Origin: Neglectibacter sp. X58
GTDB taxonomy: Bacteria > Bacillota > Clostridia > Oscillospirales > Acutalibacteraceae
DNA: 64,000 nucleotides
Direction: 5' to 3'
NCBI RefSeq assembly: GCF_009936035.1
Contig: NZ_QWEO01000009.1
Coordinates: 1-64,000 of the forward strand
The position numbers and the translations under genes are program-made. Below the pieces are notes generated by a model. It worked only from the letters and a program-made list of their open reading frames with translations, did not search any database and was not told the DNA's origin. Shown here piece by piece: positions 1 to 64,000 of this stretch (its first letter is position 1; each line of letters begins with the position of its first letter).

Positions 1-71
1 GGGCCAGCCGAAAAAGCAGAGGCTTTTCCGGTTTGTTTGCTGTACGCCGAACCAATGCAGCACCGCCTCCG

Positions 72-121
72 TACAAAGAAAGCCCCGTGTTGTTGTACAA
101 CAACACGGGGCTTTCTTTGTA
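72..121. terminator. Perfect 25-bp inverted repeat, probable bidirectional terminator
   Basis: The 50 bases form an uninterrupted palindrome centred between positions 96 and 97. The GC-rich part AGCCCCGTGTTG is flanked by AAAGAA on the left and TTCTTT on the right, so either strand gives a GC stem followed by a T-rich run. This fits a factor-independent terminator for a gene to the left of the window. An exact palindrome with no loop is unusual and could instead be a protein-binding site or a cruciform. Confidence 0.6.
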
Positions 122-315
122 TACTCCTACAAACCTTGCTGCTTCTCAAACTTTTTTCTAAAAACCTCTTGACATTTGGGGAAAAAACCTCAAGCGCAGA
201 CTGTAATATAGGTGCGAAGGAAAACAAAGCCCTTAAAATGGGGCGGGACAGTTTTTTGTATTTGACACACTGAACGCAATTTAGCGAAAAAGATAGTGAA
301 ACGAAGTCTTAAATA

Positions 316-324
316 TGCTATAAT
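316..324 (+). promoter_or_regulatory. Extended -10 promoter of the GntR gene
   Basis: TGCTATAAT is a perfect extended -10 (TGnTATAAT). There is no good -35 box 17 bases upstream. The start codon at 377 would give a leader of about 45 bases. Confidence 0.6.
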
Positions 325-376
325 ATAAAAAGTACAAGCATTTTCTAAAGAACGTTTGATGAATAAGGAGATAAGC

Positions 377-1102
377 ATGATGACCGAGCCGGCAAGGGTG
401 CCATTATACCAGCAAATAAAAGAGGACATAAAGGCGGCTATACAGCGGGGCAAATACCAGCCTAAGGAAAAGCTCCCGCCAGAGCCTGCCCTCAGCGAAC
501 AGTATGAAGTCAGCCGTATCACGGTGCGCCGGGCGGTAGAGGATCTCTGCGCGGAAGGGTATCTGGTTAAAATGCATGGGAGGGGCACCTTTGTCGCTGC
601 GCCGCGGATACATCGGAAATTTACTGCCGGAAGCCCGGTAGAGAGTTTTACAGAAACCTGCCAAAAACAAGGGCTTGCCCCTGGGGCCGTTGTGGTGGAC
701 AGGCGTATTATAGAGCCAGACGAGGAGCAGGGCACGTTTTTAGGGCTTGCGGACGGGAACCTGCTGCTGCACATAGAGCGTGTGCGTACAGCAGATGGCC
801 AGCCTGTTTTCCTGGAAAACCTGTTCCTGCCTTATGAAGCGTTCAAGCCCCTGCTGTCAGCAGATTTGACAGATGTATCCCTGTTTGGGGCCATAGGGGA
901 TACCGCTGGGCGGCGCCCTGCCGGGGTGGCGCGCCGGACGCTGGAGATCGTGAAAGCGGATGCCCGGCAAGCGGCCCTGCTGCACCAGCCCGTAGGGGAA
1001 CCGCTTTTTCTTTTGGGCGTCCAGTTTTTGGACGGCCAGGGGCAGCCCGTCTGCACCGGGCAGCAGTATTATATCGGCAGCCGTTATATGTTTGAGCTGT
1101 GA
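377..1102 (+). CDS. GntR-family regulator with UTRA effector domain
   Basis: A 241-residue HutC/FrlR-type repressor. The N-terminal winged helix-turn-helix covers about residues 8-75 (PLYQQIKEDI, then SRITVRRAVEDL as recognition helix and HGRGTFV as wing). A UTRA ligand-binding domain follows to the end (AGSPVESFTE, LHIERVR, LFLLGVQFL, YYIGSRY). I start it at ATG 377, six bases after AAGGAG; an upstream TTG/ATG at 356/359 has no ribosome site. It sits directly before the fructosamine operon, whose promoter carries a palindrome, so it is probably the local repressor responding to a phosphorylated sugar-amine. The family call is firm; the effector is inferred. Confidence 0.92.
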   Translation: MMTEPARVPLYQQIKEDIKAAIQRGKYQPKEKLPPEPALSEQYEVSRITVRRAVEDLCAEGYLVKMHGRGTFVAAPRIHRKFTAGSPVESFTETCQKQGLAPGAVVVDRRIIEPDEEQGTFLGLADGNLLLHIERVRTADGQPVFLENLFLPYEAFKPLLSADLTDVSLFGAIGDTAGRRPAGVARRTLEIVKADARQAALLHQPVGEPLFLLGVQFLDGQGQPVCTGQQYYIGSRYMFEL

Positions 1103-1176
1103 AAAACAAATAGGGTGGAACGGGAAAGCTGGGGCTTGCCCGTTTTATTTTACCGCGCAGAAGTGCGGAAAAGGGA

Positions 1177-1204
1177 TTGACAAACGGGCTGGACGTGGTA
1201 TAAT
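1177..1204 (+). promoter_or_regulatory. Sigma-A promoter of the fructosamine operon
   Basis: TTGACA (1177-1182) and TATAAT (1199-1204) are both consensus, separated by 16 bases. The predicted transcription start is near 1211, immediately before the operator palindrome. Confidence 0.85.
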
Positions 1205-1217
1205 CAAAACAAGCGAT

Positions 1218-1240
1218 GACATTATAATGATTATGATGTC
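1218..1240. promoter_or_regulatory. Near-perfect 23-bp operator palindrome
   Basis: Half-sites GACATTATAAT and ATTATGATGTC flank a single central G; every pair but one is complementary. It lies at about +8 to +30 relative to the predicted start, where a bound repressor would block transcription. The divergently placed candidate is the GntR-family protein encoded just upstream. Size and symmetry suit a dimeric GntR regulator; the assignment to that protein is inference. Confidence 0.7.
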
Positions 1241-1279
1241 TGAGACAAAATCTATAACCACTTGCGGGAGGGCCGTTTT

Positions 1280-2263
1280 ATGTACAACCTGGATATGGAA
1301 AAGGTAAAGTCAATCGTTACGGAAATCGTGAGCAAAAGGAGGATAGAGAATGTGGCCTACGTGGGGTGCGGGGCTTCCAAATCGGACTTGTACCCGGCCA
1401 AGTATTTCCTTGCAAACGCTGCCAAAAGGCTGCGGGCCGCACACTATACCGCCAATGAATTCAACACCGATACCCCCGACTGGCTGGGGGAGAGCACAGT
1501 CGTCATCAGCGCGTCCTTGGGCGGCACCACTCCGGAAACGGTGAAGGCCAACCAGGTTGCCAAAGCCGCTGGCGCTGTTGTGGTCAGCCTGACCCGCAGC
1601 CAAGGCTCCCCTCTGGATGAGAGCGCCGACTACACTATCCTCCATGGTTTCAGCGAAAATTACGCCTGCAAGCAGCACAAAATGGGCTATGCCATGGCCC
1701 TGGCGCTGGAGTTTTTACAGCAGACAGAGGGATATGATAAATATGATAAGATGATAGAAGGATTCAGCAGGGTCTTTGAGGCCAGCGAAAAGGCTGCGGC
1801 AAACTGCCGGGGCCAGGCGAAAGCGTTTGCCGAAAAATATAAGGACGCTCCTGTGGTCTACGTGATGAGCAGCGGGGCCAGCACCCAGGTGGCCTACTCT
1901 ACCTCCATCTGCCTGATGATGGAGATGCAGTGGATGAATTCCGGCAGCTTCCACACCGGCGAGTTTTTCCATGGGCCTTTTGAAATTGTGGACAAGGACG
2001 TGCCCTTCATCCTCTTGATGAATGACGGCAAGACCCGTCCGGTGGACGCCCGGGCGCTGGCCTTCCTGCACCGCTTCCATGCGCTGGCTACCGTTGTGGA
2101 CACTAAGGATTACGGCCTGGGAAGCGCGGTTCCCGCTGAAGTCATTACATATTTCAACCCCATTTTCCACAGCGCCGTTTTCCGGGTGTTTGCCGAGGAG
2201 CTGGCTGATATCCGGCAGCACCCCTTAAGCCTGCGCCGCTATATGTGGAAGCTGGAATACTAA
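1280..2263 (+). CDS. frlB: Fructosamine-6-phosphate deglycase (SIS domain, FrlB type)
   Basis: A 327-residue protein of two SIS domains. It resembles Bacillus FrlB throughout: LYPAKYF, TANEF, GGTTPETVKA, then MMEMQWMN, the active-site block GEFFHGPFEIVD and the C-terminus RRYMWKLEY. The Glu and His of GEFFHG match the conserved catalytic pair of this family. FrlB splits fructoselysine 6-phosphate into glucose 6-phosphate and lysine in the cytoplasm. Start: ATG 1280, eight bases after GGGAGG. It is the first gene of the operon; the HAD gene begins one base after its stop. The exact amine released is not visible from sequence. Confidence 0.88.
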   Translation: MYNLDMEKVKSIVTEIVSKRRIENVAYVGCGASKSDLYPAKYFLANAAKRLRAAHYTANEFNTDTPDWLGESTVVISASLGGTTPETVKANQVAKAAGAVVVSLTRSQGSPLDESADYTILHGFSENYACKQHKMGYAMALALEFLQQTEGYDKYDKMIEGFSRVFEASEKAAANCRGQAKAFAEKYKDAPVVYVMSSGASTQVAYSTSICLMMEMQWMNSGSFHTGEFFHGPFEIVDKDVPFILLMNDGKTRPVDARALAFLHRFHALATVVDTKDYGLGSAVPAEVITYFNPIFHSAVFRVFAEELADIRQHPLSLRRYMWKLEY

Positions 2264-2264
2264 A

Positions 2265-2903
2265 ATGGTGCGGGGCGTTATCTTCGACATGGACGGCGTG
2301 CTGGTGGACACGGAAAGCTATTATGCCGGCAGGCGCAGGGAATTCTTGCTGTCAAAAGGCGCAGAGTATCAGGACAACTGGGACTTTACCGGATTCAGCA
2401 AGCAGGCCGCCTGGGCCAGAATGGTGCCGGAAGCTGGCCTGCGGGAAAAGCTGATGGCAGAGTATGACGCCGATTACTGTCCCCGCCGCCCCATCCCCTT
2501 TGCCCGGCTTGCCGATCCGGATGTTCTGCCGCTGTTCCGGGAACTGAAAGCCCGAGGGCTGAAAATTGGTATCGCGTCTTCGTCGCCGGCAGAGTCCATC
2601 GGGAAAATGGCGGAGGCGCTGGGAATCGCGCAGTATACAGACTTTGCCGCCAGCGGCGAGGAGTGCCCCGCCCACAAGCCTGACCCCGCTGTTTATTTGC
2701 AGGCTTTGCGGGGCCTGGGCCTTCAGGCAGAGGAGGCTTTGGCAGTGGAGGATTCCCCCATGGGCATACTGGCGGCAAGGAAGGCAGGCCTCTTTACCCT
2801 GGCGCTGAACGCCCACTGCGGGAAGGGGGCTGACCAGTCGGCTGCAAACGCCATTATCTCCCGGCTGGGGGACGTGCTGGATTTCCTGGAAACAGGTTTA
2901 TAA
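2265..2903 (+). CDS. HAD-superfamily phosphatase/phosphomutase, beta-PGM-like
   Basis: A 212-residue HAD subfamily IA protein with all four motifs: FDMDGVLVDTES (nucleophile and acid/base Asp), SSSPAES (motif II), KPDPAVYLQAL (motif III Lys) and EDSPMGI (motif IV). A helical cap lies between about residues 15 and 80. It begins one base after the upstream deglycase stop, so it is translationally coupled. In this operon it might remove phosphate from a sugar phosphate or repair a dead-end phosphorylated side product; no substrate can be read from the sequence. Confidence 0.85.
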   Translation: MVRGVIFDMDGVLVDTESYYAGRRREFLLSKGAEYQDNWDFTGFSKQAAWARMVPEAGLREKLMAEYDADYCPRRPIPFARLADPDVLPLFRELKARGLKIGIASSSPAESIGKMAEALGIAQYTDFAASGEECPAHKPDPAVYLQALRGLGLQAEEALAVEDSPMGILAARKAGLFTLALNAHCGKGADQSAANAIISRLGDVLDFLETGL

Positions 2904-2918
2904 AAAGGAGGGGGCAGG

Positions 2919-3833
2919 ATGGAAAGGAAAATTATCTGCATTGGCGACAATGTGTGGGATAAGTATCTCTCCCGGGGAAAAATGTATCCTGGCGGGCAGT
3001 GTGTGAACACTTGCGTCTACGCAGGCATGAACGGTGTTTCTGCCGCCTATTTGGGGCAATTCGGGGATGACGGGCCTGCAGAAATCATGCGGGGAATACT
3101 GGGCGAAAAGGGGATTGACTACAGCCGCAGCCGCCAATACCCCGGGGAAAACGGTTTTGCCGTGGTCACCATGCAGGGCAGCGAACGGGTGTTTTTAGGC
3201 TCCAACAAGGGGGGCGTGGCCTGTGCGAACTCTTACGGTTTTACCAGGGAGGATTTCGCTTACATCCGTGGGTTTGACCTGCTGTATACCAACATAAACT
3301 GCCACATTGAGGGCGATCTGCCAGCCCTGGCAGGCCTGGGCGTGCCAATTGCCTTTGACTTTTCCGACCGTTGGACCCCTGCGTACCTGTCCCAGGTCTG
3401 CCCCAGCATCAAAATAGCCTGTCTTTCCTGCGCCCATCTGCCCCGCCTGGAGATGGAGGCTGTTATGAAGGAAACAGCTTCTTACGGCGTGCCGCTGGTG
3501 CTGGCCACCCGGGGAGAGGAAGGCTCCTGCACGCTGTATGGAGGCAGACTGACCATCGTCCCCGCCTTGCCTGCGGAAAAGGTTTTGGATACCATGGGCG
3601 CGGGGGATTCCTACCTGGCGGCGCTGCTGTGCGAATTGCTGAAGGCATCCCCTGCAGGCGCTTTGCTGGAAGGGGATTTAACCGCCCTGCTGCCTGCTGC
3701 TATGGAAAAAGCCGGGAGCTTTGCCGCCAAGGTGTGCGGGATGGAAGGGGCTTTCGGCTGCGGGATACCAATTGCTGGGCGCACAGAATTGGAAGAATGG
3801 GAGAAAATGAAACCAAAGGAGGTGGGCGGATGA
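2919..3833 (+). CDS. PfkB-family carbohydrate kinase, FrlD-like (first copy)
   Basis: A 304-residue ribokinase-fold protein. The N-terminal sugar-binding part has GDNVWDKYL and GGQCVNTCVY, the middle has FDFSDRW as in E. coli FrlD, and the C-terminal PfkB signature DTMGAGDSYLAALL carries the catalytic Asp and anion hole. It is about 40 residues longer than FrlD, with an insert after the signature and a charged tail. The start ATG 2919 follows AAAAGGAGGG. It overlaps the next kinase by four bases (ATGA). It probably phosphorylates C6 of a fructosamine; what separates it from the second kinase is unknown. Confidence 0.85.
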   Translation: MERKIICIGDNVWDKYLSRGKMYPGGQCVNTCVYAGMNGVSAAYLGQFGDDGPAEIMRGILGEKGIDYSRSRQYPGENGFAVVTMQGSERVFLGSNKGGVACANSYGFTREDFAYIRGFDLLYTNINCHIEGDLPALAGLGVPIAFDFSDRWTPAYLSQVCPSIKIACLSCAHLPRLEMEAVMKETASYGVPLVLATRGEEGSCTLYGGRLTIVPALPAEKVLDTMGAGDSYLAALLCELLKASPAGALLEGDLTALLPAAMEKAGSFAAKVCGMEGAFGCGIPIAGRTELEEWEKMKPKEVGG

Positions 3834-4624
3834 AGCTGGCGGCTATTGGCAGCAACTGCATTGATTTTTACCAAAACCTGGAGGGCGGCCTGCCCTGCCC
3901 GGGAGGCGGCCCTGTGAACATGGCGGTTTACACCCTGCGGCTGGGGGGCGCGGCCTCTTACATTGGCCCGGTGGGGGATGACCCTTACGGGGCGCTAATG
4001 CAAAAAGCCATGGAGGAAAAAGGCGTGGATGTGTCCCACCTTCACGTCCTGCCTGGGGCTACGGCAGTCTCCCAGGTGGAGCTGCGGGACGGCGAACGCA
4101 TTTTGGGGGATTATGACGAAGGGGTGCTGGAAAATTATACGCTCTCCAGGGAAGATATAGATTTCATCTGCACCCATGACGCGGTTGTCTGCGACCTGTG
4201 GGGCAAGGTGGAGGGGTTTTTCCCGGAGCTTCGCGCCCGGGGCCTGCCCACAGCCTTTGACGGGGCCATACGCCCCGATGACCCTGCGGGCCGGAATGCT
4301 CTGCCCCACACAGATTATTTCTTTTTCTCCCCGGATTCCGGCGACACCCCGGCATTGCGGGAGCAGCTCAGGCGTTACCATGCCCAAGGCCCCAGGCTGG
4401 TGACTGCCATGCTGGGGGAGCAGGGCAGCCTCTGCTTTGACGGGGCAGCCTTTCACAAGTTTGGCGTTGTCCCCTGTCCGAAGGTGGTGGACTCCATGGG
4501 CGCGGGGGACAGCTACATAGCAGGGTTCCTTACAGGTATCATTGGCGGGGCACCTGTGGAAAAGGCTATGGAAATGGGCGCCGCTGCCGCTACGGAAACC
4601 TTACAGTATTTTGGCGCGTGGTAA
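3830..4624 (+). CDS. frlD: Fructoselysine 6-kinase-type PfkB kinase (second copy)
   Basis: A 264-residue protein, the usual FrlD length. It begins MKLAAIGSNCIDFY and has GGGPVNMAVYTLRLGG, VGDDPYGALM, the DSMGAGDSYIAGFL signature with catalytic Asp, and ends QYFGAW, close to QYHGAW of E. coli FrlD. FrlD phosphorylates fructoselysine on O6 before FrlB cleavage. An open frame extends far upstream, but ATG 3830, five bases after AAAGGAGGTG and overlapping the previous stop, is clearly the start. It pairs with the deglycase that follows. Confidence 0.9.
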   Translation: MKLAAIGSNCIDFYQNLEGGLPCPGGGPVNMAVYTLRLGGAASYIGPVGDDPYGALMQKAMEEKGVDVSHLHVLPGATAVSQVELRDGERILGDYDEGVLENYTLSREDIDFICTHDAVVCDLWGKVEGFFPELRARGLPTAFDGAIRPDDPAGRNALPHTDYFFFSPDSGDTPALREQLRRYHAQGPRLVTAMLGEQGSLCFDGAAFHKFGVVPCPKVVDSMGAGDSYIAGFLTGIIGGAPVEKAMEMGAAAATETLQYFGAW

Positions 4625-4653
4625 CAGGCGCATCAAGTAAAAGGAGCATAAAA

Positions 4654-5718
4654 ATGGAATATATACCTACTGCCTGGGCAGAACCCCAGGGGCCTTGCCT
4701 GCGTAATTTTGACGAACAGGGCGACCTGGACAGCATAAATGGCGCGCTGGCTTTGCGGCCCGAAATTGAGAAAATTGTAGATCAGATCTGGGAGGAGGGC
4801 TTTGACCGCATTTTCTTCATGGGCATAGGCGGGACTTACGCCTCGGCCATGCAGGCGGAGGTCTATATGCGGGGGCGTTCCGCGTTGGACGTTTGCGCTG
4901 AAAACGCCGCCGAGTATCTCACCACAGGCAACAAGCGGCTGACAAGCCGTTCTGTGGTTGTCTACTCCAGCGTGTCCGGCAACACCCTGGAGATGGTGGG
5001 CATGGTGGAGAAGGTCAAGGCCCTGGGAGCCAGGGTGCTGGCTTTCATCGACACGCCCGGCTCGACCCTCACCCAAGAGGGCAGGCGGGATTACCTGGTA
5101 GTGTACCCTAAAAACGAGCAGTTGAAGTTCTACATGCTGGCAAACTACCTTATGTACAAAAACGGAGAGTTTACAGAGTATGACCGCTATAACCGGGAGA
5201 TGGAGGCCAGCCTGGCCCGGGGCCTGGTGGAGATTGAAAAGGATGCGGATAGATGGGCCTGGGAATTTGCCAAGAGCAAAGCCCTCTTTCTCCAGGAGCA
5301 CCCCGATGTGCCCCACTATTTCATCGGGGCAGGCAACCAGTGGGGCGCCGCCTACTCGTATGCCATGTGCTATTGGGAAGAGCAGATGTGGATACGCACC
5401 AAGTCCATTACCTGCGCGGAGTTTTTCCATGGAACCATGGAGATTATCACAGCGGACACGCCGGTTACCCTGTTCATGGGAGAGGACGAGCAGCGTCCCC
5501 TGGCAGAGCGGGTGGCCCGGTTCCTGCCGAAGGTATGCGGAAACTATACGGTTATCGACACAAAGGAGCTGCCCATGCCCGGCATCTCCCCAGAGTTCCG
5601 CGGCTCTGTTTCCCATTTGATGATGCACGCCGTAAACAACCGTGTGGACGCTTATCTGGAGCTTTTCCTCCGGCACCCCTTATCTATCCGGCGGTATTAC
5701 CGGCAGTTTGAATATTAA
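4654..5718 (+). CDS. Second SIS-domain sugar-amine deglycase, FrlB/GfrF-like
   Basis: A 354-residue protein with two SIS domains (FDRIFFMGIGGTYASAM, SSVSGNTLEMVG, HYFIGAGNQWGAAYS). It keeps the deglycase active-site motif CAEFFHGTMEI and ends RRYYRQFEY. It is clearly divergent from the first deglycase of the operon and nearer the E. coli-type branch, with an extra ~30-residue N-terminus. Start: ATG 4654, seven bases after AAGGAG. It is the last gene before a terminator. It may handle a different Amadori compound (glucosyl- versus fructosyl-amine, or another amino acid); that split is inference. Confidence 0.87.
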   Translation: MEYIPTAWAEPQGPCLRNFDEQGDLDSINGALALRPEIEKIVDQIWEEGFDRIFFMGIGGTYASAMQAEVYMRGRSALDVCAENAAEYLTTGNKRLTSRSVVVYSSVSGNTLEMVGMVEKVKALGARVLAFIDTPGSTLTQEGRRDYLVVYPKNEQLKFYMLANYLMYKNGEFTEYDRYNREMEASLARGLVEIEKDADRWAWEFAKSKALFLQEHPDVPHYFIGAGNQWGAAYSYAMCYWEEQMWIRTKSITCAEFFHGTMEIITADTPVTLFMGEDEQRPLAERVARFLPKVCGNYTVIDTKELPMPGISPEFRGSVSHLMMHAVNNRVDAYLELFLRHPLSIRRYYRQFEY

Positions 5719-5761
5719 AGCCCTGAGGCAGCGGGAATACAGATTTTCCCGGCGCAGGGGC

Positions 5762-5810
5762 AAAAAAGCCGCAAAAGCATCTGCTTTGCGGCTTTCCTGT
5801 ATTCTTTTTT
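5762..5810. terminator. Terminator at the end of the fructosamine operon
   Basis: AAAGCCGCAAAAGC pairs with GCTTTGCGGCTTT (one bulged A), loop ATCT, followed by a T-rich tract ending TTCTTTTTT. On the other strand the stem is followed by TTTTTTG, so it can also end the convergent aminotransferase transcript. Confidence 0.8.
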
Positions 5811-5842
5811 AGCTGCGCTTCCACTATAATATGGAAAAGAGG

Positions 5843-7009
5843 TTAAGCGTGCAGCGCTTTTTCCAGGCGTTCCAGCCCCTCTTTCAGAACCCACTGGGGC
5901 ACAGCCAGATTTACACGCTCAAAGCCTTCGCCTTCCTGGCCAAAAAGGTATCCCTCGTCAAAGAAAAGCTGCCCCTTCTGCACCATGATTTCCTCCAGCT
6001 CCTGGGCTGTTTTGCCCAGGGCAGTGCAGTCCAGCCAAAGCAGGTAGGTGCCCTGCAGTTCTATAGGCTTAATTTCCGGCAGGCGCTCCCGGAGAAAATC
6101 TACAGCAAAGAGATAGTTGCTGTGGATGACATCCAGCATTTCCTCCATCCAGGGCTTGCACTGGGTGTAGGCAATGCGGCAGGCCTCCAGGCCAAGGGCG
6201 CCGGGGCCTCCATGGCCCAGTTCCTTTTTAAAGGCCTCCCGGTCGGCTTCATTGGGGATGACAATATTGGAAGTCTGCATGGCGGCCAGGTTGAAGGTTT
6301 TGCTGGGAGCGGTGCAGACCATAATCCTGTCCCCGAAGTCCCCGGCATTGGGGAACACAGTGTGCTTGTGCCCGGGCATAATGAGATCGAAATGAATTTC
6401 GTCGCTGATAATGCGCACGTTGTTCCTTATGCAGATTTCCCCAACCCGCCGCAGCTCTTCTGCTGTCCACACGCGGCCCACAGGGTTGTGAGGGCTGCAG
6501 AAAATGAGAAGCTTGTTCTTTTCCTCTGCCGCCAGCTTTTCCAGCAGGTCAAAGTCTATAGAATATGTATGGTTCTCATAGAGAAGGGGGCAGCGCACAA
6601 TTTCGCAGCCGCCGTTTTCCGCTGCCGCGTAGAAAGGATAGTATACAGGGGTGAACAGGATAACCCCGTCGCCGGGCTGGCAGAAAGCCCGCACTGCCAC
6701 AAAAAGGGCGGAAACCACGCCGCAGGTGCAGACGATTTCCTCAGGCTTTACCTCCCAGTCGTGCTGCTCCTTCATCCACTGGCACACAGTTTCCAGATAT
6801 TCCTGGGTAGGCCCGGTGTAGCCCAGGATGTGGGTGTCCATGTAAGCCTTCAGGCCCTGGGCGATTTCAGGGGCGTTTTTAAACTCCATATCCGCCACAG
6901 AGAAGGGCACCACGCCTTCCTTGGTGTCAGGATTCTTTTCCCGCATTCCCTCCCATTTGCCAGAGCCATGTTTGGAGCGGTCGATAAGCGTTTCAAAATC
7001 ATACTTCAT
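5843..7009 (-). CDS. PLP-dependent aminotransferase, MalY/PatB cystathionine beta-lyase family
   Basis: A 388-residue fold-type I enzyme, the usual MalY/PatB length. Family marks are VPFSVADMEF near the N-terminus, LGYTGPTQEY, CSPHNPVGRVW, ISDEIHFDL and SKTFNLAAMQTSN with the PLP lysine. The family commonly splits cystathionine or cysteine-S-conjugates to thiol, pyruvate and ammonia; MalY also has a regulatory role in E. coli. Start: ATG at 7009, preceded by GGAGG with a ten-base spacer. It stands alone, convergent with the fructosamine operon and 120 bases downstream of nth. Substrate is not determined. Confidence 0.9.
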   Translation of the reverse strand: MKYDFETLIDRSKHGSGKWEGMREKNPDTKEGVVPFSVADMEFKNAPEIAQGLKAYMDTHILGYTGPTQEYLETVCQWMKEQHDWEVKPEEIVCTCGVVSALFVAVRAFCQPGDGVILFTPVYYPFYAAAENGGCEIVRCPLLYENHTYSIDFDLLEKLAAEEKNKLLIFCSPHNPVGRVWTAEELRRVGEICIRNNVRIISDEIHFDLIMPGHKHTVFPNAGDFGDRIMVCTAPSKTFNLAAMQTSNIVIPNEADREAFKKELGHGGPGALGLEACRIAYTQCKPWMEEMLDVIHSNYLFAVDFLRERLPEIKPIELQGTYLLWLDCTALGKTAQELEEIMVQKGQLFFDEGYLFGQEGEGFERVNLAVPQWVLKEGLERLEKALHA

Positions 7010-7129
7010 AACAACAATACCTCCAAAAAGTATAGATATGCGTCGGGCTTTGCCGGAAATCGACAAAAGTATTATGCGCTCTTTTGCGAAGTTTGTCAAT
7101 AGTGCGGCAAACGTTTGGCCATTGCCGTC

Positions 7130-7765
7130 TTACTCTGTTTCCGCAGCAGTGGGGCAGAAGGAGGCCATGCAGCACTTTTCGCAATGGGCCTTGCGGGCGG
7201 TGCAGACCGCCCTGCCGTGGAGCACAGTGCGGTGGCAGAAGTCGTTGGATTCCTCCGGGGGCAGGATGGCCCGCAGGTCATTTTCCACCTTCTGGGGGGC
7301 TGTGTTCTTGGTCAGCCCCAGGCGGCCTGTAATGCGGATAAAATGGGTGTCTGTAACCACCGCTGGCTTATGGTAGATATCCCCTACAATGAGGTTGGCA
7401 GTTTTCCGGCCCACCCCTGGCAGGCGGGTGAGATCCTCAATGGTGTCCGGCACCCTGCCGCCAAATTCATCCCGGATCATGCGGCAGGCGGCGAGAATAT
7501 CCTTAGACTTGGTTTTGTAGAACCCGCAGGAGTGGATGAGATCGCTTATCTCCTGCTCTGTGCCTTCGCAAAAGTCCTCCAGGGTGGGGAAGCGGGCAAA
7601 AAGCGCCGGGGTAACCAGGTTCACCCGGGCGTCTGTGCATTGGGCGGAAAGCCGGGTGGCGATGAGAAGCTGGAGGGGATCCTGATATGTAAGGGAGCAA
7701 ATCCCATCGGGATACTCCTTTTTCAGGGCCTCCACAGCTAAAAGCGCCCGTTCTTGTGTTGTCAT
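7130..7765 (-). CDS. nth: Endonuclease III (DNA glycosylase/AP lyase)
   Basis: A 211-residue base-excision repair enzyme, exactly the usual length. The helix-hairpin-helix LPGVGRKTANLIV carries the catalytic Lys, VVTDTHFIRI the catalytic Asp, and the C-terminal C-x6-C-x2-C-x5-C (from CTARKAHC to ASFC) binds a 4Fe-4S cluster. It removes oxidised pyrimidines and nicks at abasic sites. Start: ATG at 7765, eight bases after GAGGGA; in-frame upstream Mets lack a ribosome site and family support. Confidence 0.95.
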   Translation of the reverse strand: MTTQERALLAVEALKKEYPDGICSLTYQDPLQLLIATRLSAQCTDARVNLVTPALFARFPTLEDFCEGTEQEISDLIHSCGFYKTKSKDILAACRMIRDEFGGRVPDTIEDLTRLPGVGRKTANLIVGDIYHKPAVVTDTHFIRITGRLGLTKNTAPQKVENDLRAILPPEESNDFCHRTVLHGRAVCTARKAHCEKCCMASFCPTAAETE

Positions 7766-7883
7766 GTGCCATCCCTCAATTCGTTTTTTACTTTCCCCCA
7801 TTTTACTACAAAATCCGCCGGTTGACAAGGGAAAGCCCATCTGTCATACTTATATATCTCTGTACACAATAGTAGGAAATTGG

Positions 7884-7916
7884 GTGTATTCCCCGCCCTG
7901 CGGGCGGGGAATACAC
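7884..7916. other. Perfect 15-bp intergenic hairpin
   Basis: Bases 7884-7898 pair without mismatch with 7902-7916 around a TGC loop; the core is TTCCCCGCCC/GGGCGGGGAA. No T-tract follows on either side, so it is not a typical terminator. It lies between the divergent nth and TraX genes. Confidence 0.7.
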
Positions 7917-7972
7917 GGCTATCTTTTCCGATTGTTTTCAGATATAATATTCCAAAAAGGAGCTGATGCCAT

Positions 7973-8620
7973 TTGACCTCTGCTGTTCTGCAATGGCTGG
8001 CCTTTTCCACCATGCTCGTGGATCATATCGGCTATACCTTCTTTCCGTCCCTGCCGGTGCTGCGGGCTGTGGGCAGGCTTTCCTTTCCCATTTTTGCCTT
8101 CCTGCTGACAGAGGGCTTTGCCCATACCTCAGACTTGAAAAAATACGCCGGGCGGCTTTTCTTCTTTGGGTGCATCGCCGAACTGCCCTACCAGATGATG
8201 CTGTACCACCGCTGGGTGGGCTTTCGCCCCAGCAACATCCTCTTTGCCCTGCTGCTGTCCCTCGGGGCTTTATACTGCGCCAGGGAGGGCGGGCTTTGGC
8301 TTTTGGGAGCGGGGACGCTGGCAGTGCTGGCCCAGGCAGGCGGCTTCAGCTATGGGGCCTATGGGGTGCTGCTGGCAATGCTGTTTTACAGCACCCGGGA
8401 AAAGCGCTGGGCCATCCCGCTGGTGCTGACAGGCTGCACCCTGCTCTACTGTTGGCATCACCACAGCCTTTTCCAAATCTGGGCGGTGTTCGCCGCCATA
8501 CCCCTGCTGCTTTATAATGGGGAGAAGGGCAGGCGCGCGCCCCGCTGTTTGCTGTATATCCTGTATCCGGTTCATCTGGCAGTGCTCAGCGGGCTGTACT
8601 TCCTGCAAAAATCCATATGA
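7973..8620 (+). CDS. TraX-family integral membrane protein
   Basis: A 215-residue, almost wholly hydrophobic protein with about six to seven membrane spans. It has the TraX features MLVDHIGYTFFP near the N-terminus, GRLSFPIFAFLLTEG, and the conserved Tyr/Pro/His in LYILYPVHL at the C-terminus. F-plasmid TraX acetylates pilin; chromosomal members in Clostridia are of unknown role and relate to membrane acyltransferases. Start: TTG 7973, ten bases after GGAG; no in-frame ATG lies nearby, and an ATG at 7966 is out of frame. A TATAAT at 7943-7948 is a likely -10 box. Confidence 0.85.
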   Translation: MTSAVLQWLAFSTMLVDHIGYTFFPSLPVLRAVGRLSFPIFAFLLTEGFAHTSDLKKYAGRLFFFGCIAELPYQMMLYHRWVGFRPSNILFALLLSLGALYCAREGGLWLLGAGTLAVLAQAGGFSYGAYGVLLAMLFYSTREKRWAIPLVLTGCTLLYCWHHHSLFQIWAVFAAIPLLLYNGEKGRRAPRCLLYILYPVHLAVLSGLYFLQKSI

Positions 8621-8682
8621 CAGAAGCGCCAATCTTAAAAGCTGGCAATTTCGCTAAATTTTTCAAAACATATGGAAAAGCA

Positions 8683-8711
8683 TTGACGATATACGCTTGC
8701 TGCTGTTATAC
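8683..8711 (+). promoter_or_regulatory. Promoter of the small membrane protein gene, overlapping a repeat fragment
   Basis: TTGACG (8683-8688), 17-base spacer, TTATAC (8706-8711). The -10 lies in a 17-base string (8702-8718) identical to one at 40999-41015, a piece of repeat family A. Confidence 0.6.
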
Positions 8712-8797
8712 TTGTTTTCAGAAGAGGGTATATTGTTTTTTACATCTAAACCGCGAAGCCCTTATGGGTTATAAACCTGAACGGAGGTGTGGCAAAG

Positions 8798-9367
8798 ATG
8801 ACAGGCTTCATCCGCTCTCAAATCAAGAGGAAAACTTTCCAGCACCTTGCCCAGTATGCTGTATTGCTGTGCTTTGCCCTGGAATATATCCTGCTGATGC
8901 TTGACGAGTATTGGGGAAATTTCCCCATAGAGTATCTTCTGCTTTTTCTGCAGGCCGCCCTGTTCTGTGCCGCTCTGAAAACCGGGCCTGCGCCCCGGCA
9001 GAGGCCCCAAAAGCTTCTGCCCCGCCTTTGGCCCGTCCCCCTCACAGCCGCTGTCCTGATACTGGTTTATGTTTTGCTTCCCGGCAGGCTGTGGCTTGTT
9101 TCCAGCAGGGTTTTGGGCACGGCGCTGTTCCTGCTGGGCGCGTTTTACTGGAACCGGGCCAGGTCGGGAGACGCAGCTTTCCTGTTAAATCTGTATGCCT
9201 GCGCCCTCGCTGTTCATCTTTGTTATCTCCCCCTGCCCATCATAACCGTTATGTTCGACATCCCCGCCAGTTGGATATCGTACTATGCCGCCGGGGCGGC
9301 TGTATCTGTGTTGCTGGGGCTGTGCTCGGTGCTGTGGGCCGCACTTTCCGGTAAACAAAAAACCTGA
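8798..9367 (+). CDS. Hypothetical membrane protein
   Basis: A 189-residue protein I do not recognise. It has a short positively charged N-terminus (IRSQIKRKTF) followed by about five hydrophobic segments: LLCFALEYILLML, LLLFLQAALFC, LTAAVLILVYVLL, GTALFLLGAFYW, and a C-terminal pair around LYACALAVHL and AAGAAVSVLLGL. Start: ATG 8798, ten bases after GGAGG; a GTG at 8789 is too close to that site. It has its own promoter and terminator, so it is monocistronic. No catalytic motif is apparent. Confidence 0.75.
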   Translation: MTGFIRSQIKRKTFQHLAQYAVLLCFALEYILLMLDEYWGNFPIEYLLLFLQAALFCAALKTGPAPRQRPQKLLPRLWPVPLTAAVLILVYVLLPGRLWLVSSRVLGTALFLLGAFYWNRARSGDAAFLLNLYACALAVHLCYLPLPIITVMFDIPASWISYYAAGAAVSVLLGLCSVLWAALSGKQKT

Positions 9368-9371
9368 CCGC

Positions 9372-9419
9372 AAAAAACAGCCCCTGCCATCCTTTTCCGA
9401 TGGCAGGGGCTGTTTTTTT
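9372..9419. terminator. Strong bidirectional terminator
   Basis: AAAAAACAGCCCCTGCCAT (9372-9390) pairs with ATGGCAGGGGCTGTTTTTTT (9400-9419). It separates the convergent membrane protein and DUF1540 genes. Confidence 0.92.
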
Positions 9420-9426
9420 ACAAAGC

Positions 9427-9753
9427 TTACCGGCAGGTGAAGGTGCAGCACTCTGTGCCGCTCTTAGAGCACACATCGTCGCAGCAGCAGCCCACGCAGA
9501 CGCACTCTGCGCCGCACTTGCAGTTGCTGTTATAGGCGCAGTTCTGGGCGTGGCAGGTGATGGAGCTTTCTGTGCTGGCGCTGCCGGAAACAGAAGCCGA
9601 CGCGCCGCCCCTGCCCCGCTCCCGGTAGGAGCTGCAGCAGGTCTGGTCGCACACCTTGGCCCCGGGGCCGTCCACCTGGATACCGGGCAGGCTGCACAGG
9701 CCGCCTTCATAATGCTGGCAGGAGGACACCTGACATTCCAATCTGTTTTTCAT
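9427..9753 (-). CDS. Cysteine-rich DUF1540 protein with two repeats
   Basis: A 108-residue soluble protein. Two DUF1540-type Cys clusters, around CQVSSCQHYEGGLCSL and CHAQNCAYNSNCKCGAECV, are separated by a Ser/Gly/Ala-rich linker, and the tail is dense in Cys (CVGCCCDDVCSKSG, CCTFTC). The spacing suggests metal binding. DUF1540 proteins are common in spore-formers and have no established function. Start: ATG at 9753 with GAGGTG upstream; longer in-frame alternatives lack a ribosome site. Confidence 0.85.
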   Translation of the reverse strand: MKNRLECQVSSCQHYEGGLCSLPGIQVDGPGAKVCDQTCCSSYRERGRGGASASVSGSASTESSITCHAQNCAYNSNCKCGAECVCVGCCCDDVCSKSGTECCTFTCR

Positions 9754-9901
9754 AGGGCACCTCTTTTTCATAAGGTTTTGCAAGGCAAAAAGCCTTACAC
9801 GCCCTATTGTGCCCACAATGCCTCCCGTTTATCCAAGGCCGCAGGAACCCTGGGACGCAGGCAAATCTTTGCGGTAAAACCGTTCCTATCGGTGCAGCTT
9901 C

Positions 9902-11158
9902 TTATTTGTAAAGCGGATATTTTTCACAAATGGCGTTTACCATGCCCCGCAGCTTTTCCTTGTTCCCTTCAAAGCTGTCCTCCATGGAGAGGGCAATGCA
10001 GGCCGCGATTTCGTCCATATCCGCCTCCCCAAGGCCCCGGGTAGTGACAGCCGGAGTGCCCAGCCGCACGCCGCTGGTGACAAAGGGGCTGCGCTTTTCG
10101 CCAGGCACTGTGTTCTTGTTGGCGGTAATATACACCTCGTCCAAACGGCGCTCCAGCTCCTTGCCGGTCAGCTCGCTGTCTGAAAGGTCGATAAGCATCA
10201 AGTGGTTGTCTGTGCCGCCGGAAACCAGCTTCACGCCCCTGTTCAGCAGGCCCGCGGCAAGGGCCTGGGCATTTTTCACCACTTGCTCTCCATAAGCCTT
10301 GAAGGCAGGCTGCAGCGCCTCGCCTAGGCATACGGCCTTTGCGGCAATAATATGCATCAGCGGCCCGCCCTGGGTGCCGGGGAAAATGGCCTTGTCAATG
10401 GCTTTGGCATACTGCTCTCTGCACAAAATCATGCCGCCCCGGGGGCCGCGAAGGGTTTTATGGGTGGTGGTGGTGACCACGTCGGCATAGGGAACCGGGT
10501 TTTGATGGACGCCTGCCGCCACCAGCCCGGCGATGTGGGCCATGTCCACCATCAAAAGGGCGCCGCAGGCATCGGCAATTTCCCGGAATTTTGCGAAGTC
10601 AATGGCCCGGGGATAGGCGCTGGCCCCAGCCACAATCAGCTTGGGCTTCACCTCCATGGCCTGCGCCATCAGCTTTTCATAGTCCATGCATCCGGTTTGG
10701 GGATCCACCCCGTAGGGCACGAAATTATAAAGGGAGCCGGACATGTTCACAGGAGAGCCGTGGGTCAAATGGCCTCCCTCTGCCAGGTTCATGCCCAGCA
10801 CGGTGTCTCCAGGCTGGAGCAGGGCAAAGTACACTGCCAGATTGGCCTGCGCCCCGGAATGGGGCTGCACGTTAGCGTGTTCCGCGCCGAAAAGCGCGCA
10901 GGCCCTGTCCCTGGCAATATTTTCCGCCACGTCCACGCACTGGCACCCGCCGTAATACCGCTTTCCCGGATACCCCTCCGCGTACTTGTTGGTGAGCACG
11001 GAACCCATTGCCGCCATCACGGCGGGGGAAACGATGTTCTCCGAGGCGATAAGCTCCAGGTTCCGCCGCTGGCGGGAAAGCTCCTGGCTCATTGCCTCTC
11101 CCACTGCCGGATCTGCCTGGGAAACGAAACCGATAGAATCCATCAAATCTGCAAACAT
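9902..11158 (-). CDS. glyA: Serine hydroxymethyltransferase
   Basis: A 418-residue PLP enzyme converting serine and tetrahydrofolate to glycine and methylene-THF. Motifs: [50 protein letters not shown] with the PLP lysine, and [13 protein letters not shown]. The C-terminus is complete. Start: ATG at 11158 ([11 protein letters not shown]); the frame stays open upstream but lacks conservation there. It is monocistronic and divergent from valS; a family A repeat upstream supplies a plausible minus-strand -10 box. Confidence 0.96.
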
Positions 11159-11310
11159 TAAAGAAAACCCCTTTCTATTGTGTCCGTCGTGTGTCCCAAA
11201 TCTCCTTTCCATGCGCAGGCCGCAAAGGAGAAAACTGCATGTTTTCAAGGGATAGTATGCATGTGAAGCGGCTGTTACAGGGTGAAACCTGCTGGAATTT
11301 TCCGGCATTG

Positions 11311-11372
11311 CGGCAGGGCCGGGGCAATCAATTCGAATCAAGTGTAATAGCTATGGGCTATTATACCATGAA
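11311..11372 (-). repeat. Family A promoter-palindrome, copy 1 (upstream of glyA)
   Basis: GC-rich lead (GGGCCGGGGCAAT), ATCAAG, then the imperfect palindrome TAATAGC-TATG-GGCTATTA ending TACCAT. Read on the minus strand it gives TTGCGC (just beyond the repeat), a 17-base spacer and TATAAT, a good promoter for glyA. Other copies lie near 40980, 45690, 57250 and 57355. Confidence 0.75.
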
Positions 11373-11443
11373 TTTCCTGCCTGCGCAACACTGGAAATCC
11401 AGCGGGAAGACGCAGGCGGGCGTACTCCATCCTGTTTTCCCAC

Positions 11444-11472
11444 TTGACATTTTCTCCGGGAAATACGATAAT
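11444..11472 (+). promoter_or_regulatory. Sigma-A promoter of valS
   Basis: TTGACA (11444-11449), 17-base spacer, GATAAT (11467-11472). The roughly 80-base leader is too short for a T-box, and I see no T-box motif in it. Confidence 0.8.
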
Positions 11473-11566
11473 GTAGATTCAGGGATGTTTCTCCCGGAAA
11501 AACACAGAAGCAGAAGGGCGTTCTGCCCGGTTTTGCCAGTTATAGAAGTAGAAAGGACAGATGAAA

Positions 11567-14197
11567 ATGAGCTGTGATCTTGCCAAGGCCTACGAGCCGA
11601 AAGAGGTGGAGCGCCGCATCTATGATTTTTGGATGCAGGGCGGTTATTTCCACGCAGAGGCTGACCCCCAGAAAAAGCCCTACACCATCGTCATGCCGCC
11701 GCCCAATATCACCGGGCAGCTCCATGTGGGCCATGCCATGGACACCACCATGCCCGATATCCTCATTCGCTGGCGCAGAATGCAGGGCTATTCCGCCCTG
11801 TGGCTGCCCGGCACGGACCACGCTTCCATCGCCACAGAGGCAAAGATCGTGGACGTCATGAAGGAGGAAGGAGTCACCAAGGAAGACCTGGGACGGGAAA
11901 AATTTCTGGAGCGTGCCTGGGCCTGGCGGGAAAAATACGGCAGCCGCATTGTGGAGCAGCAGAAGCTCCTGGGCCTTTCCTGCGACTGGGAGCGTTCCCG
12001 CTTCACCATGGACGAGGGACTTTCCAAAGCAGTGCGCCATGTGTTTGTGAAGCTCTATGAAAAGGGGCTGATCTACCGAGGTGAGCGGATGATCAACTGG
12101 TGCCCTCACTGTCAGACCGCCCTTTCCGACATTGAGGTGGTCTTTGAAGAACAGAATGGCTCCTTCTGGCACCTGCGCTACCCCCTGGCAGACGGCAGCG
12201 GGTATGTGGAGCTTGCCACCACCCGCCCGGAAACCATGCTGGGAGACACTGCTGTGGCGGTACATCCGGAGGATGAACGCTACAAGCACCTAATCGGCAA
12301 AAATGTTATCCTGCCCCTTGTGGATAAAGAAATCCCCATTGTGGCGGACGAATATGTGGAGATGGACTTCGGCACCGGCGTGGTGAAAATCACCCCCGCC
12401 CACGACCCCAACGACTTTGAGGTGGGCAAGCGCCACGACCTGCCCATTATCAACGTGATGAACGAGGACGGCTCCATCAACGAAAACGGCGGTAAGTATG
12501 CCGGGATGGCAGGGATGGACGCCCGCAGGCAGATTGTAAAAGACCTGGAAGAGGGCGGCTTCCTTATCAAGGTGGAGCCGCTGACCCACAACGTGGGCAC
12601 CTGCCAGCGCTGTCACACCGTGGCGGAGCCAAGGATCTCCACCCAGTGGTTTGTGAAAATGGAGCCTTTGGCTAAGCCTGCCATTGACGCCGTGAGAAGC
12701 GGAAAAATCCAGTTTATCCCGGAAGACCGGGCCACAAAGGTATACTACAACTGGATGGAAAATATCAAGGACTGGTGCATTTCCCGTCAGCTTTGGTGGG
12801 GGCACCGCATCCCGGCCTGGTATTGCGAAGACTGTGGGGGAACCATCGTTTCCGAGACGGATCCCGATACCTGCCCCAAGTGCGGAGGAAAGCGCCTGAA
12901 GCAGGACGAGGACACCCTGGACACCTGGTTTTCTTCGGCGCTGTGGCCCTTCTCCACCCTGGGCTGGCCTGAAAAGACGGAAGATTTGAAATATTTCTAT
13001 CCCACCGACGTGCTGATGCCCGGCTTTGATATCATTTTCTTCTGGGTGGCAAGAATGATTTTCTCCGGGCTGGAGCATACCGGGGACATTCCCTTTAAGA
13101 AGGTCTGCTTCCATGGCCTGGTGCGGGATGCCCAGGGCCGGAAGATGTCGAAATCTCTGGGCAACGGCGTGGATCCCGTAAAGGTGATTGACGAGTACGG
13201 GGCAGACGCTTTGCGGCTGTTCCTCATCACCGGCAATACCCCTGGCAACGATATGCGCTTCTCCACAGACAAGGTGGCTGCCAGCCGGAACTTTGCCAAC
13301 AAGATCTGGAACGCCGCCCGGTTCATCCACATGAACATTGACGGCAAAGACGTGCCCTGCGCCCTGCCGGAAACGCTGACCCTGGCGGACAAGTGGATTG
13401 TCAGCCGGTTTAACACAGTGGCAAAGGAAGTTACGGAAAACCTGGAGAAATTTGAAATTGGCATTGCTGTGCAGAAAATTTACGATTTCCTCTGGGACGA
13501 GTTCTGCGACTGGACTATCGAGCTTGCAAAGCTGCCCATGTCCGGTACGGACGAGGAAGCGGCCCAGTCTGCCCGGCAGGTGCTGGTGTGGGTGCTGGGC
13601 AGTACCTTAAAGCTGCTGCATCCCTTTATGCCCTTTATCACAGAGGAAATCTGGCAGAGCCTGCCCCACGAGGGCGAGGCCCTGATTGTGGCCCCCTGGC
13701 CTGTGTATGACGAAGCCCTCCATTTCCCGGAGGCCGAAAAAGAGATGGAGAAGGTGAAAGAGCTGATAACCGCTGTGCGCACCCGCCGCAGCGAGATGAA
13801 CGTGCCCCCCTCCCGGAAAGCCCATCTCTATATTGAAACCCAGTCTCCAGCCGCCTTTGAGACGGAGAAGGAGGCCATTGCCCGCCTGGCCTATTGCAGC
13901 GGCGTGGAAATCGGGGAAAGCTTTGCCGCCATGGAAGGGGCTGTCACAGTGGTGACTGCCGCCTGCCGGGGATACCTGCCCATGGACGATCTCATCGACC
14001 GGGCCGCTGAAACCGCCCGGCTTACAAAGGAGCTGGAAAGCGCCCAGAAGCAGTTGGATACAGTGAACGCCAAGCTTCAGAATGAAACCTTTATGTCCAA
14101 GGCGCCCCAGAAGGTGATTGACGGCGTGAAGCAGAACGGCGAAAAGCTTCGGGAAAAGGTGCGCATGATTGAAGAGTCCCTTGCGGCTTTCCGGTAA
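11567..14197 (+). CDS. valS: Valyl-tRNA synthetase
   Basis: An 876-residue class I synthetase. The HIGH-type motif is in [14 protein letters not shown], the KMSKS loop in [14 protein letters not shown]. The editing domain includes [19 protein letters not shown], and [10 protein letters not shown] with CPKCGG looks like a zinc knuckle. A C-terminal coiled coil ([16 protein letters not shown]) completes the usual ValS layout. ATG 11567 is nine bases after AAAGGA; ATG 11561 is only three bases from it, so the start is uncertain by two codons. Confidence 0.97.
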
Positions 14198-14208
14198 CCC
14201 CCAGGGCC

Positions 14209-14272
14209 TGACCTTGGGGCGCTGCCCCAAACCCCGCAAACCTTTTTGAAAAAAGGTTTGATCGAAAAACCA
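14209..14272 (-). repeat. Family B two-hairpin repeat, copy 1 (inverted)
   Basis: The reverse complement is nearly identical to copy 2 (15948-16012). It has an AAACCTTTTTTC/AAAAAGGTTT hairpin, then GGGGTTTGGGGC and GCGCCCC forming a second stem. It lies between valS and folC and could act as a terminator for valS. Confidence 0.8.
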
Positions 14273-14433
14273 CGATGCCTTGCCCCGCCCATGGGCCGCT
14301 GGCGCGGTCTGCGCAGGCTTTGCCAGCCGTCTCCGTGAGCAAACTCCCGGCGGCTCTCAAAACCTGCTTGTTTCCCTGCGGGAAACCCAATGGGCTTTCA
14401 TTTAAAACTAAAACAAAAGGACTGATACAGAAG

Positions 14434-14460
14434 CGGGATCCCGGCTCTGCCGGGATCCCG
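14434..14460. other. Strong hairpin before folC
   Basis: CGGGATCCCGGC pairs perfectly with GCCGGGATCCCG around a TCT loop. Only a weak T-rich stretch (TATTCTCC) follows, so termination is possible but not clear. The 311-base valS-folC gap otherwise holds just the family B repeat. Confidence 0.6.
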
Positions 14461-14508
14461 TATTCTCCAAAGCTTTTCATGTTTTCCCCTCTGAAAGGAG
14501 TGCTGCCC

Positions 14509-15813
14509 ATGACCTACGAAGAAGCTATAGAAAAAATTGACAGCCGCCTGCTTTTCGGCGTAAAGCCGGGGCTGAAAAATATCACTGCCCTGATGGGCCT
14601 GCTGGGGAACCCTCAGGACACCTTACGGTTTGTCCACGTGGCGGGCACCAACGGCAAGGGCACCACCTGCACCCTCGCGGCTTCTGTCCTGCGGGAAAGC
14701 GGCTACAAAACCGGATATTACATTTCGCCCTATGTGCTGGATTTCCGGGAGCGCTTCCAGATAAACGGAGAGATGATTCCCAAGGAAGAGCTGGCGGAAG
14801 AAGTGGAGCGCATCTGGCCCTTTATAGAGGAAATGGACAGGCGGGGCCAGTATATCACAGAATTTGAGTGCATCACAGCCCTGGCTTTTGACTGGTTCGC
14901 CCGGAAAAAATGCGATGTCGTGGTGCTGGAGGTGGGCCTGGGCGGCATTACAGACGCCACCAATATCATCCAAACCCCGGCGGCAGCGGCCATTACCTCC
15001 ATCTCCCTGGATCACACCGCCATTTTAGGGGACACCCTGGAGAAGATTACCGCTGAAAAGGCGGGCATTATCAAGGCCGGGGGCCGCCTGGCCCTGTATC
15101 CGGAGCAGGCCCCGGCAGTTCTGGAACAGATAAAAGAAGTGTGCCGGGAAAAGGGCGCGGAGCTGTTTATCCCGGACATGGGGAAAATCCAGGTGGAGGC
15201 GGCCTCCATCTTTGGCACAGATTTTGCGGCGGAAATGCAGGGCGCAAGCCTGCGCCTGCATACCCCCTTCCTGGGCGCGCACCAGGTGAAAAACGCCGCC
15301 ACCGCCCTGGAGGTTATCAAAATCCTGCGCAAGGAGGGCTTTGCCATTTCCGACGAAGCCCTAAAAAGAGGCTTTCAAAAGGCCTTTATCCCGGCGCGGA
15401 TGGAGGTCATCTCCCAGCAGCCCCTGTGCCTGTTGGATGGCGGGCACAACCCCGGCTGCGCCAAAGCTTTACGTGCGGCCCTGGAGGATTTTGTGCCCCA
15501 GCGGAAAATCGCCATTATGGGCATTATGGCGGATAAGGACAGCGGCCGGTTCCTGGAGGCCGTCGGCCCCGCCTTTGACAAGCTGATTGCCATCACCCCC
15601 AACTGGGGCCGGGCACTGCCTGGGGAAAAGCTGGCGGAAGCGGCCCGGGCCTTCTGCCCGAACGTGTCGGTGGCACAGACCTGCGGCGAGGCCATTGCCG
15701 CCGCCATGAAGGATATGGCCAGGGATGATGCCCTCATTGTCTGCGGCTCTTTCTACCTTGCCAGCGAAATCCGGGAGCAGCTTAAGGGAAAGCTGGAAAA
15801 TTTGCAAACCTGA
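14509..15813 (+). CDS. folC: Folylpolyglutamate/dihydrofolate synthase
   Basis: A 434-residue Mur-ligase-fold enzyme that adds glutamate to folates. The ATP-binding loop is in VAGTNGKGTTCT, followed by LEVGLGGITDATN, ISLDHTAILGDTLEKI, EKAGIIK and the C-terminal domain with LDGGHNPGCAKAL. An open frame extends to 14275, but ATG 14509, eight bases after AAAGGAG, starts at the family-typical MTYEEAIEKI. Glycine/one-carbon metabolism is also represented by glyA nearby. Confidence 0.94.
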   Translation: MTYEEAIEKIDSRLLFGVKPGLKNITALMGLLGNPQDTLRFVHVAGTNGKGTTCTLAASVLRESGYKTGYYISPYVLDFRERFQINGEMIPKEELAEEVERIWPFIEEMDRRGQYITEFECITALAFDWFARKKCDVVVLEVGLGGITDATNIIQTPAAAAITSISLDHTAILGDTLEKITAEKAGIIKAGGRLALYPEQAPAVLEQIKEVCREKGAELFIPDMGKIQVEAASIFGTDFAAEMQGASLRLHTPFLGAHQVKNAATALEVIKILRKEGFAISDEALKRGFQKAFIPARMEVISQQPLCLLDGGHNPGCAKALRAALEDFVPQRKIAIMGIMADKDSGRFLEAVGPAFDKLIAITPNWGRALPGEKLAEAARAFCPNVSVAQTCGEAIAAAMKDMARDDALIVCGSFYLASEIREQLKGKLENLQT

Positions 15814-15871
15814 CACGCTTCCCGAAAAATTGCACAGCGCGCCTGCTACAATAGCCCTGTAAAAGGGCGGA

Positions 15872-15918
15872 GGCTTCTGCAAAAGGCTTTTGCTTTTTGC
15901 AGGGGCCTTCTTTTTTTA
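15872..15918 (+). terminator. Terminator after folC
   Basis: GGCTTCTGCAAAA pairs with TTTTTGCAGGGGCC around a short loop, followed by TTCTTTTTTT. Confidence 0.8.
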
Positions 15919-15947
15919 AACAATATAGTAAACTTTGAAAAACATAG

Positions 15948-16012
15948 TTTTTGGGTCAAACCTTTTTTCAAAAAGGTTTGCGGGGTTTGGGGCGGCGCCC
16001 CAAGGTTTTAGG
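15948..16012 (+). repeat. Family B two-hairpin repeat, copy 2 (spoIIA leader)
   Basis: GTTTTTGGGTC, then AAACCTTTTTTC/AAAAAGGTTT, then a GGGGC/GCCCC stem, ending CCCCAAGGTTTTAGGA shortly before the spoIIAA ribosome site. It would be in the 5' leader if transcription starts upstream of it. Confidence 0.8.
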
Positions 16013-16036
16013 AAGCAAAAAGAAAGGATGAAAAAA

Positions 16037-16354
16037 ATGAACGTGCAGTTAAGCTACAAAGAAGGCGTGCTGACGGCAAAGCTCTTTGGAGAAATCGACC
16101 ACCACAGCGCCAAGGAAATGCGGGAGTCTATAGACGATACAGCCCAGAAGCTGAAGCCCTACTGCCTGCGGCTGGATTTCACCGGGGTGCCCTTTATGGA
16201 CAGCTCCGGCATTGGGCTTATTTTAGGCCGGGTGCGGCTGTGCGGGTTTTGGCGGGGGCATGTGGTGCTGTCCGGACTTTCCCAGAACCTTACAAAAATG
16301 GTAGATTTGGCGGGTATCAGCGGGGTGGCCGCCATTGAAAGGAGGGCTGGCTGA
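16037..16354 (+). CDS. spoIIAA: Anti-sigma F factor antagonist (STAS domain)
   Basis: A 105-residue STAS protein. The regulatory serine lies in the conserved MDSSGIGLILGR, phosphorylated by SpoIIAB and dephosphorylated by SpoIIE in Bacillus. It displaces SigF from SpoIIAB in the forespore. ATG 16037 is eight bases after AAAGGA; an in-frame ATG at 16028 overlaps that site. Its stop overlaps the start of spoIIAB, the normal first gene of the spoIIA operon. Confidence 0.95.
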   Translation: MNVQLSYKEGVLTAKLFGEIDHHSAKEMRESIDDTAQKLKPYCLRLDFTGVPFMDSSGIGLILGRVRLCGFWRGHVVLSGLSQNLTKMVDLAGISGVAAIERRAG

Positions 16355-16785
16355 TGAAAGCGCTGAATCAGGCACAGGTGTGCTTTTCCTCTAATTCTGT
16401 AAACGAGGGCTTTGGCCGGGCGGCAGTGGCGGCGTTTTTGTCCCAGCTTGACCCTACGGTAGCAGACCTGACCGACATGAAAACCGCTGTTTCCGAGGCT
16501 GTCACCAACGCCATCGTACATGGCTATAAAGACCGCATGGGCACTGTGTACATAACCGTCAAGCTTTATGAAAGCGGCAAGGCTGTGGTGCGGGTGCGGG
16601 ACAAGGGCTGCGGCATCCCGGACATCGAAAAGGCCATGGAGCCTCTTTTCACCACCGGAGGCGAGGAGCGGGCAGGCCTGGGCTTTGCGGTCATGCAGAG
16701 CTTCTGCGACAGCGTGCGGGTCACCTCGGCAGTGGGCCGGGGCACCAGCGTAACCCTGACAAAGCACTTTGGGCGCAAGGAGTGA
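16354..16785 (+). CDS. spoIIAB: Anti-sigma F factor, serine kinase
   Basis: A 143-residue GHKL ATPase-fold kinase with the N box SEAVTNAIVHGYKDR, G1 box VRDKGCGIPDI and G2 box ERAGLGFAVMQSF. It binds SigF and phosphorylates SpoIIAA. It overlaps spoIIAA by one base (ATGA) after AAAGGAGG, and its last codons contain an AAGGAG facing sigF. Confidence 0.96.
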   Translation: MKALNQAQVCFSSNSVNEGFGRAAVAAFLSQLDPTVADLTDMKTAVSEAVTNAIVHGYKDRMGTVYITVKLYESGKAVVRVRDKGCGIPDIEKAMEPLFTTGGEERAGLGFAVMQSFCDSVRVTSAVGRGTSVTLTKHFGRKE

Positions 16786-17440
16786 GGCCCCCCTCCTCCC
16801 GGTGCAGGACGTGGAGGAGAACATGGGGCTTGCCCACCTGTGCGCAAGGCGGTTCATGGGCAAGGGCGTGGAATATGAAGACTTGTTCCAGGCAGCGTGC
16901 CTGGGGCTTATCAAGGCTGCGGAAAACTTTGACAGCACAAGGGGCGTGCGGTTTTCCACCTATGCTGTGCCTGTCATCCTGGGAGAGGTGCGCAGGCTTT
17001 TCCGGGACGGCGGGGCCTTGCGGGTGTCTCGGGGGCTGCGGGAGCTGGGCCGGAAAGCCCAGTCGGCAGCAGAGGAACTGCAAAAGGAAACAGGCCAAAG
17101 CCCCAGCCTGGGGGAAATTGCGGATAGGCTGGGGGTGGCCCCGGAAAAAGCGGCCCTGGCATTAGGAGCCTGCCGGGCGCCAGTGTCTCTGACAGGCGGC
17201 GAGGAAGGGGAGCAGCTTGAAATCCCTGTGGAGGCCCCGGAGGAAAAAATGACCGAGCAGCTTACCCTCCAGGCCATCCTCCAAACCCTGGAGGAACGGG
17301 ATCAGAAGCTGATTGCCCTGCGCTATTACCAGAGCAAAACCCAGACCGAAACCGCCCGGATTCTGGGCATGACCCAGGTGCAGGTGAGCCGCCGTGAGAA
17401 AAAGCTGCTTCTCTACATGCGCCAGATGTTTGATGGGTGA
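16769..17440 (+). CDS. sigF: RNA polymerase sigma-F factor
   Basis: A sigma-70 family protein of up to 223 residues. Region 2 has GVEYEDLFQAACLGLIKAAENFD and VRFSTYAVPVILGEVRR, region 3 GQSPSLGEIADRLGV, region 4.2 TQTETARILGMTQVQVSRREK. It directs early forespore transcription. The start is unclear. TTG 16769 (used here) overlaps spoIIAB but has no ribosome site; GTG 16802 is 19 bases from the AAGGAG at 16777-16782, though a small GAGG/CCTC hairpin between them could shorten the gap. The N-terminus before region 2 is about 20 residues shorter than in Bacillus SigF. Confidence 0.93.
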   Translation: MGARSEAPLLPVQDVEENMGLAHLCARRFMGKGVEYEDLFQAACLGLIKAAENFDSTRGVRFSTYAVPVILGEVRRLFRDGGALRVSRGLRELGRKAQSAAEELQKETGQSPSLGEIADRLGVAPEKAALALGACRAPVSLTGGEEGEQLEIPVEAPEEKMTEQLTLQAILQTLEERDQKLIALRYYQSKTQTETARILGMTQVQVSRREKKLLLYMRQMFDG

Positions 17441-17648
17441 GGGGGGAAAACACTATTTTTCAGCCCCTGTTACTGGAAGGGCAAGAAGCCCAATCAATAA
17501 AAAGTTCTAAGTATTGGCCAATGGAAGCTTTGCGGCTGGACTGGTTCTTTCTGTAATTTCCGCTTTTTGGCTTTGGGAGTCTGCCTTTAAATACGATTGC
17601 ATATAAACAAAACAAAAAGGTTTTTTGCTTCTTCTGCAGCCTGTAAGA

Positions 17649-18932
17649 TTACCGGAAAACCTTTGGCTCCCGGGTGCCCTCGCCAAAAGCCTCCCACTGG
17701 GGCAGGCCCTCTCCGTTGGGGTTTCCCTGCTTTGCAAAATTGGCCCAATACCCTGCCATCTCCCTGGAGAGATCTGCGTCCCTCTGTTCCCAGGGCCGCC
17801 AGCACCGGGAAAGCGTCTCAAAGACGTACCACAGCTCGCTGGAGTGGAAAGAGCCGGCGTCGTCCCCGGGCAGCTTCCTGTCGAAGAAGTAGAGGTAGGA
17901 GGGGCCTCTGCCCAGCCTCAAAAGGTTTTCACACCAGGCGGCAGTTCCCTCTTGCAGCGCGCCTCCGCCGATATCGTCCCCGGTACAGCCGATCATCATG
18001 GGGATGGGATGGACAGCCCCGTTTTCCGCCAGATCCTCCGGCTGTGCCGGCAGCAGCCAGCCGTCCACATAAGGCCGCCAGCAAAGCCCGCCCCCCTCCT
18101 GCACCCCATAGGCGGCTTCCATCAGGGCCTGGGCAGGCACCTGCCGCAGCTCTTCTATGGTGGAAACCTTCAAATGGGCCATCAGCCGCCGGGAGGTTTC
18201 AAAAATCTGATCCCGGGTGGGGGTGGAGCGCCGGGGCGGCAGGCCTGTGCCGCTTTGGAGGATGGCCCCCCGGGCCATGCCTCTTGCAAGAGGGGAGGAG
18301 ATGATGGCCTGCACGCTCATGCAGCCCGCGGACTGGCCGCACAGGGTGATTTTCTCCGGGTCGCCTCCAAAGGCGGCGATATTTTCCCGCACCCACTTAA
18401 GGGCGAATATCTGATCCAGAATGCCGTAGTTGCCGGAAACCCGCTCTCCGTTTTCCGTTTCCAAATCCGGATGGGCGAAAAAGCCGAAGGCATTCACTCG
18501 GTAGTTTATGGTGACCAGGATAACGCCTTTTTGGGCAAAGCCCTCTCCGTCAAACTCCTTTTCGCTTCCGCAGCCATGCATAAAGGCCCCGCCATGTATC
18601 CAGAAAAGTACGGGCAGCCCGCCGCCGGCCTGGGCCTCCTTTGGCGTCCAGACGTTCAGGCGCAGGCAGTCCTCGTTACAGGGGGGCACCATCTCGTCGT
18701 AAAACTCTTTGCCGTAAAAGTCCATAGAGGCTAAATCCGCCTGGGGGCACCGGGGGCCGAATTCCTTACAGGAAAGCACCCCTTCCCAGGGCGCCTTCTC
18801 CTGGGGGCGCTGAAAGCGCAGCGCCCCCACAGGGGCCTCTGCGTAAGGGATTCCCCTGAAAATGGCGGTTTTCCCGTCCCCGCTCCAAAGGCCCTCCACA
18901 GCGCCCTGCTTTGTTTTTACCATTGTTTCCAT
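17649..18932 (-). CDS. Type B carboxylesterase (para-nitrobenzyl esterase family)
   Basis: A 427-residue alpha/beta hydrolase, shorter than the ~490-500 usual. It has FRGIPYAEAPVG, EDCLRLNVWTP, the oxyanion motif WIHGGAFMHG, the nucleophile elbow TLCGQSAGCMS, and a probable catalytic His in SFHSSELWYVF. The middle of the protein is compact, consistent with loss of a loop or helix rather than a frameshift. No signal peptide, so it is cytoplasmic. ATG at 18932 follows GGGAGG. It is monocistronic; substrate unknown. Confidence 0.9.
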   Translation of the reverse strand: METMVKTKQGAVEGLWSGDGKTAIFRGIPYAEAPVGALRFQRPQEKAPWEGVLSCKEFGPRCPQADLASMDFYGKEFYDEMVPPCNEDCLRLNVWTPKEAQAGGGLPVLFWIHGGAFMHGCGSEKEFDGEGFAQKGVILVTINYRVNAFGFFAHPDLETENGERVSGNYGILDQIFALKWVRENIAAFGGDPEKITLCGQSAGCMSVQAIISSPLARGMARGAILQSGTGLPPRRSTPTRDQIFETSRRLMAHLKVSTIEELRQVPAQALMEAAYGVQEGGGLCWRPYVDGWLLPAQPEDLAENGAVHPIPMMIGCTGDDIGGGALQEGTAAWCENLLRLGRGPSYLYFFDRKLPGDDAGSFHSSELWYVFETLSRCWRPWEQRDADLSREMAGYWANFAKQGNPNGEGLPQWEAFGEGTREPKVFR

Positions 18933-18994
18933 GCTGCATTCCTCCCGTTTTGTAATCTTTCCGCAAGTTCCGCCGTCTTAAAAAGTATAACAGC

Positions 18995-19160
18995 TTAGAA
19001 GCTGTACCGATAGGATTGGTGCGAAGATTTTCGAGGAAATTTTGTGGGGTTCAAGGCGGAAACCGCAAGAAATACTTTCGTATTTCGAGGATTTCCAACA
19101 CTGAAGCCCGCTAAATTTCCCGAAAAGGTTTGTGCAGGAGCCTATTGGTACGGCTTCTTA
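18995..19160. repeat. Family C 166-bp element, copy 1
   Basis: It starts TTAGAAGCTGTACCGATAGG and ends with the inverted counterpart CCTATTGGTACGGCTTCTTA. The arms continue as an imperfect inverted repeat, and the centre has the short stem GAAATAC/GTATTTC with a TTTC loop. Its last three bases are the stop codon of the permease gene on the minus strand. Copies 2 and 3 lie at 33065 and 42802. Confidence 0.9.
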
Positions 19161-20420
19161 TATTTCTTCCAGCTTCTGCTGTTCCCCTTCCTCCTTGTCC
19201 AGATTTTCATCCGCAAAGGGGGAGGGGGCATAAAGCTTTGGATCCATGGGATCCATGTTTTTCTTCCGCAGGCGGCTGCGCACCGAGGAGCGGAACAGCC
19301 TGTAAATCACCGCTGTCAGAGGGGTGCCCAGCCAGATGCCCGCAATGCCCATCACGCCTCCCCAGAACACCACCGCGAACAGGGTCCACACAGGGGGCAG
19401 GCCAATGGAGGAGCCCACCACACGGGGGTATATCAGGTTGCCCTCCACCTGCTGGAGGATCAGCAGGAAGATAAGGAAAATCAGGGAATCAAAGGGATTT
19501 ACCAGCAGCAGGACAATAACCCCCACCGCCGCGCCGGCATACGCGCCCAGAATGGGGATAAGGGCGCCCAGGGCCACTACGGAGGAGATGAGCAGGGCGT
19601 AGTCAAGCCCCAAAAGGCTCATGCCGATATAGCACAGCACCCCTAAAATTACGCATTCTGTAAGCTGGCCCTTGATAAAGGAGAAAAACACCCGGTTTGT
19701 AATGGCCCCCACATGGGAAAGGCTCCGGGCGGCTTTCCGGGGCAGGAAGGCAAGCAGGGCAGAGCGCACGCCCCGCAGCAGCTTCTCCTTGCCTGTCAGC
19801 ATGTAGATGGAGAAAATGAAGCCCATAATCATACTGAACACGCCGGAGGCCACGTTGGACATAATCCCCACCAGGGAGGCCACAAAATCCGTAGCGGTTT
19901 TCGTCGCGTTGGAGAGCAGGGTGGTCCAGTTAAAGCTTTTGAGGAAATCTTCCATAAAGTCCAGGTCGTTTTCCCTTGCAAACTCGTTTGCCCAGCGCAG
20001 GCAGTTGTTGATGGTGGTGGGCAGGGTTTTCTGGGCTGTTTCAGCCAGCACGCCCATGGATTCAATCAGCCCCGGCACAATGAACAGGGCAATGAAAAGG
20101 ATGACCAGCGCCACAATCACATAGGCCAGCAGAACGGAAAGGGGCCGGCAAAGCTTTTTCCATACCCTGCTCCGGGATTTTTGGAAGGGCTTGAAGACAA
20201 CGTCCTCAAAGAGATGGACAAATACGTTTAACACATAGGCCACCACAATGCCCCCTACCACAGGGGTCAGGGTGGCGGAAATCATCTGTGCCGCGCCCCA
20301 CACCGCGTCGAAGCGCAGCACCAGCAGCACCAGCGCGGCGGCAAAGGCCAGAAGGAACATGCCTGTGCGCAGCACCTTTTTGTCGTCGTGTAGGTTTTTT
20401 TCAAAATCTGCCCAGCGCAT
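19158..20420 (-). CDS. AI-2E-family permease-like membrane protein
   Basis: A 420-residue protein with about eight membrane spans in the family pattern: two N-terminal pairs (FLLAFAAALVLLVLRF, VGGIVVAYVLNVFVHLF), a large soluble region, then the conserved C-terminal block with FIKGQLTECVILGVLCYIG, GALIPILGAYAG, EGNLIYPRVVGSSIGLPP and LGTPLTAVIYRLF. The tail is acidic. Family members include sporulation protein YtvI and Na+/H+ antiporters; true AI-2 transport is rare. ATG at 20420 is eight bases after AAAGGAG. The TAA stop is provided by the end of a family C repeat. It is co-transcribed with the dehydrogenase upstream. Confidence 0.88.
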   Translation of the reverse strand: MRWADFEKNLHDDKKVLRTGMFLLAFAAALVLLVLRFDAVWGAAQMISATLTPVVGGIVVAYVLNVFVHLFEDVVFKPFQKSRSRVWKKLCRPLSVLLAYVIVALVILFIALFIVPGLIESMGVLAETAQKTLPTTINNCLRWANEFARENDLDFMEDFLKSFNWTTLLSNATKTATDFVASLVGIMSNVASGVFSMIMGFIFSIYMLTGKEKLLRGVRSALLAFLPRKAARSLSHVGAITNRVFFSFIKGQLTECVILGVLCYIGMSLLGLDYALLISSVVALGALIPILGAYAGAAVGVIVLLLVNPFDSLIFLIFLLILQQVEGNLIYPRVVGSSIGLPPVWTLFAVVFWGGVMGIAGIWLGTPLTAVIYRLFRSSVRSRLRKKNMDPMDPKLYAPSPFADENLDKEEGEQQKLEEI

Positions 20421-20425
20421 GGGCC

Positions 20426-21607
20426 TCACTCCTTTCCAGCCGGATAAAACCGGCCCGCAAGCTCAGCGGCGCAGCCGTTTAAAAGCCCCTGCCCGGCTAA
20501 AAACCGCAGGATGGTAAAGCGCTCCCGGATTTCCATGGCGTGCAGCAGGCTTTCAAAGAATAAATCCCGCCGGATGCCCAGCTCCATGGGGCCTGCAGGA
20601 GAGCCTGCCGCCTGCAGGCAAGAGAGGATGCGCTCCTTGTCCGGCAGGGCAAAGCCCTGGGGCAGGCGGCTTTTTGCCAGCTCATAAAGGGAGGCGGAAA
20701 TTACCGCCCCCACCCCAACGGAGTTGCCATGGAGGGGGTGCTCCTGCCCCCAGCGCAGGGCGTCCACCTCCCAGAAATGGGAGAAATGGTGCTCTGCCCC
20801 GGAGGCGGGCCGGGAATTGCCCACAAGGCCCATGGCCACCCCGGAGAGGATGAGGGCCTCTGTCACAACCTGCACAGCCTGTTCGTCCCGGGCGCGGAGG
20901 CCTTCTGCGTTTTCAGCGCACTTTTCCACAGCCCGGGCCATAAGGGCGGCGCACTCCTCACAGTAGTATTCCCCGTTTACAAGCTGGGAAAGCCGCCAGT
21001 CCGCCAGGGCTGTGAACTTGCCGATAATGTCCCCAAAGCCTGCCGTAAGCATGGGCATGGGAGCGTTTTTCATAATGGAGGTGTCTGCCAGAATGGCCTG
21101 GGGATACACCCCGGGCTTTGTAACCTTCTGTCCTTCCAGAATCAGGGGGCACACAGTGGAGGCATAGCCGTCCATGGAAGGGGCGGTGCATACCACCATA
21201 TAGGGCACCCCTGTGCGGGCGCTGAGAAACCGGGCTGTGTCGTTTAAGGTGCCGGAGCCTATGGCGATAATCAGCCTGTCCTCCGGCTCTAAATCCGCCA
21301 GGGCGGCCCCCAGGGTGTGTTCGTCCGGCACCAGGGTCTTGTCCCCGGAGAATTTTTTCCCATGGAAGGGGATGCCCCCTTCATAGAGAAGCTGCCCCGC
21401 CCGCTCCCCGGCGGCCTCGAAGGTGCGGCGGTCTGCCAGCAGGTAGGCAGGCCCGCCGCCTAAATCTTCCACGGTTTCGGGCAGCTCTTCCAGGCACCCG
21501 CCTGCCACCCGGATTTTCCGGATGCCCACCTCGTGGGTGCGCCCGCAGGAGCAGGGGTAGGAAAGCCCCGCGAATTCCTCCAGGCTCATTTCCGTCAGCT
21601 TTTTCAT
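20426..21607 (-). CDS. sn-Glycerol-1-phosphate dehydrogenase (AraM/EgsA family)
   Basis: A 393-residue iron-alcohol-dehydrogenase-fold enzyme. It shows IAIGSGTLNDTARF (NAD binding), CTAPSMDGYASTV with the metal Asp, EHHFSHFWE and LHGNSVGVG with metal-binding His residues. AraM in Bacillus makes sn-glycerol-1-phosphate, the archaeal-type enantiomer, used for heptaprenylglyceryl lipids. ATG at 21607 has AAAGGAG upstream. Its stop lies in the ribosome site of the permease gene, so the two are coupled. Lipid use here is inference; no PcrB partner is visible. Confidence 0.88.
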   Translation of the reverse strand: MKKLTEMSLEEFAGLSYPCSCGRTHEVGIRKIRVAGGCLEELPETVEDLGGGPAYLLADRRTFEAAGERAGQLLYEGGIPFHGKKFSGDKTLVPDEHTLGAALADLEPEDRLIIAIGSGTLNDTARFLSARTGVPYMVVCTAPSMDGYASTVCPLILEGQKVTKPGVYPQAILADTSIMKNAPMPMLTAGFGDIIGKFTALADWRLSQLVNGEYYCEECAALMARAVEKCAENAEGLRARDEQAVQVVTEALILSGVAMGLVGNSRPASGAEHHFSHFWEVDALRWGQEHPLHGNSVGVGAVISASLYELAKSRLPQGFALPDKERILSCLQAAGSPAGPMELGIRRDLFFESLLHAMEIRERFTILRFLAGQGLLNGCAAELAGRFYPAGKE

Positions 21608-21639
21608 ATCCTTTTTCTCCTTTAGGTAACGCGGCTTTT

Positions 21640-22044
21640 TCAGGTTTTTGTAATGAACACGTGATGGCACCTCTGGCAGGTGACCTCTATTTTCCCCCGG
21701 CCCCGGGGCGCCCGGAGCTGTTGTTTGCACTGGGGACACTTAAAATAGCGGGTATACTTCCGCTCTGAAAACTTCCGCTTCTGTAAGGCAAACCAGCTTT
21801 TCACAGGCCCCCACACCTTTAAAAAGGCGTAATATTCCCGCTGTCGGGCCGGGATGTTCCGGGAGAACATGCGGAAGACGGTGTAGATATACACCGCGTC
21901 TGCCAAAAGGGTCAGGGGCCAGAAGAATAAGCTGCCTAAAAAAGTGCATACTAAGGCAAGCAGAAGCAAAAAGAAGCTGAAACCGTCGCTGCCATAGCGT
22001 CCGTACATGAAGCGCTGGAATTTTTGAAAAAACAAAGCTATCAC
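21640..22044 (-). CDS. Small membrane protein with C-terminal zinc ribbon
   Basis: A 134-residue protein. The N-terminus [14 protein letters not shown] leads into two membrane segments ([29 protein letters not shown]), then a basic cytoplasmic region and a zinc ribbon CPQCKQQL...CQRCHHVF. This architecture recurs in Clostridia with no known function. Start: GTG at 22044, close behind AAAGG; an in-frame ATG at 22008 is an alternative. It is 32 bases upstream of the G1P dehydrogenase gene and probably in its operon. Confidence 0.75.
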
Positions 22045-22165
22045 AACCTTTCTATAATCTGTAGTATACGCTTTATAAAAAGGTTTTTCAACAGCCCCGG
22101 CCCGGGCTTCACGATAAATTTACATTTGGAAAGCGCCGGCACCCCTTGCGCCGGGAAACTGCCTG

Positions 22166-22194
22166 TTGACTTTACCGGGCAGAGGGGATATTAT
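22166..22194 (+). promoter_or_regulatory. Promoter of the rubrerythrin gene
   Basis: TTGACT, 17-base spacer, TATTAT, about 40 bases before the start codon. Confidence 0.75.
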
Positions 22195-22236
22195 GAGACG
22201 TATAAAAGCTTTCTAAACCAAAAGGAGGAACATGCC

Positions 22237-22776
22237 ATGCCTGAACTGAAAGGGACGAAAACAGAAGCCAACCTGCTCACCGCCTTTGCCGGGGAGAGCC
22301 AGGCCCGGAACAAGTACACCTATTTTGCCTCCAAGGCGAAAAAGGACGGCTACACCCAGATTGCGGAGATTTTCGAGGAAACCGCCAACAACGAGAAGGA
22401 GCACGCCAAAATCTGGTTCAAGCTTCTCCACGGGCAGGTGGGGGACACCCTGCAGAACCTGAAGGAGGCTGCCGACGGGGAAAATTACGAGTGGACCGAC
22501 ATGTACGCGGGCTTTGCCAAAACCGCCAAAGAGGAGGGCTTCCCGGAGATTGCCCATCTTTTCGAGGGCGTTGCCGCCATTGAAAAGGAGCACGAGGAGC
22601 GCTACCGCAAGCTTGCCGCCAACATTGAAGGGGGCCTGGTGTTCTCCCGGGAGGGCGACGCCATCTGGCAGTGCCGCAACTGCGGGCACATTGTGGTGGG
22701 CAAGGCCGCGCCCCAGGTCTGCCCGGTGTGCGCCCATCCCCAGGCCTATTTCCAGCTAAAGCCCGCCAATTACTAA
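22237..22776 (+). CDS. Rubrerythrin
   Basis: A 179-residue non-haem iron peroxidase. The ferritin-like di-iron domain has [29 protein letters not shown] and [15 protein letters not shown] with the ligand Glu and His residues. The C-terminal rubredoxin domain has [10 protein letters not shown] and CPVCAHP. It detoxifies hydrogen peroxide in anaerobes. ATG 22237 is eight bases after AAAGGAGG. It is monocistronic with its own promoter and terminator. Confidence 0.96.
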
Positions 22777-22799
22777 ACGCTCAACCGCCCCTTCGGGCG

Positions 22800-22850
22800 G
22801 GAAACCCGGCTGTGCCCTGTAAAGGGGTGCCGCCGGGTTTCCTTTTTCTT
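22800..22850 (+). terminator. Terminator after rubrerythrin
   Basis: GGAAACCCGGC pairs with GCCGGGTTTCC over a 21-base loop, followed by TTTTTCTT. Confidence 0.8.
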
Positions 22851-22982
22851 GCAGGGGGAATACCCAGGGCTTGACTAAAAAGGCCCCTAAGCCGCCGGAG
22901 GCAGGCACGCCCCCTCCCGGAGGGGATGTCTGAAACGAAGAGGAAGAGTTAATAGAAAGAAATTTATCAATTTAAGAAATTG

Positions 22983-23042
22983 GTTTTAGGATCGAACCCT
23001 TTTTTCAAAAGGGTTCGCAGGGTGTGGGACAGAGTCTCACGG
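22983..23042 (+). repeat. Family B repeat, copy 3
   Basis: TTTTAGGATCGAACCC, then the CGAACCCTTTT/AAAAGGGTTCG hairpin, then GGTGTGGGACAGAGTCTCAC. The stem sequence differs from copy 2 on both sides (AAACCT versus GAACCC) so that pairing is kept. It lies in the 570-base non-coding gap before the binding-protein gene. Confidence 0.7.
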
Positions 23043-23100
23043 TCATGCGCTGACAGCACAAAATGCGTGTTTTGGGCACTCCCTCTTCCCGGCAGCCCGG

Positions 23101-23129
23101 TTGACTTTTAAAGCCGGGTTTGGTATGAT
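23101..23129 (+). promoter_or_regulatory. Promoter of the solute-binding protein gene
   Basis: TTGACT (23101-23106), 17-base spacer, TATGAT (23124-23129). The predicted leader is more than 200 bases long and ends in the family D hairpin. The rest of gap 22777-23349 has no gene. Confidence 0.7.
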
Positions 23130-23254
23130 GGGAGCAAGCTGAAAAAAACAGAAAGGAACGGTTTCGGGCGCGGGGCGGCTTCCCCTTTTACAAGGCTGTG
23201 CGTATGGGCTTCTGCCCACAGGCGCGGCGTTTAAGGCCCGGCACTGCGGACACT

Positions 23255-23349
23255 AGTGTGAAGAATACGAAGGAAAGGAAAGATACTGGGCACAAAGCGC
23301 TGCTTTTTCATGGCTTTTTGTGCGTATTCTGTATCGCATGGCGATTGTG
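23255..23349 (+). promoter_or_regulatory. Family D leader, copy 1: Shine-Dalgarno and start codon bridged by a hairpin
   Basis: AATACGAAGGAAAGGAAA is followed by GATAC (23282-23286), an inner GCACAAA/TTTGTGC stem, and GTATC (23331-23335). GC and ATG (23338) come next, then a second in-frame ATG at 23350. The only good ribosome site is 5' of the hairpin. Flanks are shared with 25225-25311 and 62145-62238. Confidence 0.75.
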
Positions 23350-24948
23350 ATGAAACATAAAAAAGGCGTTTGCTGCCTGCTTCTCTCCTTCCTGCTGCTG
23401 TGCCTGTGCGGGGCCTGCGGGGACGGCTATAAAAATGACGGAACTTTTACCTATCTGCTGGCCCGCAACGTGGACAACCTGGATCCCCAAACGGCCTCCG
23501 GGGAGTCGGCCTGGGTGGTTATCGGCTCTGTTTTCGAGGGGCTGTGCCGCATTGACGAGGACGGGCAGGTGGTGCCCGGCGTGGCGAAAAAGTGGGAAGC
23601 AAACTATGACGACACGGAATTCACCTTCTACCTGCGGGGGGGCGCCAAGTGGAGCGACGGCTCCCCTGTCACAGCGGACGATTTTGTTTTCGCCATGCAG
23701 CGGGCTTTGCGCCCGGAAACCGCCACCCCCTCTGTGGACGATCTGTTCATCCTGCGGGGGGCCAGGGAGGTGTACAATAAAGAGATACCGGAGAGCAGCC
23801 TGGGGGTCTTTGCAAAGGACGAGCTGACTTTGGTGGTGCAGCTTGAAAAAAGCTATGCGGATTTTCCCGCCCTCACCGCCGGCAGCCATTATATGCCCTG
23901 CAACCGGGCCTATTTCGAGGAGTCTGCCGGGCACTACGGCCTTTCCTCCGAATACCTTATCACAAACGGCCCCTTCACCTTTACAAACCGCTATTCCTGG
24001 GTGACAGAGTCCGGCAAGAGGGCCATCAGCCTTTCCCGCAGCGAATCGTATAAAGGCCCCCATGAGGTGCGCCCCGCCTCTTTGCAGTTTTTGATAGACT
24101 ACGACCCGGCCCTGCTGGAAAACCCTGTGGAATCCCTTGCCAGCGGGCAGGCGGACATCCTCACCCTGTCCCAGTCTTTGGCAGAGCAGGCGGAGGCCCA
24201 GGGGTGCCATGTGCAGGTGCTGGACGACGCGGTGACAGGCCTGCTGCTGAACCCCCGGGCGCAAAGCCTGGAGGAGCCTGTGGTGCGGGAGATGTTCCTG
24301 AAAACCCTTGACAGGCAGTCCTTGCTGGATCGCCGCCGGGACAAGGAGGCCCAGGAGGCCATGGGCATTATGCCAAGCTGCGTGGTGTGGAACACCTCCT
24401 CCTATTATGCCGACGGCGCCCGGCTCTATGCCCAGCAGGACGATACGGTGTTAGAGCGCCTTCCCTCCCTGCTGGAAATGCTGGAGCAGGAGAAGCTGCC
24501 CTCCATCTCGGTGCTGTGCCCGGATGACCCGGAGTCTGTGGACATTGCCAACGGCTTTCTGGTTTCCTGGAACCAGAAGCTGGGCAACGCCTTTAACATC
24601 CAGCCCCTGCCCGAGGAGGAGATGAAAAGCCGGGTTGCCTCCGGGGACTATGAGGCCGCCCTCTATACCCTGCGGGCCGGGGGCACCACGCCTTACCAGG
24701 TGCTCAAGTCCTTTGAAAGCACCTCTTACCCCAGCCTTCTGGAGGACGAGGAGTTTGACGCCCAGCTTCACTCCCTGACCTTCGAGCTTTCCTCCTACCG
24801 CCGCCTGGAAAACTACCTGCTGGAAAGCTATATTTTCTATCCCCTGTTCAGCGACAAAACCTATTACGCCGCCGGCCCCGGCACCCGGGGCATTGCCGCC
24901 TCGCCCGATTTAAGCGTGAACTTCATCACAGCCCGCAAAAAGGGATAA
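23350..24948 (+). CDS. ABC-type peptide/solute-binding lipoprotein, family 5
   Basis: A 532-residue secreted protein. The signal peptide MKHKKGVCCLLLSFLLLCLC ends at a cysteine suited to lipidation (GAC). The mature part is OppA/DppA-like: ARNVDNLDPQTASGES, FEGLCRIDEDGQVVPGVAKK, FYLRGGAKWSDGSPVTADDFVFAMQRAL and TNGPFTF. It would deliver peptides or similar solutes to an importer, but no permease or ATPase is nearby. The natural start by signal-peptide logic is ATG 23350; ATG 23338 in the conserved leader would add MAIV. Its leader belongs to repeat family D. Confidence 0.9.
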   Translation: MKHKKGVCCLLLSFLLLCLCGACGDGYKNDGTFTYLLARNVDNLDPQTASGESAWVVIGSVFEGLCRIDEDGQVVPGVAKKWEANYDDTEFTFYLRGGAKWSDGSPVTADDFVFAMQRALRPETATPSVDDLFILRGAREVYNKEIPESSLGVFAKDELTLVVQLEKSYADFPALTAGSHYMPCNRAYFEESAGHYGLSSEYLITNGPFTFTNRYSWVTESGKRAISLSRSESYKGPHEVRPASLQFLIDYDPALLENPVESLASGQADILTLSQSLAEQAEAQGCHVQVLDDAVTGLLLNPRAQSLEEPVVREMFLKTLDRQSLLDRRRDKEAQEAMGIMPSCVVWNTSSYYADGARLYAQQDDTVLERLPSLLEMLEQEKLPSISVLCPDDPESVDIANGFLVSWNQKLGNAFNIQPLPEEEMKSRVASGDYEAALYTLRAGGTTPYQVLKSFESTSYPSLLEDEEFDAQLHSLTFELSSYRRLENYLLESYIFYPLFSDKTYYAAGPGTRGIAASPDLSVNFITARKKG

Positions 24949-25102
24949 GGCAAAAAAACTGCTTCCGGCCCCGCCGACATTTGCCCCACTGCTCCGGCTT
25001 TTTCTGTGTAATCCCCCTAAACCTCCGGGCTTTTTCTTTCCTTTTTCCCATATTCCCCCTTTTTCCGGCAGCTTTCCCGGAAGAAGCCCCGGGGCTTTTC
25101 CA

Positions 25103-25131
25103 TAGACAGGCGGAAAGTTTTGTGGTAAACT
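25103..25131 (+). promoter_or_regulatory. Probable promoter of the unknown Cys-tail protein gene
   Basis: TAGACA, 17-base spacer, TAAACT. The ~360-base gap 24949-25311 also contains the palindrome AAGCCCCGGGGCTT (25084-25097) and the family D leader; I see no gene in it. Confidence 0.5.
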
Positions 25132-25224
25132 TGGGAAGGTGAAAACAGAAAAAACCAGAGAAGATTTTCTGCTCCCCCAAAAACGGGCACAGGCCCTGCC
25201 GTAAGCCAGCCGGGGAGGAAACGG

Positions 25225-25311
25225 GAAAAATACGAAGAAAGGAACGGTACAGCCGCAAAAGGCTGATGCTTCATCCCTTTTGCGGGAATGCTGTACCGCA
25301 TGGCGATTGTT
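25225..25311 (+). promoter_or_regulatory. Family D leader, copy 2
   Basis: AATACGAAGAAAGGAAC is followed by GGTACAGC (25246-25253), an inner CGCAAAAGG/CCTTTTGCG stem, and GCTGTACC (25290-25297). GC, ATG (25300) and a second in-frame ATG (25312) follow. Relative to copies 1 and 3 the outer stem changes A-T to G-C on both sides, which keeps pairing. Confidence 0.78.
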
Positions 25312-26439
25312 ATGTCTGGAAGAGAAGCTGTGTTGTGGGGGCGGCCTGTGCCCCCCAAAGACGACGCGCCCCGGCGCTCCATTCTACACTGCCTGCGGAT
25401 GCTGGCGCCATTCCGGGAGGCCATCCCGGAATGTGAGCATGCCAGCGGGGACATGGCGGAGGGAGAGCGGCAGTTTTACGCATTTATAAAGGGCTTATAC
25501 GGGGAAATGTACAGCGACCCCGCCTTTTTCCTCATCCCCCAGGGGGAATATGACGAGTACATGCAGTCCCGGCCTGCCGGGCTGGAGGAGGAAGAAGGGG
25601 AGCACAGGGCCGACCAGAAGGAGAGCCGCCTGCGCAACCGCTTCCAGCAGGCCATCCGGTTTTACGCGGCCTACTTATATGAGCTGGGCGCCCGGGCGCA
25701 GTCTTTGGAAAAGGGGGTGCTCACCCTCACCACAGCTGCCTGGCAGGAGGCGCGCAAGGCCATGGAATGGACACACCTGCGGGGGGAAAACGGGCCTCGG
25801 TTCCAGCGCCTGCAGGCTTTGGGCCTGGACGAGCGGCAGGAGCCAAAGCTGGTGTACGTCACCAGCCGGGAGTTCCCCAAAATGTTATATGGCCTGTGGG
25901 CCTTGTGCAAGGCGCCCCAGGATAAATACAGCTATATGAATTATCTGCGGGTGGACTACCGGGCGGCCCTCCAGGGCGGGCCGCAGCCCGCGGACATCTT
26001 CGCCACCCTCACCCCGGACAGGGCGCAGTCCGCCAGGATTCTGCACAGCGCCATGACAGGCCGGGGGGCGAAGCTTGTGATAAAGCCCCTGCGGGAAATC
26101 ACCTCCGGGGCGCAGTGGAAAGGGGAATACCGCAAAAAGGGCAAATGCGCCGCCGGGTTTTACGCCGACCCCGACGCCTTTACCCTGTGCCTGTATTTCG
26201 GTTCCCCGGAGAAAATTTCAGAGGCAAGCGCTGCCCTGCATAAAGAAAATCCCAGGCTGGGCCTGTGGTTTGATGATAAATTCCCCCAGCGCAAATGCAC
26301 CTGCCCCCACAACTGCCGGGTGCGGCTGGGGGACGGGCCGCGCCGTATCTGCGGCATGGCCTGCCGGGCGGAAATCCCGGAGCCAAGCCGGCAGGATCTG
26401 CAAACAGCCCTTTCCATTCTGGAAATGGCGGAAGGATAA
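25312..26439 (+). CDS. Unknown protein with cysteine-rich C-terminus
   Basis: A 375-residue soluble protein I do not recognise. The N-terminal two-thirds look helical and charged (RLRNRFQQAIRFYAAYLYEL). The middle has alternating hydrophobic stretches (PKLVYVTSREFPKMLYGLW, FTLCLYFGSPEKI). The C-terminus has clustered cysteines (CTCPHNCRVRLG, CGMACRAE) suggestive of a metal site. No signal peptide or membrane span. ATG 25312 or 25300 (adding MAIV); the leader is family D. The 2-hydroxyacid dehydrogenase gene follows 38 bases later, so the two may share a transcript. Confidence 0.75.
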   Translation: MSGREAVLWGRPVPPKDDAPRRSILHCLRMLAPFREAIPECEHASGDMAEGERQFYAFIKGLYGEMYSDPAFFLIPQGEYDEYMQSRPAGLEEEEGEHRADQKESRLRNRFQQAIRFYAAYLYELGARAQSLEKGVLTLTTAAWQEARKAMEWTHLRGENGPRFQRLQALGLDERQEPKLVYVTSREFPKMLYGLWALCKAPQDKYSYMNYLRVDYRAALQGGPQPADIFATLTPDRAQSARILHSAMTGRGAKLVIKPLREITSGAQWKGEYRKKGKCAAGFYADPDAFTLCLYFGSPEKISEASAALHKENPRLGLWFDDKFPQRKCTCPHNCRVRLGDGPRRICGMACRAEIPEPSRQDLQTALSILEMAEG

Positions 26440-26477
26440 ATCTCGGAGTCTGTCTTTGCAAAGAGGAGGAGCATGGT

Positions 26478-27503
26478 ATGGAAAACGGCAAAAATATTCT
26501 CGTCACAGTCCCTGTAGAGGAAACCCACATGCAAAAGCTTCAGGAAGCCGGGCCGGGGTGTGCCTTCCGGTTTAAGGCCGGGACAGCCCTGCCCTCTTTC
26601 CAGTGGGCAAAGCTGCCCTTTGAAAATCTCATAGAAACAGATCCCGTCACCCAGGAGGACATAGACTGGGCAGACATTATTTTAGGCAACGTGAAGGGGG
26701 AGAGCCTCCACGGCAGCGAAAAGCTTTTGTGGCTGCAAACCAACAGCGCCGGGGTGGAGGAATACATCAGGCCCGGGGTGCTGGCCCCTCATACGCTGCT
26801 TACAAACGCCACCGGGGCATACGGCCTTGCCATCTCCGAGCACATGCTGGCTATGGCTTTGGAAATCCTGAAAAAGCTGGAGCTGTACCGGGACGCCCAG
26901 CAGAGGGAAGCCTGGGAAAGCCTGGGGCCGGTGCGAACCATATACGGCAGCACCGTGCTGGTGCTGGGCATGGGGGACATCGGCGGGGAGTTCGGCAAGC
27001 GCTGCAAGGCCCTGGGGGCCAAGGTTATCGGCGTGCGCCGGACAGATGCCGCAAAGCCCGATTATGCCGACGAGGTGCGGCTGATTGCGGATTTGGACGC
27101 GCTTCTCCCCCAGGCGGATATTGTCGCCGTCACGCTGCCGGGAACAGAAGCCACCCGGAACATGCTGGACAGAAGGCGCTTAGGGCTGATGAAGCCCGGG
27201 GCTGTGCTTTTAAATGTAGGCAGGGGCACCATTGTGGACACAGAGGCCCTGTGCGACGCTTTGGAAAGCGGGTCCATAGCCGGGGCTGGGCTGGATGTTA
27301 CCAACCCGGAGCCGCTGCCCCAGGGCCACAGGCTGTGGAAAATCCCCACAGCGGTGGTAACCCCCCACATCTCCGGGTTTTACCATCTGAAGGAAACCCA
27401 CACCCGCATTGTGGATATTTTCGCCCAGAACCTCACCCGCTTCCTGAAGGGAGAGCCGCTAAAAAACCAGGTGGATTTCGCTACCGGCTACAGAAAGCTG
27501 TAA
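26478..27503 (+). CDS. D-2-hydroxyacid dehydrogenase family protein
   Basis: A 341-residue NAD-dependent dehydrogenase. The Rossmann motif is VLGMGDIGGEFGKR. The catalytic Arg is in NVGRGTIVD, the Glu in DVTNPEPLP and the His in TPHISGF. Members reduce 2-oxoacids or oxidise phosphoglycerate; the divergent N-terminal substrate domain prevents a finer call. ATG 26478 follows AGGAGG. It is probably co-transcribed with the unknown gene upstream. Confidence 0.9.
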   Translation: MENGKNILVTVPVEETHMQKLQEAGPGCAFRFKAGTALPSFQWAKLPFENLIETDPVTQEDIDWADIILGNVKGESLHGSEKLLWLQTNSAGVEEYIRPGVLAPHTLLTNATGAYGLAISEHMLAMALEILKKLELYRDAQQREAWESLGPVRTIYGSTVLVLGMGDIGGEFGKRCKALGAKVIGVRRTDAAKPDYADEVRLIADLDALLPQADIVAVTLPGTEATRNMLDRRRLGLMKPGAVLLNVGRGTIVDTEALCDALESGSIAGAGLDVTNPEPLPQGHRLWKIPTAVVTPHISGFYHLKETHTRIVDIFAQNLTRFLKGEPLKNQVDFATGYRKL

Positions 27504-27512
27504 AACGCTATA

Positions 27513-27569
27513 AATTTTAGGATTAACCCCTTTTTTTAAAAGGGGTTGCTATGCCCCAGTGGGGCATGT
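27513..27569 (+). repeat. Family B repeat, copy 4
   Basis: ATTTTAGGATTAACCCC, then the AACCCCTTTTT/AAAAGGGGTT hairpin, then GCCCC/GGGGC (ATGCCCCAGTGGGGCAT). About 40 bases later comes the CTTAGGAGG ribosome site of the desulfurase gene, the same ending as in copy 5. Confidence 0.7.
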
Positions 27570-27629
27570 CCAGCAACCGACCGAGCCGGCAGGCGAGACA
27601 AAAGTCCCAAGACCTTAGGAGGCATGGAT

Positions 27630-28763
27630 GTGGCAGAGCATTACTTAGACAACGCCGCCACCACCCAGGTGCTGCCGGAAGCGGCAGACCGGGCGCGGGC
27701 GCTGATGGTGGAGGAGTTCGGGAATCCTTCCTCCCTGCACACCCGGGGCTATAAAGCCCGGCAGGAGCTGGAAAAGGCCCGGGCCGCTGTTGCCGGGAAG
27801 CTGGGGGTGCAGCCAGGGGAGCTTACGTTTACAAGCGGCGGCACAGAGGGGAACAACCTGGCCCTTTTCGGGGCCGCCGCTGCCCGCGGGCGGTTAGGGG
27901 ATAAAATTGTCACCACCGCCATAGAACACGATTCCGTCCTGAAAGCTGTGGGGGAGCTGGAGCGCCAGGGCTTTCGGGCTGTGTATGTAAAGCCGGACAA
28001 AACAGGCCAGGTGCCCCTGGAGGCCCTGGAAGCGGCAATCGACGAAAGCACCATTCTCGTCAGCGTGATGGCAGTGAACAACGAAACCGGGGCTATCCTG
28101 CCTGTCCAGGGTTTAAGCCGGGTTATCAGGCGGAAAAAGGCCCCGGCCCTGCTGCATACAGACGGGGTGCAGGCCTTTGGGAAGCTTCCCTTTTCCCCGG
28201 CAAAATGGGGGATTGATCTGTGTACCGTCAGCGCCCATAAAATCCATGGGCCAAAGGGCGCCGGGGCCTTGTATGTAAAAAAAGGCACGCGCATCCTGCC
28301 CCGCGCCTTTGGCGGCGGGCAGGAGCGGGGCCTGCGCCCGGGCACAGAAAGCCTGCCCCTTCTGGGGGCCTTTGGGGAAGCGGCCTCCCGCCTGCCAAGG
28401 CCCCAGGAAGCCCTGCCCAGAATGCAGGCCCTGAAAGAGGCCCTTATCGAGGGCCTTTCCGCTTTGGAGCAGGTAACCGTCCATTCCCCGGAGGACGGCC
28501 TGCCCTATATTGTGAATTTTTCGGCAGGCCGGGTGCGGGCGGAAACTATGCTCCACTTCCTGGCGGAAAAAGGGGTATATGTCTCCGCCGGGTCGGCCTG
28601 CGGAAAGGCAAAGCCCAGCCATGTGCTGGAGGCCATGGGCCTGCCGGCAGGGCATGTGCGCTCTGCTTTGCGGGTAAGCTTTTCCCGGTTTTCCAGCATG
28701 GAGGACGTAAAGGCCCTGCTTGCGGCCCTGGAAGAGGGGCTTTCGCGCTTAGCAAAGGAGTGA
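27630..28763 (+). CDS. Cysteine desulfurase (NifS/IscS family), ThiI partner type
   Basis: A 377-residue PLP enzyme. It shows YLDNAATTQVLP, FTSGGTEGNNLAL, VNNETGAILPVQ, VSAHKIHGPKGAGALY with the PLP Lys, RPGTES and the sulfur-carrying Cys in GSACGKAKPSH. It passes sulfur from cysteine; its position two genes before thiI matches NifZ of Bacillus, the dedicated donor for tRNA 4-thiouridine. GTG 27630 is seven bases after AGGAGG; ATG 27624, one base from it, is the alternative. Confidence 0.92.
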   Translation: MAEHYLDNAATTQVLPEAADRARALMVEEFGNPSSLHTRGYKARQELEKARAAVAGKLGVQPGELTFTSGGTEGNNLALFGAAAARGRLGDKIVTTAIEHDSVLKAVGELERQGFRAVYVKPDKTGQVPLEALEAAIDESTILVSVMAVNNETGAILPVQGLSRVIRRKKAPALLHTDGVQAFGKLPFSPAKWGIDLCTVSAHKIHGPKGAGALYVKKGTRILPRAFGGGQERGLRPGTESLPLLGAFGEAASRLPRPQEALPRMQALKEALIEGLSALEQVTVHSPEDGLPYIVNFSAGRVRAETMLHFLAEKGVYVSAGSACGKAKPSHVLEAMGLPAGHVRSALRVSFSRFSSMEDVKALLAALEEGLSRLAKE

Positions 28764-28767
28764 GCCT

Positions 28768-29244
28768 ATGGAAGGCTGGAAAATAGAAAAAGTGGAAGAA
28801 CCTGAGCGCCGGGCCGCTTATACCCGCCAGGTGCTCCGCGCCCTGCCGGAGTGGTTCGGAAACCCGGAGGGCCTTTCGGAATACTGCGAAAAAGTGAAAG
28901 GCCTGTCCCTGTGGGCGGCGGTGGACGAGGGTGGCGCGCCTTTGGGCATCCTCGCCGTAACAATCCATTACAGCCGCACAGGGGACATTGTAGTGATGGG
29001 CGTCCTGCCCGGCCTGCACCGGAAGGGCCTAGGGCGGGGGCTGTATGAGGCGGCGGAAAGCTATTTCCGGCAGCAGGGCTGCGCCTGTGTGATGGTAAAA
29101 ACCCTCAGTGACACAGCGGATTTCCCGCCCTATGAAGCCACCCGGCGGTTTTACAGGGGGATGGGCTTTGCGCCCCTAGTCACCCTGACGGAAATGTGGG
29201 ATGAGGAAAACCCCTGCCTGATTATGCTCAAGGCCCTGGAATAA
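28768..29244 (+). CDS. GNAT-family N-acetyltransferase
   Basis: A 158-residue acetyltransferase. The acetyl-CoA pyrophosphate loop is in VLPGLHRKGLGRGLYEAAE (motif A) and the C-terminal beta-alpha unit is ATRRFYRGMGFAPL. The start ATG 28768 is seven bases after AAAGGAG, which overlaps the desulfurase stop. It sits inside the desulfurase-thiI operon, an uncommon place for a GNAT; substrate unknown. Confidence 0.88.
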   Translation: MEGWKIEKVEEPERRAAYTRQVLRALPEWFGNPEGLSEYCEKVKGLSLWAAVDEGGAPLGILAVTIHYSRTGDIVVMGVLPGLHRKGLGRGLYEAAESYFRQQGCACVMVKTLSDTADFPPYEATRRFYRGMGFAPLVTLTEMWDEENPCLIMLKALE

Positions 29245-29268
29245 ACAAAAGTGGGAGCGTGCTCGCTT

Positions 29269-30456
29269 ATGGAAAAGGAAATAATTTTGCTGAAGCTGGG
29301 GGAAATAGCCTTAAAGGGGTTGAACCGCCGGGCCTTTGAAGACGTGCTCATAAAAAATATCCGCCGCAGGCTGAAAAGCGCGGGGGAGTTTTCCGTATAC
29401 AGCCGGCAGTCCACCGTATACGTGGAGCCAAAGGATGAAAACGCGGACATGGACTTGGCTGAGGAGCGCTGCGGCAAGGTTTTCGGCGTGGTGGCCTATA
29501 CCCGGGCCGGGGCGGCGGAAAAGGATCTTCTGAAAATCCGGGAAAAGGCGGCGGAATACCTGCGGGAGCCTTTGGAGGATGCCCGCACCTTTAAGGTGGA
29601 GTGCAAGCGCAGCGACAAAAAGTTTCCCTACAAGTCTCCGGAGATTTCCGCAGAGGTGGGAGGCTACCTCCTGGAAGCCTTTCCCCATTTGCGGGTAGAC
29701 GTACACAACCCGGACATCACGGTGCGGGTGGAGGTGCGGGAAGCGGAAGCCTATGTCCACGCCGACCCCAGGCCCGGGGCCGGGGGCATCCCTGTGGGCA
29801 CCGGGGGCAAAGGGCTAGTGCTGATAAGCGGCGGGCTGGACAGCCCTGTTGCCGCCTGGATGATGGCAAAGCGGGGGGTAGAGCTTACCGCCGTCCACTT
29901 TGCAAGCCCGCCCTACACCAGCGAGCTGGCCCACGACAAGGTGGTGCGCCTGCTGCAAAAGGTGGGGGAATATGCCGGGCGCATCAAAATGGTGACGGTA
30001 AACCTCACCCGCCTCCAGGAGGGAATCCGGGACAAATGCCCGGAGGAGCTGCACACCGTCATCCTGCGGCGCTTCATGCTCCGGGCGGCCCGGCAGGTGG
30101 CAGAGGACGAGGGCTGCGGGGCGCTTATCACCGGGGAAAGCCTGGGGCAGGTTGCCAGCCAGACCATGCAGGCCATTGCCTGCACAGACGCCGTGGCGGG
30201 CATGCCGGTGTTCCGGCCCCTTATTGGCGCGGACAAGTCGGAGATTGTGAAAACCGCCGTGAAAATCGGCACCTATGACATCTCCATTGAGCCTTATGAG
30301 GACTGCTGCACTATCTTCACCCCCAAGCATCCCCGCACAAAGCCCATCCTCCATTTTGTGGAGGACGGGGAAAAGGCCATCGACGGGGAAGCCCTGCTCA
30401 GGGAAGCGCTGGAGCAGGCGGAAGCCCGGCAAATCCTTCCGGAATTGCAAAATTAA
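29269..30456 (+). CDS. thiI: tRNA 4-thiouridine synthetase ThiI
   Basis: A 395-residue protein: N-terminal ferredoxin-like part (ILLKLGEIALKGLNRRAF), THUMP domain to about residue 165, then a PP-loop ATPase with SGGLDSPVAAWMM and the conserved GESLGQVASQTMQ. The rhodanese domain of the E. coli protein is absent, as in most Firmicutes. It adenylates and thiolates U8 of tRNA using sulfur from the upstream desulfurase. ATG 29269 is used; GGGAG lies about 11 bases upstream. Confidence 0.94.
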   Translation: MEKEIILLKLGEIALKGLNRRAFEDVLIKNIRRRLKSAGEFSVYSRQSTVYVEPKDENADMDLAEERCGKVFGVVAYTRAGAAEKDLLKIREKAAEYLREPLEDARTFKVECKRSDKKFPYKSPEISAEVGGYLLEAFPHLRVDVHNPDITVRVEVREAEAYVHADPRPGAGGIPVGTGGKGLVLISGGLDSPVAAWMMAKRGVELTAVHFASPPYTSELAHDKVVRLLQKVGEYAGRIKMVTVNLTRLQEGIRDKCPEELHTVILRRFMLRAARQVAEDEGCGALITGESLGQVASQTMQAIACTDAVAGMPVFRPLIGADKSEIVKTAVKIGTYDISIEPYEDCCTIFTPKHPRTKPILHFVEDGEKAIDGEALLREALEQAEARQILPELQN

Positions 30457-30540
30457 AGAAAACTGTAAGAAATGGGACGGGTTTTTCGCAGGCTGGTGCT
30501 GTTATCATAGAATATAGAAAACACAGGGAGGTTTTGTGGG

Positions 30541-31302
30541 ATGAAGGATGGAAAAAAGCGGAGAAAGCGGAATATTATCGGCGCGGCCGTTATGGCAGGG
30601 CTGATTTTTGCCGCCATGCCCCTGGGCGTGGCCCATTCCATGGAGGACTTGCGGGACGATGCCGAAAGCGCTTATTACTATGACAGCACAGGCTATGCCA
30701 TCTATGACGGCCTGGAAAAGCGCCGGGAAGCCGCCCACAACCTGCTGACTGTGGCCCAGCGGTATACAGAGGCCCACCCGGAGATTATTTCTTACACACA
30801 GGCGCTGGAATACCAGGTGCAGGCCAATGAGAGCGCCCATGACGACACCTTTTACTGGGCGGGAGCCACCAATATGGAAATGGGCGCGGCGGCCCAAGCC
30901 CTGGCTGCGGAACTGGAAAAGCTGCCTTTAGAGGAAAAGGACAAAAAATACCCGGCCCAGATGATAGCCCAGATGCGCTCGGAGCAGGACAAAATCGAAC
31001 GCAGCAGCTATAACGACGAGGCCCGGGCCTTTAACGCCCGGCTGCATTCCTTCCCGGTAAACCTTCTGCGGAACTTTACCGATGTGAAGGAGCTTATCCC
31101 CTTTGACGAGCATGGCGCTGTCGTGGAGGACACAGCGGTGCAGGAGCCTGAGCGGGACTACGCCGGGGAAGAAGCCGCGGCGGAGCAGTCCACCCGGCAG
31201 GAGGAATCCTTGGAAAGCACTGTGGAAGCCTGGGCGGAAGGCTATGCGGAGAAGATAGAGGACAGGGTGGGGCAGATTGTGGAAGACAAGCTGGACCCCT
31301 GA
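30541..31302 (+). CDS. LemA-like membrane-anchored protein
   Basis: A 253-residue protein with a basic N-terminus and one signal anchor (IIGAAVMAGLIFAAMPLGVA). A helical extracytoplasmic domain carries the LemA hallmark SYNDEARAFNARLHSFPVNL; the tail is acidic. LemA proteins are often encoded beside TPM-domain proteins, as here. ATG 30541 is preceded by GGGAGG. Function is unknown; a cell-envelope role is likely. Confidence 0.85.
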   Translation: MKDGKKRRKRNIIGAAVMAGLIFAAMPLGVAHSMEDLRDDAESAYYYDSTGYAIYDGLEKRREAAHNLLTVAQRYTEAHPEIISYTQALEYQVQANESAHDDTFYWAGATNMEMGAAAQALAAELEKLPLEEKDKKYPAQMIAQMRSEQDKIERSSYNDEARAFNARLHSFPVNLLRNFTDVKELIPFDEHGAVVEDTAVQEPERDYAGEEAAAEQSTRQEESLESTVEAWAEGYAEKIEDRVGQIVEDKLDP

Positions 31303-31337
31303 CAGCAGGGAAGGCATAGGAAGGGAGGAATAGCCCT

Positions 31338-32336
31338 GTGGTAAAGAAAAAGCTTGGCAAATGGGTGCTGGGGGCAGTGGGGATGATCTGCCTGGTTTTC
31401 TGGACTGCCATGCCCGCGCTGGCGGCAGTGCCCCAGCGTCCGGCAAACAAATATGTGCTGGACGAGGCCGGGGTGCTCTCCAGCGCGACGGAGCGGGAGA
31501 TTATCAAGGAAAACGAAGAGCTTTTTGAAGAGTGCGGTGCGGAAATCGTCATTGTGGCGGTGGACTTCCTGGGCGGCAAGGATATAGAAGACTATGCAAA
31601 CGACCTCTTTAACACTTGGGGCATTGGCTCTTCCCAGCGCAATAACGGCATTCTGCTGGTATTGGCCATAGGCGAGGAAAATTATTACGCCACGACGGGC
31701 TATGGCCTGGAGGACTATTTTGACGGGGCCAAGTTCCAGGAGCTTTTTGACGATTACCTGGAGGAGGACTTTGCGGCAGGCCGGTATGACGAGGGCGTGG
31801 AAGCGTTCTTCGACGAAGTGCTGGACGAGGTGGAGGACTATTACGAGCGCTACGAGGACGAATACACCCAGCCCGACAGCCCTGATTATGATGAACCCTA
31901 TTACAGCAGCGTGCGGCCCAGCCGCTGGAAAAGCTTCATGGGGGTTGTCTCCAACGTGGCCCGCATTGTCATTATTATGGTGGTTGTCATCATCGTGGTC
32001 CGTATCTTCAGCGGCAGGGGCCGCGGGGGACGGGGCGGCCCGCCCTATGGAGGAGGCGGAGGTGGCGGCAACTTCTGGACCGGCATGATGCTGGGCAACA
32101 TGATGGGCCGGAACCGCCGATCCCACTGGGGCGCGCCCCCGCCCCCGCCGCCCCCGGGAGGCTTTGGAGGGCCGGGGCACCGCCCAGCCGGGCACCGTCC
32201 CGGCGGCTTCGGCGGCTTTACAGGCGGCGGGCGTTCCGGAGGTTTTGGCGCAGGCCGCTCTGGAGGAGGCTTTGGCGGCGGAGGCGGATTCTCCGGCGGT
32301 GGAGCCAGCCGCGGCGGCGGGGCCGGCAGGCGCTAA
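31338..32336 (+). CDS. TPM-domain (YgcG-type) membrane protein with Gly-rich tail
   Basis: A 332-residue protein. The signal sequence (LGAVGMICLVFWTAMPALA) precedes a TPM domain with VLDEAGVLSS, EIVIVAVDFLGGKDIEDYA, RNNGILLVLAIGEENYY and TGYGLEDYF. An acidic stretch and one membrane span (IVIIMVVVIIVVRIF) follow, then an ~85-residue Gly/Pro/Arg-rich low-complexity tail that includes a run of seven prolines. GTG 31338 is nine bases after GGGAGG. It pairs with the LemA gene 35 bases upstream. Confidence 0.9.
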   Translation: MVKKKLGKWVLGAVGMICLVFWTAMPALAAVPQRPANKYVLDEAGVLSSATEREIIKENEELFEECGAEIVIVAVDFLGGKDIEDYANDLFNTWGIGSSQRNNGILLVLAIGEENYYATTGYGLEDYFDGAKFQELFDDYLEEDFAAGRYDEGVEAFFDEVLDEVEDYYERYEDEYTQPDSPDYDEPYYSSVRPSRWKSFMGVVSNVARIVIIMVVVIIVVRIFSGRGRGGRGGPPYGGGGGGGNFWTGMMLGNMMGRNRRSHWGAPPPPPPPGGFGGPGHRPAGHRPGGFGGFTGGGRSGGFGAGRSGGGFGGGGGFSGGGASRGGGAGRR

Positions 32337-32368
32337 GAACCGGCGGCAAAGCTGCCTGAAAATCAATG

Positions 32369-32397
32369 GCACCCATGCTGGAACCGGCATGGGTGCA
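32369..32397 (+). terminator. Hairpin after the TPM gene
   Basis: GCACCCATGCTG pairs with CGGCATGGGTGC (one mismatch), loop of four to five bases. The following TTCTAT is a weak T-tract, so it is a partial terminator at best. Confidence 0.55.
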
Positions 32398-32417
32398 TTC
32401 TATGAGGGAGAACATGT

Positions 32418-33068
32418 ATGAAAAAATATTTCCTGTTCGATTTAGACGGCACCATAACAGACACCGGGGAGGGCATTATGAAATCCGCCCAGTATGCCCT
32501 CACTGCCTTCGGCTTCCCCCAGCAGACAGAGGCCCAACTGCGGCGGTTTGTCGGCCCGCCCCTGCAAGGCTCTTTTGAAACCTTTTATGGCCTAAGCCCT
32601 GTGGACGCCGCCCGGGCCGTAGAAAAATACCGGGAGCGCTACCGGGACAAGGGTGTTTTTGAAAGCCCCCTGTATCCGGGCATGGCGGGCTTTTTAGAGC
32701 GCCTGCGCGGCAACGCTGTGCTGTGCCTTGCCACCTCCAAGCCTTTGGTGTTTGCCCGGCAGATCTTGTCCCTGCGGGGGGTGGAGCAATATTTCACCTG
32801 CCTTTCCGGGGCAGAGCTGGACGGCGCCCGCACAGACAAGGCGGAGGTAATCGCCTATGCAAGGGAGCTGCTGGAAAACCCGCCTAAGGAGCAGATGGTG
32901 ATGGTGGGGGACAGGCGGCAGGACGTTTTGGGAGCCAAGGCCCAGGGGGTGGAGAGCGTCGGCGTGCTCTATGGCTACAGCGATCCGGGAGAACTGTGGG
33001 AGGCCGGGGCCACCCACCTTGTCTCCAGCGTGGAGGAGTTGGAAGCCTTGTGTTTCTCCCTGCTTTAG
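32418..33068 (+). CDS. HAD hydrolase, phosphoglycolate phosphatase-like
   Basis: A 216-residue HAD IA protein with FDLDGTITDTGEG, TSKP (motif II), a Lys in the DKAEVIAYA region and VGDRRQDVLGAKAQG (motif IV). The alpha-helical cap lies at about residues 15-80. Close to the Gph/YfnB group that acts on small phosphate esters; specificity unknown. ATG 32418 is seven bases after GAGGGAG. Its TAG stop lies inside the first bases of a family C repeat. Confidence 0.88.
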   Translation: MKKYFLFDLDGTITDTGEGIMKSAQYALTAFGFPQQTEAQLRRFVGPPLQGSFETFYGLSPVDAARAVEKYRERYRDKGVFESPLYPGMAGFLERLRGNAVLCLATSKPLVFARQILSLRGVEQYFTCLSGAELDGARTDKAEVIAYARELLENPPKEQMVMVGDRRQDVLGAKAQGVESVGVLYGYSDPGELWEAGATHLVSSVEELEALCFSLL

Positions 33069-33230
33069 AAGCTGTACCAATAGGCTCCTGCACAAATCTT
33101 TTCGGGAAATTTAGCGGGCTTCTGTGTTAGAAATCCTCGAAGACCGACAGGTCTTCTTGCGGTTTCCGCCTTAAACCCCACAAAATTTCCTCGAAAATCT
33201 TCGCACCAATCCTATCGGTACAGCTTCTTA
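33065..33230. repeat. Family C 166-bp element, copy 2 (inverted)
   Basis: It starts TTAGAAGCTGTACCAATAGG and ends CCTATCGGTACAGCTTCTTA. Read in copy 1 orientation, its centre forms GAAGACC/GGTCTTC with a four-base loop, where copy 1 has GAAATAC/GTATTTC. Position 33066-33068 is the stop codon of the HAD gene. Confidence 0.9.
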
Positions 33231-33272
33231 GAGCAGAAAGTTTCTCCAGGCGCCCTTTTTGTACAAAAGCAC

Positions 33273-33301
33273 TTGCCTGGACAGGATTTCCAAGGTATAA
33301 T
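33273..33301 (+). promoter_or_regulatory. Promoter of the alcohol dehydrogenase gene
   Basis: TTGCCT, 17-base spacer, TATAAT, about 58 bases before the start. Confidence 0.8.
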
Positions 33302-33358
33302 AAGGATATATCGGTGCGGGGCGGATGCCCCTATACTAACAGACAAGGAGAGACTGTT

Positions 33359-34387
33359 ATGCTGCAGCAGGTTATGACCGCCCCCGGAAAAATCGAGTTC
33401 CGCGAAATCCCCACGCCAGAACCCCAGCCCGGGGAGGCCCTCATAAAAATCATGAAAATCGGCGTGTGCGGCTCCGACATCCACGTATACCACGGGGAGC
33501 ACCCCTTCACAAGCTATCCCGTCACCCAGGGCCACGAGGTTTCCGGCCTGGTGGAAAAGCTGGGGGAGGGGGTGACAACCCTCACCGTAGGCCAGAAGGT
33601 CACCATCCAGCCCCAGGTGGTGTGCGGGGAATGCTATCCCTGCCGCCATGGGAAATATAACCTCTGCGAAAGCCTGAAGGTAATGGGCTTCCAGACCACA
33701 GGCGTGGCCTCTGAATATTTCGCTGTAGACGCGAAAAAGGTCACCCCCCTGCCGGAGGACATGAGCCTGGACGAGGGCGCCATGATAGAGCCTTTGGCTG
33801 TGGCAGTCCACGCGGTGCGCCGGGCCGGGGACGTAACCGGGCAGGACATCTGCGTGCTGGGCGCCGGGCCTATCGGCATCCTGGTGGCCCAGGCCGCCAA
33901 GGGCATGGGCGCTAGGCGGGTGATGGTAACAGATGTAAGCAGCCTGCGCCTTGATAAGGCCAAAGAGTGCGGGGCCGACTTCTGCATCAACACAAAGGAG
34001 AAGGATTTCGGGGAAGCCCTTACAGAGTGCTTTGGCCCGGACAAGGCCGACGTGATTTACGACTGTGCCGGCAACAACATCACTATGGGACAGGCCATTG
34101 CCCACGCCCGCAAGGGCAGCACCATCATCCTGGTGGCGGTGTTTGCAGGGCAGGCCTCTGTGGACTTGGCAGTGCTCAACGATCACGAGCTGGATTTAAA
34201 CACCTCCATGATGTACCGCACAGAGGATTACGCCGCGGCCATTGAGCTGGTAAACCAGGGCAAGGTGTCCCTTGCGCCCTTAATCTCCAAGCATTTTGCC
34301 TTCAAGGATTACCTGGAGGCCTATAAGTTCATCGACGAGAACCGGGAATCTACCATGAAAGTCATTATCAACGTCCAGGCAACGTAA
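33359..34387 (+). CDS. Zinc-dependent medium-chain dehydrogenase
   Basis: A 342-residue MDR enzyme of the sorbitol/threonine dehydrogenase branch. Catalytic zinc ligands are in GVCGSDIHVYHG (Cys) and QGHEVSG (His, Glu). Structural zinc: CGECYPCRHGKYNLC. NAD-binding motif: VLGAGPIGILVAQ. ATG 33359 is eight bases after AAGGAG. It has its own promoter. It probably oxidises a polyol or sugar alcohol; the substrate cannot be read. Confidence 0.92.
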   Translation: MLQQVMTAPGKIEFREIPTPEPQPGEALIKIMKIGVCGSDIHVYHGEHPFTSYPVTQGHEVSGLVEKLGEGVTTLTVGQKVTIQPQVVCGECYPCRHGKYNLCESLKVMGFQTTGVASEYFAVDAKKVTPLPEDMSLDEGAMIEPLAVAVHAVRRAGDVTGQDICVLGAGPIGILVAQAAKGMGARRVMVTDVSSLRLDKAKECGADFCINTKEKDFGEALTECFGPDKADVIYDCAGNNITMGQAIAHARKGSTIILVAVFAGQASVDLAVLNDHELDLNTSMMYRTEDYAAAIELVNQGKVSLAPLISKHFAFKDYLEAYKFIDENRESTMKVIINVQAT

Positions 34388-34497
34388 CGTTGCATCTAAG
34401 ACGCGAGAAACGTGAGTGGGAACTTTCCGCTGCGGAATGATATTCCGCGCTTACGTGAGCCATCGCGTGTCCGGGGTACTCCCGATGGTGTAAATTG

Positions 34498-34586
34498 GTT
34501 TTTGGGTCATAACATTCCCAAAGGGAATGTTTGCCCTTCTTTGCAAAAAGGTTTGTGGGGTGTGGGGCGAAGCCCTACGGCCTTGA
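34498..34586 (+). repeat. Family B repeat, copy 5 (enlarged)
   Basis: GTTTTTGGGTCATAACATTCCC opens with a new CATTCCC/GGGAATG hairpin inside the element, then AAAAAGGTTTGTGGGGTGTGGGGC and the GGGGC/GCCCT stem. It ends GACCTTAGGAGG, giving the ribosome site of the YfhO gene. The ~110 bases before it hold no gene. Confidence 0.65.
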
Positions 34587-34603
34587 CCTTAGGAGGTAGT
34601 GTT

Positions 34604-37288
34604 TTGTTAAAGCGGCGGCAGGGAGAGAAAAACTACTATATACGGGCGTTTGTGCTGGGGCTGGGACTGTCGTTTCTGGTGTTCATCCCCTTCATGGCCA
34701 TAGACGGCGGGCGCTTCCTGTTTTACGGGGACTTCAACGTACAGCAGGTGCCTTTTTACCGTCTGGCCCACGACGCCATCCGATCCGGGCAGCTTGGCTG
34801 GAGCCAGCACACAGACCTGGGCGCAAACTTCATCGGATCCTATTCCTTCTACCTTTTAGGCAGCCCCTTCTTCTGGCTTACCATCCCCTTCCCCTCGGAG
34901 TGGATGCAGTACATGATGGGGCCGCTGCTCATCCTGAAGTTTGCCTGCGCCAGCCTCACCGGGTACATTTACCTGCACCGCTATACCAAAACCCCGGACA
35001 CAGCCCTCATCGGTTCCATCCTCTATGCCTTTTCCGGGTTTTCCATCTATAATATTTTCTTTAACCATTTCCACGAGGCCATTGTGTTCTTCCCCCTGCT
35101 GCTGGCAGCCCTGGACGAATACATGGCAACCCGCCGCCGGGGGCTTTTTGCCCTGGCGGTTGCGGCCTGCTGCTTTGTGAATTATTACTTTTTTGTGGGC
35201 CAGGTCACCTTCACCCTCATTTATTTCTTCCTGCGTATGCTGTGGGGGGACTGGCGGCTCTCCTTCCGGGACTTCCTCTTCCTGGCTTTGGAAGCTGTGC
35301 TGGGAGTGGGCATTTCCTGCGCTTTGCTTGTCCCCTCCATCCTGGCTGTGCTGCAAAACAGCCGCACAGGAAACATCATCAACGGCTGGAACGCGGTGCT
35401 CTATAACAAAAACCAGCGGTATCTCCACATTCTGGAGTGCTTCTTCTTCCCGCCGGATCTCCCCGCCCGGCCCAACTTCACCCCGGAGTCCGAGTCCCGC
35501 TGGGCCTCCCTGGGGGCCTGGCTGCCCCTCTTCAGCATGTCGGGGGTTATCGGCTGGCTCCAGCTAAGGCGGAAGCACTGGCTGAAAAAGCTTTTATGGA
35601 CGCTTTTCTTCATGGCATTGGTGCCAGGGCTGAATTCTGCCTTCCAGATGATGAACAGCGCCTACTATGCCCGGTGGTTCTACATGCTCACCTTGATGAT
35701 GGCCCTTGCCACTGTCATGTCCCTGGAGGAGGAGCGGGTGGACTGGAAGCGTTCCCTTGTCTGGACCCTCTCCATCACCCTGGGCATTACGGCTGTGGTG
35801 GGCTTCACGCCGGTTTCCGAAACTGTGGACGGGGAGCAGAGCGTCTCCTTTGGGCTTATGCAGTATCCCACCCGCTTCTGGAGCTATGCCGCCATTTCCC
35901 TCATCTCCCTGGCCGCCCTGTTCTATGTGTTCACCTTCCGGCGGGACAGCCGCCGATCCTTCCAGCGGGGGACTATATGGGCCGCGTCCATTGTCTCGGT
36001 GCTGTATTCCATTTTCTTTATTGCCCTGGGCAAAACCCAGTCGGACTACACCTGGGATCACCTCATCCCTTATTCCTTAAACGGCGGCGCCTCCATCGAC
36101 CTGCCGGATCTGCAGCAGTGCCGCTCAGACTTTTATGAGTCTGTGGACAACGCGGGCATGTTCTGGAAAGTCCCCACCATCCAGGCTTTCCACAGCGTGG
36201 TGCCCGGATCTGTCATGGAGTTTTACAGCTCTGTGGGGGTGCAGCGGGATGTGGCCTCCCGCCCGGAAACCAGCCACTACGGGGTGCGGGCGCTGACCTC
36301 TGTCCACTGGCTTTTCGACGACGACCACGACAGCGACTACTTTGCCGGGGAGGATTCCTCCGAACCCCTTATGCCCGGCTGGGCCTATTATGGCAACGCC
36401 AACGGCTTCGATATCTGGGAAAACCAGTATTACATCCCCATGGGCTTTTCCTATGACTACTATATCACCCGCAGCGAGTATGAAAAGCTCAGCAAGGGCA
36501 CAGACTCCACAGCAGGGGACAGGGAGCTTGCCATGCTGCGGGCAGTGGTGCTGGAGGACAAGGACGTGCAGGACTTTGAGGGGCTTCTCACCCACCTGCC
36601 CCCGGAAAACCGGGCCTTCAACCAAAGCCTCTATCCCCAGGACTGCCTGGACAGGGCGGCCTCTGCCTGCCAGTCCTTCCAGTATACCCGCACAGGCTTT
36701 TCCGCCACCCTGGATACGGACACCGAGGAGCTGGTGTTTTTCAGCGTGCCCTATGAACCGGGATGGTCTGCCCGGGTAAACGGCGAGCCGGCAAAAATCA
36801 CCAGGGTGAACGTGGGCTTTATGGCAGTGGTGGTGCCGGTGGGGGAACAGGTGCAGATCGAGTTTACCTACCGCACCCCCGGCCTGACAGCCGGCATACT
36901 GGGATCCCTGCTTTCCCTGGGCCTTCTGGCAGCTTACCTGGTTTTGGCCCGCCGCCTGAAGGAGAAGCCCCAGTCTCCGGCCCCCCGCTTTATGCGCCTG
37001 GAGCCTTTCTCCGAATATGAAAAGCGGCACAGGGCCACCTTCCTGCGGCCCGGAGCTATGATTCCCCATTTCCCCCGGCAGGCGGCCCTGCCCCCGGAGG
37101 ATCCGCAGCAGGAAGTCCAGCTTCCGGGCGCAGGGGAAAAAGACCCCGCCCCTGTGGAATATGCAGAGCGGGTAGACCTTGACACGCCGGAGGAAGCGCC
37201 TGAGGGGGAAATCCCCGGGGAGGAAGTCCCAGGGGTGGAAACCTCCGGGGAGGAAGCCCCGGAACAACAGGAGGAACCGAAGCTATGA
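34604..37288 (+). CDS. YfhO-family polytopic membrane protein
   Basis: An 894-residue GT-C-like membrane protein with about 13 spans. Family marks include FYGDFNVQQVPFYRLAHDAIR near the first extracellular loop, ANFIGSYSFYLLGSPFFW, YAFSGFSIYNIFFNHFHE and YARWFYMLTLMMALA. A large outer domain and a ~90-residue acidic, Glu/Pro-rich cytoplasmic tail follow. In Bacillus, YfhO works with CsbB to glycosylate lipoteichoic acid. TTG 34604 is seven bases after AGGAGG; a longer upstream frame reads through the family B repeat and is rejected. It overlaps the GT2 gene by four bases. Confidence 0.9.
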   Translation: MLKRRQGEKNYYIRAFVLGLGLSFLVFIPFMAIDGGRFLFYGDFNVQQVPFYRLAHDAIRSGQLGWSQHTDLGANFIGSYSFYLLGSPFFWLTIPFPSEWMQYMMGPLLILKFACASLTGYIYLHRYTKTPDTALIGSILYAFSGFSIYNIFFNHFHEAIVFFPLLLAALDEYMATRRRGLFALAVAACCFVNYYFFVGQVTFTLIYFFLRMLWGDWRLSFRDFLFLALEAVLGVGISCALLVPSILAVLQNSRTGNIINGWNAVLYNKNQRYLHILECFFFPPDLPARPNFTPESESRWASLGAWLPLFSMSGVIGWLQLRRKHWLKKLLWTLFFMALVPGLNSAFQMMNSAYYARWFYMLTLMMALATVMSLEEERVDWKRSLVWTLSITLGITAVVGFTPVSETVDGEQSVSFGLMQYPTRFWSYAAISLISLAALFYVFTFRRDSRRSFQRGTIWAASIVSVLYSIFFIALGKTQSDYTWDHLIPYSLNGGASIDLPDLQQCRSDFYESVDNAGMFWKVPTIQAFHSVVPGSVMEFYSSVGVQRDVASRPETSHYGVRALTSVHWLFDDDHDSDYFAGEDSSEPLMPGWAYYGNANGFDIWENQYYIPMGFSYDYYITRSEYEKLSKGTDSTAGDRELAMLRAVVLEDKDVQDFEGLLTHLPPENRAFNQSLYPQDCLDRAASACQSFQYTRTGFSATLDTDTEELVFFSVPYEPGWSARVNGEPAKITRVNVGFMAVVVPVGEQVQIEFTYRTPGLTAGILGSLLSLGLLAAYLVLARRLKEKPQSPAPRFMRLEPFSEYEKRHRATFLRPGAMIPHFPRQAALPPEDPQQEVQLPGAGEKDPAPVEYAERVDLDTPEEAPEGEIPGEEVPGVETSGEEAPEQQEEPKL

Positions 37289-38244
37289 ACCCAACTGTAT
37301 ATTTCGTCATCCCCTGCTATAACGAGCAGGAAGTGCTGGAAGAAACGGTCAAGCGCCTGACCGCCAAAATGGATTCTATGCGGGAGCGGGGCCTTGCAGG
37401 CGACAAGAGCCGCATCCTGCTGGTAAACGACGGCAGCAAGGACAAAACCTGGGAGATTATCACCCGGCTCCACGAGGAAAACGGCTATGTGGAGGGGGTA
37501 AAGCTTGCCCACAACCGGGGCCACCAGAACGCCTTGTTCTGCGGGCTGATGACGGCCATGCCCCTGTGCGACTGCGCCATCAGCCTGGACGCGGATTTGC
37601 AAGATGATGTGGACGCCCTGGACAAGTTTGTGGAAAAATTCCTGGAGGGCTGCGACGTGGTGTACGGGGTGCGCAACAAGCGGGACACAGACACCTGGTT
37701 CAAGCGCACCACAGCCGAGGGGTATTATAAGATTCTCCACCTGCTGGGAGTAGACGTGGTGTTTAACCATGCGGATTACCGCCTGATGAGCCGCCGGGCC
37801 TTGGAGGCCCTGTCGGAGTATAAGGAAGTAAACCTGTTCCTGCGGGGCATGGTGCCCCTTATCGGCTATAAGAGCGACTATGTGTATTACGACCGCCACG
37901 AGCGCTTTGCCGGGGAATCCAAATACCCCCTGAAAAAGATGATAGCCCTGGCCTTGGACGGCATCACCAGTTTCAGCGTGAAGCCCTTAAAGCTTATCTC
38001 AAACTTCGGCGTCATTGTGTCCATCCTCAGCGTGTTCGGCCTGCTGTATGCCCTCATCTCCTATTTTGCCGGCTGGGCCGTTTCCGGCTGGACTGCCATT
38101 GTCTGTTCCATCTGGCTTTTAGGGGGCCTGCAAATGCTGTGCCTGGGGGTAGTGGGCGGCTATGTGGGGAAAATCTACAGCGAGGTGAAAGCCCGGCCCC
38201 GTTACCGGGTGGAGGAATTTTTACAGCAGCCGCCGGAGGAATAA
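37285..38244 (+). CDS. Polyprenyl-phosphate glycosyltransferase, GT2 (CsbB/GtrB/DPM1 type)
   Basis: A 319-residue enzyme. The catalytic domain has FVIPCYNEQEVL, LLVNDGSKDKTWE, LAHNRGHQNAL, the metal-binding SLDADLQDD, and KRTTAEGYYKIL. Two C-terminal membrane helices lie around VSILSVFGLLYALIS and CSIWLLGGLQMLCLG. It would load a sugar on undecaprenyl phosphate for the YfhO protein encoded immediately upstream. The ATGA overlap shows coupling. Confidence 0.93.
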   Translation: MNPTVYFVIPCYNEQEVLEETVKRLTAKMDSMRERGLAGDKSRILLVNDGSKDKTWEIITRLHEENGYVEGVKLAHNRGHQNALFCGLMTAMPLCDCAISLDADLQDDVDALDKFVEKFLEGCDVVYGVRNKRDTDTWFKRTTAEGYYKILHLLGVDVVFNHADYRLMSRRALEALSEYKEVNLFLRGMVPLIGYKSDYVYYDRHERFAGESKYPLKKMIALALDGITSFSVKPLKLISNFGVIVSILSVFGLLYALISYFAGWAVSGWTAIVCSIWLLGGLQMLCLGVVGGYVGKIYSEVKARPRYRVEEFLQQPPEE

Positions 38245-38394
38245 ACCTCCCTTTATGGAAATTACAATTTTGTAACTAGATGACAAATCGTTTACAAAAC
38301 AACAGGTTTTTCCCAAGTTTTATCTGATTTTTATCATTATTCACACTCTGTTCACATTTTTTCTGTGGGAAAATCGTCAGAGGGAAGGAGCGGC

Positions 38395-39420
38395 ATGGGA
38401 AAAAAGAAATACGCCCTGATTGCTGGGGGCTTGGTGTGTCTGGCGCTTTTTGGGGCGCTTTACTACCTGCAAGGGGAAAGGGACAAGCCCTATACCTTGT
38501 CCACCTTTGCCATGGGTTCCTATATCCAACAGACCGTATACGGCAAAGGGGGAGAAGAAGCCGCCGCCCAGGCCGCCCAGGAGATTGGGGCGCTGGAAAA
38601 CCGCATCTCCTGGCGCAGGGAGCACAGCGACATCGCCCTCTTAAACGCTTCCGCCGGAAGCGGCCCTGTGCCCTTGGATCCCGCCACAGAAAGCCTTTTG
38701 GAAATGGCCCTGGAGGTGGGGGAAAAGAGCGGCGGCGCCTTTGACGTGACCATCGCCCCGGTAAGCCGCCTGTGGGATTTTGACGAAAATCCACGTCTGC
38801 CTGAAACAGGGGAGTTGGCAGCGGCCCGGGCATTGGTGGACTACAGGCAGCTTTCCCTCAGCCCCCAGGGGGCCTCTCTCCCTGAGGGCATGGCGGTTGA
38901 CCTGGGGGCGGCAGGAAAGGGCGCGGCCTGCGACAAGGCCCTGGCTGTGTACCGGGAGGCAGGGCTTGCAGGAGGCGTGGCCGCCGCCGGAGGCAGCGTG
39001 GGGCTTTACGGGAAAAAGCCTGACGGCTCCCTGTGGCAGGTGAGCGTGCGGGATCCCTGGGGCGCCGGCTCGGTAGGGGTGCTGGAGCTGGAGGAGGGCT
39101 TCGTGTCCACCTCGGGCAGCTATGAAAAAACCTTCCAGCAGGACGGCGTCACCTACCACCATCTGATAGACCCCAAAACCGGATATCCGGCGGAAAGCGG
39201 GCTGGTTTCCGTAACTGTGTGCAGCGGTTCCGGTGCTTTAAGCGACTGCCTTTCCACCGCCTGCTTTGTTTTGGGGGAAGAAAAGAGCCAGCCCCTTTTG
39301 GAAAGCTTTTCGGCCCAGGCCCTTTTCATCCATGAGGATGGCAGCATAGCCTGTACCCCTGGCCTGGAGGAAGCTTTTACACCCCACAGCCCCGGGGATT
39401 TGGCGGCAGACAAGCCCTGA
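38395..39420 (+). CDS. FAD:protein FMN transferase (ApbE family)
   Basis: A 341-residue envelope protein. After one N-terminal signal anchor (YALIAGGLVCLALFGALYY) come MGSYIQQTVYG, EIGALENRISWR, FDVTIAPVSRLWDF, MAVDLGAAGKGAACDKA and HHLIDPKTGYPAESG with the catalytic Asp. It attaches FMN to Thr in flavoproteins such as Rnf/Nqr subunits; no such target gene is in view. ATG 38395 follows AAGGAG. The 150 A/T-rich bases upstream probably hold its promoter. Confidence 0.92.
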   Translation: MGKKKYALIAGGLVCLALFGALYYLQGERDKPYTLSTFAMGSYIQQTVYGKGGEEAAAQAAQEIGALENRISWRREHSDIALLNASAGSGPVPLDPATESLLEMALEVGEKSGGAFDVTIAPVSRLWDFDENPRLPETGELAAARALVDYRQLSLSPQGASLPEGMAVDLGAAGKGAACDKALAVYREAGLAGGVAAAGGSVGLYGKKPDGSLWQVSVRDPWGAGSVGVLELEEGFVSTSGSYEKTFQQDGVTYHHLIDPKTGYPAESGLVSVTVCSGSGALSDCLSTACFVLGEEKSQPLLESFSAQALFIHEDGSIACTPGLEEAFTPHSPGDLAADKP

Positions 39421-39445
39421 AAGCTTGCGGGAAAAGGAGGCAGGC

Positions 39446-40174
39446 ATGGCAAGGTTTTTTATCACAGATACCCCTTCCAGCCCATACTTTTTAGGCGGCG
39501 GGGAGGGCCTTCACGGGGCGAAGGCTTTGCGCCTGCGGCCTGGGGAGGAAGTTACCCTGTGCGACGGGGCAGGGACGGATTATCCCGGCGTGGTGGAGCG
39601 GGTGGAAAAAGACGGCCTGTGGCTGCAGGTGGGCGAAGGCGCGGCAAACCGGGCAGAGCCTTCTGTGCAGATAACGGTGTGCCAGTGCCTTCCCAAAGGG
39701 GACAAGCTGGACACGGTGGTGCAAAAGGCAGTGGAACTGGGGGCCTGTGGCCTTTGGCAGGTGGAAAGCGCCCGGTGCGTGGTCAGGCTGGACAGGAAGC
39801 AGGCGGAAAAAAAGACCGCCCGGCTTCGGCGCATTGCCCTGGAGGCCGCCAAGCAGAGCGGCAGGGGCATAGTGCCCCGGGTGCGGGAGCCGGTACCCTT
39901 TGGGCAGGCCCTCCGGGAGGCGGCAGAAAAGGGGGACGTGCTCTTTTTTTATGAAAAGGGCAAACACAGCCTCAAAGAGGCCCTGGAGACGGCAGGGGAC
40001 AGGCTGTTCCTCTTTATCGGGCCAGAGGGGGGCTTTACCCCGGAGGAGGCGGCGCTGGCGGAAAGCATGGGCGCAAAGCCCTTGACATTGGGCAGGCGGA
40101 TTCTCCGCACAGAAACCGCCCCGCTGGCAGCTTTGGCGGCGATTTTGTACCAGCGGGGCGAAATGGAAGGGTAG
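39446..40174 (+). CDS. rsmE: 16S rRNA (uridine1498-N3)-methyltransferase
   Basis: A 242-residue SPOUT methyltransferase. N-terminal PUA-like part (ARFFITD, LRLRPGEEVTLCDG), then KGDKLDTVVQKAVELG, RIALEAAKQSGRGIVP and the SAM-binding knot IGPEGGFTPEE and LGRRILRTETAPLAALA. It methylates the decoding region of 16S rRNA. ATG 39446 is preceded by AAAAGGAGG. It is 25 bases after apbE and 10 bases before the SDR gene, so the three form an operon. Confidence 0.96.
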   Translation: MARFFITDTPSSPYFLGGGEGLHGAKALRLRPGEEVTLCDGAGTDYPGVVERVEKDGLWLQVGEGAANRAEPSVQITVCQCLPKGDKLDTVVQKAVELGACGLWQVESARCVVRLDRKQAEKKTARLRRIALEAAKQSGRGIVPRVREPVPFGQALREAAEKGDVLFFYEKGKHSLKEALETAGDRLFLFIGPEGGFTPEEAALAESMGAKPLTLGRRILRTETAPLAALAAILYQRGEMEG

Positions 40175-40183
40175 GGCAGCCAT

Positions 40184-40909
40184 ATGGGCGGACGGGCGAA
40201 AAACGTGTTGATCACCGGGGCTTCCGGGGGAATTGGCAGGGCCATGGCGGCGGCTTTCGCGGAAAAGAGCTACGGGGTGGCTATGGTGTGCCACAGCCAC
40301 CCAGAGCGGGCCAGGGATCTTGCGGAAAAGACCGGGGCCGCTGTGTTTTCCTGCGACGTTTCCCGGGAAGAGGAAGTAGAGCGCCTTTTCGCGGCGGCAG
40401 AGGAGGCTTTCGGGTGTATAGACGTGCTGGTGAACAGCGCCGGCATTTCCTGGCGGGGGCTTTTCACAGACATGTCCCTGGCAGAGTGGGAGCGTGTTTT
40501 CGCTGTGAACACCCGAGGGGTGTTTTTGTGTACCCGCCGGGCGCTGCCCCCCATGATTCGCCGGAAGCGCGGCTGTATTATCAATGTCAGTTCCATGTGG
40601 GGCCAGCAGGGGGCTTCCTGCGAGGCGGCCTATTCCGCTTCCAAGGCGGCGGTGATTGGACTCACCCAGGCCCTGGCCCAGGAGGAAGGGCCTTCCGGCA
40701 TCCGGGTAAACTGCATCTGCCCTGGGGTAATCGACACCCCTATGAACGGAATCCTTTCTCCGGCGGACATAGCCGTTCTGGCCCAGGACACCCCTTTGGG
40801 GCGCACTGGAACACCGGAGGAGGTGGCCCACGCGGCCCTGTTCCTGGCGGAAAACGAGTTTGTCACAGGGCAGGCCCTGGGCATAAACGGGGGATTCCTG
40901 CTCCGATGA
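40184..40909 (+). CDS. Short-chain dehydrogenase/reductase, FabG-like
   Basis: A 241-residue SDR. It has the cofactor motif TGASGGIGRA, LVNSAGIS, the catalytic Ser in INVSSMWG, YSASKAAVIGLTQ with Tyr and Lys, and ICPGVIDTPM. It is similar to the YmfI/FabG-like proteins of Firmicutes. It could be a 3-oxoacyl-ACP reductase, but it is outside a fatty-acid cluster. ATG 40184 has only a weak ribosome site (GGAAGGGTAGGG), so it may be coupled to rsmE. Confidence 0.9.
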   Translation: MGGRAKNVLITGASGGIGRAMAAAFAEKSYGVAMVCHSHPERARDLAEKTGAAVFSCDVSREEEVERLFAAAEEAFGCIDVLVNSAGISWRGLFTDMSLAEWERVFAVNTRGVFLCTRRALPPMIRRKRGCIINVSSMWGQQGASCEAAYSASKAAVIGLTQALAQEEGPSGIRVNCICPGVIDTPMNGILSPADIAVLAQDTPLGRTGTPEEVAHAALFLAENEFVTGQALGINGGFLLR

Positions 40910-40961
40910 GGGCGGGGGAATAGGGGCAGAGAGAAAAGCTGTGGGTTCCCTGCCTGTTTTC

Positions 40962-40990
40962 TTGTAATTTCCCGGCGCATATGATATAAT
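40962..40990 (+). promoter_or_regulatory. Promoter of the pseudokinase gene, -10 inside a family A repeat
   Basis: TTGTAA (40962-40967), 17-base spacer, TATAAT (40985-40990). The TATAAT forms the left arm of the family A palindrome. Confidence 0.75.
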
Positions 40991-41022
40991 AGCCACAAGC
41001 TGTTATACTTGTTTTTTGGCCG
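40978..41022 (-). repeat. Family A promoter-palindrome, copy 2
   Basis: ATATGATATAATAGC-CACAA-GCTGTTATACTTG, followed by GTTTTTTGGCCGC; this is the reverse complement layout of copy 1. Orientation places the -10 box toward the pseudokinase gene. The string at 40999-41015 recurs exactly at 8702-8718. Confidence 0.75.
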
Positions 41023-41090
41023 CAGCTTGGCGGCGTGTTATGGAAATAAGCCCAAGGGGGCTTTGAAGGCAAAGGGGGCTGGGAGGAAAC

Positions 41091-42743
41091 ATGGCAAGCA
41101 AACTATGCATGAACTGCTTTGCAGGCTACCGTCCGGAGGTGGACGGCAGCTTTTGCCCGGAATGTTCCTGGGACAACAGCAAGCCCCAGGTGACAGAGGG
41201 CCTCCGGTTCCAGACGGTGCTGGCCTCCCGGTACGTTATCGGGCGGGTGCGCTCCATGAACAGCGAGGGCATCACTTACATGGCCCTGGATCGTGCCAGC
41301 CAGAAAACCGTTACCATCCGGGAGTTTTATCCCCGGCCCCTGGCTTCCCGTAGGCAGGATCAGTCCGTTGCCCCGGGAAAAGAGAACCAGGCTGTGTTTG
41401 ACAAATATGCTGATGAGTTTTTAGAATTGGGGAAGGGCGTAAGCCGGCTGCGGGAGCTGACGGTGATAGAGTCTGTGCTGGACATTTTCGAGGAAAACGG
41501 CACAGTGTATACAGTCTACCGCTATACGCCCACTGTGTCCCTGCGCAGTTACATTGAAAACAACGGCAGGCTGGGCTGGAACGAAGTGAACCGGATGTTC
41601 ATGCCGGTGCTCACAGCCCTGGGGCTTATCAACTCCTTGGGCATTTCCCACCTGGGCATTTCCCCGGACACCCTGCGGGTGACGAAGGAGCGCAATCTGC
41701 TGCTGACAGGCTTTTGCATTAAGGCCGTCCGGCGGGCCGGATCCCCTATCCCGGCGGATTTGGATCCGGGCTGCGCCGCCATTGAGCAGTACAGCTCCAA
41801 GGCCCTGTGCAGCGAGGGCAGCGACGTGTATGCCTTGGGGGCCTGTATGCTCTATGCCCTCACAGGCCGTCCCCCCAAGGAAGCGCCGAAGCGCCTGGAG
41901 GATCCCCGGCTGCTGATTGCCAAGGATGTGATGAAAACCCTGCCTCCCTTTGCGGTGACAGCTATTGCCAACTCCCTGCAGGTGAAGCAGGGCCAGCGCA
42001 CCGGCAGTTTCGAGCGCTTCCGCAGCGAGCTTTCCGCTGCCCCGGCCCTGGTGGAGGAAATTGACCAGACAGACGCCATCCGCCGCCTGCCGCCTATCAA
42101 CATGAGCCTGCCCCAAAACCGGGGGCTGCCTCCGGTGGCGTGGCTTATCGGATCCTGCGTGGTAACATTGGTGGCCCTGGTGATTGTAGCCTCAGCCTGG
42201 CTGGGGGACAGGGGCATGTCCTTTGGGGACTTGGGCCAGCTTTTTGACGGTACGGTTGCCGCCCAATCCGCCATAGAGGTGCCCAACATGCTCAACCAGA
42301 GCTATGAGGACTGGGAGAAGAAAATCAAGGACGGGGAGTATGATCTGCAGCTAAAAATTTCCTCCCGGTCTTTCAGCAGCACCATTGACGAGGGCAATAT
42401 TATCAGCCAAAGCCCCTTTGCGGGGGAGGAGGCCAAGCCTGGGGACACCATTGTGGTGACGGTGAGCAAGGGCGCTGCCACCCGGGCCTTGCCAGAGATA
42501 AAAGGCGTAAGCTTTGCGGAACTGCAGGAGCTTTTAAGCGGCAACGGCTTTGTGCCCATGCGCCAGGAGGAGCACAGCGATGACATTGGCCCGGGCTATG
42601 TGATACGCTATGTGGATCACGAGCCGGGGGATTCCCTGGACTATGGGGCCACAGTGACAGTGGTGGTCAGCGCCGGGCCGGAGGCGGAGGGGGGAGAGCC
42701 TGTCAGCCAGGGAGAAGGGGGCGAACCGCCTCCCGGAGAATAA
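41091..42743 (+). CDS. Zinc-ribbon/pseudokinase/PASTA membrane protein
   Basis: A 550-residue protein. An N-terminal zinc ribbon (CMNCFAGY...FCPECSWDN) is followed by a protein-kinase fold at about residues 45-320. Key residues are missing: the glycine loop is absent, the ATP lysine site reads VTIREFYPR, the HRD loop reads HLGISPDTL and DFG reads TGF. After a membrane span (WLIGSCVVTLVALVIVASAWL) come two PASTA-like repeats (VPNMLNQSYEDWEKKI, LPEIKGVSFAELQELL), which in true kinases bind muropeptides. It is probably a catalytically dead cell-wall sensor or scaffold. ATG 41091 follows GGGAGG. Confidence 0.85.
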   Translation: MASKLCMNCFAGYRPEVDGSFCPECSWDNSKPQVTEGLRFQTVLASRYVIGRVRSMNSEGITYMALDRASQKTVTIREFYPRPLASRRQDQSVAPGKENQAVFDKYADEFLELGKGVSRLRELTVIESVLDIFEENGTVYTVYRYTPTVSLRSYIENNGRLGWNEVNRMFMPVLTALGLINSLGISHLGISPDTLRVTKERNLLLTGFCIKAVRRAGSPIPADLDPGCAAIEQYSSKALCSEGSDVYALGACMLYALTGRPPKEAPKRLEDPRLLIAKDVMKTLPPFAVTAIANSLQVKQGQRTGSFERFRSELSAAPALVEEIDQTDAIRRLPPINMSLPQNRGLPPVAWLIGSCVVTLVALVIVASAWLGDRGMSFGDLGQLFDGTVAAQSAIEVPNMLNQSYEDWEKKIKDGEYDLQLKISSRSFSSTIDEGNIISQSPFAGEEAKPGDTIVVTVSKGAATRALPEIKGVSFAELQELLSGNGFVPMRQEEHSDDIGPGYVIRYVDHEPGDSLDYGATVTVVVSAGPEAEGGEPVSQGEGGEPPPGE

Positions 42744-42764
42744 AGTTCTAAATAAAGAAAAAGG

Positions 42765-42793
42765 GCCGGCTGGAGTTTCCCAGCCGGCTTTTT
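42765..42793. terminator. Bidirectional terminator
   Basis: GCCGGCTGG pairs with CCAGCCGGC, then TTTTTAG; the other strand is followed by CCCTTTTTCTTT. It lies between the convergent pseudokinase and ylbJ genes. Confidence 0.88.
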
Positions 42794-42801
42794 AGTATTT
42801 C

Positions 42802-42967
42802 TCAGAAGCTGTACCGATAGGATTGGTGCGAAGATTTTCGAGGAAATTTTGTGGGGTTCAAGGCGGAAACCGCAAGGATTACTTTCGTATTTCGAGGATT
42901 TCCAACACAGAAGCCCACTAAATTTCCCGAAAAGGTTTGTGCAGGGGCCTATTGGTGCAGCTTCTTA
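42802..42967. repeat. Family C 166-bp element, copy 3
   Basis: AGAAGCTGTACCGATAGG at the left and CCTATTGGTGCAGCTTCTTA at the right. It is about 95% identical to copy 1 by eye. The central stem is partly broken (GGATTAC against GTATTTC). The right end encodes the last five residues and the stop of ylbJ. Confidence 0.9.
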
Positions 42968-44067
42968 TTTCCCTCCTTGCCCACAGCCACCAAAAAGGCG
43001 GCGCAGAGCAGAAGCAGGGAAAGCCCGCCTGCCGCTGTGCCGGAAAAGGCCTGCACAGTCCCTATGGGCGCGGCAGTTTCCAGGGTTCCCCCGGGCAGCA
43101 GCCTGCACAGAAGCTGGCAGCAGATTGCGGAAAGCAGCCCGTGGATCAGCCGGAACAGGAAGAAAAGCCACTTTTTCACAGGGAACTCCCCGGGGAACAT
43201 GGCGAACACCTGCAAATGGACGCACAGCCCGCCAAAGGCCAGGCCAAAGGCGTATAAGGGCAGGCCAGCGTGGAACCGGACGGCATCCCCCACGCCGCCG
43301 GTAACCTCCAGCAGGAAGGAGAGGGCCGCCGCTGTTTCCAGGGGCGTAAGGAAGCTTTGAGCGTCCAACAGCCGGACTAGGGCCTGATAAGCCCCTGTGG
43401 CGTGAAGCAGGGTGGAGAGGGCGCCGAAGCTTACAATGCAGGCGCACATGATAAGCATGCTCTGAGCCGCACCGGAGACAGAGCGCACCAGCGCCCCGCC
43501 TGTTTTTATGGGGCGGGCCTCCTGCTTTTTTGGGGGGATTTTTCCCCGCAGGCCGGAAAGCAGGCCCAGCAAAAGGCCGGAGAGGGTGACGGAGAAAAAC
43601 AGCAGCCAGCCGGCCTGGTAGCTGCCCAGCACGCCGCCCCCCAAATAGGTGACCACAAAAGCTGTGCCGGGATTCACGCAGAAAAGCATCATGCGCCCGG
43701 CCTGCTCCCGGGTGATTTTCCCCTGCTCCAACAGCAGCGCCGCGCTGCGGGCCCCGGCAGGGTATCCTCCTAAAAAGCTCATGATAACAGGGGCGGCGCA
43801 GCACTTTGGCAGCCGGAACCCCCACCGGGTGGGGAGGGCCAGGGGCCTGCCCAGCAGCTCCCCGGCCCCGGACTGCACCATGAGGCAGCTAAGCACCATA
43901 AAGGGGAACAGGGAGGGGATGAGTGCTGTCAGGCAGTACAGCACGCTTGCCCGCACCCCGTCCTTTACCTCCTCCGGGAAGGACAACAGGGCCATGGCCA
44001 GGAGAAGCACCCCCAAAGCCCCCAGCACCCCCGGTATCCGCCTGCACAGCCTGCGCGCCATTTCCAT
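42949..44067 (-). CDS. ylbJ: Sporulation integral membrane protein YlbJ
   Basis: A 372-residue protein with about nine membrane spans and nucleoside-recognition/Gate domains. Typical stretches are ALIPSLFPFMVLSCLM, MSFLGGYPAGARSAALL, FCVNPGTAFVVTYLGGG and LEVTGGVGDA. YlbJ is needed for heat-resistant spores in Bacillus. ATG at 44067 is preceded by AAAGGAGG. The C-terminal residues KKLHQ and the TAG stop are encoded by the inverted end of a family C repeat, so the original C-terminus was probably replaced. It is divergent from yqfC. Confidence 0.9.
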   Translation of the reverse strand: MEMARRLCRRIPGVLGALGVLLLAMALLSFPEEVKDGVRASVLYCLTALIPSLFPFMVLSCLMVQSGAGELLGRPLALPTRWGFRLPKCCAAPVIMSFLGGYPAGARSAALLLEQGKITREQAGRMMLFCVNPGTAFVVTYLGGGVLGSYQAGWLLFFSVTLSGLLLGLLSGLRGKIPPKKQEARPIKTGGALVRSVSGAAQSMLIMCACIVSFGALSTLLHATGAYQALVRLLDAQSFLTPLETAAALSFLLEVTGGVGDAVRFHAGLPLYAFGLAFGGLCVHLQVFAMFPGEFPVKKWLFFLFRLIHGLLSAICCQLLCRLLPGGTLETAAPIGTVQAFSGTAAGGLSLLLLCAAFLVAVGKEGNKKLHQ

Positions 44068-44176
44068 TAAGAACCCCTCCTTTGTCCATCTACAGGATAT
44101 GGGAAAAACCGGGGATACATGCCGCCTGCCACACATATTATTACCCGACGGCAAAAAAACTTTTGGGAGGGATGGC

Positions 44177-44398
44177 ATGGAGCAGGGGAAAGGCGGCACG
44201 CTGATTACGCTTACAGGCAACCGCTCCGCTGTGGTGGACGGCTGCGACGGCATTATCGACTATGACGCGGAAAAAATCCTCCTGCGGGCGGGCAGGCTCA
44301 CTGTGCGCTTTGGGGGCCGGGATCTGGCTTTGCGCAGGCTGACAGAGAACTCCGCTGTGATAGAGGGATTTATTTCCCAGGTGGAATATATGGTATAG
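44177..44398 (+). CDS. yqfC: Sporulation protein YqfC (YabP family)
   Basis: A 73-residue protein with the YabP/YqfC fold signature: LTGNRSAVVDGCDGIIDYD, RLTVRFGGRDLALRRLTEN, VIEGFISQVEYM. YqfC is expressed in the mother cell under SigE in Bacillus. ATG 44177 is six bases after GGGAGG. It is followed by yqfD, the conserved order in spore-formers. Confidence 0.9.
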   Translation: MEQGKGGTLITLTGNRSAVVDGCDGIIDYDAEKILLRAGRLTVRFGGRDLALRRLTENSAVIEGFISQVEYMV

Positions 44399-44415
44399 GG
44401 AAGGGGCTGGGTGCT

Positions 44416-45615
44416 TTGCTGGAAAAGGTGTTTCATCTGCTTTCAGGGTATGCGGAATTTCAGGTGGAGGGGGACGGCCCCCGATTTTTTAACATAACCG
44501 CCAAAAGCCGCATCGGGCTTTGGGGCTACCGCCGCCGGGAGGGGCTGCCTGTGGCCCGGATAAAGGCCCGGGAATATAAAAAGCTGCGGGGGGTGTACAG
44601 GCGCAGCGGGTCCAGGCCCCGCCTGCTGAAAAAGCGGGGCGCCCCCTTTTTGATCCACAGGCTGGAGGCCCGGAAGGGGCTGCTGCTGGGGGCGCTTTGC
44701 GGCGGGGCGCTGTACTGGTTCCTCTCCGGGTTCCTGTGGGGGGTGTCGGTGACAGGGACACAGCTTATGCCGCCTTCCAGGGTGCTGGAGGCCGCTGCCC
44801 GCCAGGGGCTTTACCAGGGCTGTGCCCAGCGAGAGATGAATCCCCGGGGCGCGGCCCTGGGGATTTTATCGGAGCTGCCGGAGCTGAGCTGGGCTGGCAT
44901 CAGCACAGACGGCTGCTTTGCGGAGATTGCCGTAAAGGAAGGGGAGCCAAAGCCCCAGCCAGAGGAAGAGGCAGGGTGGTCAAACATTGTGGCCTCCCGG
45001 GAGGGGAAGGTGGTGGAGATACAGGCCCAAAGCGGCAGGCCAGAGGTAAAGCTGGGGGAAGCGGTAGAACGGGGTCAGCTTTTAATTTCCGGGCTGTATG
45101 AGGAGGAGCAGGATCCCTGGGCAGAGCCGAACCCCAATCCTCTGCAGGTGACTGGCCCGGCCCGGGGCAGTGTAACGGCGGAAACATGGCGCACCTTTAC
45201 CGTGCAGGTCAGCGGCATGAAAAAAGAGTGGGTGGAAACAGGGGAGACGGAAAGCAGCTATTCCCTCTACCTTTTGGGCCTGCGCCTGCCCCTAAGCCTG
45301 CCCCTGGCCCCGGGAGAAGGCCGGGCCTACCGGGAAGAGCACCCGCTAAAGGCGCTGGGCACAAAGCTGCCCGTTTCCCTCCGGAGGGAAGCCCGGATTG
45401 TATGCGCCCAGCAGGAGCGGGCTTTAACAGAGGAGGAGCAGAAGGCCCAGGCCCTTTTAAAGCTGCGGGAAATCCAGCGAGGGGAGATTGCCCCTGGGGG
45501 CCGGGTGCTGGAGGAAGAGCTGGAATTCCATTTCACAGAAGGCATGTGCATTTTAGAGGCCAAGTGCCTTTGCCGGGAAGAAATTGGGGAGCTACAAAAA
45601 GTTTTGGTGGATTAG
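44416..45615 (+). CDS. yqfD: Sporulation protein YqfD
   Basis: A 399-residue protein with the usual YqfD layout: an N-terminal cytoplasmic domain (FFNITAKSRIGLWGYRRREG, LKKRGAPFLIHRLEAR), one membrane span (GALYWFLSGFLWGVSVTG) and a long outer part with IAVKEGEPKPQ, SREGKVVEIQAQSG and KLPVSLRREARIV. It is needed for engulfment-stage envelope function in Bacillus. The start is weak: TTG 44416 about ten bases after AAGGGG; no ATG is near. Confidence 0.9.
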   Translation: MLEKVFHLLSGYAEFQVEGDGPRFFNITAKSRIGLWGYRRREGLPVARIKAREYKKLRGVYRRSGSRPRLLKKRGAPFLIHRLEARKGLLLGALCGGALYWFLSGFLWGVSVTGTQLMPPSRVLEAAARQGLYQGCAQREMNPRGAALGILSELPELSWAGISTDGCFAEIAVKEGEPKPQPEEEAGWSNIVASREGKVVEIQAQSGRPEVKLGEAVERGQLLISGLYEEEQDPWAEPNPNPLQVTGPARGSVTAETWRTFTVQVSGMKKEWVETGETESSYSLYLLGLRLPLSLPLAPGEGRAYREEHPLKALGTKLPVSLRREARIVCAQQERALTEEEQKAQALLKLREIQRGEIAPGGRVLEEELEFHFTEGMCILEAKCLCREEIGELQKVLVD

Positions 45616-45661
45616 ACGGAAGATGGGGATAAATTTTATACAGATTTCATAGGATTTTCTC

Positions 45662-45691
45662 TTGAACACTTGTTTTTCCTTGTGGTATAAT
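45662..45691 (+). promoter_or_regulatory. Promoter of the phoH-era operon
   Basis: TTGAAC (45662-45667), 18-base spacer, TATAAT (45686-45691). The -10 box is the left arm of a family A palindrome. Confidence 0.75.
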
Positions 45692-45739
45692 AACTGTACA
45701 ACAGTTATTATGCTTGATTTTAAATTGCCCCGCCCGGTT
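45679..45739 (-). repeat. Family A promoter-palindrome, copy 3
   Basis: GTGGTATAATAACTG-TACAA-CAGTTATTATGCTTGAT, followed by AAATTGCCCCGCCCGG, the reverse complement of the GC-rich lead of copy 5 (57331). The stem AACTG/CAGTT replaces AGCC/GGCT of copy 5 with pairing kept. Confidence 0.8.
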
Positions 45740-45788
45740 TTGTCTGCCGCGCAGGCGGAGGGCAGGCAAAAAGCAAGGAGAAGTGTAT

Positions 45789-46748
45789 TTGGAACAGAGG
45801 ATCAATGTAGACAGGCTGGAGCAGGCTGCCGAGCTTTTCGGCAGCTTTGACAGCAATGTGCGTCTGATAGAACAGGAATATGGCGTGCAGGTGCTTTTCA
45901 GGGATACAGAGCTGAAAATCAGCGGGGACGACCCGGAAAAGGTAGACCGGGCATACCGCACCCTGCAAAGCCTTATCACCCTTATTGGCAGCGGAGAAGC
46001 CCTTACGGAGCAAAACGTGCGGTACTGCATCCGCATGGTGGCAGAGGACAGTGAGCAGCAGGTGCAGCGCCTTGCCGGGGACTGCATCTGCATCACCAGC
46101 AAGGGCAAGCCTATCAAGCCCAAAACTGTGGGCCAGCGCACCTATTGCGACAATATCAAGGACAACACCATTACCATCGGGGTAGGCCCTGCCGGCACAG
46201 GCAAAACCTACCTTGCGGTAGCTATGGCTGTCACAGCCTTCCGGGCCCAGGAGGTAAACCGCATTATCCTCACCCGTCCGGCAGTGGAGGCCGGGGAAAA
46301 GCTGGGCTTTTTGCCTGGGGATTTGCAGCAGAAGGTGGATCCCTATCTGCGGCCTTTATATGACGCCCTTTTCGACATGCTGGGGGCGGAAACCTACCAG
46401 CGCTATGTGGAGCGGGGGAACATTGAGGTGGCGCCCCTGGCCTATATGCGGGGCCGCACCCTGGACGACAGCTTCATCATCCTGGACGAGGCCCAGAACA
46501 CCACCGGGGAGCAGATGAAAATGTTCCTCACCCGGCTGGGCTTTAATTCAAAAATGGTTATCACAGGGGACGTGACCCAGATAGACCTGCCCGACGGCAA
46601 GCGCTCCGGCCTGAAGGAGGCGGTGCGGGTGCTGCGGGGGGTGGAGGATATTGCCATCTTCAAGTTTACGGAAAAAGACGTGGTGCGCCACAGGCTGGTG
46701 CAGGACATTATCCGGGCCTACGAGCGGGCCGGGCGCGCCAATAAATAA
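45789..46748 (+). CDS. PhoH-family ATPase
   Basis: A 319-residue PhoH/PhoL protein. An N-terminal KH-like part ([21 protein letters not shown]) precedes the P-loop [54 protein letters not shown] (Walker B) and [11 protein letters not shown]. It is linked to RNA metabolism and consistently encoded with ybeY and era. TTG 45789 is eight bases after AAGGAG; GTG 45783 is too close to it. Confidence 0.94.
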
Positions 46749-46766
46749 GTGAAAGGGAGAACCCAT

Positions 46767-47264
46767 ATGGAGAAGCTAAAGGTCATCATTTCCAACCGCC
46801 AGAAGCAAGTGAAGATCCCCACCGGGGTGCGGATGCTCATCCGCCGGTGCTGCCATGCGGTGCTGCTGCTGGAGCACTTTCCAGACTCCGCTGAAATCAG
46901 CGTCTCCTTTGTGGATAACGAGCAGATCCGGGAGATGAACAGCCAATACCGGGGCAAGGATGCCGTAACCGACGTGCTGTCCTTTCCCATGGGAGAGGAC
47001 GGGCACTATGATGTCAACCATGAAACCGGGGCAAAAATTTTGGGGGACATTGTGCTCTCTGTGCCCAAGGCCATGGAGCAGGCCAATCTTTACGGGCACT
47101 CTTTAGAGCGGGAAATTGGGTATCTTACGGCCCACTCCATGCTGCATCTTTTGGGCTATGACCACGAGGACGGGGGCCTTGCCCGGGTGCGGATGCGGGA
47201 AAAGGAAGAGCTGGTGATGAGCCAGTTAGGCCTGCCCGCCAGCAGCAGCTACACCGATGCGTAA
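46767..47264 (+). CDS. ybeY: Endoribonuclease YbeY
   Basis: A 165-residue zinc metalloprotein with the H-x3-H-x5-H signature in HSMLHLLGYDH and the family stretch DAVTDVLSFPMGE and LGDIVLSV. It takes part in 16S rRNA 3' maturation and ribosome quality control. ATG 46767 is 18 bases after the phoH stop. Its 3' end overlaps the next gene by eight bases. Confidence 0.96.
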   Translation: MEKLKVIISNRQKQVKIPTGVRMLIRRCCHAVLLLEHFPDSAEISVSFVDNEQIREMNSQYRGKDAVTDVLSFPMGEDGHYDVNHETGAKILGDIVLSVPKAMEQANLYGHSLEREIGYLTAHSMLHLLGYDHEDGGLARVRMREKEELVMSQLGLPASSSYTDA

Positions 47265-47643
47265 GCAGCGGCGGTTTTTCCACAGCTTTAGGGACGCAGG
47301 GCGGGGGATAGGAAGTTGCCTGCGGACAGAGAGGAACATGCGGGTACACCTGGGGGCCTGTGTGCTGGTGGTGCTTCTGGCGGCGTGGCTGGGCGTGGGC
47401 CGGGAGGAATGGGCCTGCCTGCTGCTTGCCATGGGCATGGTGACGGCAGCCGAAGCTGTGAACACAGCTATAGAGGGGCTGTGCGACTTTATAGAGGAAG
47501 GGCATAACGCCCAGATTGGAAAAATCAAGGATATAGCGGCAGGGGCTGTGCTGCTGGCGGCGGTTTTCGCGGCGGCAGTGGGCGCAGTGGTTTTCCTGCC
47601 GCGGCTTTTGGGCTGCATTGAGATGCTGCAGCGGTATATATAA
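47257..47643 (+). CDS. dgkA: Undecaprenol/diacylglycerol kinase
   Basis: A 128-residue three-span membrane enzyme. It has FHSFRDAGRGIGSCLRTERNMRVH at the N-terminus and the active-site block EAVNTAIEGLCDF with KIKDIAAGAVLLAA. In Gram-positives the enzyme phosphorylates undecaprenol for cell-wall lipid recycling. It overlaps ybeY by eight bases and ends one base into the ATG at 47643. Confidence 0.93.
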   Translation: MRKQRRFFHSFRDAGRGIGSCLRTERNMRVHLGACVLVVLLAAWLGVGREEWACLLLAMGMVTAAEAVNTAIEGLCDFIEEGHNAQIGKIKDIAAGAVLLAAVFAAAVGAVVFLPRLLGCIEMLQRYI

Positions 47644-47663
47644 TGTATAAGGATGGTTTAAAA

Positions 47664-48593
47664 ATGGAATATGAATTCGATTCAAGGGGGGCAGAGGGCA
47701 GCTCTGCCCTTATCGCCATTGTAGGGCGGCCCAATGTGGGCAAGTCCTCCCTTCTCAACCGGCTTATCGGGGAGAAAATCGCCATTGTCTCCCCAAAGCC
47801 CCAAACCACCCGCACCCGCATTATGGGCGTGCTGACAGTGGAGGGGGATCAACTGGTGTTTATGGACACCCCGGGCCTCTTAAAGCCCCGGAACTCCCTG
47901 GGGGATTTTATGGTGAAATCTGTCACCAGCACAGTGGATGGGGTGGATGCCTGCCTGCTGGTGACAGAGGCAGGGGCACCTGTGTCCAAGGCGGACGAGG
48001 AGCTGATAAAGCGCTTTCGCGCAGCCGGGGTGCCCGCTGTGCTGGCAATCAACAAAATCGACCTTTTGGAGGACAAGACCCGGCTGATGGCCCAGATTGC
48101 CGGCTACAGCCAGCTTTATAATTTCCGGGCCGTAGTGCCTGTCTCCGCCCGGGACGGCAGCGGCATGGAGGCCCTGCTTTCCGAGCTGCGGGGCCTTACA
48201 GCCCCTGGGGGCTGGCTTTTCTCTGAGGACACCCTCACCGACCAGCCGGAGCAGGTGATTGCGGCAGAGCTGGTGCGGGAAAAAGTGCTGCGGCTTTTTG
48301 AGCAGGAGGTGCCCCATGGGGTGGCTGCCGTTACGGAGCACATGGAGGAGGAAGGGGACTTGCTCACCCTCCACGTGACGATTTTTTGCGAGAAGCAGAG
48401 CCATAAGGGAATGCTTATTGGCAAGGGCGGGCAGATGCTGAAGAAAATCGGTACCATGGCCCGGGGAGACTTGGAAAAATTTTTCGGCTGCAAGGTGAAT
48501 TTGCAGCTTTGGGTGAAGGTGAAGGAGGACTGGCGGCAGAGGCCCCAAACCCTCCAAAGCCTGGGCTTCTCCCAGCAGAACCTGGAACTTTAA
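47664..48593 (+). CDS. era: GTPase Era
   Basis: A 309-residue protein. GTPase motifs are GRPNVGKSSLLN (G1), TTRTRIMG (G2), DTPGLLKP (G3) and NKIDLL (G4). The C-terminal KH domain has EKQSHKGMLIGKGGQMLKKIG. Era binds 16S rRNA in 30S assembly. ATG 47664 is about seven bases after AAGGATGG; ATG 47643 is an in-frame alternative without a ribosome site. Confidence 0.97.
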   Translation: MEYEFDSRGAEGSSALIAIVGRPNVGKSSLLNRLIGEKIAIVSPKPQTTRTRIMGVLTVEGDQLVFMDTPGLLKPRNSLGDFMVKSVTSTVDGVDACLLVTEAGAPVSKADEELIKRFRAAGVPAVLAINKIDLLEDKTRLMAQIAGYSQLYNFRAVVPVSARDGSGMEALLSELRGLTAPGGWLFSEDTLTDQPEQVIAAELVREKVLRLFEQEVPHGVAAVTEHMEEEGDLLTLHVTIFCEKQSHKGMLIGKGGQMLKKIGTMARGDLEKFFGCKVNLQLWVKVKEDWRQRPQTLQSLGFSQQNLEL

Positions 48594-48709
48594 GAATGGA
48601 GTCCTAAGCACAAACCGGGCGCGGATTCTGCCGGAGCCTGTCGAACAAAGATATTTTTTCCTTTCATAGCAGGCGCAAAGCTGCAAATACTTTTTGTGCA
48701 AAGCAATTT

Positions 48710-48749
48710 GGATGTGTTCCTATAAAGCCCAACTTATAGGAACACATCC
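48710..48749 (+). other. 16-bp perfect hairpin in the era-yqzL gap
   Basis: GGATGTGTTCCTATAA pairs with TTATAGGAACACATCC around an eight-base loop (48726-48733). A second small hairpin, GCGCAG/CTGCGC, follows and runs almost to the AAGGAGG of the yqzL gene. There is no T-tract, so it is not a standard terminator; it would sit in the leader of yqzL-recO. Confidence 0.75.
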
Positions 48750-48784
48750 TGCGCAGAAACCTGCGCCGGAAGGAGGAAGCCTTT

Positions 48785-48961
48785 GTGGACGAGAAACAGG
48801 CATGGGTATGCTTTGCCCATTCGGGGAAGATAGAGGATTACATCCGGTATGCACAGCTTAAGAACCGGGCAGGAGAAGGACAGTGCATGGCACAGGAGGG
48901 ACAGCGTGCAGGTAAAAACCCAGGGGCTTATCATCCGGGAACAGCCGGTAGGGGAGAGTGA
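48785..48961 (+). CDS. Small YqzL-like protein overlapping recO
   Basis: A 58-residue protein. GTG 48785 is exactly eight bases after a perfect AAGGAGG. Its N-terminal half (EKQAWVCFAHSGKIEDYIRY) resembles YqzL, the small protein encoded between era and recO in many Firmicutes. The C-terminal half is Gly-rich and read in the +1 frame relative to the start of recO, which begins inside it. The final ~18 residues may be only a by-product of the overlap. Function unknown. Confidence 0.72.
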   Translation: MDEKQAWVCFAHSGKIEDYIRYAQLKNRAGEGQCMAQEGQRAGKNPGAYHPGTAGRGE

Positions 48962-49637
48962 CCGGCTGGTTACCGTGCTTACAAAGGACGAAGGCGTGGT
49001 GCGGGCCTTTGCCCGGCGGGCCAAAAGCCTGAAAGACAGCAAAAATGCCGCTACAGGCCTTTTGTGCTATTCCCGCCTGAACCTGTATAAGGGGCGGGAA
49101 AAATACATAATCAACGACGCCTTCCCCATCGAGGTGTTTTTCGGCCTGCGGAAGGACATCACCGCCCTGGCCCTGGGGCAGTATTTCTGCTCCCTGGCGG
49201 CGGAACTGGTGCCCGAAGGGGTGGAGAGCGAAGCCTATCTGCGGCTGGTGCTCAACGCCCTGCATTTTTTGTGCGAGGGCACAAAGCCCCAGGTTCTTTT
49301 AAAGCCCATTGTGGAGCTGCGGATGCTCTCTGTGGCGGGGTTTATGCCGGATCTGGTGGGATGCTCCCGCTGCGGGGCCTATGAGGCCGACCCTATGGCC
49401 TTCCAGGTGCAGGAGGGGAATATTTGCTGCAAGGCCTGCGGGGGGGAAGGGTACCTGCTCTCCCCGGCGGCGCTGACCGCCATGCGGCACATCATCTACA
49501 CGGATTTTGAAAAGCTTTTTTCCTTCAGCCTCTCAGAGGGGGCGGCAAAGGAGCTTGGGGAGACTGTGGAGGCCTATACCGTGCAGGTGCTGCAAAAAAG
49601 GCCCCAGACCTTGGATTTTTATAACAGCTTGCGGTAG
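48906..49637 (+). CDS. recO: DNA repair protein RecO
   Basis: A 243-residue recombination mediator. The N-terminal OB fold has QGLIIREQPVGESDRLVTVLT, the helical part SRLNLYKGREKYIIND, and a four-Cys zinc site CSRCGAYE with CCKACGG. It loads RecA with RecF/RecR at gaps. GTG 48906 follows GGAGGGACAGC; an earlier in-frame ATG lacks a ribosome site. Confidence 0.95.
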   Translation: MQVKTQGLIIREQPVGESDRLVTVLTKDEGVVRAFARRAKSLKDSKNAATGLLCYSRLNLYKGREKYIINDAFPIEVFFGLRKDITALALGQYFCSLAAELVPEGVESEAYLRLVLNALHFLCEGTKPQVLLKPIVELRMLSVAGFMPDLVGCSRCGAYEADPMAFQVQEGNICCKACGGEGYLLSPAALTAMRHIIYTDFEKLFSFSLSEGAAKELGETVEAYTVQVLQKRPQTLDFYNSLR

Positions 49638-49656
49638 GCTTTAAGGAGGCAGACAT

Positions 49657-50334
49657 ATGCTGAAAAAATATTTGCAGGAGGGCTGTACGATCAAGGTGAT
49701 TGGGGACAGCCTTGCCGCGGGTTCGGGCAGTTCCGGCATGGTGCAGACCGGGGAACTGATTTTTGCCGACGCCATAGGCGCTTATTACCGCCGGGAGGCC
49801 CCCAGAAGCTGGTGGGGCCTGCTGCAAAAATACCTGCAGGAGCGGTATCCCAAAAGCAGGGTGGAAAACCGGGGCTGCGGCGGGGCCTTTTCCTGCCAGA
49901 TTGCAGAACAGCTTCCCCGGCTGGTTTCTCCGGAGGATCAGGTGGTGCTCCTGCTTTTCGGGGTGAATGACCGCAAGCGCCCAGAGGGCATGGAGGAGCT
50001 TGCCCGCAACGCCCCGGCTGTGCTGGAAAAGCTGGCGGCCCAGGGCAAATACGCGGTGTTGCTGACCCCTACTCCCTCCACGGCGGAAAACGAATATCTG
50101 CCCAACCGCCTGCACCATACGCCCCAGGTGGTGGAAATCCTGCGGGAAGCGGCGGGGAAGGCCCACGTGCCCCTGGTAGATCTGTACGGGGACACACAAG
50201 CGTACTTACAGGCCAATGGGCTTATTATAGACGATATTATTTTCGGGGAGGGCTGTAAAAACGACGGCCTGCATCCCGGAGACTTTTTGCAAAAGCTGAT
50301 GTTTGAAAGCGTTGTGAAGACGCTGGGAATTTAG
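49657..50334 (+). CDS. SGNH/GDSL-family hydrolase
   Basis: A 225-residue esterase-fold protein. Block I GDSLAAGSG carries the nucleophile Ser, block II Gly lies in NRGCGGAF, block III GVNDRK has the oxyanion Asn and block V DGLHPGDF has the Asp/His pair. No signal peptide, so it is cytoplasmic. ATG 49657 is eight bases after TAAGGAGG. It lies between recO and mutS2 in one likely operon; substrate unknown. Confidence 0.9.
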   Translation: MLKKYLQEGCTIKVIGDSLAAGSGSSGMVQTGELIFADAIGAYYRREAPRSWWGLLQKYLQERYPKSRVENRGCGGAFSCQIAEQLPRLVSPEDQVVLLLFGVNDRKRPEGMEELARNAPAVLEKLAAQGKYAVLLTPTPSTAENEYLPNRLHHTPQVVEILREAAGKAHVPLVDLYGDTQAYLQANGLIIDDIIFGEGCKNDGLHPGDFLQKLMFESVVKTLGI

Positions 50335-50342
50335 GAGAAAAT

Positions 50343-52697
50343 ATGGACAAAAATTACTGGGCCTTAGAGCTTGATAAAATTTTAGAGATGGTGGCTAAGG
50401 AAACCACCTGTGAGGACGGCGAGGCCTTGGCACGCTCCATAAAGCCCGCGTACACCCCGGGGGAGGTGCGCAGGCTTTTGGAGGAGACGGACGCGGCCTT
50501 TGTGCTCATGGCAAAGTTTGGCGCGCCCTCCTTTACCGGCATGAAGAACGTGACAAACGCCCTGCGCCGGGCACAGGCAGGGGGCGGCCTGGGGCTGCGG
50601 GAGCTGCTGGACATTGGCGGCACCTTGCGGGCCATCCGCTCTTTGCAGCAGTGGCACAGCAAAAACGCCGGAATGCACACAGTGCTTTCTCCCCGGTTTG
50701 ACATTTTAGCGCCCAACAAGCGCCTGGAGGAAAAGATTTTTACCTGCATCCAAAGCGAGGAAGAGGTGGCGGATGCCGCTTCCCCGGCCCTTGCCGCCAT
50801 CCGCCGGAAGATCCGGGGTGCGGCTGTGCGGGTGCGGGAGCAGCTTGACAAGCTTATCCACTCCCAAACCCACCAGAAGCACCTGCAGGAGGCCATTGTC
50901 ACCCAGCGGAGCGGGCGGTACGTGGTGCCTGTAAAGGCGGAGTTCAGAGGGGAGGTGCCGGGCCTTGTCCACGACACCTCTGCCAGCGGGCAGACTGTGT
51001 TTGTGGAGCCTATGAGCGTGGTGGAGCTGAACAATGAAATCCGGGTGCTGCGGTCTGACGAGCAGGAGGAAATCAGCCGCATCCTGCTGGAGCTTTCTGG
51101 GGAGGCCGGGGACTTTGCCGACTCCCTCATTGAAAGCTACCAGTTTGCTGTGCAGTTAAACGTGATTTTCGCCAAGGCACAGCTTGCTTACCGCATGAAG
51201 GCTGTGGTGCCGGAAATTGACGAAAAGGGCCGGACAGACCTGCACAGCGCCCGCCATCCCTTGATAGCTAAGGAGAAGGTGGTGCCCACAGACATCGCCC
51301 TGGGGCAGGATTTCGACGCCCTGATTATCACAGGCCCCAACACAGGCGGCAAAACCGTGGCCCTGAAAACTCTGGGGCTTTTAACCCTGATGGCTATGTG
51401 CGGGCTGATGATCCCCGCCGGGGAGGGCAGCCGCCTGCCTGTGTACAGGCACATCCTGGCGGATATCGGAGACGAGCAGAGCATTGAGCAGAGCCTTTCC
51501 ACCTTTTCCGCCCACATGGTGAATATCATCCGCATTCTGGACGTGGCAGACGGGGAAAGCCTGGTGCTTTTGGACGAGCTGGGGGCGGGTACGGATCCGG
51601 TGGAGGGGGCGGCCCTGGCTACCGCCATCATTGAGGAACTGCGGCGCAAAGGCGTGCGCCTGGCCTGCACCACCCATTACGCAGAGCTGAAAAGCTATGC
51701 CCTGCAGACGGACGGCGTGGAAAATGCCTGCTGCGAATTTGACGTGGAAAGCCTGCGGCCCACCTACAGGCTGCTTATCGGCGTGCCGGGGAAATCCAAC
51801 GCCTTTGCCATCTCCCGCCGCCTGGGGCTGGAGGGGCGCATTGTAGACCGGGCCGGAGAGCTGGTGAACGAGGAAAACAGCTCCTTCGAGCAGGTGATAG
51901 AGCGGCTGGAGGAGCGCCGCCGGGAAATGGAAAACGAACTGGAGGCCGCCCGGAAGGCGGCCCGGCAGGCCCGGGAAACCATGCGCCAAAGCGAGGCCCG
52001 GCAGGCGGAGGCAGGCCAGCGGGCCAAGCGGGAAATCGACCAGGCCCGGGAAGAGGCTTCCCGGATTGTGCAAAAAACGCGCCAGCAGGCCGACGCCCTC
52101 CTAAACGAGCTGGACGAGCTGCGCCGCCAGCAGAACAAGGCCCTTTCCGCAGAGCAGAAGGCAAGGCTGCGCTCTGGCCTGCGGGAGCTGGAATCCTCTG
52201 CGGATCCAGTGCGCAAGCGGCGCAGGGATGACTACCAGCTTCCCAGGGAACTGCGGCCTGGGGACAGCGTGGTGATTTTCGATATCGACAAGGCCGCCAC
52301 TGTGCTGGAGGCCCCCAAGGACGGGCAGGTGCTGGTGCAGGCGGGCATTATCAAAACCCGGGTGCAGGTGGAAAACCTGCGGCTTTCCGGGGAGGGCCAG
52401 AAGGCCAAGGCAAAGCCGGGGCGCTCTGTTACAAAAAATGTCTCCGCGCCGGAAATTGCCACCAGCCTGGATTTGCGGGGCATGAACGTGGAGGAGGGCC
52501 TGATGGAGGTGGACGCCTTCCTGGACAGGGCGGCCCGCTCCCATGTGCCCCAGGTGACCATCATACACGGCAAGGGCACCGGAGTGCTCCGGGCCGCTGT
52601 GCAGCAGCATTTGCGCCGCTGCTCCCAGGTGAAAAGCTTCCGGCTGGGCGCCTTTGGCGAGGGCGAAAGCGGCGTAACCGTGGTGGAAATGAAATAA
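50343..52697 (+). CDS. mutS2: Endonuclease MutS2
   Basis: A 784-residue protein. MutS-type core and lever domains come first, then ATPase motifs GPNTGGKTVALKTLG (Walker A), LVLLDELGAGTDP (Walker B) and TTHYAELK. A long coiled coil (about residues 515-630) and a C-terminal Smr nuclease domain with LDLRGMNVEEG and HGKGTGVLR follow. It is implicated in collided-ribosome rescue and suppression of recombination. ATG 50343 follows AGGAG by four bases. Confidence 0.96.
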   Translation: MDKNYWALELDKILEMVAKETTCEDGEALARSIKPAYTPGEVRRLLEETDAAFVLMAKFGAPSFTGMKNVTNALRRAQAGGGLGLRELLDIGGTLRAIRSLQQWHSKNAGMHTVLSPRFDILAPNKRLEEKIFTCIQSEEEVADAASPALAAIRRKIRGAAVRVREQLDKLIHSQTHQKHLQEAIVTQRSGRYVVPVKAEFRGEVPGLVHDTSASGQTVFVEPMSVVELNNEIRVLRSDEQEEISRILLELSGEAGDFADSLIESYQFAVQLNVIFAKAQLAYRMKAVVPEIDEKGRTDLHSARHPLIAKEKVVPTDIALGQDFDALIITGPNTGGKTVALKTLGLLTLMAMCGLMIPAGEGSRLPVYRHILADIGDEQSIEQSLSTFSAHMVNIIRILDVADGESLVLLDELGAGTDPVEGAALATAIIEELRRKGVRLACTTHYAELKSYALQTDGVENACCEFDVESLRPTYRLLIGVPGKSNAFAISRRLGLEGRIVDRAGELVNEENSSFEQVIERLEERRREMENELEAARKAARQARETMRQSEARQAEAGQRAKREIDQAREEASRIVQKTRQQADALLNELDELRRQQNKALSAEQKARLRSGLRELESSADPVRKRRRDDYQLPRELRPGDSVVIFDIDKAATVLEAPKDGQVLVQAGIIKTRVQVENLRLSGEGQKAKAKPGRSVTKNVSAPEIATSLDLRGMNVEEGLMEVDAFLDRAARSHVPQVTIIHGKGTGVLRAAVQQHLRRCSQVKSFRLGAFGEGESGVTVVEMK

Positions 52698-52715
52698 GCA
52701 GCCGCTATCCCATAC

Positions 52716-52748
52716 AAAAAGCACGCCTTTTCATAAGGCGTGCTTTTT
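52716..52748. terminator. Bidirectional terminator after mutS2
   Basis: AAAAAGCACGCCTT pairs with AAGGCGTGCTTTTTT around a short loop. It ends both mutS2 and the convergent CDF gene. Confidence 0.92.
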
Positions 52749-52764
52749 TGCTGCGGGAAAACCG

Positions 52765-53928
52765 TTACCGGCTCTCCCTGTCCATGTTCACCACCACCCG
52801 GTAGGAGGGGTCAAGGCCTTCCACAGCCCCGCAGATGGCTTTCCTGATTTCTCCGTCCGGCTTTTCCAGGGAAAAGGGCACTGCCGCGTCAAAGACAATG
52901 TTGGAGTGGGTGACGCCCCACACCACCCGGAAGTCGTGGATGGAAGCTTCCGGGCAGGCCAAGGCCACCACCTCCCGCACCTGCTCCTTTAAGCCGTTGG
53001 TGCGGGGATCCCCTGTCACCACAGGATCCAGATGGATAACCAGGTGGATTCCCTCCTGCTTCAGAAAATCCCGCTCGATGTTGTCGATAATGTCGTGGCT
53101 GATAAGGATGTCTGTTTCCGCCGGCACCTCGCAGTGGACAGAAGCGAAGCATTGGCCTGCCCCATAGTTGTGTACGGTCAAATCATGCAGCCCGATAACC
53201 CCTTCATAGGACAGGATACGGGTGTAAATAGACTTCACTAGTTCCGGATCCGGGGCCATGCCCAGCAGGGGGTTCCCGGTTTCCAGAATTAGCCGCACGC
53301 CGGAAACTGTAATGAACACCGCCACCAGCAGCCCCAAAAAGCCGTCCAGGTTATAGCCGCTCACCTGGGTGATAACCGCCCCCAGCAGCACTGCCAGGGT
53401 GGAAATCACATCGTTGCGGCTGTCGTCTCCTGTGGCGCACAGGGCCTCGCTGCGGAGCTTTTTCCCCACAGTTTTGTAGAAAAGGCACTGCCACAATTTC
53501 AAGAGGACGGAGAAAACCAGGATGCCCAGGGTGAGGGGCGTAAACGTGGTGCCCTCTGGTTCCCGGATTTTGCCGATGGAGGTGAACCCAAGCTGCAGGC
53601 CTAAAAACAACACGATAAAGGACACGGTTACCCCGCAGAGGTATTCCATCCGGGCATGGCCAAAGGGATGCTTTTCATCCGCAGGCTTTCCCGCCAGCCG
53701 GAAGCCCACCAGCATGATGATGGAGGAGCCGGAGTCGGTCAGGTTGTTCACAGCGTCCGCCAGCACGCCTACGCTATGGGACAAAAGCCCAGCCAGCAGC
53801 TTCACCGCGAATAAAAGCAGGTTGGTGGCAACCCCCACAGCCCCGGCTGCCTTTCCTGCGTCCTGCCGCACCTGGGGGTTGTCAAACTGCCCATAGCCTC
53901 TCACCAAAAATCCCATAAAGCTGTCCAT
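52765..53928 (-). CDS. Cation diffusion facilitator transporter
   Basis: A 387-residue CDF protein. Six membrane spans include the metal-site motifs HSVGVLADAVNNLTDSGSS and GDDSRNDVIST. The 90-residue cytoplasmic dimerisation domain is followed by a further C-terminal segment of the kind seen in MntE/YeaB-like members. It would export divalent metal such as manganese, iron or zinc. ATG at 53928 is seven bases after AAAGGAG. Confidence 0.93.
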   Translation of the reverse strand: MDSFMGFLVRGYGQFDNPQVRQDAGKAAGAVGVATNLLLFAVKLLAGLLSHSVGVLADAVNNLTDSGSSIIMLVGFRLAGKPADEKHPFGHARMEYLCGVTVSFIVLFLGLQLGFTSIGKIREPEGTTFTPLTLGILVFSVLLKLWQCLFYKTVGKKLRSEALCATGDDSRNDVISTLAVLLGAVITQVSGYNLDGFLGLLVAVFITVSGVRLILETGNPLLGMAPDPELVKSIYTRILSYEGVIGLHDLTVHNYGAGQCFASVHCEVPAETDILISHDIIDNIERDFLKQEGIHLVIHLDPVVTGDPRTNGLKEQVREVVALACPEASIHDFRVVWGVTHSNIVFDAAVPFSLEKPDGEIRKAICGAVEGLDPSYRVVVNMDRESR

Positions 53929-53974
53929 ACCCTGTCTCCTTTTCCAAAAAGCGCCTGCTGACATCCTATGCGCT

Positions 53975-54502
53975 TTATACCAAAATATTCCCTCCAGCGC
54001 AGTCGATAGCCACCAGCAGGGGGAAATCCTTTAACACCAGCCGTTTTACAGACTCACAGCCCAAGTCTTCAAAGGCAATCACTTCCGCGCTTTCAATGCA
54101 CCGGGCCGCCAAGGCTCCGGCCCCGCCAATAGCGCACAGGTATACCGCGCCGTTTCGCTCTATAGCCCGGCAGACCTCTTCGCTGCGCTTGCCCTTGCCA
54201 ATCATGCAGGCAAGGCCCAAATCCAGCAGCCGGGGGGTGTAGGGATCCATCCGGCTGCTGGTGGTTGGCCCGCAGGATCCGATGGGAAGCCCCTCCGGGG
54301 CGGGGGTCGGCCCCGCATAGTAGATGGACGCGCCCTTTATGGGATAGGGCGGCTCTTCCCCCCTGTCCAGCATTTCGCAGATGCGTTTGTGGGCCGCGTC
54401 CCGGCTGGTGTAAGCCACCCCGGAGAGCAGCACCCGCTGCCCTGCCCGCAGGGTGCGGGCCTTTTCCGGCAGATCTTTTGTGTCAAGCCTGATATCTTCC
54501 AT
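53975..54502 (-). CDS. Fumarase/tartrate dehydratase class I, beta subunit
   Basis: A 175-residue swivelling-domain subunit. Family blocks: GQRVLLSGVAYTSRDAAHKR, YAGPTPAPEGLPIGSCGPTTSSRMD, ARCIESAEVIAFEDLG. In two-subunit enzymes the partner alpha subunit carries the iron-sulfur cluster and is normally encoded next door; none is found in this window. ATG at 54502 has GAGGGAG upstream. It may pair with a distant alpha gene or have another dehydratase role. Confidence 0.87.
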   Translation of the reverse strand: MEDIRLDTKDLPEKARTLRAGQRVLLSGVAYTSRDAAHKRICEMLDRGEEPPYPIKGASIYYAGPTPAPEGLPIGSCGPTTSSRMDPYTPRLLDLGLACMIGKGKRSEEVCRAIERNGAVYLCAIGGAGALAARCIESAEVIAFEDLGCESVKRLVLKDFPLLVAIDCAGGNILV

Positions 54503-54555
54503 AGGTTCTCTCCCTCTGTTGTTTTCTTTATCCAACTGTTTTATAGTTAACACAT

Positions 54556-54634
54556 TTCAAAAGAGGTACTACATCTCTTTTGAATTGAGTGGCGTAGCTG
54601 CCCAGTTTGAAAATCGGGATATTCCGATTTTCAA
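54556..54634. other. Two tandem hairpins between the RpiB-like and fumarase genes
   Basis: Hairpin 1: TTCAAAAGAG/CTCTTTTGAA (54556-54565 with 54575-54584). Hairpin 2: TTGAAAATCGG/CCGATTTTCAA (54607-54617 with 54624-54634). On the minus strand hairpin 2 overlaps the stop of the RpiB-like gene. No long T-tract is present. Confidence 0.65.
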
Positions 54635-55260
54635 GTGTGTTTACTATATAGCCCCTGCAGAAAGTTCCCGCAGCCATGCTGTAAGATAAACTCTATGACG
54701 TTTTTCCTCTTTCTGGCCTTTTCCATCAGCCCGGCAGGATATTCGGCAAAGCAATCCGGCCCCCGCTTCGTAATGGCATTAAGTTTTTGCAGCAGGACTG
54801 TGTCCCTCTGCTTCCGCTGTGCATCCTCCGGCGGATACCCGCAGCCAAAGGCCCCGTCAAACAGCTTCTCCAGGGTAAGTTCCAGGTTCAATTCCCCCAG
54901 CCAGCCAAAGCCCAGCCCCAGGGGCAGGGAGGCGGCATTCCCTCCGTTAATCCGCCCGAAAAGGAACGCGTCCTGGGGTGTGGGCACGTAACCGCACAGC
55001 ACACCGGGCAGGCTGTTGCAACAGAGCATCATTCCCTGGCCGGAGGAGCACCCAGTCACCACAAAGTCCACTGCCCCAGAGCACAGAAGCAAGCTTATCA
55101 GCACCCCTGTTTCCACATAGGAATATGTCTCGTCCTCCTCTGGGAATATCCCAAAGTTTACCGCCTCATGGCCCCGCTTTTCTGCCGCCTGCCGGGTGCA
55201 GGCTTCAAGAAGCCTGTTTTTCTCCTTTTGAGAGCTTGCCTGTATCACGCCAACTTTCAT
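54631..55260 (-). CDS. RpiB/LacA/LacB-family sugar-phosphate isomerase-like protein
   Basis: A 209-residue protein. The core resembles ribose-5-phosphate isomerase B: KVGVIQASSQKEKNRLLE, GHEAVNFGIFPEED, the active-site loop TGCSSGQGMMLCCNS, and INGGNAASLPLG. The usual enzyme has about 145-150 residues; here a ~60-residue C-terminal helical extension follows. The usual catalytic Cys of the loop is present. ATG at 55260 follows GGAGG by eight bases. Substrate not determined. Confidence 0.85.
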   Translation of the reverse strand: MKVGVIQASSQKEKNRLLEACTRQAAEKRGHEAVNFGIFPEEDETYSYVETGVLISLLLCSGAVDFVVTGCSSGQGMMLCCNSLPGVLCGYVPTPQDAFLFGRINGGNAASLPLGLGFGWLGELNLELTLEKLFDGAFGCGYPPEDAQRKQRDTVLLQKLNAITKRGPDCFAEYPAGLMEKARKRKNVIEFILQHGCGNFLQGLYSKHT

Positions 55261-55277
55261 ATGCTTGCCTCCGGAAA

Positions 55278-55313
55278 AAGCGGCGGCCCCGCCTGTTCGG
55301 CTGCGGGGCCGCC
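55278..55313 (-). terminator. Terminator after the VOC gene
   Basis: GGCGGCCCCGC/GCGGGGCCGCC with a ten-base loop; on the minus strand it is followed by GCTTTTTCC. Confidence 0.85.
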
Positions 55314-55336
55314 TATGTATACTGTGTTTCTGCCGT

Positions 55337-55723
55337 TTACTTTTCCCAGAACAGTTCGATTTCCTCATTCACAGGACCCATAAAGAAAGCAATGCGGATG
55401 GGCTTGCCGCCCAACTCCAGATCCGCCGGCTCCTTGGTGACTTTATAGCCCTGTTCCCGCACCTTTGCAATAATCTCGTCCACTTTGTCGGTGGCAAAGG
55501 CGATGTGGGCCAAAGGCCCTCCGGCAGGGGTTTCCCTTTCGCCGCTTAAAATCTCCATGCAGGTATTGTCCCCGCAGGAAACCATCAGGCAGGGCCGGGC
55601 TTCGTCGCCCCATTTCATTTTGACTTCCATGCCCAGCAGGCCAGTGTACAGCTCCACAGTTTTCTGATACTGCTCCTCTGTAGGTTTCACCGCGATGTGG
55701 TGTACGCCGTTTAACATGCTCAT
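55337..55723 (-). CDS. VOC-superfamily (glyoxalase-fold) protein
   Basis: A 128-residue protein with paired beta-alpha-beta-beta-beta modules: GVHHIAVKPTEEQYQKTVEL, YTGLLGMEVKMKWGD, LAHIAFATDKVDEIIAKV and the C-terminal ligand region GPVNEEIELF. It resembles lactoylglutathione lyase and methylmalonyl-CoA epimerase. ATG at 55723 is eight bases after GGGAGG. Specificity unknown. Confidence 0.85.
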   Translation of the reverse strand: MSMLNGVHHIAVKPTEEQYQKTVELYTGLLGMEVKMKWGDEARPCLMVSCGDNTCMEILSGERETPAGGPLAHIAFATDKVDEIIAKVREQGYKVTKEPADLELGGKPIRIAFFMGPVNEEIELFWEK

Positions 55724-55766
55724 GAAAAATTCCTCCCAAAACAGAATCGTGAAACTTGTTATAACA

Positions 55767-55791
55767 AAGGGATCGCACGCGGCGATCCCTT
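55767..55791 (-). terminator. Terminator after ftsZ
   Basis: AAGGGATCGC/GCGATCCCTT with a five-base loop; on the minus strand TTTGTTATAA follows. Confidence 0.8.
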
Positions 55792-55814
55792 CCTATCAGG
55801 TTTTTACATAGGGC

Positions 55815-56987
55815 TTATTTCCGGTTGAAAATGGACATAATGTCCGTAAAGGTATCGTCATCGTCAATCACGGCCGGATCCACCCGAGGCTCTGCTGCGG
55901 AGCGCATGGGCACTGTGCGGGTGGGGGAAGAGGAGACAGGGGCCGGGGCAGGAGCCGCCGCGGGGTTGCCCCCCAGGAAATCCTCGTCCAAATCCAAGTC
56001 CAAAGCGGGCTTGGGACGTTCGCCGTTCATGCCGTCAAAGCCTGTGGCAATAACAGTGACGTTCATCTCGTCGTCCATGCTCTCGTCAAAGGTAGCGCCC
56101 CAGATAATATTGGCGCTTTCGTGGGCGCGCTCGGTGACAATCTGGGAAGCGGTGTCGATTTCGTCCAAAGCAATGTCGGGGGAGGAGGTGATGTTGATGA
56201 TAACACCCTTGGCCCCGGAAATCTTTGTTTCCAGCAGGGGGCTGGAGATGGCGGCCATGGCAGCCTGGGCGGCCTTGTCCTTGCCGCCGGCATGGCCTGT
56301 GCCCATGTGGGCATAGCCTGCGTTCTGCATAACAGACTTCACGTCCTCGAAGTCCAGGTTTACAATGCCGGGAAGCTGTATCAGATCGGAAATGCTCTGC
56401 ACGCCCTGGCGCAGCACATCATCGGCAATAATAAAGGCGTTTGCCAGGGTAATGCGCTCCTCGCTTACAAGCTTCAGGCGCTCGTTGGGGATAACCACCA
56501 GGGAGTCTACATGCTCCCGCAAAGCGGCAATGCCCTGCTCGGCCTGCTCCATGCGCCTGCGGCCCTCAAAGGCAAAGGGCTTTGTGACAATGCCTACCGT
56601 CAGCGCCCCCAGCTCCCGGGCAATGCGGGCCACAATGGGAGCCGCGCCTGTGCCGGTGCCGCCGCCCATGCCTGCCGTGATGAACACCATATCCGCGTCT
56701 TTTAAAACGTTTGTAATCAGTTCCCGGCTCTCCTCGGCAGCCTTCTCGCCAATTTCCGGCTTGGAGCCTGCGCCCCTGCCGCTTGTAAGCTTCTCGCCAA
56801 GCTGCACCTTCACAGAGGCCTGGGAGCGCTGCAGGGCCTGCTTGTCCGTATTCATGCACACCAGTTCCACGCTGCGCACCCCGGCGCTTGCAATGCGGTT
56901 GACGGCATTGCCGCCGCCGCCGCCCACACCTACAACTTTTATGGTCTGAGGGGTTTCGTCTAACAGGTTGTCAACTTCAAAAGGCAT
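55815..56987 (-). CDS. ftsZ: Cell division protein FtsZ
   Basis: A 390-residue tubulin-like GTPase. [22 protein letters not shown] (tubulin signature), [16 protein letters not shown] and the T7 loop [11 protein letters not shown] are all intact. The linker after about residue 315 is Ala/Pro-rich, and the C-terminus is [13 protein letters not shown] rather than a classical DIPxF(L/I) peptide. ATG at 56987 follows GAGGAGG. It is outside a dcw cluster and monocistronic, with an upstream region full of family A repeats. Confidence 0.97.
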
Positions 56988-57027
56988 TTCATTTCCTCCT
57001 CGGCTTTTTCTCAAAAACATACCATTC

Positions 57028-57041
57028 GCACCCGGGTGCGT
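57028..57041. promoter_or_regulatory. 14-bp perfect palindrome upstream of ftsZ
   Basis: CGCACCCGGGTGCG lies 41 bases before the ftsZ start codon, just downstream (on the minus strand) of a TATAAC-like -10 element. It could be an operator; no regulator is identified. Confidence 0.45.
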
Positions 57042-57225
57042 TATACTAAAAGCAGGCTGTTCGCCTTAACACAAAAGCCATTTACCCAGTTCTCTTGATA
57101 TAATCTATCACTTTCATGGCGAAATTTCAAGGAAATTCTGCAAAAAAGCCCCCGGCCCTTTAGGAAAATTCAAAATCAGCACAATATGTAGTGGCGTATT
57201 ATTTTTCACAACAAGGAAAAAAGCG

Positions 57226-57278
57226 CCGCAGGGGCAGTTTTCAATCAAATATAATAGCTTGGAGCTATTATACCATAA
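57226..57278 (+). repeat. Family A promoter-palindrome, copy 4
   Basis: GCAGGGGCAGTTTTCAATCAA, then ATAATAGCT-TGG-AGCTATTAT, then ACCATA. The stem is perfect over nine pairs. Confidence 0.8.
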
Positions 57279-57330
57279 GCGCAAAGCGCGTTGGTATTTG
57301 CCCATCGCCCGTCTGACTGGAGGGAAGAAC

Positions 57331-57381
57331 TGGGCGGGGCAATTTCAATCAAGTATAATAGCCTGTGGCTATTATACCATA
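57331..57381 (+). repeat. Family A promoter-palindrome, copy 5
   Basis: GGGCGGGGCAATTTCAATCAAG, then TATAATAGCC-TGT-GGCTATTATA (57354-57376), then CCATAA. A perfect ten-pair stem with TATAAT readable on both strands; the best consensus copy. Confidence 0.85.
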
Positions 57382-57463
57382 ACCTTATCCGGAGTTCCCG
57401 ATACCCCTGCGAAGCAGGGGGCGAACGCTGTGCGCGAGAGGGATACTCCCAAGTGTTCGTCAG

Positions 57464-57483
57464 AACACATTATACCATGAATC
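57464..57483 (+). repeat. Family A fragment (right end only)
   Basis: CATTATACCATGAATCTCC matches the right end of copy 1 (ATTATACCATGAATTTCC) except one base; the left arm is missing. Confidence 0.55.
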
Positions 57484-57589
57484 TCCCCGTCCTGCAAGGG
57501 ACGAAGGCCATTTTGCCAAAAAGTTTCAGGATTTCCTTTTGCCCCCTGGCCCTTTCCCGGCGTCCGGGCACTCCCTCTGCCGGATCCCC

Positions 57590-57618
57590 TTGACAGAGCC
57601 TCCTGCAAATGATACACT
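57590..57618 (+). promoter_or_regulatory. Promoter of the GPH transporter gene
   Basis: TTGACA, 17-base spacer, TACACT. Confidence 0.75.
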
Positions 57619-57665
57619 TTTCCTGTTTGAAAGCCGGTGCTGTTCGGTGCCGGAGAAAATGGGGG

Positions 57666-59030
57666 ATGATTTTTTTGAAAGAGAAAAACCAGGCCTTGGG
57701 GGAAAAGCTTTCCCTGCGGGAAACAGTTTCCTACGGGCTGGGAGACTTGGCCTGCAGCATGGTGTTTAACTTCATGGCCTCTTACCTGCTGTATTTTTAC
57801 ACAGACGTGGCCGGGGTGGGGGTGGCGGCGGCCGGGACTGCCATGAGCGCCGCCCGGCTGATAGACGCCTTTGCAAACCCAGTGGTGGGGGTGCTCAGCG
57901 ACAAAACCCACACCAAATGGGGGAAACTGCGGCCCTACCTGCTGTTTTCCGCCATACCCCTGGCCATTTCCGTGCTGCTGATGTTCCTCTGCTCCTGGGT
58001 GCCGGGGCCTGGCAAGGGGATATTTGCCCTTCTTACATACACTTTCTTCTGCCTGATGTATACGGTGTGCAACGTGCCCTACACCGCCATGATGCCCAAC
58101 CTTTCCGAAGACCCGGCCCAGCGGGCGCGGCTGAACCTGTCAAAGTTCGTCTGCATCTCCGCGGGCACCTTCCTGTCTATGGGCCTTGCCCTGCCCCTCA
58201 TCGATCTTTTCGGCAGGGGGGACGAGCGCCGGGGCTTTGTGGGCATTTCCCTTTTGTTCTCCGCCATTATCATCGTCCTGGTGCTGGTGTGCTTTTTCAA
58301 CACCCGGGAGCGGGTGCAGCCTCCGCCTGTGGCCTTTTCCCTTGGCATCCTGGGGGAAACGGTGAAAAAAAGCCGCCCTGCCGTTATCTGCTGCTGTGCC
58401 CAGCTTTTCTTCTATCTTGCCACTGTCACCCGCAATTCCACCGCTCTCTATTACGCGAAATACTGCCTGGGAGACGCTTCCTTTGCGAGCCTCCTGCTGG
58501 CGGTGGGGTCTTTCACCACCTTTGCCGTCTGCTTCCTGGTGCCGGCTGCCACAGCCCGGATGAAAAAGCGCACCTTTACCCTTTGCGGCTATGGCCTTTT
58601 CGTGGCGGGAAGCCTGCTGGTGTACCTGGCCGGGGGGAACCTTACCGCTGTGTTCCTGTGCAATATCTTGGCAAACCTGGGGGCCAGCATGTCCAACGGC
58701 GTTTCCTTCCTCATCCTGGGGGAGGCCATCGACCACTCTGAATATGTTACCGGAACCCGCCAGCAGGGGCTGCTCACCTCCATGTCCATGTTCATGGTGA
58801 AAATCGGGGTGGTGCTTTCCAGCGTGGTTTCTGCCTTTATCCTGGACGCAGGCGGCTATGTCCCGGATATGGCCCAGACAGGTCCGGCCCTGCTGGCCAT
58901 CAAAATAAACTTTATTTTCCTGCCCTGCATCGCTGCCCTTGCCTGCGTGGCCCTCTATCTTTTCTACCGTCTGGACGACGAATATCCCGCCATCAACGCC
59001 GCCCTGCGGGAGAAGCACCGGCAGGCGTAA
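57666..59030 (+). CDS. GPH-family (MelB-type) sugar:cation symporter
   Basis: A 454-residue transporter with 12 membrane spans. MelB/GPH marks: SYGLGDLACSMVFNFMASY, LIDAFANPVVGVLSDKTHTKWGKLRPYLL, YTVCNVPYTAMMPNLS, and the C-half stretch EAIDHSEYVTGTRQQGLL. Imports glycosides, pentosides or hexuronides with Na+ or H+. ATG 57666 is nine bases after CGGAGA. It stands alone with its own promoter and terminator, so the sugar cannot be guessed. Confidence 0.92.
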   Translation: MIFLKEKNQALGEKLSLRETVSYGLGDLACSMVFNFMASYLLYFYTDVAGVGVAAAGTAMSAARLIDAFANPVVGVLSDKTHTKWGKLRPYLLFSAIPLAISVLLMFLCSWVPGPGKGIFALLTYTFFCLMYTVCNVPYTAMMPNLSEDPAQRARLNLSKFVCISAGTFLSMGLALPLIDLFGRGDERRGFVGISLLFSAIIIVLVLVCFFNTRERVQPPPVAFSLGILGETVKKSRPAVICCCAQLFFYLATVTRNSTALYYAKYCLGDASFASLLLAVGSFTTFAVCFLVPAATARMKKRTFTLCGYGLFVAGSLLVYLAGGNLTAVFLCNILANLGASMSNGVSFLILGEAIDHSEYVTGTRQQGLLTSMSMFMVKIGVVLSSVVSAFILDAGGYVPDMAQTGPALLAIKINFIFLPCIAALACVALYLFYRLDDEYPAINAALREKHRQA

Positions 59031-59038
59031 CAGCGCCC

Positions 59039-59064
59039 AACCCCCGCCCATCCCGGCGGGGGTT
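59039..59064 (+). terminator. Terminator after the GPH transporter
   Basis: AACCCCCGCC/GGCGGGGGTT hairpin followed by TCTCCTTT. Confidence 0.82.
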
Positions 59065-59086
59065 TCTCCTTTCACACACTTTTTTC

Positions 59087-59115
59087 TTGAATTTGCCGCC
59101 CTTTTGCAGTATACT
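59087..59115 (+). promoter_or_regulatory. Promoter of the GtrA gene
   Basis: TTGAAT, 17-base spacer, TATACT. Transcription should begin near 59122, which rules out in-frame start codons further upstream. Confidence 0.75.
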
Positions 59116-59154
59116 ATAGGTCAACACCTCAATTACAGAAAGGCGGGATTTGTT

Positions 59155-59577
59155 CTGGCCGCTCTTTTACAAAAATACCGGGAGGTCATCCTCTATGTAT
59201 TCTTCGGGGGCCTCACCACTGTGGTAAACTGGGTGTCTTACTGGTTTTTGGCGGATATCCTCCATGCCGGCTACCTGTGGGCAACCGTCATAGCCCAGGG
59301 GCTTTCCATCCTTTTTGCCTACGTGACAAACCGCAAATGGGTTTTTGAAAGCCAGGCCCGGGGCTTTAGGGGGATACTGGGGGAGATGCTCCGGTTTTTC
59401 GGGGCCAGGGCTTTGTCCTTTTTCCTGGATGTGGGCTGCATGTACGCGGGGGTGGATCTCCTGCGCATAAACGACAAATTTATGAAGCTGCTTTCCAATG
59501 TTATCATTGTTATTGTAAACTATGTGTTCAGCAAACTCTTTGTGTTCCGCCGCCGGCAGGGGGCGGGCAAAGCGTAA
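59155..59577 (+). CDS. GtrA-family membrane protein
   Basis: A protein of about 140 residues with four membrane spans. The GtrA pattern is YREVILYVFFGGLTTVVNW, GLSILFAYVTNRKWVFES and the final VNYVFSKLFVFRR. GtrA proteins help polyprenyl-phosphate sugars cross the membrane or assist cell-wall glycosylation, a possible partner for the CsbB/YfhO pair at 34.6-38.2 kb. No ATG, GTG or TTG in frame lies between the promoter and the first membrane span; CTG 59155, nine bases after AAGGCGG, is the best placed. The LCP gene follows 24 bases later. Confidence 0.85.
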   Translation: MAALLQKYREVILYVFFGGLTTVVNWVSYWFLADILHAGYLWATVIAQGLSILFAYVTNRKWVFESQARGFRGILGEMLRFFGARALSFFLDVGCMYAGVDLLRINDKFMKLLSNVIIVIVNYVFSKLFVFRRRQGAGKA

Positions 59578-59601
59578 CCGGGTTATGCGGAAGGAGGCCC
59601 T

Positions 59602-60849
59602 ATGGCGAAACAGGTAAAAAGCAAGGATCAGGCATTTGAGGATATGTCCAGCTATTCTTCCTCGAAAGAATATAAAAAACGGCGGAAAAACCGGCGGGGC
59701 CGGACAGTGGCAAAAAGCCTTTTCGGGGTGCTGTGCGTGCTGATGATCCTTCTGGGCACAGGCTCCATGTACATTTCCACAGAGCTTATCGGGGACTTGA
59801 CCACCACCACCATCACCAAGGACAAGGACGCCCTGGGCATACAGGAAAGCGCCATCCTGGACAACAGCATTAAGAATATCGCCCTGTTCGGGCTGGATTC
59901 CCGCACCAGCGAGTTTAAAGGCCAGTCGGACGTTATTATGATTTTGACGGTGGACAACCGCCACCACTCCATCAAGATGACCTCCATCATGCGGGACACC
60001 CGGGTGCCCATTGAGGGCCAGGGCTTTGAGCAGTATATTGACGGCTGGGACACCAAGATAAACGCCGCCTATGCTTACGGCGGGCCGGAGCTTGCCATCC
60101 GCACCCTGAACCAGCATTTTGGCCTGGATATAGAGGATTATGTCACCATCAACTTTGTGAACATGGCCGCCATTGTGGACGCGTTCGGCGGGGTGGAGCT
60201 GGAGGTGACCGGGGAGGAAATGGCCCAGGTGAACCTGAACCTGACAAACCTCACCCTGGAGGTGCAGGTGCAGCAGGAGCGGGATCTGGCGGCAGGGATG
60301 TATAATGATCTGTATTATCCGGAAATCACCAAAGAGGACTATTTCAAAGACGCCTACGGCAGCCCCGATTTTAACAGCACCAGCTTCCAGGGCGGGAAAT
60401 ATCTCTTAAACGGCAACCAGGCTGTGGCCTATGGGCGCATCCGCAACCTCGGTTCCGACTATGTCCGGGTGGCCCGGCAGCAGAAGGTGTTCGCGGCCCT
60501 TGTCCAGCGGCTGAAAAATATCAGTTTCACCGAATATCCCGGCCTTATCAAGCAGATGATGCCCTATTGCGAGACAAACCTCTCTTTGGACGACATTATA
60601 GGCATGGCCCCCATTCTCACAAGCTCTTTTGACGTCCAGTCCATCACTGTGCCCGATGTGGAATATGAAACCGACCTTTACGACGGGCCTGTGGAGGAAG
60701 GCGGGGAGCAGGTATATTACCTGATTTATGACGTGACAAATGCGGCCCAGCGGGTCAGCGCTTTCATTTATGAGGAAGGCTCCCCCTATTGGGACGAGTA
60801 TGGCAGCACTGCCGACAGCGAGGTGGGTGAGAAGGCCTCCCAGCAATAA
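59602..60849 (+). CDS. LCP-family (LytR-CpsA-Psr) protein, first copy
   Basis: A 415-residue membrane-anchored protein. The cytoplasmic N-terminus has FEDMSSYSSSKEYKKRRK. After one span (LFGVLCVLMILLGTGSMYI) the LCP domain has NIALFGLDSR, SDVIMILTVD, MTSIMRDTRV, INAAYAYGGPELAIRTLN, VDAFGGVELEV and AYGRIRNLG with phosphate-binding Arg residues. LCP enzymes attach teichoic acids or other polymers to peptidoglycan. ATG 59602 is close to AAGGAGG. It is co-transcribed with GtrA and followed by a paralogue. Confidence 0.93.
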   Translation: MAKQVKSKDQAFEDMSSYSSSKEYKKRRKNRRGRTVAKSLFGVLCVLMILLGTGSMYISTELIGDLTTTTITKDKDALGIQESAILDNSIKNIALFGLDSRTSEFKGQSDVIMILTVDNRHHSIKMTSIMRDTRVPIEGQGFEQYIDGWDTKINAAYAYGGPELAIRTLNQHFGLDIEDYVTINFVNMAAIVDAFGGVELEVTGEEMAQVNLNLTNLTLEVQVQQERDLAAGMYNDLYYPEITKEDYFKDAYGSPDFNSTSFQGGKYLLNGNQAVAYGRIRNLGSDYVRVARQQKVFAALVQRLKNISFTEYPGLIKQMMPYCETNLSLDDIIGMAPILTSSFDVQSITVPDVEYETDLYDGPVEEGGEQVYYLIYDVTNAAQRVSAFIYEEGSPYWDEYGSTADSEVGEKASQQ

Positions 60850-60924
60850 AGGACGCCGGAAGCGGAATGCGGGAACGTGAAAAGAAAGGGAAGGCGGGGG
60901 ATTCGCCCCCGTCCAGGGAATGCC

Positions 60925-62127
60925 ATGAGTGAAAGGAACACAGGACGCGCCCCTGCTGGAAGGCATGGCCCGCCCCGGCGGACAGGATCCCGGGGCAGCA
61001 GGCCTCCCCAGCGCAGGCGGGAGCCTTTGCGGGACAATTACTATTACGAGGAGCCGCCCCGCAGCCGGGGCGGGCGGGCCGCGCCTCAAAGCTTTGAGGA
61101 CATCTCCAGCTATTCCTCCCCTGGCAGGCGGCGGGCAGACCAGCTTGCGGCCCGTCGGCCCAGAAGGAAGCCGGGAGGGGGAAAGCGCGCCTTTAAAACG
61201 GTGCTGCTGCTCTTTGCCCTGCTGGTTCTGGCAGGGGGCCTGTACGTCTTTGGCTACATGCTCAGCGGCCTGACCATGACCAGCCTCACAAAGGACAAGG
61301 ACGCTTTGGGCATAGCCCCGGGCACCTTTACAGATTCCTCCATTAAAAATATTGCTCTGTTCGGCCTGGACGCCAGGGAGGACGAAAACACAGGCCGCTC
61401 AGACGCTTTGATGGTGCTCTCTGTAGACAGCAAGCACCACAAGCTGAAGCTTACCTCCATCCTGCGGGATTCCCAGGTGTATATCGACGGCTATGGCTAT
61501 GACAAAATTACCCATGCCTATGCCTATGGCGGCCCGGAGCTGGCTGTGCGTACCCTGAACCAGAACTATCACCTGGACATCGAAAATTATGTGACGGTAA
61601 ACTTTGTGGAGATGGCGAAAATTGTGGACGCGTTCGGCGGGGTGCGGCTGACTGTCAGCGAGGCCGAACGGGTGGAAATTAACAACAACTTATACTATCT
61701 TTCTGTAGAATCAGCAGACGCGGATATCCAGAACAGCGACTATTTAAACGAAACCGGCGAACTGCTGCTAAACGGCAAGCAGGCTGTGTCCTATGCCCGC
61801 ATCCGCCACCTGGAAGGGGGCGACGACATGCGGGCCGGGCGGCAGCAGATTGTGCTGCAGGCCCTCATCCAGCAGCTCAAGGGCAAAAGCAAGCTGGCCT
61901 ATCCTGCGCTGGTGCACAATGTGGTGCCCATGTGCGAAACCTCCTTAGGATACCTGGACATGATGGGCCTTGCGCCCTTCCTTTTGACAGACTTCACCAT
62001 GGAAACCCTCACCGTCCCCGGCCAGGAAGAAAACGCCTATGGGGACTTTAACGAAAACGGCGCCTGGGTGTACCTCTATGATGTAGAGGCAGCCGCGGCT
62101 CACATCAGCCGGTTTATCTATGAATGA
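60925..62127 (+). CDS. LCP-family protein, second copy
   Basis: A 400-residue paralogue of the previous gene. The N-terminal tail is longer and very rich in Arg/Pro/Gly, but keeps the short block FEDISSYSSPGRRR. After the span (FKTVLLLFALLVLAGGLYVFG) follow LTKDKDALGI, NIALFGLDAR, SDALMVLSVD, LTSILRDSQV, THAYAYGGPELAVRTLN and SYARIRHLEGGDDMRAGRQQ. ATG 60925 has only AGGGAA before it; GTG 60877 is the longer alternative. It probably has the same transfer role with a different acceptor or polymer. Confidence 0.92.
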   Translation: MSERNTGRAPAGRHGPPRRTGSRGSRPPQRRREPLRDNYYYEEPPRSRGGRAAPQSFEDISSYSSPGRRRADQLAARRPRRKPGGGKRAFKTVLLLFALLVLAGGLYVFGYMLSGLTMTSLTKDKDALGIAPGTFTDSSIKNIALFGLDAREDENTGRSDALMVLSVDSKHHKLKLTSILRDSQVYIDGYGYDKITHAYAYGGPELAVRTLNQNYHLDIENYVTVNFVEMAKIVDAFGGVRLTVSEAERVEINNNLYYLSVESADADIQNSDYLNETGELLLNGKQAVSYARIRHLEGGDDMRAGRQQIVLQALIQQLKGKSKLAYPALVHNVVPMCETSLGYLDMMGLAPFLLTDFTMETLTVPGQEENAYGDFNENGAWVYLYDVEAAAAHISRFIYE

Positions 62128-62144
62128 CGGAAAGGAAGCAGATA

Positions 62145-62238
62145 GTGTGAAAAATACGAAAGAAAGGAACGATACCGTGCACAAAAAGCCAGGTTTTCAA
62201 GGGCTTTTGTGCGAATTCTGTATCGCATGGCGATTATT
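62145..62238 (+). promoter_or_regulatory. Family D leader, copy 3
   Basis: AGTGTGAAAAATACGAAAGAAAGGAAC is split by a hairpin from its start codon. GATAC (62171-62175) pairs with GTATC (62220-62224), with an inner GCACAAAA/TTTTGTGC stem. GC, ATG (62227) and a second in-frame ATG (62239) follow. The layout is identical to 23255-23349 and 25225-25311. Confidence 0.78.
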
Positions 62239-63171
62239 ATGAGCGAACCAGTATTAGTAGTGATGGCTGCGGGCATGGGCAGCCGGTACGGCGGCCTGAA
62301 GCAGATTGAACCTGTGGGGGCCTGCGGGGAGAAGATTATTGACTATTCCATTTTCGACGCCCGCCGGGCTGGATTTAAGAAAGCGGTTTTCATTATCAAG
62401 GAGGAACTGCGGCAGGATTTCGAGGAAGCTGTTTTCCAGAAAATGCGGGGCTATATGGACATCCAGGTGGTGTTCCAGAAACAGGAGGACATTCCGGAAG
62501 GCTTCTCTGTCCCCAAAGGCCGGGTAAAGCCCTGGGGCACAGGCCACGCGGCCCTCACCGCCGCCCGGGTGCTGGGGGACGCACCCTATGCCGTCATCAA
62601 TGCCGACGATTTTTACGGCCAGGAAGCCTTTGGGAAAATATACAGTTTTCTGAAAACCGCCAAAGACGGGGAAAAGCTGGATTTCGCCATGGTGGGCTAC
62701 CGCTTGGGCAACACTGTAACGGACAACGGCTACGTGTCCCGGGGGGTGTGCGAAACGGAAAACGGCCTGCTGCAAAACATTGTGGAGCGCACCCATATTG
62801 AAAAGCGCCCGGAGGGCATTGCCTTCACAGAGGATGGGGAAACCTGGCACAGCTTGTCCCCGGACGCGGTGGTTTCCATGAACGTGTGGGGCTTCACCCC
62901 TGGCTTCACCCCGGCGCTGGAGGAGGACTTCAAGCGCTTTTTCCGGGAGGACGTGCCGGGAAATCCGGAGAAGGCGGAAATCTATTTGCCCTTTGTGGTA
63001 AACTCCCTGCTGGAAGCAGGCCGCGCCCAGGTGCGCGTGCTGTCCTCTCAGGACAAATGGTATGGCGTGACCTATAAGGAGGATCGCCAAACCGTGGTGG
63101 AAGCCCTTGCCGCCATGACCGCCCAAGGGCAGTATCCCTCCCCCTTGTGGCAGGGAGCCTGTGAACAATGA
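62239..63171 (+). CDS. Sugar-phosphate nucleotidyltransferase
   Basis: A 310-residue NTP-transferase-fold protein. The nucleotide-binding loop is VVMAAGMGSRYGGLKQIEPV. The uridylyltransferase-like FSVPKGRVKPWGTGHA, INADDFYG, GYVSRGVC and VSMNVWGFTP follow. It belongs to a Firmicutes group annotated as nucleotidyltransferases and is related to UTP-glucose-1-phosphate uridylyltransferase. ATG 62239 matches family N-termini (MSEPVLVVMAAG); ATG 62227 in the family D leader would add MAII. It may supply activated sugar for cell-surface polymers handled by the LCP proteins upstream. Confidence 0.88.
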   Translation: MSEPVLVVMAAGMGSRYGGLKQIEPVGACGEKIIDYSIFDARRAGFKKAVFIIKEELRQDFEEAVFQKMRGYMDIQVVFQKQEDIPEGFSVPKGRVKPWGTGHAALTAARVLGDAPYAVINADDFYGQEAFGKIYSFLKTAKDGEKLDFAMVGYRLGNTVTDNGYVSRGVCETENGLLQNIVERTHIEKRPEGIAFTEDGETWHSLSPDAVVSMNVWGFTPGFTPALEEDFKRFFREDVPGNPEKAEIYLPFVVNSLLEAGRAQVRVLSSQDKWYGVTYKEDRQTVVEALAAMTAQGQYPSPLWQGACEQ

Positions 63172-63211
63172 GAAAGAAATAACGCCAGGCACAAAAGGCT
63201 GTTTTTGAAAG

Positions 63212-63243
63212 GCTTCGGGCACTGCCCGGGGCTTTTTCTTTTT
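63212..63243 (+). terminator. Terminator after the nucleotidyltransferase gene
   Basis: GCTTCGGGC/GCCCGGGGC (two G-T pairs), ACT loop, then TTTTTCTTTTT. Confidence 0.85.
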
Positions 63244-63356
63244 GCGAAATTTATTTAGAAACCGTTTACAGAATATTCAAAAATTCACAGCCAAGTAAGT
63301 TTATACTTGATTCATTGTGGACTTTTCAAGAGTTTCCAGAAAGAGGAGAGATAGCA

Positions 63357-64000
63357 TTGTTTTCCAGATTCAGCGTGAAAAAGCCCCTCACTGTGGTGGT
63401 GGGGGTTATCATCGCTATTGTGCTGGGGGCTGTGGCCTTTTCCCGCATGACCCCCGACCTGCTGCCCAACATCAACATGCCCTATGCGGTCATCATCACC
63501 GCCTATCCCGGGGCCTCCCCGGAGGAGGTGGAGCAGGAGGTGACAAAGCCCATTGAGCAGGCCATGGCCACGCTGGATCACCTGGACAGCGTCACCTCTG
63601 TTTCCCGGGAAAATGCCTCTCAGGTGATGCTGGCCCTCACCGACGACGCTAACATGGACACGCTTACCTCGGAAATCCGGGAGAAGCTAAACGGCGTTTC
63701 CGGCGGCTGGGCCGACACAGTGGGCACCCCCTACATCATGAAAATAAATCCCAACATGCTGCCTGTAGCTGTAGCCGCAGTGGAGATGGAGGGCATGGAC
63801 AACATGGCCCTGACAAACCTGCTGGACACAGAGCTGCTGGTGAAGCTGGAGGGCATTGAGGGCGTGGCCAGCGTCAGCGTCAGCGGCAACGTGCAGGAAA
63901 GCGTGGAGGTAAGGCTGCGGCAGGATAAGATTGACGAGGTAAACCGCCGAATTCGGGAGAAGCTGGAGGGCACCTTTGCAGACGCGGAAGCCGAGCTGAC
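63357..64000 (+). CDS. RND-family efflux transporter permease, 5' part
   Basis: The first 214 codons; the gene runs off the right edge. It starts MFSRFSVKKPLTVVVGVIIA with the first membrane span, then RMTPDLLPNINMPYAVIITA, YPGASPEEVEQEVTKPIEQA and the pore-domain stretch VSRENASQVMLALTDDANMD, which are typical of AcrB/SwrC-type permeases. The full protein should exceed 1000 residues. TTG 63357 follows AGAGGAG by about eight bases. A preceding membrane-fusion gene is absent, as in Gram-positive SwrC-type pumps. Confidence 0.93.
   Translation, partial: MFSRFSVKKPLTVVVGVIIAIVLGAVAFSRMTPDLLPNINMPYAVIITAYPGASPEEVEQEVTKPIEQAMATLDHLDSVTSVSRENASQVMLALTDDANMDTLTSEIREKLNGVSGGWADTVGTPYIMKINPNMLPVAVAAVEMEGMDNMALTNLLDTELLVKLEGIEGVASVSVSGNVQESVEVRLRQDKIDEVNRRIREKLEGTFADAEAEL

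Follow-up and report, generated by a model that had tools for sequence, protein, structure and literature searches.

The genome of Neglectibacter sp. X58 carries a real, large and unusual family of repeats, whose members are mobile, lie before start codons and bear a Shine-Dalgarno sequence (SD) together with a covarying hairpin. The original prediction, made on a stretch of 64,000 nucleotides of this genome (hereafter the window), held that three leaders share a hairpin between the SD and the start codon, and all three are present at their predicted positions. In the window, CGCATGGCGATTRTKATG is matched perfectly at three places and no more; allowing up to three mismatches raises this to four, against a mean of 0.15 in shuffled sequences. 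The left flank AATACGAARGAAAGGAA, also thought to be common to the three, occurs in two of them; in the one at 25225 the R is missing, giving AATACGAAGAAAGGAA. A search of the window with model R2 recovers the same three copies at 85–96 bits and, at E ≤ 1, just two weak matches besides (16.3 and 15.4 bits).

The explanation that we favour, with moderate confidence, is that a mobile, non-autonomous element replaces the SD of a gene and bridges to the host ATG. An element of about 60–100 nt would insert with a single orientation, in most cases 3 nt before an ATG, and an insertion at a start codon would split the native SD from its ATG. The element would supply an SD of its own (GAAAGGA) with a long hairpin right after it; by folding in the mRNA, the hairpin would remove itself from the path between the element SD and the host start, and ribosomes on the element SD could still initiate at the host ATG. 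Because the folded hairpin lets the element SD serve that ATG, insertions at start codons would be tolerated and persist, and the hairpin and the element SD would then be held by selection on translation, which would keep the copies. In translation, we infer, the hairpin serves as a bridge, and the element probably keeps the invaded gene working by means of its own binding site and this gap-bridging RNA structure. The precedent named in the original prediction, phage T4 genes 25 and 38, is apt: there, a hairpin between the SD and the start shortens the distance from 27 to 11 nt in gene 25 and from 22 to 5 nt in gene 38 (PMC3014915). The element resembles these split initiation regions in having a hairpin between the SD and the start codon. 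They are, however, single genes of one phage group, whereas the element forms a mobile family scattered in front of unrelated genes of the chromosome; moreover, its folded spacing to the host ATG, about 15 nt, exceeds the 5 and 11 nt of T4, which speaks against the favoured explanation.

The family is far larger than the three members first proposed. A strict pattern found 14 copies in the window genome and its reversed control none. These 14 copies, whose seed pattern contains GAAAGGAA and CGCATGGCGATT, were aligned by plain MAFFT (alignment A1) and used to build covariance model R1, which gave at least 97 matches in the window genome at E ≤ 1 and at least 85 at E ≤ 0.01 (150 of 1626 candidates scored). 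Because part of the first-look candidates was scored in each genome, these and the following copy numbers and prevalences are lower bounds. In a first sample of relatives, at least 5 of 29 genomes had R1 matches, these five being congeneric (139 candidates scored per genome); the congener G036 has at least 18 matches, and outside the genus but within the family, G119 has at least 34, G325 at least 12 and G308 at least 11 (150 candidates scored). Among 300 genomes surveyed in the family, at least 21, the window's included, have matches at E ≤ 0.001 (13 candidates scored per genome), and at this threshold at least 15 of the 135 sampled genera contain copies. Across 394 genomes of the order, at least seven, again counting the window's, match R2 at E ≤ 1e-4 (10 candidates scored). 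One genome with a match, G462 (47% complete), belongs to another family; its copy lies 3 nt before an ATG, and the frame behind it is glycogen-phosphorylase-like as labelled by eye. Sequences were read for 91 of the 97 window-genome matches, one of them cut by the end of its locus, and 89 distinct copies were left after a cut at E ≤ 0.01 and removal of duplicates. Together with 108 copies from other genomes they form a set of 197 distinct copies; for G119, 29 of the 34 were fetched and 28 entered alignment A3. “Diverged” is used here for a low bit score against R1 and implies no dated age.

All features of the three window copies lie on the forward strand, and their SDs and ATGs were read from the sequence. 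Copy A extends over 23254..23346 (98 bits with R1 and 95.2 bits with R2; the model match is 23249-23346, and the left end is uncertain by a few bases), with the family-conserved SD GAAAGGA at 23273..23279, a hairpin at 23282..23335 whose outer strands are GATAC (23282-23286) and GTATC (23331-23335), and an element-borne ATG in the frame of the gene at 23338..23340. The gene behind it (23350..24948; the start common to its homologues is 23350) encodes a family 5 solute-binding protein (SBP_bac_5). The model match of copy B covers 25214..25308 (90 bits with R1, 85.4 bits with R2), but its bases GGAGGA at 25214-25219 are probably the native SD, the true left end being a few bases to the right. 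Its SD, GAAAGGA, occupies 25237..25243, its hairpin 25245..25298 (outer strands CGGTAC, 25245-25250, and GTACCG, 25293-25298) and its in-frame ATG 25300..25302, and it precedes a gene with no Pfam match (25312..26439; common start of homologues 25312). Copy C lies at 62143..62235 (model match 62138-62235; 100.5 bits with R1, 96.4 bits with R2), downstream of a native SD region, GAAAGGAAG at 62130..62138, defined by comparison with the empty site L116; it contains GAAAGGA at 62162..62168, a hairpin at 62170..62225 (outer strands CGATAC, 62170-62175, and GTATCG, 62220-62225) and an in-frame ATG at 62227..62229, and is followed by a nucleotidyltransferase gene (62239..63171, NTP_transferase; common start of homologues 62239). 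Beyond this gene, a weak element-like stretch at 63152-63267 (15.4 bits with R2, E 0.62) is possibly a relic, and the same place in locus L115 scores 15.2 bits with R1. The window also contains two other dispersed repeats, one at 27534-27600 with at least six matches of 88–94% in G001, and one at 22943-23084 with matches elsewhere in G000, G001, G002 and G006.

Comparison with orthologous sites identifies the copies as insertions. Upstream of the nucleotidyltransferase gene, five homologous regions lack the element as judged by eye, and R1 finds nothing in the ten loci that cover the region (L116-L125). The element is likewise absent, by eye, from four congener orthologous sites for each of the genes behind copies A and B. 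For 13 further genes, 30 orthologous loci from four congeners gave no model match at E ≤ 0.1; these 30 are the ones read with their loci among 83 orthologue matches (24 genes, 4 genomes). At the best-aligned empty site, the congener has GAGGTGGAATTCTCATG and the window genome has GGGGTGGCATT, the element and CTCATG, which places the element between the SD and the ATG of the native gene; at some of the 13 sites, L028 for instance, a native SD can no longer be made out. The original prediction of a bridged ribosome site was thus right in kind, but it missed that the leader is an insertion splitting an older SD-ATG unit. Two copies before unrelated genes are, as judged from their sequences, the product of recent dispersal, being 97.8% identical despite unrelated flanks.

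Inspection by eye of the aligned copies and of the empty sites showed neither terminal inverted repeats nor a clear target duplication; an ATT shared at one of the sites is ambiguous. The left end can be traced to TAGTGTG-like bases. In some copies, not all, it conserves a GTG-TGA start-stop pair (window 62145-62150, for example), roughly at the position to which the native SD would guide initiation. The 53 listed matches of the 17-nt right end were all compared with the model matches; three of them fall outside the fetched copies, and on reading none of the three proved to be an autonomous long version. The Y1 transposase PF01797 occurs in G000, G036, G308, G034, G001 and G325 and is absent from the carrier G119, which has at least 34 element matches, and the reverse transcriptase PF00078 is absent from the carriers G308 and G325; both were rejected as family-wide partners, since neither is found in every carrier tested. 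At the N-terminal coding start of an opposite-strand gene in locus L335 (about 1868-1904; G000:C102:84367-84403), there is an inverted fragment resembling the 3′ half of the element, possibly a truncated and reversed insertion. Tandem or near-tandem pairs occur at G000:C101:10903-11090, C32:28823-29002, C161:70767-70965 and G119:C2:42577-42770, and the C101 pair looks like a duplicated unit of about 91 bp.

REP, BOX, ERIC and MITE sequences are short non-coding palindromic repeats that are present in many copies per genome and are lineage-specific; MITEs are defined by terminal inverted repeats and target-site duplication, and the REP/RAYT system by a Y1 transposase in the carrier genomes. The element shares with them its shortness, non-coding and palindromic nature, copy number and lineage specificity. 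By contrast, it sits between an SD and a start codon in one orientation, bears an SD itself, and shows by eye no terminal inverted repeats or clear target duplication; unlike REP/RAYT, it has no consistent transposase partner, PF01797 being absent from G119. In Rfam 15, nothing in the window matched at gathering score, and membership of a known RNA family was rejected on this ground; a relaxed search with five copies gave sub-threshold matches only, one of them on the opposite strand of an element at 15.8 bits against 84. Carriage by phages or plasmids was also rejected: the gapped element pattern has no match in viral_contigs, a 16-mer has 14 matches, about the number that we estimate for chance, with a model match at none of the 14 loci, and blastn of copy C against plasmids and phages gave no match at E ≤ 1e-5. 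A search of titles and abstracts, with most subscription journals and bioRxiv outside its coverage, returned no described repeat of such a kind.

A start codon, defined as ATG, GTG or TTG at −2 to +8 of the element end that opens a frame of at least 60 aa or one reaching the end of the locus, follows 177 of the 197 distinct copies (73 of 89 in the window genome and 104 of 108 from other genomes), short genes being counted as non-start under this rule. In 133 of the 197 it lies exactly 3 nt downstream of the element end; R1 covers nothing past this end, and the start codon is not encoded in the model. Among the 91 own-genome matches, the next ATG is 3 nt on in 52, 4 nt in 15 and 0–5 nt in 77. 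The genes themselves are diverse: all ten that were checked belong to different Pfam families, including Lgt, HisE, RNase R, iron hydrogenase and FliS, and two of the three window genes have a Pfam match, to two different families. The L038 and L040 genes start with ATG in the window genome and with GTG in congeners (three loci and one locus, respectively). Insertions without a start codon make up 9 of the 43 copies of at least 85 bits and 11 of the 154 others (Fisher p 0.018), and the nine little-diverged copies with no gene behind them count against the favoured explanation. Since seven of these nine have AT at the fourth and fifth base past the element, and four have ATG, the pattern suggests that targets with an ATG-like site 3 nt downstream are preferred, start-codon copies being enriched later through selection or because the others decay faster. 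By our own estimate there are more intergenic ATGs than start codons, and an SD-like context or a cue linked to the start of translation would therefore still be needed. A near-consensus copy with no gene behind it lies within a GCCTAAGAAAG/CTTTCTTAGGC palindrome in G036 (L208, G036:C14:20194-20290).

Within the element, TAGTGTGAAAAAT is followed after about 10 nt by GAAAGGA, then, as a rule 1 nt further on, by the long stem, and last by C and ATGGCGATT; three host bases and the host ATG come next. The apical part of the stem varies in length and sequence. A1 folds into a single long stem, and 5 of its 17 pairs show double changes. In A2 (98 distinct rows), 91.6% of cells are paired and 16 of the 17 pairs have double changes, and in A3 (99 rows) the values are 89.3% and 17 of 17; none of 500 shuffles of either alignment reaches the observed value on any measure, and slid structures are far lower. 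These pairing counts, as well as the retention of the SD, are flattered because A2 and A3 were fitted to R1, which was seeded with GAAAGGAA and CGCATGGCGATT. The change from GATAC/GTATC to GGTAC/GTACC, from which compensation had been argued, is real and is one among many in the family. The checks proposed at the time yielded many further copies, the majority at gene starts, and a large excess of compensatory changes in the stem, and on both grounds a hairpin between the SD and the start is supported. Across A2 and A3, G·U pairs number 407 against 100 A·C, and it is therefore the mRNA-sense strand that folds, a sign that a same-strand single-stranded DNA hairpin would give equally. A 3′ hairpin, ATCGC-ATG-GCGAT, considered as a conserved switch competing with the outer stem, is unsupported: no measure is clearly above shuffles in A3, and in A2 only double-change cells (reached by 1 of 500 shuffles) and cells paired (by 8 of 500) are.

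Folding of individual copies gives a more varied picture. For cores that start about 9 nt ahead of the stem and reach to the start codon, the probability of the best outer-stem pair exceeds 0.5 in 149 of the 177 copies, and in 164 most of the SD region is open. When flanks are included, the outer stem is favoured in just 114 of 177, copy A not being among them, which is a point against the favoured explanation; so is the finding that the cores of copies A and C fold little better than shuffles. Copy A forms the outer stem only without flanks (core z −0.71), copy C folds as drawn (z −1.45), and copy B folds strongly (z −4.59). An SD of at least five matching bases is retained in 173 of the 177 detected copies, including all 57 below 45 bits, a count in which the model favours SD-keeping copies. 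The native-SD measure, for its part, becomes lower as copies diverge (rho 0.22, p 0.003), and of the 16 copies in the window genome that score below 45 bits, none has a 5-nt match to a native SD; among little-diverged own copies, native-SD words occur in 12 of 23, and equally in 12 of 23 at 60 nt upstream. Decay of the native SD may thus be taken as supporting rather than decisive evidence, and as weak.

Two ATGs could be served by such a bridge. The original prediction correctly saw an ATG two bases behind the stem, but this ATG is borne by the element, and homologues start at the next one, 12 nt downstream; the folded spacing is accordingly about 15 nt and not the 4–5 nt first given, because the second ATG is the start that homologues share. 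In the family, the element ATG lies 1–2 nt and the host ATG 13–14 nt behind the stem, and the folded spacing from the SD is about 2 nt and about 15 nt, respectively. Initiation at the element ATG across the same bridge, which would extend the in-frame proteins by Met-Ala-Ile-X, seems to us unlikely, though it is the strongest of the alternatives. It would give a short, conventional spacing across the folded stem, and about 15 nt is longer than the roughly 7–9 nt found at orthologous starts without the element, a discrepancy that weighs against the favoured explanation. Furthermore, 142 of the 177 copies are in frame with the host gene, 114 of these 142 have NTG at the place of the element ATG, and an in-frame stop precedes the host ATG in just 3 of 133 copies at distance 3. 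However, NTG is kept no better in frame than in the 35 out-of-frame copies (25 of 35; p=0.26), 28 in-frame copies lack it, out-of-frame copies occur in all three bit-score classes, and the in-frame excess may merely mirror a fixed insertion distance. Because NTG is kept equally in and out of frame, the element ATG bears no sign of being held as a start, and the absence of frame dependence favours the host ATG, at which homologues begin. The host ATG would therefore be the main and the likelier start on this sequence evidence, despite its less comfortable folded spacing, and it is possible that both ATGs are in use.

It is less probable still that the hairpin is kept for transposition only, as in a palindromic or MITE-like repeat, with translation of the host gene incidental or dependent on other signals. 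The copies are clearly mobile, and palindromes are usual in such repeats. Yet the distance from the stem foot to the start codon is 13 nt in 131 of the 177 copies and 14 nt in 23 (13–14 nt in 154), diverged copies keep this gap, which transposition does not need, and the stem starts 33–81 nt from the start codon along the RNA. An SD-like tetramer lies between the stem foot and the start codon in 7 of 177 copies only. Stem changes are also compensated between copies at homologous genes, a pattern that repeated insertion at one site would fit as well. Copies before homologous genes in different genomes form 11 pairs, six with protein identity above 50%; by eye, one C-G pair of the outer stem is replaced by U-A on going from G001 to G034, another is so replaced from G308 to G325, and an aligned A-U in G000 (L108) is G-C in G036. 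The best single fold of L108 is without the outer stem, which is missing from the best folds of at least 4 of the 24 sequences read in this comparison (L047, L049, L055, L108), another point against the favoured explanation, and the G017 and G018 copies fold differently when folded alone. If the copies were inherited and not inserted twice, the compensated pairs would mean that the stem is maintained in place, beyond the reach of selection for transposition.

A translational control element that responds to a protein, small RNA or metabolite ligand and has spread into a regulon is very improbable. Its position beside the SD and a structure under selection would suit such a role, but no theme unites the ten host genes that were checked, the apical part varies, and Rfam has no match. 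Excision of the element from the mRNA, which would restore a native SD-ATG unit whose two halves do flank the element, is hardly credible, because the 16 window-genome copies below 45 bits mentioned above lack a 5-nt native SD match and would be left with no good binding site, and because known self-splicing introns are longer and less variable than the element.

If the favoured explanation of a mobile element with a replacement SD and a bridge to the host ATG is true, mobile DNA has found a place between ribosome-binding site and start codon that leaves the gene alive. Introns, inteins and mitochondrial bypassing elements act within coding sequence, by splicing or ribosome hopping; the element is, like them, inserted mobile DNA, and it would likewise spare its host gene through folding or processing of its own, but it would act at translation initiation, as their initiation-level counterpart. 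It is also tempting to speculate, as a tentative and somewhat doubtful extension, that the family represents a new class of self-neutralising mobile element, in which an insertion machinery that recognises start codons is combined with a bridging ribosome site and which spreads through important genes across the family; recognition might then be of the SD-ATG context in DNA, of the mRNA or of the initiation complex. How an element finds start codons is the question that the family poses. If the favoured explanation holds, the annotation of start codons in carrier genomes would be affected, and the bridged ribosome site would turn from a phage curiosity into a natural library of nearly 200 variants of SD-start separation.
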